Shown: in pieces, positions 1 through 38,146 of the stretch
How the letters are laid out: every line of letters starts with the position of its first letter
Position numbering within the stretch: the first letter of the stretch is position 1
Virus record (IMG/VR): IMGVR_UViG_3300025133_005418
Span: 1 to 38,146 of that record
Length of the DNA stretch: 38,146 bases
Direction: 5' to 3' (one strand)
Source of the DNA: a virus
The notes under the pieces: model-generated
The model's database searches: none
Told to the model about the DNA's origin: nothing
What the model saw: the letters and a program-made list of their open reading frames with translations, nothing else
Program-made: the position numbers and the translations under genes

Positions 1-670
1 GTAAAGAGGTATGCTTTATAAACTCAGATCTATTCTTATGCCAGGAATCTCTTCCTGCTAACTCTCCAAAAGAATGATGAATCATAAAGATAGGCTCAAC
101 ACTATTATAGAGCCCTTTTTTATGTGCTTGTACAGTATAGTAAATATCATAAAAATCCCACTCCCCTTCAAAGTAGTCAGGTTTAACTAAATCAATTGAT
201 TTTAGGGTCTCACCTCTTATAGCTAAGAATAAACCATCTAGACAAACTACTCTTCCTGGATTACCATAAAAAGTATATTTAGCCTCTTGAATATCTTTTC
301 CATGTAGAACTAATCCCCTATGCTTACCCTGTTGCCATATCTGGTGATTCCACCAAACTGCATCTTCAGATAGATAGGTGGTTCCAGCAGGACCAAAGAA
401 ACCAGCTTTGTTCTTTCTAGAGGCATTAACTAATACATTAATAAACTGTTGTGGGTCCATGATAATCTCAATATCATCATGACAGAATATAACCACATCG
501 TTATCCTCAATAGTAATATTTTTAATAGCTTCAGAATAAGCCTCAAAAATACTTTCTTTATTTACTAAAAGATTGACATCTATTTTACACCTAGATAAAT
601 AGGAGACTAATTTTTGTGTATAATCAGGTAGGGACTCTTTACGAGTACAAATAAAAGCGTATATCTTCAT
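1..670 (-). CDS. Glycosyltransferase family 2-like protein, C-terminus cut by window edge
   Basis: The minus strand is open from an ATG at 670 to the left edge, giving 223 residues without a stop, so the gene is partial at its C-terminus. The N-terminus (MKIYAFICTR) runs into an alternating beta/alpha Rossmann-like fold. CHDDIEI at residues 63-69 looks like the metal/nucleotide-sugar-binding DxD region. CLDGLFLAIR (143-152), the FYDIYYTV segment (about 173-180) and an IHHSFGE segment (about 197-203) match the pattern of the GT-A 'glycosyltransferase like family' (Glyco_tranf_2_5 type). Such enzymes transfer a sugar from a nucleotide sugar; phage copies may decorate virion proteins or host surface glycans, and the acceptor here is unknown. 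No clear Shine-Dalgarno precedes the ATG. The start overlaps the divergent terminase start (CATG, 668-671). Family assignment is fairly sure; the role is inference. Confidence 0.8.
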   Translation of the reverse strand, partial: MKIYAFICTRKESLPDYTQKLVSYLSRCKIDVNLLVNKESIFEAYSEAIKNITIEDNDVVIFCHDDIEIIMDPQQFINVLVNASRKNKAGFFGPAGTTYLSEDAVWWNHQIWQQGKHRGLVLHGKDIQEAKYTFYGNPGRVVCLDGLFLAIRGETLKSIDLVKPDYFEGEWDFYDIYYTVQAHKKGLYNSVEPIFMIHHSFGELAGRDSWHKNRSEFIKHTSL

Positions 671-2225
671 GGATTCTAGAGAAGTAATTAAATTAAAGCA
701 GGAGTATAAGAGATGCAAGGTTGATCCCATATACTTTATATCGAATTATATCAAGGTTGTACACCCTGTTAGAGGGTTAGTACCATTTAAATTATATCCC
801 TTTCAGAAGATGATTATGGATTGTTTGGAGAATAATAGGTTTAATATTCTCAGGAAGTTCCGTCAGGCTGGATGTACAACCATATCTGCTGCATATGCTT
901 TATGGATGGCTATCTTTCAAGAGCATAAGACTATAGTGTTTCTGTCTGTGGGTGATACGGAATCTACAGAGATCTTGGATAGAATTAAGATTATGTTTGA
1001 TGAGTTACCTTTATTCCTTAAGCCTAATATTCTTCAAGAGAATATGCATAACTTAAAACTTAGTACAGGATCAGTTATTAAGTCTCGTCCATCAGGTAAG
1101 CAGTCGGGTCGTTCTCTTGCTGGTTCTTTCTTGTTTATTGATGAGGCTGCTTTTATTGAACATATTGATTCGATTTGGGCTGCTGTATATCCTATTATCT
1201 CGACTGGGGGCAGAGCGTTTGTTCTTTCTACTGTTAATGGTGTTGGTAACTGGTATTATGATACTTGGCTAAATGCTATGGAAGGAGCTAACTCCTTTAA
1301 TCCCATACAGATTAACTGGCAAGACCATCCTGAGTATACTCGTATAAAGGGGTATGAACATTTATATGAGGGGATGGAGCGGAGAGACCCCCCAATCTAT
1401 ATTGACAAGTGGGAGGAGACTACTCGTTCTAATATGAGTCACAAGAAGTGGTTACAGGAGTATGAGTGTGAGTTCCTCGGTACTGGTGAGACTTATATTG
1501 AGGGTACTATCTTATCTAATATGGATAGTCGTGTCAAGAAGCCTTTGTATAGAACTTTTAATAATAGGATGTATATTTGGGAAGATCCTCAACCGTCCCG
1601 ACAATATCTTATTGGGGTGGATGTTTCTTTAGGAAGAGAAAGAGATTATTCAGCTTTTCATGTATTCGATACTTACTCTGGGGAGCAGGTAGCTGAGTAT
1701 TATTCCAATACCACCCCTATTAATGAGTTAGCAGAAGTTTTAAATCGGGTGGGGCAACGATATAATCTAGCGGTAATCTTTATAGAAAGAAATTCTATTG
1801 GGCATAATTTAATTGATCATTTGTTTGAGAGGTTACAGTACGAGAACTTATATTTCGATGAGAAAAGAAATATAGGAATTCAAGTAACTACTAAAAATAG
1901 GGACAGTATGTTAGCTATGATGGAAGAGTGTTTGCGGTTAAATAAGATTAAAATTAACTCCAAAAGGACTGTATCTGAATTAAACACATTTATAGTTTCT
2001 TTAGCTGGGAAGGCACAGGCTGAACGCTCTAAACATGATGATTTGGTAACTAGTTTAGCTCTTTGTGCTTTTGGAATGACTACATATTTAGAGAGCATTC
2101 CTGTTAATTTTATTGATGAAAATAGTAAAACTCCCACAGAGAGGCTCCTAGCTCCTGTAAGGCTTAGAAATCTTAAAAGTTTCGGTGGTAATGTAGAAGA
2201 GGATATAACATGGTTGATCAAATAA
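669..2225 (+). CDS. Terminase large subunit, T4 gp17-like packaging ATPase/nuclease
   Basis: This is the motor that pumps DNA into the prohead and cuts the concatemer. The N-terminal ATPase has a Walker A-like RKFRQAGCTT (residues 62-71), with Cys where the classical P-loop has Lys, Walker B FLFIDEA (154-160) and a coupling motif STVNG (187-191). The C-terminal RNase H-like nuclease shows its acidic residues in GVDVSLGRERDYSA (D318), FIERNSIG (E373) and KHDDLV (D457/D458). The 518 residues are somewhat shorter than T4 gp17 (610). An in-frame stop lies upstream at 621-623 and no other start falls between it and the ATG at 669. No good Shine-Dalgarno is visible. The 3' end overlaps the portal gene by 16 bases. 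Identification is secure from motifs and the neighbouring portal. Confidence 0.95.
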   Translation: MDSREVIKLKQEYKRCKVDPIYFISNYIKVVHPVRGLVPFKLYPFQKMIMDCLENNRFNILRKFRQAGCTTISAAYALWMAIFQEHKTIVFLSVGDTESTEILDRIKIMFDELPLFLKPNILQENMHNLKLSTGSVIKSRPSGKQSGRSLAGSFLFIDEAAFIEHIDSIWAAVYPIISTGGRAFVLSTVNGVGNWYYDTWLNAMEGANSFNPIQINWQDHPEYTRIKGYEHLYEGMERRDPPIYIDKWEETTRSNMSHKKWLQEYECEFLGTGETYIEGTILSNMDSRVKKPLYRTFNNRMYIWEDPQPSRQYLIGVDVSLGRERDYSAFHVFDTYSGEQVAEYYSNTTPINELAEVLNRVGQRYNLAVIFIERNSIGHNLIDHLFERLQYENLYFDEKRNIGIQVTTKNRDSMLAMMEECLRLNKIKINSKRTVSELNTFIVSLAGKAQAERSKHDDLVTSLALCAFGMTTYLESIPVNFIDENSKTPTERLLAPVRLRNLKSFGGNVEEDITWLIK

Positions 2226-3994
2226 AAGAAAATAAAATTAATGAGGATTCTGGTCCTGGATATACGACTTTTGGTGGTCCTGGGTCTGGGTCTGCTTATG
2301 CCTACCCTAGAGGTCGGATAGGTAGATTCTTTGCTAAGTTCTTTGCAACCCCAGCTATCCCATACTTAAAGGATGCTGAAGACGAGGCGGGGGACACTTT
2401 AATAAATCCCGAACAGGCCCATCGTCCAGCACGGATGAGTACTTATCATCAGAAGTTACCTTATCTTCCTGAAGTTGAGATTAATAGAAAGAAAAGATAC
2501 TCTGAGTATGAAAGAATGGATGATTACCCAGAGATTACCGCAGCTTTTGATATTTATGCTGATGATTCTACTCAAAGGGATACGACAAATAGAAGATGGC
2601 AAATTACTTCAGAAAGTACACTGGTGGTAGAGGAAGTTAACAAATTATTTACTAATATAAAGCTTAAGCAACTTTATTGGGATGTCGTAAGAAATACTGT
2701 TAAGTATGGAGATTGTTTTATTGAGCTTATTGCAGATGTAAATAAACCTGATGCTGGATTACGAAGAATAAAGGTTCTTAATCCTAATTACATTATTCGG
2801 GTGGAAAATTCTTATGGATATTTGGAAAGATTCTTGCAAGAGATTCCAGATAAAAGTGCTTGGGAGTCTGCTCCTGACCCTTATGAAAGAAATAAGAAGT
2901 ATATAGAGTTAGACAGAAATCAAATAGTTCATTTTAGGTTGCGTACTTCTGACCCTAAGTATTACCCATATGGGAAATCAGTGGCTGCTGGTGCTGTAAG
3001 TATCTTTAGATCATTAAAATTAATGGAAGATGCTATGTTGGTTTATAGATTAGCTAGAGCCCCAGAGAGGCGTATATTTTATATTGATGTGGGACAACTT
3101 CCTACTTCCAAAGCAGAAGCGTTTATAGAGGATGTTAAGCAGAGGTATAAGAAAGAGAAGTTTTATGCTAATGGTAAAGTGGATGCACGTTATAACCCGT
3201 TAGCTGCTGATGAGGATTACTTTGTACCTGTGCGTGGTGGTGCTGGAACTAAGATTGAAACTCTTCCTGGGGGACAAAATCTTGGTGAGGTTGATGATGT
3301 TAAGTATTTCAGAGATAAATTACTTGCTACTATGAAGATTCCTAAGGATTATATTGTGGAGTTTGATAAGTCTCCCGAAAGGAAAGCTAACTTAGCTCAG
3401 CTAGATGTTAAATTTGCTAGAACTATCGTAAGGATTCAAGAGTGTATCAGTACAGGCTTAGAAGCAATTGCAAAAAGGCATTTAAAGTTACGTCAGTATC
3501 CAGCACAGTTAATTAATAAGTTGGAAATAATGTTACCCGACCCCTCTGATGTATTTACTAAACGTAAACTTGAGATTGATGAGTCTAAAGCTAGGGTTGT
3601 ACAAGCTGTTGTTGGAACTGGGCTGTTCCCAACTTCTACAGTATACAGAGAGTTATATGATATGACGGATCAAGAGATAGCCCAAACTAAAAAAGAGCTT
3701 AAGCAGGAGAAGAAGGAGAAGATGGAGGAGGAAGCTCAAGCTTCTGCTACTCAGGCACAACAGGCTCAGGCTATGGGGGTTGACCCTGCTGGGGTTGCTG
3801 GGGGTGACGCTGGGGGAAGTCCCGTTGCTGGTAATAAGACTGTGGGGGCACCAGGAGAAGCACCGCTTCCACCTAAGGCTACTGCGGAAGATGTAGACCT
3901 AGTTAAATCTCATATGTCAGTAAAATATGGGGAAAATAGTAAACAAGTGCGTCTTATAGAGTCTATAGATGCACTAAAAATAGAAAATATATAA
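2210..3994 (+). CDS. Portal (head-tail connector) protein, T4 gp20-like
   Basis: The portal forms the dodecameric ring at one capsid vertex through which the terminase packages DNA and to which the tail attaches. The 594-residue protein follows the terminase directly, as expected. The segment YERMDDYPEITAAFDIYADD (about residues 98-118) matches the characteristic gp20 helix region, and the following part (NRRWQITSES, then WDVVRNTVKYGDCFIEL) fits the portal wing/stem. Residues to about 510 look like the folded portal. The C-terminal tail is low-complexity, rich in Gln, Ala and Gly (about 510-560), and makes the protein longer than T4 gp20 (524). The start lies inside the terminase gene in another frame, suggesting translational coupling. 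Identity is secure; the role of the tail is unknown. Confidence 0.93.
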   Translation: MVDQIKENKINEDSGPGYTTFGGPGSGSAYAYPRGRIGRFFAKFFATPAIPYLKDAEDEAGDTLINPEQAHRPARMSTYHQKLPYLPEVEINRKKRYSEYERMDDYPEITAAFDIYADDSTQRDTTNRRWQITSESTLVVEEVNKLFTNIKLKQLYWDVVRNTVKYGDCFIELIADVNKPDAGLRRIKVLNPNYIIRVENSYGYLERFLQEIPDKSAWESAPDPYERNKKYIELDRNQIVHFRLRTSDPKYYPYGKSVAAGAVSIFRSLKLMEDAMLVYRLARAPERRIFYIDVGQLPTSKAEAFIEDVKQRYKKEKFYANGKVDARYNPLAADEDYFVPVRGGAGTKIETLPGGQNLGEVDDVKYFRDKLLATMKIPKDYIVEFDKSPERKANLAQLDVKFARTIVRIQECISTGLEAIAKRHLKLRQYPAQLINKLEIMLPDPSDVFTKRKLEIDESKARVVQAVVGTGLFPTSTVYRELYDMTDQEIAQTKKELKQEKKEKMEEEAQASATQAQQAQAMGVDPAGVAGGDAGGSPVAGNKTVGAPGEAPLPPKATAEDVDLVKSHMSVKYGENSKQVRLIESIDALKIENI

Positions 3995-4012
3995 AATTAG
4001 GTAAAAAAGGAA

Positions 4013-4027
4013 TCCTATATAATAAAG
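4013..4027 (+). promoter_or_regulatory. Possible late-type promoter element, CCTATATAATAAAG
   Basis: The 62-base gap between portal and the next gene contains CCTATATAATAAAG, similar to the T4 late promoter TATAAATA and to elements at 6821, 9305, 13795 and 34450 in this window. A 10-base palindrome CCTTATAAGG (4031-4040) follows. The position, about 30 bases before a start codon, suits a promoter. The sequence is AT-rich enough for chance matches. Confidence 0.35.
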
Positions 4028-4056
4028 AAGCCTTATAAGGGTTGGAGTCTGCATAT

Positions 4057-5652
4057 ATGTTAAAAATATTTGAGTCAAGAAACAAGAAAATCTCTAATTT
4101 AATACAGTTAGGGGACTATTTAGGCCATTCTATCAGAGAAAATGTTCAATTGTTCTCTATTGATGGTGTGGAAGATAAGGTTACTTATCTAACAGAAAAC
4201 AAGAAAATTATTTCAGGAAATTATTTAATTAAAAATAATTCATATATTCTTGAAAATATTAGTGTTCAAGATTCTGAAATTTTTACAGACGATGAGAGAT
4301 TTGATGATGGTGTTAAAAATCAAGTCTCTTTATTTTTAGAGAGTCTGTATCATGATGATTATACGGAAGCGGATTCTACATTCACAGATGTAGTAGACAT
4401 ATTAACCTCTAGAACACACTACCATTCAATCTCAGAAAAGCTTGATAAAAAAGCTCAGATTTTTGATCTAACTCAAAATATTTTGGAAAGCGATGAGTTT
4501 ACTAGGTTTGTAGAAGTGATTCCTGAGTTAGTTACATTCTTAGCGGAAAACAAGAAGCAGATAAGTTCTCAAGTTCCAGAAATCCTTAATTCCTTGAAGT
4601 TATCTGAGGCAGTGTCGAATGCTTTTAATATTCCTCTGGTAACTATGGACGAATTAGAGTCTAGTGGTAGATTTGAATTCACTGATAATTCTAAAAAATC
4701 TATCTATGAGATGATTTGTAAACAAGAGTTAGTTAAAAAAGAACTCTTAGAAGCTAAGAGTTCTTTTGATTTAGTGTGGGCTAATGAGCCTGTTATTGAT
4801 GAGTTGGCTAGTAAAATCTTTTCCACCGAATCTGAGGTAGAGACTTCTCTTACTGAGGCTATTAAGGAATTACCCTATCTTTCTTTACTTTCTAAGAAAA
4901 AGCTTTTTGAAACCCTGTCTCGTAACTTAGGTCATTCCACTGATCATATTTCAGAAAAAGAGCTTCGGTCTTACTCTAGTAAATTGTTTGAGATGAAGAA
5001 ACCAGCTAGACAACAACTTACTAGGCTTCTTAGTGAAAAATATGGTGTTAACCTTCAGTACCTTAAAGAGTCTTACTCCTTCAAGAGCTTAATAAATACC
5101 CAAGTAGTTCTCTTTGAGGCTATCTCTAGTATAGCTCCTAAGACTAGTGTTCTGAAGCAAGTGTTGTCCGAATTATCTACTTCTCTTAAATCCAAGAATG
5201 GTATTCAAGGATTAGATATGAATAATATAATTCAACAAGTATTTCAACATGCTAATTATTCTCAGGAGGAACTTCCTCTGATGGAGAGTTTTTCGTTTGA
5301 TGAAGTTACTAAAGCTTTTGAGAAGGCTGAAAAGCTTGTCCAATCTATGGTCACAGAAGACCACTCAGAAGGAGATGAAGGAAGGGTAGCTGTGCTGCCT
5401 CAAGAAGATGAAGAACCAGCAAAAGAAAAAGAAGGGGAAGAGCCCGAAGAAGGTGCAGAACCCGAAGAAGAAACCGATGGTGAAGAAGAACAAGCAGACT
5501 CTGGAGAAGTTCAAGAAAAAGAGGTAGAGGACTCTGCTTCTGGTAAGCAGTTTAAACTGCCTAAAATGTCAGACGAAGAGATAATGAAATCCATTAAAGG
5601 TCTTTCTGATGTAGTAAACGGGGTGGACATTGAAGACGAGGAAGATAACTAA
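4057..5652 (+). CDS. Acidic protein after the portal, possible head-assembly (scaffold-like) protein
   Basis: I do not recognise this family. I chose ATG 4057 rather than the in-frame TTG at 4042, because the GGAG at 4044-4047 sits at Shine-Dalgarno distance from the ATG. The product of 531 residues is mostly predicted alpha-helical and charged (residues 1 to about 430). A strongly acidic Glu/Pro-rich linker follows (about 445-495) and then a short C-terminal segment with KLPKMSDEEIMKSI. A soluble, helical, acidic protein directly downstream of the portal is where T4-like phages keep prohead core and scaffold genes, so a head-assembly role is a positional inference only. It has no visible protease triad and is not a capsid protein by composition. 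It could also be an internal head protein. Confidence 0.6.
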   Translation: MLKIFESRNKKISNLIQLGDYLGHSIRENVQLFSIDGVEDKVTYLTENKKIISGNYLIKNNSYILENISVQDSEIFTDDERFDDGVKNQVSLFLESLYHDDYTEADSTFTDVVDILTSRTHYHSISEKLDKKAQIFDLTQNILESDEFTRFVEVIPELVTFLAENKKQISSQVPEILNSLKLSEAVSNAFNIPLVTMDELESSGRFEFTDNSKKSIYEMICKQELVKKELLEAKSSFDLVWANEPVIDELASKIFSTESEVETSLTEAIKELPYLSLLSKKKLFETLSRNLGHSTDHISEKELRSYSSKLFEMKKPARQQLTRLLSEKYGVNLQYLKESYSFKSLINTQVVLFEAISSIAPKTSVLKQVLSELSTSLKSKNGIQGLDMNNIIQQVFQHANYSQEELPLMESFSFDEVTKAFEKAEKLVQSMVTEDHSEGDEGRVAVLPQEDEEPAKEKEGEEPEEGAEPEEETDGEEEQADSGEVQEKEVEDSASGKQFKLPKMSDEEIMKSIKGLSDVVNGVDIEDEEDN

Positions 5653-5654
5653 TC

Positions 5655-6401
5655 ATGAGAGAATATTTTAGACCATATAACAAAGTTGTTACCGTAGCTG
5701 ATAAGGGATTAACTGTTGTAGAATTAACTGATTCCGCTGCTGCACCTTTGGCCTGTAATTATGTTTCTGTAACTCCTGTATCTGGAACGGCCACGGGAGG
5801 TTCAATGTTTCAAATAGTCCCAAGTGGCATAAATACTATTTATGGGGGAGTTAGTGCTAATGGAGGTGATGTATCTTCTAGAAACAGTGGGCCTTCCTCT
5901 TATTCAAATGCTGTTCTTAGGGTATCTAATAATGCTAGTGGTAGTTTAGGTCTGGTAGCTGATGCTAATGGTGGAACAGCTATTCTTAGTTTAGGTCCTT
6001 TTGATACGACTAAAGCTCTTTTACTAAGTCACAACTCCAATGACGCGGATCCTGTAACTTATTCTGTAACTTATGGACAAGTTACTCTTGCTAATTCTAG
6101 AGCAGATACTTGGGGTATAAACATGGAGGAGGTTTCGTATACTTCTGCTATAGCAGATTTTACTTATACTACAGATGGTGCGAGAACTGTTTATTGCACG
6201 GATACCTCTCAGGGTTATCCTATTGCATGGTATTGGGAGTTTGATGTTGCTGGAACTCCTGTTACCTCTAATCTTCAGAATCCAACTCATGATTTTGCTG
6301 CCGCTGGAATGGCAGCAGGAAAACAAGTACGGCTTACTATAACAACTTTACATAGTGCTAGTCAGGGTACAGCTAATGTTGTACTAAAAACTCTATCCTA
6401 G
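5655..6401 (+). CDS. Virion structural protein candidate with C-terminal PKD-like domain
   Basis: The 248-residue protein is rich in Gly, Ser, Thr and Val, as beta-structured virion proteins are. The N-terminal part (about residues 1-150) is not recognised. The C-terminal part from about 165 reads as a PKD/Ig-like domain: ADFTYTTDG, then DTSQGYPIAWYWEFD, then QNPTHDFA and a final VRLTITTL strand. This is the classic order of a PKD fold, with its W-W-FD core and N-P-H turn. PKD and Ig-like domains decorate many phage capsids and tails and often bind sugars or other surface proteins. It starts two bases after the upstream stop and is followed two bases after its own stop by the next gene, so it is co-transcribed with head genes. 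Head decoration is a guess from position. Confidence 0.7.
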   Translation: MREYFRPYNKVVTVADKGLTVVELTDSAAAPLACNYVSVTPVSGTATGGSMFQIVPSGINTIYGGVSANGGDVSSRNSGPSSYSNAVLRVSNNASGSLGLVADANGGTAILSLGPFDTTKALLLSHNSNDADPVTYSVTYGQVTLANSRADTWGINMEEVSYTSAIADFTYTTDGARTVYCTDTSQGYPIAWYWEFDVAGTPVTSNLQNPTHDFAAAGMAAGKQVRLTITTLHSASQGTANVVLKTLS

Positions 6402-6403
6402 TA

Positions 6404-6820
6404 ATGTTTAAGGCTCTTCAGACTATAGTATCCACCTCCAGTAGGGCAGGAGGATATTCTAGGCAAACACATACTAAGGCAGCCAAAACTCTATTTTCTC
6501 AAGGGGATGGAACACGGGTCATGCTAGTTACCTTTAATAGTACGGGAAGACGGGGCAATGGGTATGTAGCTAATCTTTATAAGATCTCTGCTACCAAATA
6601 TAGATTTAGACTTTGGGCTCCTGATGGAACTAGATTAAATACTGTTACTAAAGAAGATGCTACCCCACCTTCTACTGTTATTGCTCAGTTAGTAGATCTT
6701 ATTAACAATAATGCCACATTTAAGAAGTATATTCATGTCACCTTTCTAAATGAAACTACAGAAGCTATGTCAGATAGTACTGATATGGCAGATGGGCAGA
6801 CTCTAACTGGTGGAAGATAA
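6404..6820 (+). CDS. Unknown small protein, probably virion-associated
   Basis: The 138-residue product is not recognised. It opens with a basic, Ser/Thr-rich stretch (SSRAGGYSRQTHTKAAKT). A beta-rich core around residues 35-75 follows (VMLVTFNSTG, YRFRLWAPDG), then an amphipathic helix (VIAQLVDLINNN) and a short acidic, Asp/Ser-rich tail. There is no signal peptide, membrane segment or Cys pair. It lies two bases after the PKD-domain gene and 15 bases before the fibre-like gene, in the same direction, which suggests a structural role with its neighbours. It may be a small decoration protein or a fibre-assembly partner; nothing in the sequence decides. Confidence 0.6.
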   Translation: MFKALQTIVSTSSRAGGYSRQTHTKAAKTLFSQGDGTRVMLVTFNSTGRRGNGYVANLYKISATKYRFRLWAPDGTRLNTVTKEDATPPSTVIAQLVDLINNNATFKKYIHVTFLNETTEAMSDSTDMADGQTLTGGR

Positions 6821-6831
6821 CTATAATAAAG
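6821..6831 (+). promoter_or_regulatory. Possible late-type promoter element, CTATAATAAAG
   Basis: The 15-base gap before the fibre-like gene contains CTATAATAAAG, the same core as the element before 4057. It lies only five bases from the start codon, so any transcript starting here would be nearly leaderless; it may act only as an AT-rich spacer. Confidence 0.25.
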
Positions 6832-6835
6832 TATC

Positions 6836-7684
6836 ATGGCAGATGTTAAACCCCTTAAGTTAGAATATGATGGTGACGGAGTACCCTCTGGCATAGGGGA
6901 GTTTACTAGTGGAGATACTATTGAAACTGCTATAGTAGATCTAGCTCTCCCTGGATTAACTGATGTTAATTCTTCTTTGTCTCCTACTACAGGGGACTCC
7001 TTAGTTTATACGGGTGCTACTTGGAGTACTTCTGCTGTAACTCACCCAACTCTTTCTCTCCCAGATCTAACAGATGTAAGCTCTACTATGTCACCTACAT
7101 CAGGTGATTCTTTAGTTTATACTGGCTCTACTTGGAGTGCCTCTTCTGTAACTCACCCTGCTACCCCAGACCCCCTAACTATAGGCACACTTTATATAAA
7201 TACTGCTCTTAGTGCTGCTCCTTCCTCCATCACAGTAAGTTCTTGTCCAGTTCCACCACCTTGGTCTTTTGTTGAAGTAACCGCTGATGATGGAGCAAAC
7301 TCTGCTTCTCCTTATTATTTTGCTTCAGGATCTTCTCAATCAACTACTGAAATTGATGCTGGTCATATTACTTGGGATTCTACCGAAAGTTACTTTACTT
7401 TAGCTAATGCTGGTTGGTATGAGTTTGAAATGCAAGGAAGTATTGTAGTTGGGTCCAGCCCAACTGATGTTACAACTTCTATAGTACAAACTGATGGTTT
7501 AGGGGGTACTGAGATAGAAAAGATTGATAAGTTACAGAGAATCAGAACCAATATAGATCCTCATGATATAATGATCAAATGGGTGGGGTATTGTGCAGCA
7601 GATAACTATACCTGTAAATTAGATGGAGACAATACTGTTTTAATGAATAAAGGCTCTACATTCACCTGTAAGAGAATTAACTAG
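6836..7684 (+). CDS. Short fibre-like protein with two tandem 37-residue repeats
   Basis: The 282-residue product has two near-identical 37-residue repeats at residues 38-74 and 75-111. Each has the pattern LPxLTDVxSxxSPTxGDSLVYTGxTW, the L-x-DV-x-P-GD-L-Y-x-W repeat seen in many phage fibre shafts. After a linker (about 112-150), the C-terminal half has a beta-jelly-roll look (ESYFTLANAGWYEFEMQGSI, near residues 185-205), resembling C1q/TNF-like trimeric heads of fibres. This suggests a trimeric fibre with a short shaft and globular head, perhaps a head fibre given its place after head genes. It ends in a tail-to-tail overlap: its TAG stop and the TAG of the opposite-strand gene share CTAG (7681-7684). 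The fibre call is fairly good; the location on the virion is inferred. Confidence 0.7.
   Translation: MADVKPLKLEYDGDGVPSGIGEFTSGDTIETAIVDLALPGLTDVNSSLSPTTGDSLVYTGATWSTSAVTHPTLSLPDLTDVSSTMSPTSGDSLVYTGSTWSASSVTHPATPDPLTIGTLYINTALSAAPSSITVSSCPVPPPWSFVEVTADDGANSASPYYFASGSSQSTTEIDAGHITWDSTESYFTLANAGWYEFEMQGSIVVGSSPTDVTTSIVQTDGLGGTEIEKIDKLQRIRTNIDPHDIMIKWVGYCAADNYTCKLDGDNTVLMNKGSTFTCKRIN
6947..7168 (+). repeat. Two tandem 111-bp coding repeats in fibre shaft
   Basis: Two 111-bp in-frame units (6947-7057 and 7058-7168) encode 37-residue repeats that are mostly identical in protein but differ at many third codon positions. This indicates an old duplication kept by selection. Confidence 0.8.
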
Positions 7685-7926
7685 CCTAACTTATTACCTT
7701 GTTTAAGTAAGGTAATAACTCTCTTACTATAACTTTTAACAAAAATAGTTAAAGTATCCAGGTATCCATTTAAGGTATCCAAGTTTTCTAAAGAAACATG
7801 CTTCTTTTTTTTATGGAATCTTAGGATATCTGTTCCTAATTGTTTAATCACATTCCTTTCTGGCTCAGAAAGCTCTGCCCATTCCTTTTCTAATTGTTCT
7901 TTACTTTTATAATCTGGGTTTTTCAT
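7681..7926 (-). CDS. Unknown 81-residue protein downstream of UvsW-type helicase
   Basis: The product is small, charged and predicted to be all-helical (KSKEQLEKEWAELSEPERN at the N-terminus, then a Lys-rich segment HKKKKH and a helix ending at the C-terminus). Its ATG overlaps the helicase stop by four bases (ATGA type), so the two are translated together. T4 also has a small gene, uvsW.1, next to uvsW, of similar length (76 residues), but I see no clear sequence match and the comparison is positional. The basic patch may indicate nucleic-acid binding. The stop overlaps the convergent fibre-like gene stop. A perfect 10-bp inverted repeat lies in its last codons. Confidence 0.65.
   Translation of the reverse strand: MKNPDYKSKEQLEKEWAELSEPERNVIKQLGTDILRFHKKKKHVSLENLDTLNGYLDTLTIFVKSYSKRVITLLKQGNKLG
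7691..7718. terminator. Inverted repeat at the convergent junction, possible weak terminator
   Basis: TTATTACCTT (7691-7700) is the exact reverse complement of AAGGTAATAA (7709-7718), with an eight-base loop. It begins seven bases after the plus-strand stop at 7684. The stem has only two G:C pairs and no long T-run follows on either strand, so intrinsic termination is uncertain. It could instead stabilise the 3' end of the plus-strand message. Confidence 0.35.
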
Positions 7927-9302
7927 AATATTTCTACTTCGTGTCCTTCTTTTTTGTAGGTGTTGTATCGTTTTCTTGAATGTTCTGTAAGATATCGTCC
8001 TGAATCCATGAAATCATAGATGAAAACTCTGTCTTTATCATCGTGCAAGCGGAGAGATCGTCCCAAGGCTTGAATTGTTGCAATTGGGCTTTTAAGACCT
8101 CTAGCATTGATGAAATGTGTAATCTCACGAATGTCAACTCCTGTTTCCAGAATTCGGGTGCCAAGTAAGACTGAAGACTCTGGACAAGAGACAAACCTTC
8201 TGATCGTGGAATACCTTTCCCCGATGTCATCTTCTCCTCTAAGGTAAAAAGATGAGCCCCCAAGAAGAGTTTGAAGGTTTTGACCGTGTTCAAGTCTGTT
8301 GACGAGGATAAGTATACGCGCATTGTCATGATTACTCCTTATGGTATTTACAATATCTACTATTTTCTGATTTCTTTCTTTGTGATTTACTATGTATGCT
8401 TCATAAGCCTCTTGGTAAGAGTACCCACCACAATTTGAAAAAGGATCTTTCTTAGGTTTCTTTATAGAAATCATTTGTATGCTGGGTTTGGTGAGGTGCC
8501 CTTCATCTACCAAGTCTTTAGTGGTTCGAACCTTATGTGTGTACCCCAAAGCTCCTTCTAGGCTATGGAGGGGAATGTTCTCTGTTGGTACGGTGGCTGT
8601 GAATCCAAGCCTATACTGAGCATTAGGGAAGCTCTTAATGGCTGCTAGTCTATGAACTCCATTAGCAAACTTGTGACACTCATCCACCATCAGCACTTCA
8701 GTTTCTTCCAGATGTGTATCGAGGATATGCTCAATACTTTGGACCGTACAAAGCATAATATCCCCGTAAATATAACCTTCACCATAACATAGACCAACAT
8801 TATCAATTCCGCACTCGTCAGTAAGAAATTTATAAGTTTGTGTGAGTAAGTGTTTCGCATCGAATAATATAGTTATCTTTCTTCCACTAAGTGCTTTAAC
8901 TAAAGCTGCCATTATAAGAGTTTTACCCGCACCTGTTGGGGCTTGTATCACTGCTCTATGATTAGATAGCCCAACAAGGACTGCCTCATCTTGATAATCT
9001 CTTAAGGTGTACCCATCTATCTTCCAACTATCAGCGGTTATAAGATTCTTTTTATAAGTGTAGTTTAGAATAGGTTCACAGTCTATCTTCTTTAGGTCCT
9101 CTAGAATTCTAGGAAGAAGACCTGTTCTGAACTGCCCTCTCCCAGTAATAAAATTAGTTTTTCCATTCCACCTACCAGACCTTCCAGCAGGGGTATATGC
9201 TGCTCCAGGCACAGAGAAAGAATATAGTTCTCTCAAAGCTTGTAGTAGCTTATTGTTGTCTGTGTATATGCGTGACTGAAGTATGCCTATATCTATTTGC
9301 AT
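7923..9302 (-). CDS. uvsW: UvsW-type superfamily 2 DNA helicase
   Basis: The 459-residue protein has an ordered set of SF2 motifs: a Q-like GYTLRDYQDEAV (about 97-108), Walker A APTGAGKT (121-128), DECH box (207-210), GFTAT motif III (233-237), LVNRLEHG (333-340), GTRILETGVDI motif V (381-391) and QALGRSLR motif VI (411-418). The N-terminal 80 residues, with GRWNGKTN and then GLLPRIL, resemble the small N-terminal domain of T4 UvsW. In T4, UvsW unwinds R-loops and branched DNA and drives the switch from origin-dependent to recombination-dependent replication. T4 UvsW is about 500 residues. There is no evident Shine-Dalgarno before ATG 9302, but the N-terminus matches the family there. It forms a minus-strand pair with the 81-residue gene. 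Helicase: secure; UvsW type: likely. Confidence 0.88.
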   Translation of the reverse strand: MQIDIGILQSRIYTDNNKLLQALRELYSFSVPGAAYTPAGRSGRWNGKTNFITGRGQFRTGLLPRILEDLKKIDCEPILNYTYKKNLITADSWKIDGYTLRDYQDEAVLVGLSNHRAVIQAPTGAGKTLIMAALVKALSGRKITILFDAKHLLTQTYKFLTDECGIDNVGLCYGEGYIYGDIMLCTVQSIEHILDTHLEETEVLMVDECHKFANGVHRLAAIKSFPNAQYRLGFTATVPTENIPLHSLEGALGYTHKVRTTKDLVDEGHLTKPSIQMISIKKPKKDPFSNCGGYSYQEAYEAYIVNHKERNQKIVDIVNTIRSNHDNARILILVNRLEHGQNLQTLLGGSSFYLRGEDDIGERYSTIRRFVSCPESSVLLGTRILETGVDIREITHFINARGLKSPIATIQALGRSLRLHDDKDRVFIYDFMDSGRYLTEHSRKRYNTYKKEGHEVEIL

Positions 9303-9304
9303 AA

Positions 9305-9326
9305 TATATAATAGAGCTATAATAGC
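9305..9326. promoter_or_regulatory. Divergent promoter region with two TATAATA-like elements
   Basis: The 38-base gap between the divergent helicase and gp26-type genes holds ATATATAATAGAG (9304-9316) and CTATAATAGCAGAG (9317-9330), two copies of the same AT-rich core. Plus-strand transcription of tail genes must restart here after a minus-strand island. AGAGAGG just before ATG 9341 serves as ribosome-binding site. Confidence 0.4.
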
Positions 9327-9340
9327 AGAGAGGTATTTGT

Positions 9341-10075
9341 ATGTCAGATGAAATTAAAAAAACTGTAGACGAAGCTTTGGAGGATTTGTTCTCTAATGCT
9401 CATACTACGAACGAGCAGAGAGTTAAACTCCCTTCTAGAGGGATAGGGTACGCTGGGAAGAAGAAGGAGGTTACTATCAGGGCTATGACCTTCGAAGATG
9501 AAAAAGCTATAGCTTCTCTAAAGGTAGGGGACGATATAATAGAATCTATTCTCAGTAGATGTGTTTCTGATATAGATGTAGAGAATTTATATGGACCTGA
9601 CAAGCTATTTCTTCTTTTAAAACTTAGAGAAATTTCCTTCGGGGATGCTTTTAAGCTTACAGCTAAATGCCTAAAGTGTAAAACAGATAATGATTTAGAA
9701 ATTGAATTGTCTAAATTACCTGTTACAGAAGCCCCTGAAGATTTCTCCGATCCTAGAGAGATTGATCTGCCAGTTATTAATACTACTGCTATGGTGCGTC
9801 TTCCTAGGGCTGGAGATTCTGATTACTTAACTAACCATGATAAGATTTTAGACAACTTGTGGAGATTTGTTAAGAAGATCGGGGAGTATGAGGATCCTAA
9901 GGTTATTGTAAAAGCTATTAAAAAATTAAAAAGTGCTGATATCCGTACCATTATCAACGGGTTACTCATTAATGATTTTGGTATAAAGACTGAGGCATTA
10001 TTTTTGTGTTCCAAGTGTGGAGAGGAGAATAAAGTAAATGTCCCCATCTCAGACACTTTTTTTACAGTGAGCTAA
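9341..10075 (+). CDS. T4 gp26-like baseplate/tail-assembly protein
   Basis: The 244-residue product matches the T4 baseplate protein family that includes gp26 (208 residues in T4). An N-terminal helix is followed by KLPSRGIGYAG (29-39), then the helical EDEKAIASLKVGDDIIESIL (52-71). Two CxxC pairs follow: C110/C113 (CLKCKTDN) and C223/C226 (CSKCGEEN), likely one zinc-ribbon-type site. In related phages this gene precedes the tape measure and acts in baseplate hub or tail assembly. Just before the stop, the sequence reads ACT TTT TTT ACA, a U UUU UUU slippery site in the correct frame. A -1 slip would bypass the stop and add 65 residues, giving a product of about 306 residues. A Shine-Dalgarno AGAGAGG lies at 9326-9332. 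Confidence 0.85.
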   Translation: MSDEIKKTVDEALEDLFSNAHTTNEQRVKLPSRGIGYAGKKKEVTIRAMTFEDEKAIASLKVGDDIIESILSRCVSDIDVENLYGPDKLFLLLKLREISFGDAFKLTAKCLKCKTDNDLEIELSKLPVTEAPEDFSDPREIDLPVINTTAMVRLPRAGDSDYLTNHDKILDNLWRFVKKIGEYEDPKVIVKAIKKLKSADIRTIINGLLINDFGIKTEALFLCSKCGEENKVNVPISDTFFTVS

Positions 10076-10086
10076 CCGCTAGGCTC
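10057..10086 (+). promoter_or_regulatory. Candidate programmed -1 ribosomal frameshift site
   Basis: T TTT TTT occupies 10057-10063 in the X XXY YYZ register of the gp26-type gene. After a five-base spacer (10064-10068), GAGCTA (10069-10074) can pair with TA (10080-10081) and GCTC (10083-10086), with one bulged G and a five-base loop. The zero-frame stop (10073-10075) lies in the stem. The -1 frame is open from 10033 to a stop at 10258-10260. Confidence 0.65.
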
Positions 10087-10122
10087 GATCTAAAGGGCTT
10101 ATTTAGGGAGGCTTACACTCTT

Positions 10123-10260
10123 ATGAAGCATTTAAATTTTTCATATACCGATGTAAAGTCCATGACCTCTGATGAAAGGTACATTTTTATAAAAATGTAC
10201 ATGGAAGAGATGGAAAATGTTAAAAGAAATAGAGAGAATACAGGAACCTCACCTAAATAA
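10123..10260 (+). CDS. C-terminal extension of gp26-type protein by -1 frameshift, or separate 45-residue protein
   Basis: The reading frame is open from 10033 to 10260, and the first ATG is at 10123, giving 45 residues if translated alone. AGGGAGG at 10105-10111 could be its ribosome-binding site. The frame is exactly the -1 frame of the gp26-type gene at its slippery T7 run. The frameshift product would add 65 residues beginning YSELTARLD. The segment is helical, with a pattern FREAYTLMKHLNFSYTDV followed by MTSDERYIFI and an acidic helix YMEEMENV. Small helical proteins of this shape, encoded just before the tape measure gene or fused by frameshift, act as tail assembly chaperones in many phages; that role here is inferred. 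Either or both products may be made. Confidence 0.65.
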   Translation: MKHLNFSYTDVKSMTSDERYIFIKMYMEEMENVKRNRENTGTSPK

Positions 10261-10278
10261 TACATAGGAGAGTATTCT

Positions 10279-11238
10279 ATGGGATCATTTCACAATATTA
10301 TTGTCTCAGAAAGACACCAAAGACCGTCTTTTAATGGTAGGACTATACTTAGGGCCAACTTTATGAGGGATGGGGGGTATGTATCCCTGGATAATTCTTC
10401 GGTTAGCTCTGTAATGTTATTTAAAAAACAGGCTAACACCTCCCCAAGTAGCATACTAGAAGCTTCTACTGGGTTAGTAACGGATACGGCTGCGGCTACA
10501 GCAATATGGAGATGGACTTTATCTGGTTGGGAAAATTTTAAGGCTAATCCCACACTAGACTTCCCAGTATTTCTCACAGAAGATGATTATGTTACCACTA
10601 AAGGACCCTCCACTAGTGGTATTTTTGAAGTCGCTCCAGGTAGGCTTGCTGTGGTATTGGACGGGACGCTAAATGGATCCTCTCTACTTAGGGATGGAAC
10701 CCTTATTGGTGCGGCAGGTAACTTGTCTGGGGAACCCGCAGCACAATACATAGATGTTTGGACTGTTAAACTGTGTGCTGGTTGTAAGTGGCAAACCTTC
10801 ATTAATGATACGCAATTCTTCCAAAATAATGCAGTCCTATTAACAGAACCTCTTTTACTTACAACTAAAGAAAGATTATATAATAAACGAATAGAAAAAG
10901 GGTCCATAGAAAAGATAAAGATTGGTACAGAAATAACTATAGAGAATAAGAATATCAGTGAATCTATAAAAAATGTATTAAGGGAGGGGTTAATAACTAC
11001 TGGAGCAATAGAAATAATTTATCATAATGAGGGTGATATTCATAGCCCCGCTTGGGATACTATAATTTCTTTTGCTGGCACAACTGGATTAGTAGAAATA
11101 ACAGAAGATAATACATTCATTTATACTTTTGATACTGATGTTACTACTGTCGTACCAGGAACCTATACTGTACAGTTAAAATATAATATTCTGGAAGAAA
11201 CTATATTATCACCCCTTATGTATTTTAAGGTAGTCTAA
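10279..11238 (+). CDS. Unknown protein, probable virion structural
   Basis: The 319-residue product is not recognised. It starts with a good ribosome-binding site (TAGGAGAG at about 10263-10270). The N-terminal two thirds is mixed beta with Ser/Gly-rich loops, including WRWTLSGWENFKANP (near 76-90) and CAGCKW (near 166-171), a CxxC. A basic, Lys-rich stretch (KERLYNKRIEKGSIEKIKIG, about 196-215) separates this from a C-terminal domain. That domain ends TYTVQLKYNI then LSPLMYFKVV, typical of an Ig-like or jelly-roll strand pattern. It lies between the gp26-type gene and two small membrane protein genes, with its stop overlapping the next start (TAATG). Composition suits a baseplate or fibre component; no function is shown. 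Confidence 0.6.
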   Translation: MGSFHNIIVSERHQRPSFNGRTILRANFMRDGGYVSLDNSSVSSVMLFKKQANTSPSSILEASTGLVTDTAAATAIWRWTLSGWENFKANPTLDFPVFLTEDDYVTTKGPSTSGIFEVAPGRLAVVLDGTLNGSSLLRDGTLIGAAGNLSGEPAAQYIDVWTVKLCAGCKWQTFINDTQFFQNNAVLLTEPLLLTTKERLYNKRIEKGSIEKIKIGTEITIENKNISESIKNVLREGLITTGAIEIIYHNEGDIHSPAWDTIISFAGTTGLVEITEDNTFIYTFDTDVTTVVPGTYTVQLKYNILEETILSPLMYFKVV

Positions 11239-11483
11239 TGGACGACGAAGACAATCATCGAAAAACGGTATTTGGGAAAGATACCCTAATACCGCTGGGA
11301 ATGGTCGTAGCCTTGTGTGGAGGTGTGGTCTGGATAAGTACCCAACTAACCAATATCAACTACAAACTTGATATGTTAGAGGGGAAGCTTGAAGATCAGT
11401 GGACCAAGAGAGATATGGAAAACTGGGGTCTTAAATTGCAGATGGGGAACCCCGAAATAAAAATTCCCAATTTAGAAAATTAA
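11238..11483 (+). CDS. Small membrane protein with N-terminal transmembrane helix and coiled coil
   Basis: The 81-residue protein has a charged N-terminus, one hydrophobic segment (LIPLGMVVALCGGVVWIS, about residues 17-34) and then a short coiled coil (INYKLDMLEGKLEDQW, about 39-54). A soluble tail with WTKRDMENW and a final NPEIKIPNLEN follows. This layout is common among small phage proteins near tail or lysis genes, where it fits an inner-membrane protein with a periplasmic helix. It starts on the stop of the previous gene (TAATG) and ends one base before the next small membrane protein. A lysis role (spanin- or holin-like) is possible but not shown by motifs. Confidence 0.65.
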   Translation: MDDEDNHRKTVFGKDTLIPLGMVVALCGGVVWISTQLTNINYKLDMLEGKLEDQWTKRDMENWGLKLQMGNPEIKIPNLEN

Positions 11484-11484
11484 C

Positions 11485-11727
11485 ATGAAATACTTAACGA
11501 AAGAAAATATTTTACTTGCTATGGTGGGATTTTTATTCCTTGTGCAGGTCAACGACATGAGAAAGGCCCGTGGACGCTCTGGGAGTCCCCGTGGCGCGAT
11601 TATGGAAAGGATGCGGGGTATGGACCGTGGAGACTGGGGAGCCCGTATGGAGGGAATGAGGAAGGCTAAGAAGGGCAAAGCAGAAAAGGTCGTTTTAAGC
11701 GAAGACTGCTGCGAAAAGAAAAGCTAA
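11485..11727 (+). CDS. Small membrane protein with basic Arg/Gly-rich tail
   Basis: The 80-residue product has an N-terminal hydrophobic helix (ILLAMVGFLFLVQV, about residues 9-22). A strongly basic, Arg/Gly/Met-rich segment (about 26-65) and a CC pair near the C-terminus follow. The DNA of the basic part is much more GC-rich than the surroundings: I counted about 57% G+C over 11581-11700 (68 of 120), against roughly a third in nearby AT-rich genes. It follows the previous membrane protein gene by one base and its stop overlaps the convergent primase stop (CTAA, 11724-11727). A membrane-anchored nucleic-acid- or envelope-binding protein, or a lysis accessory, are both possible. The family is not recognised. 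Confidence 0.55.
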   Translation: MKYLTKENILLAMVGFLFLVQVNDMRKARGRSGSPRGAIMERMRGMDRGDWGARMEGMRKAKKGKAEKVVLSEDCCEKKS

Positions 11728-12725
11728 AGCAGCCCTAACTCTTCCTTCACTTTATAGAAGGACTCATATTTAAATGTATTTGGCTCTACCCAATTTTTTA
11801 TTGCGGTAGGGCCATTCTTACATAGAAAATCGTTCCAGTCGCTGTAACTAGAAGGAGGGTAGCAAATATAAAAAGGATCCATCCGCAAGCGTTTCCGTGT
11901 GGATTCAAAAACTCTAATACCTTTCTTACCTGCTGCGTCATTATCATAAGCCATTACAATAGGACCATTATGGTCTTTTAGCTGGAGAGCTTGTACATCA
12001 GAAACATTACATCCGTTGGTGCAGGTAGCGTTGAATCCTGCTTTCTTTAGAGAGATAGCATCAAGAGGACCTTCTGTTACCATAACCTTCCCAGGGTTAA
12101 AAGGATACAAAATATTACCTGCTTTGGCACCCTCTTCGATTCCTGGGTTTAAATATTTAGGGTTGTCATCTTTCAGAGTTCTGGCTTGGAAGTAATAAAT
12201 CTCATCATCTTCAATGTAAGGAATAATTAGACGATCCTTATACTTCCCCTCTCTACAGATGTAGTACTCCCCTTCTTTCTCTGGGAAGATGTGACGGGCA
12301 TAGAGATACTTAAAAGCATCGCTCATAAGAGGGTCATCTAGGTTAGAGGAGGGTGTAAGAGGCTCAAACCACTCATGGTTATCAATCTCCAAGTCCCAAA
12401 CCATATCATCTTCTGGGCGAGGCTCATACACCTCATCATTCTCTAGAGTTTTAAAGACAAACCTAGACCATGCTGCTCTGGGAGAAACATTCTCAAGGAA
12501 TGCGTAGAGTTGGATGAAGTTACCCTTCTTACCAGTCTTGAAGCATTGCCAGAGACCATTATGAATATTAATGCTGAAGTGCCTCTTGTAGTCGTTCTGG
12601 AGGTATGGGGAGGCACAGACCCATTCTCTTCCACCAGATTGCCACCTACCTTCAGGAAGATGCTCTTCTACATAATCCTGAATGTAATCGCTACTTACTA
12701 CTGCGTCGAGGTTTTTTTGTTGCAT
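11724..12725 (-). CDS. DnaG/gp61-type DNA primase with Toprim domain
   Basis: The 333-residue protein synthesises RNA primers for lagging-strand replication by family. The N-terminal part resembles a CHC2 zinc ribbon: C37, H49 and C61 are present, followed by NIHNGLWQCFKTGKKGNFI. The expected second Cys of the last pair (position 64) is Thr, so the metal site is incomplete. The Toprim core has TEGPLDA (217-223, catalytic Glu218) and YDNDAAGKKG (260-269, the DxD pair D261/D263), with FQARTL and PKYLNPG before it. Length is close to T4 gp61 (342). It overlaps the upstream nuclease gene by 35 bases in another frame; AGAGAG upstream of ATG 12725 is a plausible ribosome-binding site. A partner replicative helicase gene is not in the window. 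Confidence 0.88.
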   Translation of the reverse strand: MQQKNLDAVVSSDYIQDYVEEHLPEGRWQSGGREWVCASPYLQNDYKRHFSINIHNGLWQCFKTGKKGNFIQLYAFLENVSPRAAWSRFVFKTLENDEVYEPRPEDDMVWDLEIDNHEWFEPLTPSSNLDDPLMSDAFKYLYARHIFPEKEGEYYICREGKYKDRLIIPYIEDDEIYYFQARTLKDDNPKYLNPGIEEGAKAGNILYPFNPGKVMVTEGPLDAISLKKAGFNATCTNGCNVSDVQALQLKDHNGPIVMAYDNDAAGKKGIRVFESTRKRLRMDPFYICYPPSSYSDWNDFLCKNGPTAIKNWVEPNTFKYESFYKVKEELGLL

Positions 12726-13467
12726 TTTGTAATCTCTCTTCTACTAGTTGGGCTGGGTTAAATACGGGACACAGGGACTTAAAACCACACCAGTTACAAT
12801 ACTGGTTCTCAGAGGGTAATAAATCAACTTTCTTCGCTTTCTTTATATTCCAGGCATCCTCTACGATCCGCTTGTTATGTTTGCTAAGAGCAGCAGGGGT
12901 GTACTTGACAGTAACCATGTTGTCTGTAAGAGGATAGTAGTGAGCAAAGGTGATTTTATCAACAGGAATGTCATATGTCTTATGAGCAGCGTACACATAG
13001 CTCATACCTTGAGGATCATCAAATAGCTCAAACTTACTCTTCTCACGCTTGCCAGTCTTGTAATCTATCACTAACAGGCCACCTTCCTTGCCTTTGATGA
13101 TTCTGTCCACAAAACCCACTTGTTCAACACAACCAAGGTCTTGCTTGTAAGATAGCTCAACCTGCCCTTTTTCTGGGAAAGAGGCATTTAAACGCAAAAA
13201 GTTCTTCAAACAGGTAATTATCTTAGGTTCGTAGGTTTTACCGAATTTATAGGTTTCCCGTAGATTCTGGGCAATTTCCTGTAATTGCTCCAAAGTGGTA
13301 CATTCCACCCCTTCTTCAAAGATCTGGTGTATATATGACCCAAACTGGAGAGCATCCATATTTCCTGGGTCAGTCTCCTCTAGGTAATCTACATAGCGAT
13401 AACGATACTTCAGTCTACATTGCCTCCAAAGGTCTCTCTTGGTATTACTTATCTGGTTACAGAACAT
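12691..13467 (-). CDS. Cas4/AddB-like PD-(D/E)XK nuclease with probable Fe-S cluster
   Basis: The 258-residue product has the RecB-nuclease motif series: CRLKYRYRYVD at the N-terminus (C17), GSYIH (43-47), GFVDRI (D121), VIDYKTGK (D135 and K137) and QGMSYVYA (Q153). Near the C-terminus CNWCGFKSLC gives C224, C227 and C233. With C17 these four cysteines match the split C...CxxCx5C ligand set of the 4Fe-4S cluster in Cas4, AddB and Dna2 nucleases. It is therefore likely an exonuclease acting on DNA ends. It sits between an unknown small gene and the primase, joined to both by overlaps (TAATG upstream, 35 bases downstream), so it works in replication, recombination or DNA processing. No Cas1 or Cas2 gene or CRISPR repeat is present, so a CRISPR role is not supported. 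Confidence 0.88.
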   Translation of the reverse strand: MFCNQISNTKRDLWRQCRLKYRYRYVDYLEETDPGNMDALQFGSYIHQIFEEGVECTTLEQLQEIAQNLRETYKFGKTYEPKIITCLKNFLRLNASFPEKGQVELSYKQDLGCVEQVGFVDRIIKGKEGGLLVIDYKTGKREKSKFELFDDPQGMSYVYAAHKTYDIPVDKITFAHYYPLTDNMVTVKYTPAALSKHNKRIVEDAWNIKKAKKVDLLPSENQYCNWCGFKSLCPVFNPAQLVEERLQNATKKPRRSSK

Positions 13468-13775
13468 TATATATCACTCCTATTACCCTTAATGAGTGGA
13501 GAATAGATATTAATATCTACAGAATCAAAGAAGTTTAATACTTGGTCTTTAGAATAATCACATTTCTTAGTTAAAAATGTATATAAAGTAGATATTTTTA
13601 AAGGTCTTCTATCACTCATAGACTTCATTAATCTAGTCTGGAATAGCTTAAGGAACTTAATACTATATTTACCTTTCCATCGTTCAATAAAAGAATTACT
13701 TAATGTAAAATCTAGTAATTCTGTAAATTCATAGAGTAATTGATTAATATCTTCATGATCATTAGTGTATACCAT
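13467..13775 (-). CDS. Unknown 102-residue protein heading the nuclease-primase operon
   Basis: The protein is not recognised. It is predicted mostly helical and has an acidic N-terminus (HEDINQLLYEFTELLDF). A basic middle follows (ERWKGKYSIKFLKLFQTRLM, then SDRRPLKISTLYTFLTKKC), and then an acidic helix (VLNFFDSVDI) before a final PLIKGN. The basic middle resembles a small DNA-binding helical fold, but no helix-turn-helix can be called with confidence. AAGGAA lies seven bases before ATG 13775 as ribosome-binding site. Its stop overlaps the start of the nuclease gene (TAATG). Being first in a replication operon, it could be a replication or transcription accessory (late-transcription coactivators of T4 are of similar size), but this is only a size and position argument. 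Confidence 0.65.
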   Translation of the reverse strand: MVYTNDHEDINQLLYEFTELLDFTLSNSFIERWKGKYSIKFLKLFQTRLMKSMSDRRPLKISTLYTFLTKKCDYSKDQVLNFFDSVDINIYSPLIKGNRSDI

Positions 13776-13820
13776 TCATTAATTCCTTATTTTACTATAT
13801 ACTAGGGAGGAGCCCTGCAC
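13776..13820. promoter_or_regulatory. Divergent promoter region between replication island and tail operon
   Basis: This 45-base gap separates divergent genes. ACTATATACTAGG (13794-13806) is a near-palindromic TATA element similar to those at 4015 and 9304 and can be read on either strand. On the plus strand it is followed by AGGGAGGAG (13804-13812), an unusually strong ribosome-binding site for the first gene of the 14-gene tail operon. On the minus strand AAGGAA precedes ATG 13775. Confidence 0.45.
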
Positions 13821-14327
13821 ATGTCAACATCTTTGTCGAAAAAATTTTTAGCTTTCGCTGAAGCTGTCGCTAATAGCCTCACAGGGGGGGACGATGACGA
13901 AGATAAATCCTCAAAGGTTAGTAAGTCGAGTGTCTCCTCAGCCTCTATACTACCAGGGGATGTCCTATTTTTTTCCTATACTTCTAGAAAATTCAATGAT
14001 GGATCTCATTTGGTAATGGTGATAGGAAATGAGAGGGGGAGGTATGGTGTCTTCACTCATATGAATAAAACAGGTAAGGATAAGGGTAAGGCAAAACGGT
14101 ATTTATCTGCGATTAAACTAAATAATGTATGGAGTCAGACAGCAGGGATGATAATACAACTCTATAATAAAAGTATGGCAGACAGAGTAGAGGATGCTAA
14201 GTACACTAAAAAGCAGAGTAATAACTCTAAGAAGGGTTTAATGTCTCTAGTTGGTAGAAAGAACTACAGAACTTATATATTGAATAATATGACGAACACA
14301 TTTGAAGTAGAGAAAGGAGAAGCCTAA
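13821..14327 (+). CDS. Unknown protein with small beta-barrel-like core, first gene of tail operon
   Basis: The 168-residue product begins with a Ser/Asp-rich, probably disordered region (residues 1-42, with GGDDDEDKSS). A core starting ILPGDVLFFSYTS (about 43-55) and HLVMVIGNERG (about 62-72) follows, then GVFTHMN. PGDxxFF...VxxVIG is a pattern seen in small SH3-like or NlpC-like barrels, but the catalytic Cys-His of NlpC/P60 is not evident. A second half (KGLMSLVGRKNYRTYILNNM) is basic. It has the strongest ribosome-binding site in the window and overlaps the tape measure candidate (TAATG). Proteins of this type occur next to tape measures in T4-like phages, so a tail assembly or baseplate role is likely but not shown. 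Confidence 0.6.
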   Translation: MSTSLSKKFLAFAEAVANSLTGGDDDEDKSSKVSKSSVSSASILPGDVLFFSYTSRKFNDGSHLVMVIGNERGRYGVFTHMNKTGKDKGKAKRYLSAIKLNNVWSQTAGMIIQLYNKSMADRVEDAKYTKKQSNNSKKGLMSLVGRKNYRTYILNNMTNTFEVEKGEA

Positions 14328-16006
14328 TGCCACCTAAAGATTTAGCTGCTTTAGCAAAGTCCCTAGAAAAACTTAGTACCTCTATAGAGGAGCAGCAAGA
14401 AGCTTTGGGGGGTATTGCTAACTCTATGAAACCCCTTGCGATAGCTGGAGGTATTGTAACTAAAGGTATAGAGATGCTCATTGGTAGTGTTGTTGGTGGT
14501 ATGAAGACCTTAGCTGAAATGAGGATTCAGAATGCTGATCTCCTTGTTGATCAGAAAAAAATGAGGGATATTATCAAAGATCAAGGGTACAGTATAGGAA
14601 CTCTTGCCCAACACTCTCAGATGCAGTTAAACTTACACCGTATTGGATATAAGGAAATAAACAAAGATTTAAGAGAACAATTAGTTTGGTTAGAGAAACA
14701 AGGTGGTCAAGGTCAAGATGTGTTGAAGTTTATGTCTAGTATGAGTGAGAAGGGTGCTGACCTCAGGACACAAACTAAGATAGCCCAAAGGATTGTAGAT
14801 GTGGCACGATATACAGGACAATCAGCTAGAGCGGCTATTGGTTCGGCAGCACAGTTGGGAGATATGCAAACAGTTATGGCTGCAATAGGGCTTCAGGGTC
14901 CTGTTCTAGAGGCTCTTGTAACCGCTAGTGAAGATATGCCAGCACAACAGGCAATAGTTTTAGGCCAATTTGCAGAAGAGCTAGTTAACCCTAAGAATAT
15001 TGAGCAATCTATACTGCTTGGTATGCATCAAGGTGGAAAAGAATTCTTAAGACGAGATGCCACTGTTGATGAGAGAATAGATGCTTTATTTAGAACTGCG
15101 GAAATCGCAGGGGTTGCATCTGAAAACTACTTAAAATCGGCTAGGGAAGATCCAATTATTTTGAAGTTTCTCAGAGAAGACCTTGTTGGTCCGGGTGGTC
15201 TTTTATCTATACAAGTTAAGAACGCTAAAAAAATGAAAAAGGCTGGAGCGAATATTGGCACAGGGGCTGATAGTTTTAAAACTTCTACTGATGAGTATAT
15301 GGGCTCTTTCCTGAGGGTTGCTGAGACTTTGGAGGATGCGGGGCAAGTAGTAGCCTCAACATTCGAAGACGATCTATTAGGACCTAAGGGACTTATTAGT
15401 GATGTATTCCGTATAGCAAATCAGATTGGAGATATGATTCCAAGTTGGAATACTATAGCAGATGCCTTTATATGGATTGCTGGTCATCTGGGAGGGGCAC
15501 CATTGTCAAGATCGGAGTCTCAGGTAGCCCAAGCATATGGACTCTTTACCCGTGAAGGTTTAGATAAACAGGGGGGTACGGGTCTTGAACTTGGAACTAA
15601 AGAGGCCAGAAATTTTCAAAAAGCGTTCGCTGAAAGTATTATTACTGAGGCTATTGGTGAGGGCAGAGATGTAGGTAAGTATGCTTCTTGGAAAGCAAAT
15701 ATAGAAAAAATATATGAATGGCAACATAATAAAGCATCAAATAGGTATGAATTTGACAGAGGTATGATGGGGATAGATAGTATACTCATGAATAATAGAG
15801 CAGAGGAAATGCTGACTGACTTAAGCGACACTAATCCCCTTGCTAGGCTCATGGGCGTTGCTGTAGCTCACGGAATGAAGAATTATGCATCGCAACAGGA
15901 TAGATTACTGAATATTATGTGGGGAACTATGAAAGAGAAAAACAAGAATTTGGAGTTGTGGGAAAAAATAGAGCGCGGAGATTTTAGTGAGAGTTCAGTT
16001 AGATGA
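14327..16006 (+). CDS. Tail tape measure protein candidate, T4 gp29-like position
   Basis: The 559-residue protein is nearly all alpha-helical by composition. It has an N-terminal coiled coil (LAALAKSLEKLSTSIEEQQE) and a hydrophobic glycine-rich segment (GGIVTKGIEMLIGSVVGG, about 44-61). Alanine-rich helical stretches follow (GQSARAAIGSAAQLGDM; EALVTASEDMPAQQAIVLGQ) and a second weakly hydrophobic region (DAFIWIAGHLGG, near 383-394). Length is close to T4 gp29 (590), which sets tail length and sits inside the tube. If length scales as in T4, the tail would be similar. The position after the gp26-type and tail-operon start, and before the gp48/54-, gp53- and hub-type genes, fits. No enzymatic domain is seen. 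The call rests on composition, length and order rather than a signature motif. Confidence 0.65.
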   Translation: MPPKDLAALAKSLEKLSTSIEEQQEALGGIANSMKPLAIAGGIVTKGIEMLIGSVVGGMKTLAEMRIQNADLLVDQKKMRDIIKDQGYSIGTLAQHSQMQLNLHRIGYKEINKDLREQLVWLEKQGGQGQDVLKFMSSMSEKGADLRTQTKIAQRIVDVARYTGQSARAAIGSAAQLGDMQTVMAAIGLQGPVLEALVTASEDMPAQQAIVLGQFAEELVNPKNIEQSILLGMHQGGKEFLRRDATVDERIDALFRTAEIAGVASENYLKSAREDPIILKFLREDLVGPGGLLSIQVKNAKKMKKAGANIGTGADSFKTSTDEYMGSFLRVAETLEDAGQVVASTFEDDLLGPKGLISDVFRIANQIGDMIPSWNTIADAFIWIAGHLGGAPLSRSESQVAQAYGLFTREGLDKQGGTGLELGTKEARNFQKAFAESIITEAIGEGRDVGKYASWKANIEKIYEWQHNKASNRYEFDRGMMGIDSILMNNRAEEMLTDLSDTNPLARLMGVAVAHGMKNYASQQDRLLNIMWGTMKEKNKNLELWEKIERGDFSESSVR

Positions 16007-16854
16007 GTAAAGTTAACAGAGTAGGACCAATATTAGGAGACCCTAACTGGGTAGGTAAGCTAGTTCTTACTTATTATGATGGGTCTAATAAGAAATTAGG
16101 AAAGACTATACCCTTTTTTGAAAATCCTAGAATTAGAGAGTCTCAAGATGCAAGTTATAGTAGATTTAGTCCTATAGGACGAGCAGGAGAGTTATTTGCT
16201 TATACAGGAGCTAAGTCTAGACAGATAAATCTCTCTTTTAATATTACTCTTCCTCACCTTTATAGTTTAACACCTGGGTATCTTAATATTAATTACCCTA
16301 ATGTATCTAAAGGGGAGGATATGGAAGCCATGTTGAACTTTAAAAAAGCTATCAGTACTGATCAGGATGGGGCACATAAATACGATGTACTTTATGATGA
16401 CCTATTACCTGCGGAAGAAAGGGCTTTATATCAATTCCAAAGAATACAATCTCCTATGCAAAATCTAAATTCTCGGGCGAGAAAAGAACAAAGAAAGATT
16501 ATAAACTTAATTACTGATTATATTGTAGCTATTAGATCTACTGTACTTAATAATTCAGAGAAGCCTAGATATGGTCCACCACTTGTAAGACTATTTTTTG
16601 GGCAGATGTATGAAAATATTCCATGTATATGTACTAATTACAGTATAGAGGCAGAGGTTGGAGCAGGATATGATAAGCGTACCCTACTCCCCAGGATTAT
16701 AAAAATTAATATGTCTTTATTGGAAGCTAGAACTATGGGTAAATGGTCTAGTGGAGGTACTGCCACTCAAGTTGAAAGAGATGCTCTAGCTGGGTGGGAG
16801 TATATTATTAATTCAAATACGGGGCTAACTACAGACCCTTGGAAGGCCCACTAA
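16003..16854 (+). CDS. Baseplate-tail tube junction protein candidate, gp48/gp54-like
   Basis: The 283-residue product has an N-terminal beta segment and then FFENPRIRESQDASYSRF, PIGRAGELFAYTGAKSRQ and INLSFNITLPH (about residues 38-85). This matches the pattern of T4 gp48/gp54-type junction proteins that cap the baseplate hub and start tube polymerisation (T4 lengths 364 and 320). A middle helical region (RARKEQRKIINLITDYI) precedes a beta-rich end with YGPPLVRLFFG and CICTNYSIEAE. It overlaps the tape measure gene by an ATGA junction and is followed by gp53 through TAATG. Only one such gene is present where T4 has two. A gpX- or LysM-type tube-initiator role would be equivalent. Confidence 0.6.
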   Translation: MSKVNRVGPILGDPNWVGKLVLTYYDGSNKKLGKTIPFFENPRIRESQDASYSRFSPIGRAGELFAYTGAKSRQINLSFNITLPHLYSLTPGYLNINYPNVSKGEDMEAMLNFKKAISTDQDGAHKYDVLYDDLLPAEERALYQFQRIQSPMQNLNSRARKEQRKIINLITDYIVAIRSTVLNNSEKPRYGPPLVRLFFGQMYENIPCICTNYSIEAEVGAGYDKRTLLPRIIKINMSLLEARTMGKWSSGGTATQVERDALAGWEYIINSNTGLTTDPWKAH

Positions 16855-17174
16855 TGATTAAAATTGGCACATACCAATCTTATCCATCTAGATATGACTA
16901 CGGTGGCAAAACTATAACACATAAAGGGGTGCATGTCACTACTTCTATTAATACTGAAATAGAACAAGTTATAACTCAAATTCCTGGGGGTATCCCATAC
17001 CAAAAGGCACACTGTATTCCTACAGTAGAACATAGACCTGATAAAATATCTAATATCTTTTTTGATACTTCAGAATTTTGGTGGTATATTCAGTTATTTA
17101 ATAATATATCAGATCCTTTTGAAGGATTTAATTCTGGAGATAGAGTGCTAATACCTGTTGTGGAGGGTTTGTAG
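16854..17174 (+). CDS. Baseplate wedge protein, T4 gp53-like
   Basis: I set the start at ATG 16854 (TAATG with the previous stop) rather than at the upstream TTG at 16839. The 106-residue product has KISNIFFDTSEFWWYIQLFN, then NISDPFEGFNSGDRVLIPVV at the C-terminus. This is the WW...N.I.DPF...G..v.IP pattern of gp53 and of LysM-like tail proteins such as P2 gpX. In T4, gp53 locks wedges together around the hub; it is 196 residues there, so this is a shorter form, mainly the LysM-like domain. The gene lies between the junction and hub genes, as expected for baseplate assembly. Confidence is good for the family. Confidence 0.75.
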   Translation: MIKIGTYQSYPSRYDYGGKTITHKGVHVTTSINTEIEQVITQIPGGIPYQKAHCIPTVEHRPDKISNIFFDTSEFWWYIQLFNNISDPFEGFNSGDRVLIPVVEGL

Positions 17175-19675
17175 TGAGTAGACCTGAATTACGAAAGGGA
17201 GTTGCTACAGATCTAAGTCCTTTACCTCATGAAACGGTTAGTATAGCCCTTTCTACGGATAGGACCGACTTACAAAGAGTACTTGTAAAAGATTTAGTAG
17301 TTAAAAAGAATTTAAAAAAGGGTACATTCTTATTTGACGGATCAAATACTGATTTTTTAGGATTGGAGCATTCTCTAGGGTCGGGTCAAAAAATGAAATT
17401 AGGTATTCGAATAGCTGACCCCCATGGGGAAGTAATAAATAAGTTATTTGAAAAAGATTATCTACAAACAACTAGGTTTGAGCTTGAAAGACAAAGAAAA
17501 CTAAAAGAATTGGAGTCTAAGGATAAGCATCTGAAGGCTGTAGAGGCTGAACGGGCAGCAGCGGCAGCAGCGGCAGCAGCGCAGGTCAGCGGTCCTAAGC
17601 CTGATAAAGGCAAAGAAGCCGCTGCTGAAGTTATTGATGAGTTTGTAGCTAAAGAACTAATTGCTACAGAGATAGATAAAGCTAAGTTTATTAATGAGAA
17701 TCTTAAATTCTATGTAGCGTATGGTGTTGGTTCTGATACGAGCCTTTGGGCTGGACCTTTTATATGCATGTTACGCTATGCTGACTACATTTTTGAAGAT
17801 CATGGAATTCCTATACTACAACTAACTTTTGTAGCTGATATTGTTTTTGATATAACTTTAGAAGCCGCTAACAACCAGATATTATTTAACAATCCAATTA
17901 CATCTCCTCCTCCTAAGGTTAGGCACATAACTCGTACTAGAATAGGGTCCATAAAAACAAAATCACAGGGTACTGATCCTCCTAGTATTAATATTTCTAC
18001 GCGGGATATACAGGCTGCTATAGGAGAGACTCACAGAAAGTGGGCTAAAGCTTTTGGTATAACTAATTTTATTCATATAGTACCAAAATTATTATTAGAT
18101 ATACCAGAGTATACATCTGGTGGATCAGCGCGTGTGAATCATGCTTTTATGTCAAATCTTGAAAAACATATGGCACTTTTAGGTTTTAATGTTACAAGGG
18201 AGATGGTACCTGTAGACAAAAAAGAAACAATAAACAAAGGAAAAAAAACAGAAGAAGAAAAAGAAGAGAAAATAGAAAAAAGAAAAGAAGAACAGAAAAA
18301 GGCGCGGGAGGCACCCAAACCTGGAGCGAAAAAAGCCGCGAAACCAAAAGCTAGTAAGGTAGAAAAACCAGAGAAAGAAGAGGTTGTTTTTATTAATATT
18401 TCTGAGAAATATATGGAGATTACGCTCGGCGAAAATCAATATAATAATTTTATGAAACCTTTTGACGATTTTTATGCAGAAGTAGGTAAAAAGCATACAA
18501 TGTCTTTAGACTACGGTTTGTACACAGAGTCTAATTATAAAATATTGCAAATGTTACAAAAAGATTCTTATACTAGGTATGGGTATGCAATAAAAACCCT
18601 TGATGCTCCTTTATATGTTTTAGCTGAAAGATCTATTATGCAGATGGAAATGTATGGTGGTGGACTAAAAGTTCTTTTACCAGCAGAGACCCCTACCACA
18701 GATAAATACAAAACAGCAATTAAAGAGTATATAACTAATAAATTATTTCATACTAGACTTCCTAGTTCTTGGCAATTAAAAAATAAAAACGAACACCTCA
18801 CTGATCCTTATTCCCAACTAACTCCAGGGAAGAAAGGGGCATTTAACCTGGGGGGTCTTGCCCAAAGTGTTATAACAGGAATACTGGGGGTTACCGAGTC
18901 AGCCATACCACTACCTGTATTTGAATCCAATACTCCTAATTCAAATATTTTATCTTATTCGTTGGATCAAGCTGCTCAAGCTACTGTTGCATTAAAATTT
19001 AATGCCCCCCTACTCGCTCCAACACCTGAGGATAAATTCTGGTTGGGGTTAGATATAAAAGAAGAATTAAAGAAATTAGCAGAATCTTACACAGGAGCAG
19101 ATTTTTTAATTGCAACTGGCAGAGGGTTTGATTTAGATGAAATTACTAAAAATATAGTAGATATTATAGCTACCCCAAGTGAAGAAGGGTACACTCTCCC
19201 ACGACTAAACAGTACTGACAACGAGGATGGTAAAAAACTAGCTCTACGAACATATTTAAGATTTTTTTGGGAGACAGCTATAATGGGGGGCACAAGAGGA
19301 GTTATAAAAACAGTTCCTATGTTTCATCTCTCCGATCTATCATTGTTAGGGCAACAATGTGTAGTAAATATTTTTAAAAGTCCTATACTAACTAGTAGAG
19401 ATACCAAAAAAGCACTCTATAATACTACCTATAGTGGACTGTATAAAATTACGGGATGGAGACATGTTCTAAACGGTGGAGAAGCGTATTCTGAATTTTA
19501 TATATTTAAAAATACCTTACCTAGGGGTAAAAAAGGAAGTAGTTATGATCGAGGATTTGATATAGCACCAGAAGAAGAAAGGGGTTCAACTGATATTAAT
19601 CCTATACCAAAATGGGGTGTGGACCCTTCCCAGACATTTGAATTTGATATTGACGGAGACACAGGGTTAGCGTAA
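17174..19675 (+). CDS. Baseplate hub protein candidate, gp27/gpD-like, with two low-complexity inserts
   Basis: Translation starts at GTG 17174 (TAGTG overlap; GGAGGG at 17162-17167). The 833-residue protein has a beta-rich N-terminal domain (1 to about 95). A charged helix and a nine-alanine run (about 128-136) follow, and then an LKFYVAYG...WAGPFICMLRYADY segment (about 176-205) and a QLTFVADI strand. A Lys/Glu/Pro-rich insert (about 345-403) comes next. The C-terminus has YSGLYKITGWRHVLNGG and YSEFYIFKN, the 'G-Y-x-I-x-x-x-x-H-x-x-x-GG' strand pair typical of gp27/gpD hub domains. Hubs bind the spike and close the tube. The gene directly precedes the spike, which supports this. T4 gp27 is only 391 residues, so the extra mass is unusual. 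The hub call is moderate; the inserts are directly seen. Confidence 0.65.
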   Translation: MSRPELRKGVATDLSPLPHETVSIALSTDRTDLQRVLVKDLVVKKNLKKGTFLFDGSNTDFLGLEHSLGSGQKMKLGIRIADPHGEVINKLFEKDYLQTTRFELERQRKLKELESKDKHLKAVEAERAAAAAAAAAQVSGPKPDKGKEAAAEVIDEFVAKELIATEIDKAKFINENLKFYVAYGVGSDTSLWAGPFICMLRYADYIFEDHGIPILQLTFVADIVFDITLEAANNQILFNNPITSPPPKVRHITRTRIGSIKTKSQGTDPPSINISTRDIQAAIGETHRKWAKAFGITNFIHIVPKLLLDIPEYTSGGSARVNHAFMSNLEKHMALLGFNVTREMVPVDKKETINKGKKTEEEKEEKIEKRKEEQKKAREAPKPGAKKAAKPKASKVEKPEKEEVVFINISEKYMEITLGENQYNNFMKPFDDFYAEVGKKHTMSLDYGLYTESNYKILQMLQKDSYTRYGYAIKTLDAPLYVLAERSIMQMEMYGGGLKVLLPAETPTTDKYKTAIKEYITNKLFHTRLPSSWQLKNKNEHLTDPYSQLTPGKKGAFNLGGLAQSVITGILGVTESAIPLPVFESNTPNSNILSYSLDQAAQATVALKFNAPLLAPTPEDKFWLGLDIKEELKKLAESYTGADFLIATGRGFDLDEITKNIVDIIATPSEEGYTLPRLNSTDNEDGKKLALRTYLRFFWETAIMGGTRGVIKTVPMFHLSDLSLLGQQCVVNIFKSPILTSRDTKKALYNTTYSGLYKITGWRHVLNGGEAYSEFYIFKNTLPRGKKGSSYDRGFDIAPEEERGSTDINPIPKWGVDPSQTFEFDIDGDTGLA
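17555..17581 (+). repeat. Three perfect copies of GCAGCAGCG encoding nine alanines
   Basis: A 27-base tract of three identical 9-mers lies in the hub gene in an otherwise AT-rich coding region. It is a site prone to length change by slippage in units that keep the reading frame. Confidence 0.9.
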
Positions 19676-19690
19676 AGAAGGAATAATATA

Positions 19691-20809
19691 ATGGCAGATG
19701 AATTTATAAAAGTAGCTATAGTGGATGATATTTCTGATCCATATAAAGCAGGAACTATGTCATGCCATTGGCCTAATGATCCTGAGGAATTCCCAGTTCA
19801 CTACACCACCCCTTTTTATAGCCCCCCTGAAGGAAATGAAAATTCTACTTTTGCTGGTATGTATGCTGTACCAACAGAAGGGTCTAATATTTTAGTAGCT
19901 AGAGCTTGGAATGCACACCAATGGTTTTATCTTGGTTCTATTCCTGGAATAAATTTTGAAGAAGGTGCTGATAACGAAGCTAAGATTACTGGAGTAAGTA
20001 AACAGCCCTATACTAGTACTCTAGGATCAGAAGAACTTACTGAACTCTCTACTAGACCCTGGGGAGTAATGATGAAGTCTTCTGGTGGTGCTAAGTTGCA
20101 AATTAACGACTCAGCATCTGAAGATAAGTTAGGCTGGAGAACTACTTTACAGAGTATGACGAAGAAAATACTCTTAATGGCTGATAATGGAGATTTTCAG
20201 ACATTTCAGAATGAGCATAACGATGGGTTAATTATAACTGGTGATGACTATACTGGTATAAATGGCCCTAGATCTTCTACACTAGAAACAGAAGGCAATC
20301 TTAATTTAGGATCTAGGACAGGAAATATTTCTATAGCCACAGTAGGGGGTAGTGAGGTCTCAATAGAGAATAGCGCATCTAATTATGATCCATTCAATCC
20401 TAATGAGGGGCAGGTAAATATTACATCTTATTCTAATTCGGTGAATATTAGTACTAAGGGTGTAAGCGAAGTTATCCAGAACCCATTATTGCCTAAAGGA
20501 ATTTTTATAGATGCCTCTAATTTTATGGGTGTAGTTCAGATTAGGGCTGGTAGTGGAGGATTACAAGTATTTTCAGCGGGAAACATAGACTTCAATTGCG
20601 GTGGAAATTTTAACATAAATGCTGCTGGGCATGTAAATATTTCAGGAGGTAGTATTTTATCTCAATCCTGGGCTGCCTCTTATCCTCCACCAACTCCTCC
20701 TCCAGGAGATTTAGGTCTTGTTGAACTTAATCCTGTTATCCCCATGGGTCTCCCCCCAGAACTAAAAACACTAAATAATGAAGAGCAGTGGCCTTCGGTC
20801 CCAATATAA
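19691..20809 (+). CDS. Baseplate central spike protein, gp5/VgrG-like OB-fold and beta-helix
   Basis: The 372-residue product starts with an OB-fold-like domain: VAIVDDISDPYKAGTMSC, then FAGMYAVPTEGSNILVA and WFYLGSI (about 7-85). This is the pattern of the gp5/VgrG/gpV N-terminal barrel. The rest carries short beta repeats: ETEGNLNLGSRTGNISIAT, then SAGNIDFNCGGNFNINAAGH and VNISGG (about 300-322). These match the intertwined beta-helix of spike needles. A Pro-rich tail (PPPTPPPGD) ends it. There is no lysozyme domain between barrel and helix, unlike T4 gp5. The spike punctures the outer membrane. The ribosome-binding site AAGGA lies before ATG 19691, in a 15-base gap after the hub gene. A PAAR tip protein is not identified nearby. 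Confidence 0.8.
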   Translation: MADEFIKVAIVDDISDPYKAGTMSCHWPNDPEEFPVHYTTPFYSPPEGNENSTFAGMYAVPTEGSNILVARAWNAHQWFYLGSIPGINFEEGADNEAKITGVSKQPYTSTLGSEELTELSTRPWGVMMKSSGGAKLQINDSASEDKLGWRTTLQSMTKKILLMADNGDFQTFQNEHNDGLIITGDDYTGINGPRSSTLETEGNLNLGSRTGNISIATVGGSEVSIENSASNYDPFNPNEGQVNITSYSNSVNISTKGVSEVIQNPLLPKGIFIDASNFMGVVQIRAGSGGLQVFSAGNIDFNCGGNFNINAAGHVNISGGSILSQSWAASYPPPTPPPGDLGLVELNPVIPMGLPPELKTLNNEEQWPSVPI

Positions 20810-20815
20810 ACTACT

Positions 20816-23800
20816 ATGTCTATAAATTATAATCCAAATCTATTATCTAACCCTATGACTGGTATAGCAACCCAGTTTGGGATGCCTACATGTATTCTCG
20901 GTTTAGGTGCTGATCTTTTAGCTTTACTTCCTGGGCCTGTACTTCTAGCCTTTGATAGTGCCCTTGCGGAGGGTATGCAAGCCTCAAGGAGCGCAATTGC
21001 TAATGTTAGTAAAGCTATATTTCAAAAATTTGGTATTCTTGAGTATGATTCCGAAACAGGAGAATTAAAATTTATATCAGATAGCTCTAGGAATGGTGTA
21101 GATGGAGTCGCGTCCACTTTAGCTGCTGGTGTTGGTACAGTCATGGGTGTGCTTGCTGTGGGAGGTGCGCTTGCTCAGTCTTTTGGTGACCAATTAGATG
21201 CTATTAATAATTGTGTAGGATCTTTTGAGGATTGGATGAAGGGAGGGGTGAATAGATCAGTAGTCGATGGTCCAGAGGATTTAGCGGTTTCCCCTGGGCA
21301 ATTGGCTATGTACGAGATGCAGGTAAAAGTAGCGAACGATTTTTTGGATGATTGTACGACTACACAAAAGTATATTAATAAGATTTTAATGGATCGTGCA
21401 GCAGACCCTTCATTAGAGCCTTTGTTTGAGTCTGAGATTGATGAAGGTCCTATTTTCAGACTTGATTTCGGCCCCCCTCAATCTAAGCAAGGTCAGTTCT
21501 TGTTATCTGTTGATGGTCTTTATTATGACTCACAAACTAGAACTTATGCTGACGGAGAGGATGTTCCCACCACCGCAGACCTACAGTTTGTTCCTGCGGC
21601 TGAGAAATGGACCTTAGATCACTCTCCCAACCTTGGTGGAAGAGGAGGTAGTTACTCTTTAGAGGATTTAGGAAGGTATGTTGACACTATCTTTGATATA
21701 AACAACATAGATGAGTCGGATTTTATCAAAGTTTACTATACTGCTGACCATTTTCTTCAAGTTTTAATTTCTCAGAAGAATAAACGCTTAGATGACATTC
21801 ATAGTAACCTAAAAGATCTTAGATTAAGCGGTTATGGGCCTGATTCTGCGATGTATCTTAATTATGAGCAGCAAATAATTTCAGAAGGGGCTTCTTTTAC
21901 TAGAAAAATCAATAAAAGGAAGAAGCAGATTGAAGTAGCAGTTAAAACACCTGATTTATACGGAGCTACAGTGGTTTATCAACCAGGGGAAGTCCCTATT
22001 AACAACTTTTCCTTCCTTAGTTCTATAAATCTCAACATAGAGATGGCTAAACAGAAGAATTTATCCTTTGATCATGGGGAAGTGAGTGGGGTTGTACTAC
22101 CAATAGTACCTAAATTTGTTAGAGCTAATGAAAGTACACAAAATGTAGTCATAACTCCTTTGATGGTTGCCCCCATAGGAGCAGGGAGTACTATAGACGG
22201 AGAAGAATTAGAAACACAAGCCCCAGTACTTTCGTTAGTAACGGGAATTACTACAGAAGGTCTTATAGCAGTCTACAATTTTACAGATGTTAACATTCAA
22301 ACACCAGAATCCACAACATTTAATACTATAAATTGTAATGCATTAGGTGTAGAGAACAGAGCGCAGACAGTTAGCACTTCCCCCCCACTACTTTTCCAAA
22401 AAGGATTGGGTATTCCGTATTTAAACGGTATGGTTAGTTTGGATAAACCCGATATTAACTATAGTTTAGCGGGGGAGACATTTAATAACTCTAATTTTGA
22501 AATAGCAGACGCAGGAAATTATGTTAGGCTTCCTGATTCCAATGAGTATAGAGACTTATTGTACTCAACTAGTGGTGCAACTATTAATTTTTGGACTTAT
22601 ATGCCTGGGTTACATCAACAAGAAGGAGGATTTTGGGAGCATCCTTACGAAACTAGTGCTTTTGATTTCAATTTAAGTTCTTCTTCTGGTAAATGGGCAA
22701 ACGCTCATTACTATAGGGTACTCTTAGGGTGCGAAAATACAGGGGGTATAACTGCTGCTGATGCTGCTTCTTCCATAACTCTAACAGATTCTTCGGAGTT
22801 TGTTAAAGGAGTTCTTATGGGGTGGTCTAGAGACCCTAGAATGTATTATGATGGAAGTGCGGTAGTACCTGGATCTAATGATTTTAACCCTAGAGAAAAT
22901 TTTGGGGCTATTGTGGATAGTATAGCCCCAGTTTCTGCTACTCCACTAGCTCATGGATACACAACAGGGGATACTGGTACATGGCATGTTTCTTCTAATG
23001 GTACTTATAGCTTTGGGGAGCCTATCGCATTTCAACAAGCTAGTGGAACCTTCTCCGTAGGGGCAGGTAGTTCAATAAACTTTTCACTGAAATATCCTGG
23101 GGATGGATATACAGCTTCTTCCCACGATGCTAATGTTTGGTTATATACCTCTGGTCTTACTACTTCGGGTCCAGCATTCGGGGGTGCCTCTGGAGTGAGC
23201 GGTACTTTAGGAATTTCTTACTACGATACAGGTAGTGATAGAACTTTAAATATAGGTACACCATCTACAGTATTCTTTATAGCCCCCACCCGTTCATATA
23301 ATGGAAGTGCTGTTGGGTTTGCAAAGGGTTTTGGGTGTGAGACTACCGACTCGGAAATTCTTAAATTTGTGGTATCGGATAAGACTACAGTAGATGGAAA
23401 TAGTTTAGAGGACTGTATTGATAAATTTATTAATATAAGTATTGTTTGTGATCCTAAGACAGATAAGATTTTGTTATATGTTAATGGGTCTTTAATTAAG
23501 ACGGGAGTTTTATCTACTTTGTTTGGAAAAGACTCAGGGGGCTCTCCACAAGTACCTACCTTTGTATCTCCAAGAACTAGCACTACAAGTAGCTTTGAGT
23601 ATAAAGAAAGTACTGTAAACCAAAAAGCTGGAGTAGACTTGTTTGATACAGGACCTCTAAACAATACTTTCTTTACTCCGTGGATAGTGGGAGGAGGTTG
23701 GACGGACGGAAGACCAGTTAATCTAGATACTTCGTCTGGAGGATTCCTCGATCCTGGCGCAGGACTAATAAGTTCGTATAATGGGTATGTAGGAAGTTTA

Positions 23801-23887
23801 AAGATTTATTCAAAAGCTCTAGATAATAATGAGGTTCTAACTAATTACACTCATCAGAAAACCTTCTTCGAAAATATAGATTTATAA
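20816..23887 (+). CDS. Large baseplate/tail protein with C-terminal LamG (concanavalin A-like) domain
   Basis: The 1,023-residue protein lies between the spike and gp25-like genes. The N-terminal part is helical with hydrophobic Ala/Gly/Leu-rich stretches (CILGLGADLLALLPGPVLLAF; AAGVGTVMGVLAVGGALAQSF). A helical and mixed middle follows, to about 440. From about 480 (LIAVYNFTD) it reads as a concanavalin A-like/LamG domain. INFWTYMP (near 590) opens it, and the end of the sandwich is FINISIVCDPKTDKILLYVN (near 860-880), GYVGSLKIYSKALDNNEV and TNYTHQ. LamG domains bind sugars or surface proteins. No Shine-Dalgarno is evident before ATG 20816. The N-terminal hydrophobic segments could be membrane-active or pack in the tube. 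The function within the baseplate is not known. Confidence 0.7.
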   Translation: MSINYNPNLLSNPMTGIATQFGMPTCILGLGADLLALLPGPVLLAFDSALAEGMQASRSAIANVSKAIFQKFGILEYDSETGELKFISDSSRNGVDGVASTLAAGVGTVMGVLAVGGALAQSFGDQLDAINNCVGSFEDWMKGGVNRSVVDGPEDLAVSPGQLAMYEMQVKVANDFLDDCTTTQKYINKILMDRAADPSLEPLFESEIDEGPIFRLDFGPPQSKQGQFLLSVDGLYYDSQTRTYADGEDVPTTADLQFVPAAEKWTLDHSPNLGGRGGSYSLEDLGRYVDTIFDINNIDESDFIKVYYTADHFLQVLISQKNKRLDDIHSNLKDLRLSGYGPDSAMYLNYEQQIISEGASFTRKINKRKKQIEVAVKTPDLYGATVVYQPGEVPINNFSFLSSINLNIEMAKQKNLSFDHGEVSGVVLPIVPKFVRANESTQNVVITPLMVAPIGAGSTIDGEELETQAPVLSLVTGITTEGLIAVYNFTDVNIQTPESTTFNTINCNALGVENRAQTVSTSPPLLFQKGLGIPYLNGMVSLDKPDINYSLAGETFNNSNFEIADAGNYVRLPDSNEYRDLLYSTSGATINFWTYMPGLHQQEGGFWEHPYETSAFDFNLSSSSGKWANAHYYRVLLGCENTGGITAADAASSITLTDSSEFVKGVLMGWSRDPRMYYDGSAVVPGSNDFNPRENFGAIVDSIAPVSATPLAHGYTTGDTGTWHVSSNGTYSFGEPIAFQQASGTFSVGAGSSINFSLKYPGDGYTASSHDANVWLYTSGLTTSGPAFGGASGVSGTLGISYYDTGSDRTLNIGTPSTVFFIAPTRSYNGSAVGFAKGFGCETTDSEILKFVVSDKTTVDGNSLEDCIDKFINISIVCDPKTDKILLYVNGSLIKTGVLSTLFGKDSGGSPQVPTFVSPRTSTTSSFEYKESTVNQKAGVDLFDTGPLNNTFFTPWIVGGGWTDGRPVNLDTSSGGFLDPGAGLISSYNGYVGSLKIYSKALDNNEVLTNYTHQKTFFENIDL

Positions 23888-24330
23888 TGGCTTTATACGG
23901 AAAACTCCCCTCTCCCCAGGTACAAAGAGATGTTATTGAAACTTCGGTTAAGAATATTACTGGATTATCTTGGCCTCCTGGTGGGGTTGCAGGACAGCCC
24001 TATTTTAATAAGGCAACCAATAACTTTTTAATAAAAGGCCAATTAACGCAACTACTTCTTACTGATCTAGGAGAGAGGGTAATGTTACCTGATTATGGAG
24101 TTGGATTAAAACAATATTTATTCGAACCTTTAACAGAGGATTTAGCATCTGATCTTGCAGATGAGGTAATTACTGCTATTAATACTTACGCTTCTAATAT
24201 TAAAGTTATGAGTATAAGGTTTTTTCAAGATGAGAACTTAACTGGTTTTGGTATGCCAGGGATGAAAATACAGTTAACTGTAATGCCTAAAAATGGAGAC
24301 CAACTATTAGATGTTGATATAGTAATATGA
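23887..24330 (+). CDS. Baseplate wedge protein, gp25-like
   Basis: The 147-residue product contains LLLTDLGERVMLPDYGVGLKQYLFE (residues about 56-80), split here only for description. This is the core of the gp25/GPW family, in which a Pro-Asp-Tyr-Gly turn follows a conserved Gly-Glu-Arg. The rest (LASDLADEVITAINTY, then IKVMSIRF) fits the family helix and final strands. T4 gp25 is 132 residues. gp25 links the inner baseplate to the first sheath ring and helps trigger contraction. It starts on the stop of the LamG gene (TAATG) and overlaps the gp6-like gene by ATGA, the conserved gp25-gp6 order. Confidence 0.92.
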   Translation: MALYGKLPSPQVQRDVIETSVKNITGLSWPPGGVAGQPYFNKATNNFLIKGQLTQLLLTDLGERVMLPDYGVGLKQYLFEPLTEDLASDLADEVITAINTYASNIKVMSIRFFQDENLTGFGMPGMKIQLTVMPKNGDQLLDVDIVI

Positions 24331-25946
24331 TTGATAAAACTTCTAGCCAAACTGTACCGTTTACAGATGTAGGTTCTGATTTCATGAAATTGGTAACTTT
24401 TGTGGATAATGAAAAATCAACATTAGTAGATTTCACAGCTACCGATTTCGCATCCTTGCGTACTGCTCTTCTTAATTATATTAAACTTGTTTATCCTTTA
24501 GATTATAATAACTTCGTTGAGTCTGATTTGGGGCTAATGTTAGCTGAGTTAGTTGCGTACATGGGAACCGTTATGTCTATGAAGGCAGACATGCTTGCTC
24601 ATGAAAACTTTTTACAAACAGCTAAGGATAGAGATAGTGTAAGAAAATTATTTCAGTTAGTGGGGGTCTCGATGAAAGGGCCTACTTCGGCGCAAGCTAC
24701 TGCTAACTTATCTATAGAGGGGGAAACAGGTACTCTTGATGAGGATCTCGTAATCCCTACTGCTAACCGTGTGATTACTGTTACTTCTCCTCAGGACCAA
24801 CAACCTTTAAACTTTACTTTATATAAGGCTACTAATGGTATAGTACCTAACCTAACTAATACTAACGCAGACATTGTATTTGATCAAACTAATTGGGTAG
24901 GAGATAGTAGTAGTACCTGGGAAGCAGTTATGTTGGAGGGCGCGTTTGCTACCCAAACAGGAACCTTTTCTAATGTAGGAGTAGCCCAATCTATAATTTT
25001 AAATGAAGCACCTGTTATACAAAACAGTGTTCAAGTATTTGTGAGTGGGGTGAATAGCACTACTTCAGGAGCTTATAGGCAGGTTGAGAACATCTATCAA
25101 GCTTCTTCTACTAATGATAAAATATTTCAAGTAGTTTATTTAGATAACTACAAAGCTAAATTAGTTTTCGGAGATGGTAGTAATGGAAAGTCCCCAACAC
25201 CCAATTCTTCCTATATAGTTACTTATAGAGTAGGGGGTGGGACTAGAGGAAATGTACCTAATGCATTTATTAATTCTATTCTTGAAGGAGCTACTTATAA
25301 TGCTAGTCCTAGTAGCCTAAGGGTTACACAATCCCAAATGTCTACAGGGGGGTCTGAAGCTGAGACCGTAGCTCATGCTAAGAAGTATGGACCCTTATCC
25401 TTTAAGCAACAGGATAGATTAGTCTCCTTAGAGGATTACACTTCTTTTGCTAGTAATTATGTGGGTCCTGCTGGGTCTGTTGCTAAGGCTGTAGCCTCTA
25501 CTAGAAAAGCTTTTAGCTCCGCTAACATAATTGATATATTTGTTCTGGAGAAAGCTACAGATACTCAATTACAAAAAGCATCTATTTCTTTTAAGAATGG
25601 TCTGCTTACAGCCATTGAACCTAAAAAAATGGTAACAGACGATGTAGTTATTTCTGATGGTCTTATAAGAACTTTAGATTTAATAATAACGGCTCATGTG
25701 GATAGGTCTTTGCAAGGATTAGAGAAGAGTATAGTAGCAAATGTATCTCAAAGTGTTAGGGAGTATTTTATGTCTGATGCGTTAGATTTCGGGGATTCAA
25801 TAATTTTCGCAGATTTAATGAAAACTGTTTTTGGTATCCCTGAAGTTAGATTTGCAGAGATTAATAATTTTGACGAGAATATTACTGTAGGGTTTAATGA
25901 AGTTATACAATTGAATAACTTAGTTGTAAATATTAATTATGTCTAA
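24327..25946 (+). CDS. Baseplate wedge protein, gp6/baseplate J-like
   Basis: The 539-residue protein is the gp6/GpJ-type wedge component that forms the ring around the hub with gp7 and gp53. Recognition rests on the N-terminal helical segment (LVDFTATDFASLRTALLNYI, then LGLMLAELVAYMGTVMSM). A beta-rich middle (AKLVFGDGSNGKSPTPNSSY, near 275-295) and YRVGGGTRGNVPNAFI with SGG-type turns follow. FKQQDRLVSLEDYTSFASNY (about 355-375) is the hallmark 'D-y' segment of baseplate J proteins. T4 gp6 is 660 residues. It overlaps both neighbours (4 bases upstream, 8 bases downstream). Confidence 0.9.
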   Translation: MIDKTSSQTVPFTDVGSDFMKLVTFVDNEKSTLVDFTATDFASLRTALLNYIKLVYPLDYNNFVESDLGLMLAELVAYMGTVMSMKADMLAHENFLQTAKDRDSVRKLFQLVGVSMKGPTSAQATANLSIEGETGTLDEDLVIPTANRVITVTSPQDQQPLNFTLYKATNGIVPNLTNTNADIVFDQTNWVGDSSSTWEAVMLEGAFATQTGTFSNVGVAQSIILNEAPVIQNSVQVFVSGVNSTTSGAYRQVENIYQASSTNDKIFQVVYLDNYKAKLVFGDGSNGKSPTPNSSYIVTYRVGGGTRGNVPNAFINSILEGATYNASPSSLRVTQSQMSTGGSEAETVAHAKKYGPLSFKQQDRLVSLEDYTSFASNYVGPAGSVAKAVASTRKAFSSANIIDIFVLEKATDTQLQKASISFKNGLLTAIEPKKMVTDDVVISDGLIRTLDLIITAHVDRSLQGLEKSIVANVSQSVREYFMSDALDFGDSIIFADLMKTVFGIPEVRFAEINNFDENITVGFNEVIQLNNLVVNINYV

Positions 25947-28900
25947 ACAAAAGTTATATAAAAGAACATACTCTGATAATATATCACAAGTAATCCCCAA
26001 GGTATACTTTGAAAAAGATTTCGCTCTGAGCGGTAATCAAAGGACTTTATATGATGAGCTAATCAATAGCCACATTAAGTTTTGTTTGTATACTAGGAAC
26101 CTTCTTGATATATCTGCTACTAATAACTTTTCGGATATTGATAGTATCGCTGGCCTATCTCGCTGGTTTATTAAGCAGAATAATTTAACAGAGATAACTG
26201 CTAGAAAATTAGAGTTAAGTTTTTTTCAACCATTAGGATACGACACTACAAATTATACCACCTCTGCATCCTTTAAATCTTTTTTAGAAGACACAGTATT
26301 ACCCAAAATTAAATTAAACTCTTCTAATTTAGCGGTGGATACTTCTAGTGCGTTCTCTACTACTGCTTCAGGAACCCATGAGTACTTAATAAACTTATTG
26401 GGGTGGGGATACTTCTTAAATACCTCTGGATCCACTACTAGCTCTTATTCTCCATCTTCCTATGTATCTGAGGCACTAACAGATTTATATTTTAATAACG
26501 GTACTTTTGATACAGTAAAGGGGGTAAAGGGGGCATCCCATTATATATGGAATGATTGGGCAGACCTGTCAGGCTTAGGAGCGGGAGCCTTTACATCTTT
26601 ACTCCCCTCTCTTCTTCGCCCCGCTGGAGGCACATATACTAGCGGAACACAGACTAGGGATATGCTTGAGACTTTAGTAGATATAGTCTATAGTAATCAG
26701 TATGCAGATGAGGGAGATACTTATGTAGAAGATGCCTTTGTTGATTATATGGATAATGGGACGCTTCTAACTGGGGAAGAACAGGCTGGAGCCTTCTCTA
26801 AACTTATTAAAGCATTTTCTTATTCTTTTTATGACACAAATAATAGTGTTACTAAGTTAGCCTCAATATTTGATATAGAGAAATGTCCAGATAACCTATT
26901 ACCTTATCTGGGTGATTTAATTGGATGGAGATTATATGGCTCTAGCCCAGATGCCTGGAGAAGACAGCTACGAAATGCAGTAAATTTATATAAACAAAAA
27001 GGAACTAAGGAAGGAATTTATAATGCGATGACTACGGTATTGCCTAATACCCCTTTTCAGTCCTCTAGTATATCAGAGTTCTATGAATCCTATGTGCCTA
27101 ACCTTATTTATTATCTATTAAAAACTGAAACTACTGTATTCGATAGTTTTACCTCCTGGACTCAATCCGAGGGGGATATGTATGCTGGTGGGAATTATAA
27201 CCCTTCTTACATGGATATTAATATAAGATATGTCATGGATAATATGTTGCTTAGGGCAGTGCAGCTATTCCCAGAATTATTTTATGTAAAGAATTTTAAG
27301 TTTGATACAAACAATCCTGACTTCATGTTTAGTTATAGAGGAAGATGGATTCCTATACCTCCTTGGGAAGAAGAGAAGTTCTATAAAGATTGTGATATGT
27401 CTGAAGAGTTGGCCGCTTTCTTTGAACATGAGTTGGTATGCTTAGGTGTTTCTCAGCCTGTGGCAGCCTCTTTTAGAAGTTTCATAGAGGATAATACCAT
27501 TAGAGGTAGTATAGATCCTAAGTTTTATAACAATGGGTTTTTCTTTTTAACAAGTTCTATACATCAACCACCTAACAGAGATTCCATAATAAATAACTTT
27601 GAAGTTGATAAGTATGATTACTTCCCTTTATGGAATGGTAAATCTTCTCATTTTGATGTAGATGTATCCAGTGGTCCTTTTTCAGGAACATTCTTATTAT
27701 CAGATGAGTTTTTAAAAGAAGATTTCTTTCAATCCTTAGCTGTAATTGATGAGTTTTCCCCTGCTAAATCTATACCTAGAATTAGGATAAACTTAGATGC
27801 CTCTGATTCAGCGGTGGTTTCTGAATACCGATGCCCTTCGGTAAGGTATTGGATGTATGATTTACCTGTATCAGGAACTTTAGGGGGATCCTTTGTATCG
27901 GGTGTAGATATTAGAAGGGTGCCAGGAACTATGGGGAGCAGTTACACACCCCCCGCCAACTCAGGAAGAGCTACAGTAAATCATACAGGTAAGCCAGTGT
28001 TCACTAGAAGCTTCATAGATAAACCTAATGATAAAATTAATTTAATTGGGTCGGGCACAGAATCCCCTCCTGTTGGAGACCTATTTAGAAATAATTTACG
28101 ACGAAGAAATTTTTCTAAAACTCTTGAAAAGGGTGGGCTTTATAACAGAACAGGGTTTAATATGCCCTCCTATTTTAATACTAGTGGAGAGGGTACTGAT
28201 GTGGAGTATCAACCTTTAGGTCTATTAAATCTTATATTTAATTACCACAAGGTTATTAATCCTTACGATTTATATGAGGTGTCTTCTTTTCCATATAACC
28301 TGGATGTGTGGTCAGAGTGTTGGGGACTAGACTCGGTGAGAACAATGAGTGGTATAGCTGCATCCTCTACCTTTCCTATTAGAGGACTTACCGATATAAC
28401 TTCTGGGACTTGTAATGATTATGTAGCTAGGGAGAGGACCCCAGAGTTTTCCAGAGCCCTTCATTCATTTATAGATAGTAAGATTGATTATGAAGCAAAT
28501 TATATAGCAAAGAAAAATAAATTTATGTTAGACACCTCTTCTTATTTGGACGGGTCTGCTGCTATTAAAAATATACTCTGGGATAAATACGATTTTACTT
28601 TAGATGATATTTATGATGTAGCTTTAGGCAAAAGAGTTATGAGCAGGGGATCTAAAGACGGTATACATAAATTATTTTTAGATTACTTACAGTACTTTGC
28701 TGGTCATGGAGTGGGAAACTCTACCATAGACACTATTGATAATGGTGGCTTAAATATCCTTTCCCATACTTTTGGACCTCTTTTATATAATGGAAAATTT
28801 ACAGTTGATGGCTCTGGCACTGTAGATATTGGAGTTAGTTCCCAATTACTTAATAAGAATTTGATTGATTTACAGTCTTTCTCTGTAAAGGATCTAGTAT

Positions 28901-30840
28901 CCTTAGCCAATATCACCGCAACTGCCCCTAGTGCCCTTCCTGCCCAAGTATCAGAATATAGGAACCCTTATATTTTGTCAGGTGTAGAGTTTGTGGACTC
29001 TATTACAGGAACCTCCAAGTTTACTATAGTAGATTTAGATCCTAGCACTGCTGTACGAGGGGATGATAACTATTTAATAAACAACAATATTATTCTTACG
29101 GAGCCTGACGGGGGTTTATCTAGGTTGAGATTCAGCGTAAAGGATTATGGGGGGGCAACCAACCTGTTAATCCCAGAACATACATTTAGAGTAGATGTAA
29201 ACGCTGCGATTGGGACTAAAGATTCACCCCTGCTGGGGGGAGGATCGTTTGGGGTGTGGTTGCATACTGCTCCAGAGCTTGATGAGCAGGGTAAGAGCGG
29301 ATTTTGGAATTATATGCCTAATGGTAAATGGAAATATATACCCTCTTCTTCTGTAGTATCAGGTACTACAGCTATTCAGTATGTCAGACAAAACTTAGTA
29401 CATAATTTAGATTATTCAGAGACCTATGAAGTTTCTGGTGCTGCTTGTTTAGCTTCCACTACAGACAAAGATGTTTTATTAAATATGGAAGAAAGAGACT
29501 TTAGAAAAACTACTTTCCATTTTAATACTCTAAATCAACCTATTAAAACTCATCTTTCTTATTACCAAGAGCATAATCAAGTTCATAGATCTGATCAGAA
29601 TTATGTAGTGGAGCTTATAGATTTGGGTAGCACAAATACTAAGTTTGGTATTATAGATTATATTTCAATTGTAGATACGAGAGAAGAAGATAGAGCTAAA
29701 CTAAAGCATTCTTTTAACTATAATAATTATGCTATGGCAAAAGAAACTACTACAGATGCTTTTATATTTATGGATTCAGAGGGTAATATTATTCCTTCTG
29801 GAACTACTTTATTAGCTGATTCTTCAGGGAATATAGAAACTGTAGGAGGTAGCAAAGTTACCTTTGTGGAAGCTCAAGCATATGGATTTGCAAAATCTAA
29901 AATTGTTCTGTACTCGCAAGTAGATTTAATAGCTCCCTGGAGGTGGTCTGTGGACGCTAACGGAACACAAATATTCTTCCCAGACTCAGTTCACACAGGA
30001 CCTTTTGGTGTTGATGCAAAAAAGATTTATCCTACTGTATCTTATAGTCATACTACAGGAGATACTAGTCCTGGAAAAATTATTGGCAATTGGGAGTACC
30101 AGCTATGGTTCGCTGGTGTTGCGCCAGAAGAAGGCGATTGTAAGCCTATAGGAGCAACCGTAGCTGGTGATTTCCAGGTGGGAACCGTATGTAGACCTGT
30201 GGCATTGAATGGAACAGGGCCGTATAAACAGGCTCTTGCTTGGGAGACTGAGGATGGGTACGATATATCAGAAATTTGTGAAGTGTGGCATGGTGCGACT
30301 GATTGTACCCCCCCTAGTGACTGTTGTGCTGGTACTACATATCCCTCTTGGTCCACTGATGACCCTGATATGGTAACAGAGATGCCTATTGACGGGAACT
30401 CTAATAGCGCATTTTCTTTAGATATGTCCGTTGGGTGTGATTCCAGTAATACATTTAAGTTAATTGCTCACTCTGCGGATAAAATGAAGACTTTAGAAGG
30501 TACTATTTCTTTAGAGGCTTCCACTACTGGGGGAGAAGGTTTTACTTTATTTCCTAGTCCTCTAACTATAAAGGGAAAAACAAAAGGTTCTAACATACAA
30601 CAGTATCATGAGGTTTATATTCCCTATACTAAAGAACAGGTAATGGAAGTACTAAGAGAGTTTAATAGATTACAGAAAGATCTAGCATCTAGACAATATT
30701 CTATTAGTGCCCCAAAGTTTGGACCTTTGGGTGGAAGTAGGTTAAATTATAAGGTAGCTCCTATGTGGGTACAGACGGGTGGTTATAGTGAGTATAAAGA
30801 TAACAATAATCAATATACAGAATTGCGGGTGGAGAACTAA
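25939..30840 (+). CDS. Giant baseplate wedge protein, gp7/tail protein I-like
   Basis: At 1,633 residues this is much longer than T4 gp7 (1,032). Residues about 306-370 carry the P2 gpI-type signature: LASIFDIEKCPDNLLPYLGD, WRRQLRNAVNLYKQKGTKEG and IYNAM. In this family the protein ties wedges to the outer baseplate and fibres. The rest is long, mixed alpha/beta and Ser/Gly/Asn-rich, likely stacked small domains. Near residues 1,398-1,470 is a Cys-rich, more GC-rich patch (CKPIGA, CRPVALNG, CEVWHGATDC, then SDCC). The start overlaps the gp6-like gene by eight bases; its stop overlaps the next gene (TAATG). gp7/gpI identity is good; the C-terminal 1,000 residues are uncharacterised and could hold receptor- or fibre-binding parts. 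Confidence 0.75.
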   Translation: MSKQKLYKRTYSDNISQVIPKVYFEKDFALSGNQRTLYDELINSHIKFCLYTRNLLDISATNNFSDIDSIAGLSRWFIKQNNLTEITARKLELSFFQPLGYDTTNYTTSASFKSFLEDTVLPKIKLNSSNLAVDTSSAFSTTASGTHEYLINLLGWGYFLNTSGSTTSSYSPSSYVSEALTDLYFNNGTFDTVKGVKGASHYIWNDWADLSGLGAGAFTSLLPSLLRPAGGTYTSGTQTRDMLETLVDIVYSNQYADEGDTYVEDAFVDYMDNGTLLTGEEQAGAFSKLIKAFSYSFYDTNNSVTKLASIFDIEKCPDNLLPYLGDLIGWRLYGSSPDAWRRQLRNAVNLYKQKGTKEGIYNAMTTVLPNTPFQSSSISEFYESYVPNLIYYLLKTETTVFDSFTSWTQSEGDMYAGGNYNPSYMDINIRYVMDNMLLRAVQLFPELFYVKNFKFDTNNPDFMFSYRGRWIPIPPWEEEKFYKDCDMSEELAAFFEHELVCLGVSQPVAASFRSFIEDNTIRGSIDPKFYNNGFFFLTSSIHQPPNRDSIINNFEVDKYDYFPLWNGKSSHFDVDVSSGPFSGTFLLSDEFLKEDFFQSLAVIDEFSPAKSIPRIRINLDASDSAVVSEYRCPSVRYWMYDLPVSGTLGGSFVSGVDIRRVPGTMGSSYTPPANSGRATVNHTGKPVFTRSFIDKPNDKINLIGSGTESPPVGDLFRNNLRRRNFSKTLEKGGLYNRTGFNMPSYFNTSGEGTDVEYQPLGLLNLIFNYHKVINPYDLYEVSSFPYNLDVWSECWGLDSVRTMSGIAASSTFPIRGLTDITSGTCNDYVARERTPEFSRALHSFIDSKIDYEANYIAKKNKFMLDTSSYLDGSAAIKNILWDKYDFTLDDIYDVALGKRVMSRGSKDGIHKLFLDYLQYFAGHGVGNSTIDTIDNGGLNILSHTFGPLLYNGKFTVDGSGTVDIGVSSQLLNKNLIDLQSFSVKDLVSLANITATAPSALPAQVSEYRNPYILSGVEFVDSITGTSKFTIVDLDPSTAVRGDDNYLINNNIILTEPDGGLSRLRFSVKDYGGATNLLIPEHTFRVDVNAAIGTKDSPLLGGGSFGVWLHTAPELDEQGKSGFWNYMPNGKWKYIPSSSVVSGTTAIQYVRQNLVHNLDYSETYEVSGAACLASTTDKDVLLNMEERDFRKTTFHFNTLNQPIKTHLSYYQEHNQVHRSDQNYVVELIDLGSTNTKFGIIDYISIVDTREEDRAKLKHSFNYNNYAMAKETTTDAFIFMDSEGNIIPSGTTLLADSSGNIETVGGSKVTFVEAQAYGFAKSKIVLYSQVDLIAPWRWSVDANGTQIFFPDSVHTGPFGVDAKKIYPTVSYSHTTGDTSPGKIIGNWEYQLWFAGVAPEEGDCKPIGATVAGDFQVGTVCRPVALNGTGPYKQALAWETEDGYDISEICEVWHGATDCTPPSDCCAGTTYPSWSTDDPDMVTEMPIDGNSNSAFSLDMSVGCDSSNTFKLIAHSADKMKTLEGTISLEASTTGGEGFTLFPSPLTIKGKTKGSNIQQYHEVYIPYTKEQVMEVLREFNRLQKDLASRQYSISAPKFGPLGGSRLNYKVAPMWVQTGGYSEYKDNNNQYTELRVEN

Positions 30841-32744
30841 TGAAAGGTTCAGTTGAAATATATGGAATAACTCATGAGGGGGAGAAAGAGTTACTTGTAG
30901 AGCAGGATAACCTTACCACCATAGGTTTTTCTGAGCAAATAACTGATTTGTTAACTACCCCATCCTCTATTAAATTTCCTACTACTGAAAATACGGCTAT
31001 GCTTGATGCCTCTAACTATGAGATTCAAGGGTTTTCTATGTCTAAAAACAAAGACGCTTTTAGAAAAAATCAGCATAGCTATACTACTGTAAATTTATTA
31101 CATAACTCTGATCTTAAGGACACTTCTGGGTGGGAATTATCTGAGGTAAGCTCATATTCTAATGTAATTTTAGGGGGTGTTAGTGGAGCTAGTGGAACTT
31201 TATTAACTGCTAATACTTCTGGTGCTTATTTTAAGCAGGACATAAAGTATGATGATACCTTAGGTAACTTTTCTGTTTCTGGTATATTTAGTGGTACTTC
31301 TTTTGTTGGGTCCGTGGATGTTAAGTTTAATAAAAAGAACCCCCCAGTAGAGCTATCAGGAACTTCATCGTTTCCTTATGTAGGTCAGTCAGCGTTTGAG
31401 GTTAGCTCAGGAGGATACACTAGTAGGACATTAATCCTGTGGGATATTAGTGGGAATGCAACATTACTAGATGATAAAACTAGTGCGAATTGGTTTGGTG
31501 GTATAAAAGATCTGGGGGGAGGTTGGAATAGAATCTTTTTAAATGCTTCAGGACCAACAGATGGAACTATGACCTCTTTTATTGTATATCCCTCTGTGGG
31601 TATCTCCCCCTCTGCATACGGATCTACCTCTTCGGTTGATGGTTCCGCAGGATCTATTTATATAAGTCGTCCACAATTAGAACTTGGGAGAGTGCCTACT
31701 AATTATGTTGAGACCTCTTCTTTCATTAATCCTAGAGATGATACTTTAGCTTTCTCTTTACTTAATGCTACCCTGCCTTATGCCAGAAATATACTAGTAC
31801 CAGCTTGGCAGGAGTTTAAGTATTATATCTTAAGTGGTGCTGGGGGCGAGTCTTTAAGTGCTATTTATGAGGATCAAGAAGGTAATAAAGGACTATCAGC
31901 GTATATACCCTTTACTTCTTCTATAACCCCTTCTCCTAACCCCCTTGATAGAGTATTAACAGAAGGAGCTATAACTCCAGTTGAAGATGCTTTAGATATA
32001 AAGTATACTCAAGGGCAATTACCTAATGCTTTAGGGTATGGAGTTAGCGGATACTTACAGTTAAGCACCTATAACACTAAATGGTCTTATACTTCTGGGT
32101 ATGACTCGGGTCTAGGGAGGCATGTAGGCTATTTGGGAGCTTATGGAGTTAGAGCGGGAAATGGACAAATGGTTTCCTTAAATTTTGTATCAGCATTAAA
32201 TTTTGCTGGATATTCTACCCCCTTATCTAGTATGAAATTTAGTACTGGGGCGGCTGATCAGTGTTTAGATCGGTTTGGGTATTGGGAGTTATCGGGAGAT
32301 GGTACGGCTAATCCAGTAATACCAGCAAACGCATATTCTGAGTTTGTAAAAACTGTTGTCTCTGATTTTTCTTCTACTGGAGAAATAACTTATCATATAA
32401 AAATGGATAATGTGTCTGCTGATACAGGGGCTCAAAGAGACCGTACGGTTCTAAATGCTTTCGGTGGAGTAGATACTTTGGGGTTGTGGGGGCTTGATCT
32501 TAAGAAGATAAGAGAGGATAACATCACTGCAAATCCCCCATACAGTCGCCATTGTCACGGGCCTGCACCTCCTCTAGGTACTTGTGTTGTAGAGGATCCA
32601 GTAAGAAGGTATAAACTTTTTAATAAACTAGTTTTCACGGATAATATAACAAAGATGGCTGGAGGAACTAGGACTAGAACTGCACCTGGAGTATTTGGTT
32701 TTTATAAAAGATTCGATATATATTGGAAGGTGAAGTTCCTATGA
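30840..32744 (+). CDS. Tail appendage protein A, shared end modules around a CBM-like insert
   Basis: The 634-residue product is the first of three neighbouring related proteins. Its N-terminus (MKGSVEIYGITHEGEKELLV, then NLTTIGFSEQIT and NYEIQGFSMSK) matches the pattern of the other two. The C-terminal end (LGLWGLDLKK, then LFNKLVFTDNITK and FDIYWKVKFL) also matches theirs. Between them, about residues 83-290, is a carbohydrate-binding-module-like domain. It starts NLLHNSDLKDTSGWELSEV, contains YFKQDIKYDD and GWNRIFLNASG, and ends IYISRPQLELGRVPTNYVET, the usual closing strand of CBM4/9-type sandwiches. A second unassigned region follows (about 300-520). It is probably a baseplate-attached adhesin. 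Start and stop overlap neighbours. Confidence 0.65.
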   Translation: MKGSVEIYGITHEGEKELLVEQDNLTTIGFSEQITDLLTTPSSIKFPTTENTAMLDASNYEIQGFSMSKNKDAFRKNQHSYTTVNLLHNSDLKDTSGWELSEVSSYSNVILGGVSGASGTLLTANTSGAYFKQDIKYDDTLGNFSVSGIFSGTSFVGSVDVKFNKKNPPVELSGTSSFPYVGQSAFEVSSGGYTSRTLILWDISGNATLLDDKTSANWFGGIKDLGGGWNRIFLNASGPTDGTMTSFIVYPSVGISPSAYGSTSSVDGSAGSIYISRPQLELGRVPTNYVETSSFINPRDDTLAFSLLNATLPYARNILVPAWQEFKYYILSGAGGESLSAIYEDQEGNKGLSAYIPFTSSITPSPNPLDRVLTEGAITPVEDALDIKYTQGQLPNALGYGVSGYLQLSTYNTKWSYTSGYDSGLGRHVGYLGAYGVRAGNGQMVSLNFVSALNFAGYSTPLSSMKFSTGAADQCLDRFGYWELSGDGTANPVIPANAYSEFVKTVVSDFSSTGEITYHIKMDNVSADTGAQRDRTVLNAFGGVDTLGLWGLDLKKIREDNITANPPYSRHCHGPAPPLGTCVVEDPVRRYKLFNKLVFTDNITKMAGGTRTRTAPGVFGFYKRFDIYWKVKFL

Positions 32745-34441
32745 GAGGTAAGTTTAAAATAAGGCAGCTTAATAAAAGAACTGGTGAGTCTACGGTTATA
32801 CTAGAGGAGTCTAACCAAGTCTCCCAAGGAATGAAACATGCTTTAGTAAATATTTTATGTGGTGGAGGATCTAGAGAAGTAGAAGATTATCAGTTTAAGT
32901 ATTTTCAATTAGGGGATCAAAACTACAATCTCAGTACCTTTGATGTCTCAGCAGATGTACCCGCATCTTCTTTACTAAGTAATTTTTGGACTATTAAGAG
33001 TCCTTTAGATCCCTCCGCTTACGGCACAGATAGTGCTGTTACTGTAGTTAAAAGAGATATTTATGGTCTTGGGTCTATAATCCCAAGTACAAGAGGTAAA
33101 GTTTTTGATAATTTTGTAGATCCTCCTGATACCACTAAATTGTCTTGTAGTTATACAAATAATTTTGAATCTAATCCTAGACCTATTCCCCCTGGGCCAC
33201 GAAAAACTACCTGGATTCCTGGGTGTGCTAATACTTGGGAGAAAAAAGCAGAAAACTATTTTCTTCATCCCCTTGAGTTAAGTGCTGATTATACTGTTTC
33301 AGGTCCAACTTTTACTTCCCCAACATGGAGTATAGAATATAATTCCAGTAGTAATGTAGCAGGTATTACATCTTGTCTTAGAGGAAGTACAGAGTATATT
33401 TATAATGATGGGAGAAAACCCAGTTACTGGAATCAGGGTAAGAAAAATCAAACATTATCCGTCTACTATATGCCAGAATACTACGCTTCTAGTTTATCAA
33501 CTTCTGGTAGCACCCCCACAGTGGGAAAATTAATGTTATATAATAGGACCGCAGCAGTACTAGGGGGCGATAGCGTTGCGGGGTACAACCAAGTACGGTT
33601 TGAGTACAGATACGACCTAAAGTACTCCTCCTCCAGCACCCCTGGGGCTGCGTGGTATCCACCAGAGATCACACAGGCTATAGATGGGTACTCTCAATGC
33701 ACGGGTGACTGTAGGGACAAGTGGGAGGGCTCCTACGGGTCTGGTGTGACTGGGGGGGATGTGTCTGCAAATGTGTATTGTAGGGATGGAGCTATATACA
33801 CTCCAGCAGACGCAGAGGCCGACTATGCCACTAGAAATGGTCCAGGGAAAGACTGCTTTGACACTCCCAACTCTGGATTCGGGCCTAGTGGAAATTTTTA
33901 TAGAATATCTGTGTCCTGGAATAATGTTCCTGATGAAGTTATAGATGTGGATACTGGGCTTGTATCTGGGATAGCATTACAGGCATTTAATTATCCCCTT
34001 TTCTCAAGAGCGTTAAGTATCAACCCTACGACAGGAGCTATTACTTCTACAAACGATCATGAGGTTACTCCGAGAGAACAACTTTATATAGCTAATCTTC
34101 AGTTTGAATATACCCCTTCAGCTACCCCATACCAGTATATACATGCAGAGAAGTCGTATTATATAACCTCTTCTCAAGACTTCTTGGTAATACCTAAGGG
34201 GTATACTACTTCGTTAAATGATAATACAGCTAATGTAAGATTATTAATAGATGAAGAATTGGCAAATAATCAGACTATAAAAGAAGTAGGGTTATTCTTA
34301 AAGAATCCTAATGGTACTGCTGGGATTGATAACCCCTTTCTTACTGCTTATAAAGTTATTAGTCCACCCCTTGCTAAAAATAATGAATTTTCCTATATAA
34401 TTGATTGGGAGTTGAGCCTGATAGATTCGACTACTACTTAA
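32741..34441 (+). CDS. Tail appendage protein B, shared end modules around a CBM-like insert
   Basis: The start is ATG 32741 (ATGA overlap), not the upstream TTG at 32723; the product has 566 residues. N-terminal MRGKFKIRQLNKRTGESTVI, then SQGMKHALVNIL and DYQFKYFQLGDQN, and C-terminal VRLLIDEELANNQTIKEVGL, FLKNPNG and EFSYIIDWEL align with proteins A and C. The central insert is again CBM-like. SVYYMPEYYASSL lies near its start, FYRISVSWNNV near residue 388, and it closes with LYIANLQFEYTPSATPYQYI. Inside it, around 33600-33780, lies a Cys-containing patch (YSQCTGDCRDKW, VYCRDG, KDCFD) with raised G+C, which I counted at 55% (99 of 180), against about 33% just upstream (33361-33420). This could be a recently acquired or exchanged receptor-binding piece. 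An adhesin role is inferred. Confidence 0.65.
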   Translation: MRGKFKIRQLNKRTGESTVILEESNQVSQGMKHALVNILCGGGSREVEDYQFKYFQLGDQNYNLSTFDVSADVPASSLLSNFWTIKSPLDPSAYGTDSAVTVVKRDIYGLGSIIPSTRGKVFDNFVDPPDTTKLSCSYTNNFESNPRPIPPGPRKTTWIPGCANTWEKKAENYFLHPLELSADYTVSGPTFTSPTWSIEYNSSSNVAGITSCLRGSTEYIYNDGRKPSYWNQGKKNQTLSVYYMPEYYASSLSTSGSTPTVGKLMLYNRTAAVLGGDSVAGYNQVRFEYRYDLKYSSSSTPGAAWYPPEITQAIDGYSQCTGDCRDKWEGSYGSGVTGGDVSANVYCRDGAIYTPADAEADYATRNGPGKDCFDTPNSGFGPSGNFYRISVSWNNVPDEVIDVDTGLVSGIALQAFNYPLFSRALSINPTTGAITSTNDHEVTPREQLYIANLQFEYTPSATPYQYIHAEKSYYITSSQDFLVIPKGYTTSLNDNTANVRLLIDEELANNQTIKEVGLFLKNPNGTAGIDNPFLTAYKVISPPLAKNNEFSYIIDWELSLIDSTTT

Positions 34442-34451
34442 GACTATCCTA

Positions 34452-34459
34452 TATAAATA
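34452..34459 (+). promoter_or_regulatory. TATAAATA, identical to the T4 late promoter core
   Basis: TATAAATA lies in the 20-base gap before appendage gene C, within CCTATATAAATAT, which shares CCTATATAA with the element before 4057. The only other evidence is position. No Shine-Dalgarno is visible between it and ATG 34462, so it could start a very short-leader transcript. Confidence 0.35.
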
Positions 34460-34461
34460 TA

Positions 34462-35043
34462 ATGAGTAATAATACTGCACTAACACCTACGGGGCATTTA
34501 CAAATTTCTAAACTCTATGAGAATGGAGAGGAAGAGATAGTATTTGATGATCACAATATAATCACTTCTGGTATGGGGGTGGGGTTTTCTCACCTTTTCG
34601 CTGCTTCGGGGGGGACTCAGATAACTGATTACCAAATACTTAATTTCTTGATAGGGTCTGCTGGAAACTTTAATGATTACGGAGCGTCTACATATCAGCT
34701 TCAAGCCCCTATAACTGCCGAAGCGAGGTGGGGGGCAGACACTACATTATTTTTAGAAACTTTATATACTATAGAAAACGGGTCTCCATTGGGGGGTCCT
34801 CATCCTTTCGCTAGAATACGCTTTAGCAATATTCATAAGGTTACAGATACTTCAGTAAGATATACTTTAGTTTTAGATAGAGCTACTTTAAATAATACAG
34901 CCCTTAGTGAGATAGGGTTATTTATGAGGAATCCTAGGGGACAAACTCCCGTAATTCCAATCTTAGTAGCCTACAGACCCTTTACCGAAATAACAAAGAC
35001 TAGTGATTTTAGTCTCATCTTCCGCTGGACACTACAGTTCTAA
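34462..35043 (+). CDS. Tail appendage protein C, minimal form without insert
   Basis: I chose ATG 34462 because an earlier TTG (34405) lies inside gene B. The 193-residue product has the same N-terminal module (GHLQISKLYENGEEEIVFDD, then NIITSGMGVGFSHLF and DYQILNFLIGSAGN). It also has the same C-terminal module as A and B (VRYTLVLDRATLNNTALSEI, GLFMRNPRGQ, FSLIFRWTLQF). With only a short linker between, it looks like the basic fold into which the other two carry inserts. It may be a connector or capping subunit of the same appendage. No ribosome-binding site is visible, unlike most genes in this operon, though TATAAATA lies just upstream. Its stop overlaps the start of the giant fibre gene (TAATG). 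Confidence 0.7.
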   Translation: MSNNTALTPTGHLQISKLYENGEEEIVFDDHNIITSGMGVGFSHLFAASGGTQITDYQILNFLIGSAGNFNDYGASTYQLQAPITAEARWGADTTLFLETLYTIENGSPLGGPHPFARIRFSNIHKVTDTSVRYTLVLDRATLNNTALSEIGLFMRNPRGQTPVIPILVAYRPFTEITKTSDFSLIFRWTLQF

Positions 35044-38000
35044 TGTTTAATAAAAATGATTTATATAGCGCATCTGGGGGAGTAACAATATTCAATTATT
35101 GGAACCCCTTCGTAACAAAGCACGACACTTCTTCTTTCTATAATTGGGAACAAGATAACCTTCCTTTATATGATCTAGAGGAACGAACCTATTATCTATG
35201 GGAGAAGCTGGGCTACCCACTGTCTAGTATTCCTGGAATGGCTTTGGTAGTATCTGCTACCATTGATAATAGTATAGCTGCAAGTGCCAATATGTTTACT
35301 ACAGTGTCTGCTGCCATAGAAGCTCTTCCAGAGATAATTAGAATGCCTACTCTTATCGAAGTAGCTGTCGCAGGGAATATGGGCGAACTAAACCTTAATA
35401 ATATTAAGTGTGAAGGTGATGGTATTCTTGAGATCGTTAACAGGGCAGGGGCTCCTTTAGCATCTAATGCCGATACAACTACTATAACTGCTAATAACTA
35501 TGGTAATGGAGACCAAGCACCCTGGTATTTACCATGGGGACTGTCTGCTCTTCAAGTGTTTGGGACCTTATCAAGCATGAGTGCTATATCTCTTTCTGCT
35601 AATACCTCAAGTGTATTCTATAACGATAAGACTACAGATGTACGAAACATTATTTTGCCAGGGAGACGAGGGGTGAGCATAGGAGATACCTACGCTCCCC
35701 CAGCCTATGCCTATCCAGGAATAGCTGATAATACTGTTGATTGGAGAACTGGAAGTACTGGCGTAATGTATGCCAATACTATAACCCTTAACACAGGGGC
35801 TCCTGCTCAATCTCTAGTGCAGGATGATACTATAGCGACTTTAGATGTGTCTTGTATTAGTGAATTAGATGATGCTCATATGTATGGACCACAGTACGCA
35901 TTCGGCGATCCAGTGGGGTATCAACTAGCTAATGGTCTTGTAGCGGGAAACTGGTTCACTTCGGTAAAGGCTCAAAATTGTGATGGGCCTATTTATGTAA
36001 GAGGGTTTATAGTAGATGGTGCAAATACATCTACTACTGGGTTTAAAGTAGATAATTGTGTCAACTTTACCTTAGAGAACTGTGGTTCTATGAGATGTAC
36101 TACCGCAGGGTTTGATATAAATAACTCTACTGTTAACCTACGAAGACAAGCTTTTGCTACTAGAAACTATAACGCTACTGATAGAGGTACTATTAAAACT
36201 TATGGATTCAAGATTACTAATAGTGAAGTCGATTTTGTAACGGATACTTATACTAGTGGAGTATTTGCTAAGTTAGCTAGTCACTTCCATGATTACGGAA
36301 TTTACTTAGATAATTCTGTGCTTCGTGGTGGAGATGCTATAACTGAAGGAGCTATGCTAGGTAGCAAAACTTTTTCTACAGAGATTGGAGTAAACCAAAC
36401 CAACTTGTATTTAGTTAATTCAAAATATGAAATGAACGGTATCACTAGCGTATATCAAAGTTACAATAATATAGAAGCTTATGACTCTGCTGTACGAGTA
36501 GAGCAGTTACATAGTAAGTATGCTCAGAATGCTGGTCTTTTAATGTTCAATAGCTCCTTTAAGTATAATAAGAATCTAAACATTAATGCTGTGGGACAGT
36601 ACACTTATACTGGGAATATTAAGGAAAGCGGAAATTACCCTATCTTATTTCTAAATAATGGTCAGCATGTAGTTCTTAAAGCAGGGTCCTCTTACGGACC
36701 TACCTATCCTAATACGACATTAAGTGCTACAGAATCTGTTACAGATATTACTACTCTTTATAATATGGAAATGTATGCTGAGCATATAGGAGCTATTTCG
36801 GAAAATAAAAATGCTACGCAGAGATTATCTAAACCTGCTATTGTGGTAGATAATTCTACTGCCCAGTTTACTTGTAGTAAGATTTTATGTTCCTCCTCTT
36901 TGTCTCAAAGAGCTTCTGTATATCATTCTCCTGCTGCCCTACATAGTACTAATAATGCATCTGTAAATATGGTAGGGTTAGCTAATAAAGCTACTCTTCA
37001 GAATACTATTTGTTACGCTACAGGAAATGCATCTCGCGCTTCTTTAGGTTACTTAGCAGATAAAGGATCTTCTATACACTTTACAGGGCCTAATGTTATT
37101 TACAATTTTGGGATAGATGCAGCCGCATTAGATGGGTCTAGGATTAGTGCAGGAATTCCATTAACAGAAAATGGTACACCAGACTGTACTCTTAGTGGAT
37201 GGGGCAGAGGTCTTTATCCAGCGACCCCAGTTATTGAAGCTCATAGTGGGAGAGCCTGTTTTGTGGCAGATAATAACTCAGAATTATCATTTGAAGATGT
37301 AGGAAATTCTCAGAGGTATTGGAGTAGGATTAATAATGATATAAATTTATCTGCTAATACAGATTATGATTTATCAGGATCTTATAAAAATACTTTATGT
37401 GCTAGTGGTGGCTTGCAATTCTATCCTAATTCCTTCGAAGTTACAGGCAATGACTGGAAAAATATTATTACTAATAATATGACTGGATTTAGGGATGCTT
37501 ACGAACTTTCTACATTTGCTCAAGGGGGATATACCCAAACCTTAAAGAATGATACTGCAACAAGTGCCTTCAGAATATTATATAATGATACCTATAGTAC
37601 ATTAGGTCCACAAATGGCAAAAATTAGTCAGGGTGGAATGTGTGTTAGGGCTGCTGGTGGTAGTAATGTTAAAGTTAGGAATGTTCACTTCCCAACAGGG
37701 TGGTATAACACTGATGGAAGTTATTATGATGCGTCCTCTTCTCCTGCTGGGTGTGATAATTTAATGATTTGGAACATAGCTGACACCTCCAGATTGCATG
37801 CTGCTTATATTGCAGTTAGTGGGGCTTATCCATCTGATGCTGGGTATACAGGTCCTAGATCTTTCTACCATAGTGGAACCATAGGTATAGGATTTGCTAA
37901 GGACTCTAGTTCTGCACAGTATAATATGCCTTCAGGAACTCTACATACTGGAAAATTATCAGTACTAGATCATTTTGGGAGTGGTACTATTGTGTCGAGC

Positions 38001-38146
38001 AATCTTACTTATGAAAATTACTCTCCTTCTACATTTAAGGCAAGTGCTGTGTGGGCGAACACATCATCTACTTATAGATTTATGGAATCCATACAGGAAT
38101 CTAGGTCAGGGATAACTACATCTTCTACTTATGGGGAATTAACAGC
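35043..38146 (+). CDS. Giant tail fibre/spike protein with beta-helix-like repeats, cut by window edge
   Basis: From ATG 35043 (TAATG overlap) the frame stays open for 1,034 codons to the right edge, so the C-terminus is missing. The N-terminal 70 residues contain aromatic-rich segments (VTIFNYWNPFVTKHDTSSFY, LYDLEERTYYLWEKLGYP) suited to anchoring on the baseplate. A helical Ala/Ser-rich piece follows. From about residue 310 the sequence shows short repeated beta turns rich in Asn, Ser, Thr and Gly. Examples are VDGANTSTTGFKVDNCVNF, LENCGSMRC, GFDINNSTVNL and YGFKITNSEVDF. This is the appearance of a right-handed parallel beta-helix, as in tailspikes and long fibres that bind or cleave surface glycans. 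No catalytic site can be pointed to. It is likely the main receptor-binding fibre, following three smaller appendage genes. Confidence 0.75.
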   Translation, partial: MFNKNDLYSASGGVTIFNYWNPFVTKHDTSSFYNWEQDNLPLYDLEERTYYLWEKLGYPLSSIPGMALVVSATIDNSIAASANMFTTVSAAIEALPEIIRMPTLIEVAVAGNMGELNLNNIKCEGDGILEIVNRAGAPLASNADTTTITANNYGNGDQAPWYLPWGLSALQVFGTLSSMSAISLSANTSSVFYNDKTTDVRNIILPGRRGVSIGDTYAPPAYAYPGIADNTVDWRTGSTGVMYANTITLNTGAPAQSLVQDDTIATLDVSCISELDDAHMYGPQYAFGDPVGYQLANGLVAGNWFTSVKAQNCDGPIYVRGFIVDGANTSTTGFKVDNCVNFTLENCGSMRCTTAGFDINNSTVNLRRQAFATRNYNATDRGTIKTYGFKITNSEVDFVTDTYTSGVFAKLASHFHDYGIYLDNSVLRGGDAITEGAMLGSKTFSTEIGVNQTNLYLVNSKYEMNGITSVYQSYNNIEAYDSAVRVEQLHSKYAQNAGLLMFNSSFKYNKNLNINAVGQYTYTGNIKESGNYPILFLNNGQHVVLKAGSSYGPTYPNTTLSATESVTDITTLYNMEMYAEHIGAISENKNATQRLSKPAIVVDNSTAQFTCSKILCSSSLSQRASVYHSPAALHSTNNASVNMVGLANKATLQNTICYATGNASRASLGYLADKGSSIHFTGPNVIYNFGIDAAALDGSRISAGIPLTENGTPDCTLSGWGRGLYPATPVIEAHSGRACFVADNNSELSFEDVGNSQRYWSRINNDINLSANTDYDLSGSYKNTLCASGGLQFYPNSFEVTGNDWKNIITNNMTGFRDAYELSTFAQGGYTQTLKNDTATSAFRILYNDTYSTLGPQMAKISQGGMCVRAAGGSNVKVRNVHFPTGWYNTDGSYYDASSSPAGCDNLMIWNIADTSRLHAAYIAVSGAYPSDAGYTGPRSFYHSGTIGIGFAKDSSSAQYNMPSGTLHTGKLSVLDHFGSGTIVSSNLTYENYSPSTFKASAVWANTSSTYRFMESIQESRSGITTSSTYGELT

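Follow-up and report, generated by a model that had tools for sequence, protein, structure and literature searches.

The viral contig analyzed here (IMG/VR record IMGVR_UViG_3300025133_005418, 38,146 nt; hereafter the window) very probably encodes a tail assembly chaperone pair of the lambda G/GT type, belonging to a contractile-tail phage of the T4 superfamily, in which a gp26-family protein would be joined to a gp51-like extension by a -1 frameshift. This reading is based on a conserved slip signal, coding constraint in both frames, homology of the two parts with T4 gp26 and gp51, and a fold of the short protein that resembles known chaperones. We infer the slippage itself, its efficiency, and the chaperone role. 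Two isoforms, TAC-N and TAC-NC, are predicted from a single start; their lengths and the positions of all features are given in Table 1.

Table 1. Positions of the features of the putative chaperone locus in the window.
Feature	Position	Strand	Basis or remark
gp26-family protein, short chaperone isoform TAC-N, 244 aa	9341..10075	+	PF12322, phrog_150, model
Slippery heptamer T TTT TTT	10057..10063	+	sequence; T TTT TT[TC] in 68/68 distinct relatives
-1-frame extension, gp51-like domain, 65 aa after slip	10060..10260	+	phrog_634; dN/dS; AlphaFold
Stem proposed in the earlier note	10069..10086	+	probably not a functional stimulator; not MFE, no consensus pairs
Zero-frame stop TAA, short isoform	10073..10075	+	68/68 distinct relatives have a stop few codons from the slip
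Possible internal start	10105..10125	+	AGGGAGG 10105-10111, 11-nt spacer, ATG 10123, 45-aa product
Stop TAA of extension	10258-10260	+	ends the 306-aa fusion TAC-NC
Candidate tape measure protein, 559 aa, presumed chaperone client	14327..16006	+	sequence only

The slip site and the two predicted proteins of the window

The heptamer lies in the zero-frame register of the ATG at 9341, the sequence from 10055 to 10075 reading ACT TTT TTT ACA GTG AGC TAA in that frame. An earlier note on this DNA had placed the slip site in this register and had described the -1 frame as open across the junction and for 195 further bases, and both observations are confirmed. Its phrase that the heptamer sits six bases before the last sense codons is loose, as three sense codons (ACA GTG AGC) come straight after the T-run. 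No stop interrupts the -1 frame between 10033 and 10257; it extends 185 nt when counted from the first T of the zero-frame TAA and 195 nt when counted from the slip, and read from the TTT at 10060, its product is FYSELTARLDLKGLFREAYTLMKHLNFSYTDVKSMTSDERYIFIKMYMEEMENVKRNRENTGTSPK. When the 48 in-register slippery-type heptamers in the plus-strand genes of the window were compared, the -1 frame was open past the stop at two, this site and an overlap at GGGTTTG. The latter heptamer (17165-17174), also in register, lies seven bases short of the point where a gp53-like ORF stops; the ORF that follows is open in -1, and the overlap with its start makes GGGTTTG likely trivial. Rfam and tRNA scans of the window gave no matches, and no Shine-Dalgarno element upstream of the slip site was apparent by eye. 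The extension coding sequence also contains a perfect 22-base palindrome, GTACATTTTTATAAAAATGTAC (10179-10200).

The zero-frame protein matched PF12322 (T4_baseplate; family description, "T4 bacteriophage base plate protein") at 1e-17, with 65 bits against a curated cut-off of 24.5, and phrog_150 at 2.6e-23; by these profile matches, it is a homologue of T4 gp26. A Foldseek search of the PDB with its AlphaFold model (pLDDT 91.5) returned no significant match. With VIA-align, the top three of 461 PDB chains were YqbN (3KLU), HK97 gp13 (2OB9), and RBSTP2171 (3FGX), with Z values of 6.1, 5.9, and 5.4, respectively, followed by 3.1 in the next row; the matches spanned 82-93 residues, all inside gp26 residues 4-110. 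These three proteins have been described as phage tail assembly chaperones (PMC9603447). The modeled fold is most like that of the three solved tail assembly chaperones, a resemblance that is moderate at a Z of about 6.

The extension matched phrog_634 ("baseplate hub assembly catalyst", the T4 gp51 family) at 9.5e-6 over profile positions 62-114 of 121, and the extension of a relative (L004) matched the same profile at 5e-6. Since a direct hhalign comparison of the extension profile with T4 gp51 alone was weak (E 0.03), the link to gp51 rests on phrog_634. In the AlphaFold model (pLDDT 89), the extension forms a small helical domain; Foldseek against viral models gave a best E of 0.13, with P-HM1 Gp51 in third place, which is suggestive only. 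The bare extension is too short and too diverged to find a match by tblastn among isolated phages, so that profile searches were needed. T4 gp51 matched PF12322 at 4e-52, and BLASTP between gp26 and gp51 gave an E of 3e-6; phrog_150 aligned to residues 3-248 of gp51 and phrog_634 to residues 147-246. Judged by these alignments, T4 gp51 is a gp26 paralogue carrying the extension domain at its C-terminus. It joins both parts naturally in one reading frame, which is the kind of fusion that the earlier note had suggested looking for.

In the proposed mechanism, most ribosomes would read gp26 to the TAA at 10073 and produce the 244-residue TAC-N. A minority, with tRNA-Phe in both the P site and the A site at U UUU UUU, would shift back by one base at 10057-10063, continue in the -1 frame (F-F-Y-S-E-L...), and produce the 306-residue TAC-NC with its gp51-like helical domain. 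If the pair works as lambda gpG/gpGT does, the tape measure protein would be coated by many copies of the short form, the C-terminal domain of the rare fusion would recruit tube or hub subunits, and both forms would leave before the virion is complete. The candidate tape measure product has a helical or coiled N-terminus and a hydrophobic segment, and profile searches gave no family match for it. Its gene lies 4 kb downstream of gp26, from which it is separated by primase and exonuclease genes on the minus strand. The gp26/gp51 pair of SP-15, LIS04, and Immutovirus is immediately followed by the tape measure gene. The analogy with lambda G-GT drawn in the earlier note thus held for the chaperone-like fold and, in these three phages, for the position of the pair before the tape measure gene; in the window, the candidate is not adjacent. 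Between 7923 and 13775, minus-strand helicase, primase, and exonuclease genes flank the gp26/gp51 gene together with three short genes of the plus strand (10279-11727).

Conservation of the site and other explanations of the extension

A gp26-profile scan of viral contigs yielded 76 loci, and an independent extension-only scan yielded 60, in which gp26 was always immediately upstream with the same geometry. HMM placement located the extension in -1 at 123 loci (window included), in +1 at nine, and in frame or detached at none. Outside the +1 clade, every HMM-detected locus with a window-type extension (123/123) had the -1 geometry, and no in-frame fusion of gp26 and the extension was placed among the viral contigs.

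When the -1 loci were reduced to 68 distinct ones (<85% identity), the slip run T TTT TT[TC] was present in all of them, as T TTT TTT in 30 and as T TTT TTC in the rest; a locus scored as T TTC TTC reads AAT TTT TTC TTC and has T TTT TTC there too. Of the two Phe codons at the slip site, the first was TTT in 68/68, compared with 60% TTT elsewhere in the same genes, and the value for an all-TTT site by chance (0.6^68 = 5e-16) ignores relatedness and is not an exact probability. Other Phe-Phe pairs in the same genes had the form T TTT TTY in one of 21 cases. The -1-frame Leu codons overlapping the zero-frame stop were CTA or TTA (YTA) in 54 of 55, against a background of 46%, and it is through this biased choice that the zero-frame stop is kept. 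Among 76 unique sequences, the extension contained no stops in -1, compared with 6.1 and 3.9 per sequence in the other frames, and its median pairwise dN/dS was 0.26 in -1, compared with 0.84 and 2.1. These values show purifying selection on the extension in -1 and in neither of the other frames. The corresponding median for gp26 itself was 0.21; the relatives share descent, and all these conservation figures show strength, not exact probabilities.

A separate small gene downstream of gp26, translated by coupling from an internal start at ATG 10123 or at an upstream non-ATG codon, is a very unlikely source of the extension. In the window, the SD-like AGGGAGG stands 11 nt before this ATG; however, an ATG at that position was found in only 2/68 relatives, and any ATG with an SD-like match in only 17/68. 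No start is conserved, and seven of the 68 have no ATG within the first 40 codons. Short ORFs begun in this manner are listed in the records of P-HM2, syn9, C48C1, SP-15, and Atu_ph07, and Vibrio phage 1.255.O is an exception among the isolates (CTT TTT CGC TAATG), with a start codon overlapping the gp26 stop and a poor slip run. Nevertheless, protein-level constraint on the -1 frame reaches, in weaker form (dN/dS 0.43), into the codons ahead of this supposed start, and an internal start would leave the invariant T-run unexplained. T4 has the fused form, and the records of S-CAM1 and ACG-2014d lack gp51 though the -1 frame is intact.

The fusion is very unlikely to arise from transcriptional rather than ribosomal slippage on the T-run. 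The length of the run, seven T's here and up to eight among the relatives, would favor slippage by the polymerase, but about 38 of the 68 relatives have six T's and then C (T TTT TTC), and what is conserved is the register, not the run length. Bacterial RNA polymerase slippage usually needs longer runs. A further idea, that a homopolymer sequencing error broke a single continuous gene in two, could draw on the metagenomic origin of the contig and on how common T-run errors are. It is already refuted in practice by the same frame relation and run type, which recur in dozens of independent contigs as well as in the annotated genomes of isolates, and by the Leu codon choice that keeps the zero-frame stop.

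As to RNA signals that might assist the -1 frameshift, the stem with one bulge (GAGCUA/UAG-GCUC) that the earlier note had drawn 5 nt past the heptamer can be formed on paper. It is probably not a functional stimulator, as the minimum free energy (MFE) structure of the 47 nt that follow (-9.8 kcal/mol, z 0.11) is a different one, and RNAalifold predicted no pairs in an alignment of 23 relatives. A larger 97-nt fold in the window had a z of -2.18. Stimulatory RNA structures are common downstream of -1 slip sites, but such sites can do without them.

An element, GAAGCCTATATA, was observed at about +37 to +49 past the gp26 stop in 52/68 relatives (L025, L029, and 50 others) and is absent in the window. 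It stands at a fixed distance past the slip site and is kept far beyond codon bias: the E-A-Y-I codons 37-49 nt after the stop are mostly GAA GCC TAT ATA in these relatives, GCC, TAT, and ATA being 15%, 60%, and 23% of their synonyms. Synonymous divergence after the stop was 0.25 in codons 1-16 compared with 0.72 in codons 18-45. The element is not an obvious common promoter, because it is not enriched elsewhere in those loci, and no conserved complement that could pair with the GCCTATATA element was found within -500..+220.

Isolated phages, a probable +1 mode, and the history of the family

The -1 arrangement was found in the isolates XacN1, RAS14, PBECO4, GAP32, BF, XaC1, PA5oct, Atu_ph07, Phosso, and C48C1, as well as in S-PM2, P-HM2, syn9, S-CAM1, ACG-2014d, phi-Grn1, Mendera, and LG08; isolates with the -1 site include marine cyanophages, a KVP40-like vibriophage, and jumbo phages. 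A conserved slip run and an open -1 frame, which the earlier note had proposed to seek in homologues, are accordingly present from homologues of about 49% identity to distant isolates. A search with cyanophage-type gp26 matched 656 records, of which a sample was examined. In S-PM2, syn9, P-HM2, S-CAM1, and ACG-2014d, the extension lies in -1 behind the T TTT TTC of gp26. The isolate records draw gp51 as a separate short ORF or leave it out (S-CAM1, ACG-2014d), and no joined CDS for gp26 and the extension was present in the sampled phage records. At loci L161 (1914-2099) and L166 (1914-2102), from S-CAM1 and ACG-2014d, the extension is wholly unannotated with the -1 frame intact.

Cyanophage gp51 has been reported to have about 20% of the normal length, with the first ~200 residues missing (Sullivan 2010, PMC3037559). 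We attribute this shortness to the extension being encoded in -1 behind gp26, and the frameshift would account for the "missing 200 residues". The gp51 of cyanophages and marine vibriophages, termed a baseplate hub assembly catalyst (PMC3037559), is the same small domain as the extension; there, it is annotated as a separate short gene, whereas here it is read as a -1 extension of gp26. In the open literature, no paper linking cyanophage gp51 with a frameshift was found.

In SP-15, LIS04, GXN1, BRock, Immutovirus, Mel-JY01, and several contigs, the gp51-like ORF is in +1. TTT directly precedes CGN, CAC, or TGG in 13/17 of the +1 members; the Immutovirus site reads CTT TGG, and three (LIS04, L077, and LR756508) have no clear +1 site. 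The +1 loci are L008, L009, L010, L011, L071-L082, L146, and L153, most of them with TTT before CGN/CAC/TGG. This context suits P-site slippage from UUU to UUC or UUU and suggests that the +1 clade reaches the extension at the same Phe codons, by a second recoding mode within one family. Slippage by -2 on TTTTTT would result in the same frame, but the members reading TTC TTT CGT and CTG TTT CGC fit a +1 shift better.

In a maximum-likelihood tree of 49 gp26 sequences, in which the root placement is arbitrary and the deep branches are partly open, T4 gp26 and gp51 were placed together (97/88) inside a group otherwise made up entirely of members with the -1 signal, and three -1 groups were separate, with the +1 groups between them. 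The simplest reading of this tree suggests that T4 lost the frameshift after gene duplication. A more general proposal, to which we assign an even chance of being correct, is that the whole gp26/gp51 family is recoded as a rule. A single Phe-Phe site near the end of gp26 would serve for -1 shifts in three separate groups (the cyanophage and vibriophage relatives of T4, the Rak2-like jumbo phages, and the clade of the window) and for +1 shifts in others. T4 would then be the derived exception, its gp51 having arisen from a duplicated frameshifting gp26 by in-frame fusion, and the "truncated" gp51 of cyanophages would be an annotation artefact; in the wider clade of the window, frameshifting may be modulated by the 12-nt element, which stands about 55 nt downstream. 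Nearly all gp26-family phages examined carry the frameshift arrangement, which means that many phage records annotate gp51 wrongly or leave it out. As the rare-isoform domain of a tape measure chaperone, gp51 would gain a concrete candidate role.

Comparison with known tail assembly chaperones

Vladimirov, Gautam, and Davidson, writing in Virology (566:9) in 2022, are said to have named the T4-like tail assembly chaperones, and the title of their article reportedly proposes a mechanism other than frameshifting. The article has been credited with poly-T slip signals in the TAC-N genes of T4-like phages (PMC12846349) and with separate short and fused genes (PMC10885494); from homology, we infer that the genes meant are gp26 and gp51. 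The earlier note was aware of no frameshift described for this family. According to the papers that cite the 2022 article, proteins of T4-like phages, presumably gp26 and gp51, were already called tail assembly chaperones in that year (PMC10885494, PMC12846349), so the chaperone idea is not wholly new. The breadth of the arrangement, the -1/+1 split, and the derived state of T4 may be new.

The G-T frameshift is classical, and T4 has been named as an exception to it (Atkins 2016, PMC5009743). Both parts of the T4 system are homologous to those described here (PF12322 for the first, and the C-terminal end of gp51 for the extension). However, the short and long forms of T4 come from two separate genes on opposite strands, whereas a single gene with a -1 shift would provide both here, and T4 gp26 ends in TTC TTT GAG, without a slip run.

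In lambda G/GT and P2 E/E' (PMC5009743), the first ORF ends just past the heptamer and the -1 fusion adds a second domain, an arrangement that the window shares at the level of sequence. The products of those genes are non-virion chaperones of the tape measure protein, and the present pair would act likewise. No sequence relation is known between lambda G/GT or P2 E/E' and gp26, which differs from them in having about 240 residues and four conserved Cys in two CxxC pairs. In the Vandenendeviridae and Andersonviridae, the tail assembly chaperone is made with a -1 frameshift at GTTTTT, as described for phage Adele (PMC12846349). Compared by description, the Adele-type chaperone gene and the locus studied here both carry a T-rich -1 site that is conserved and stands ahead of the tape measure gene.
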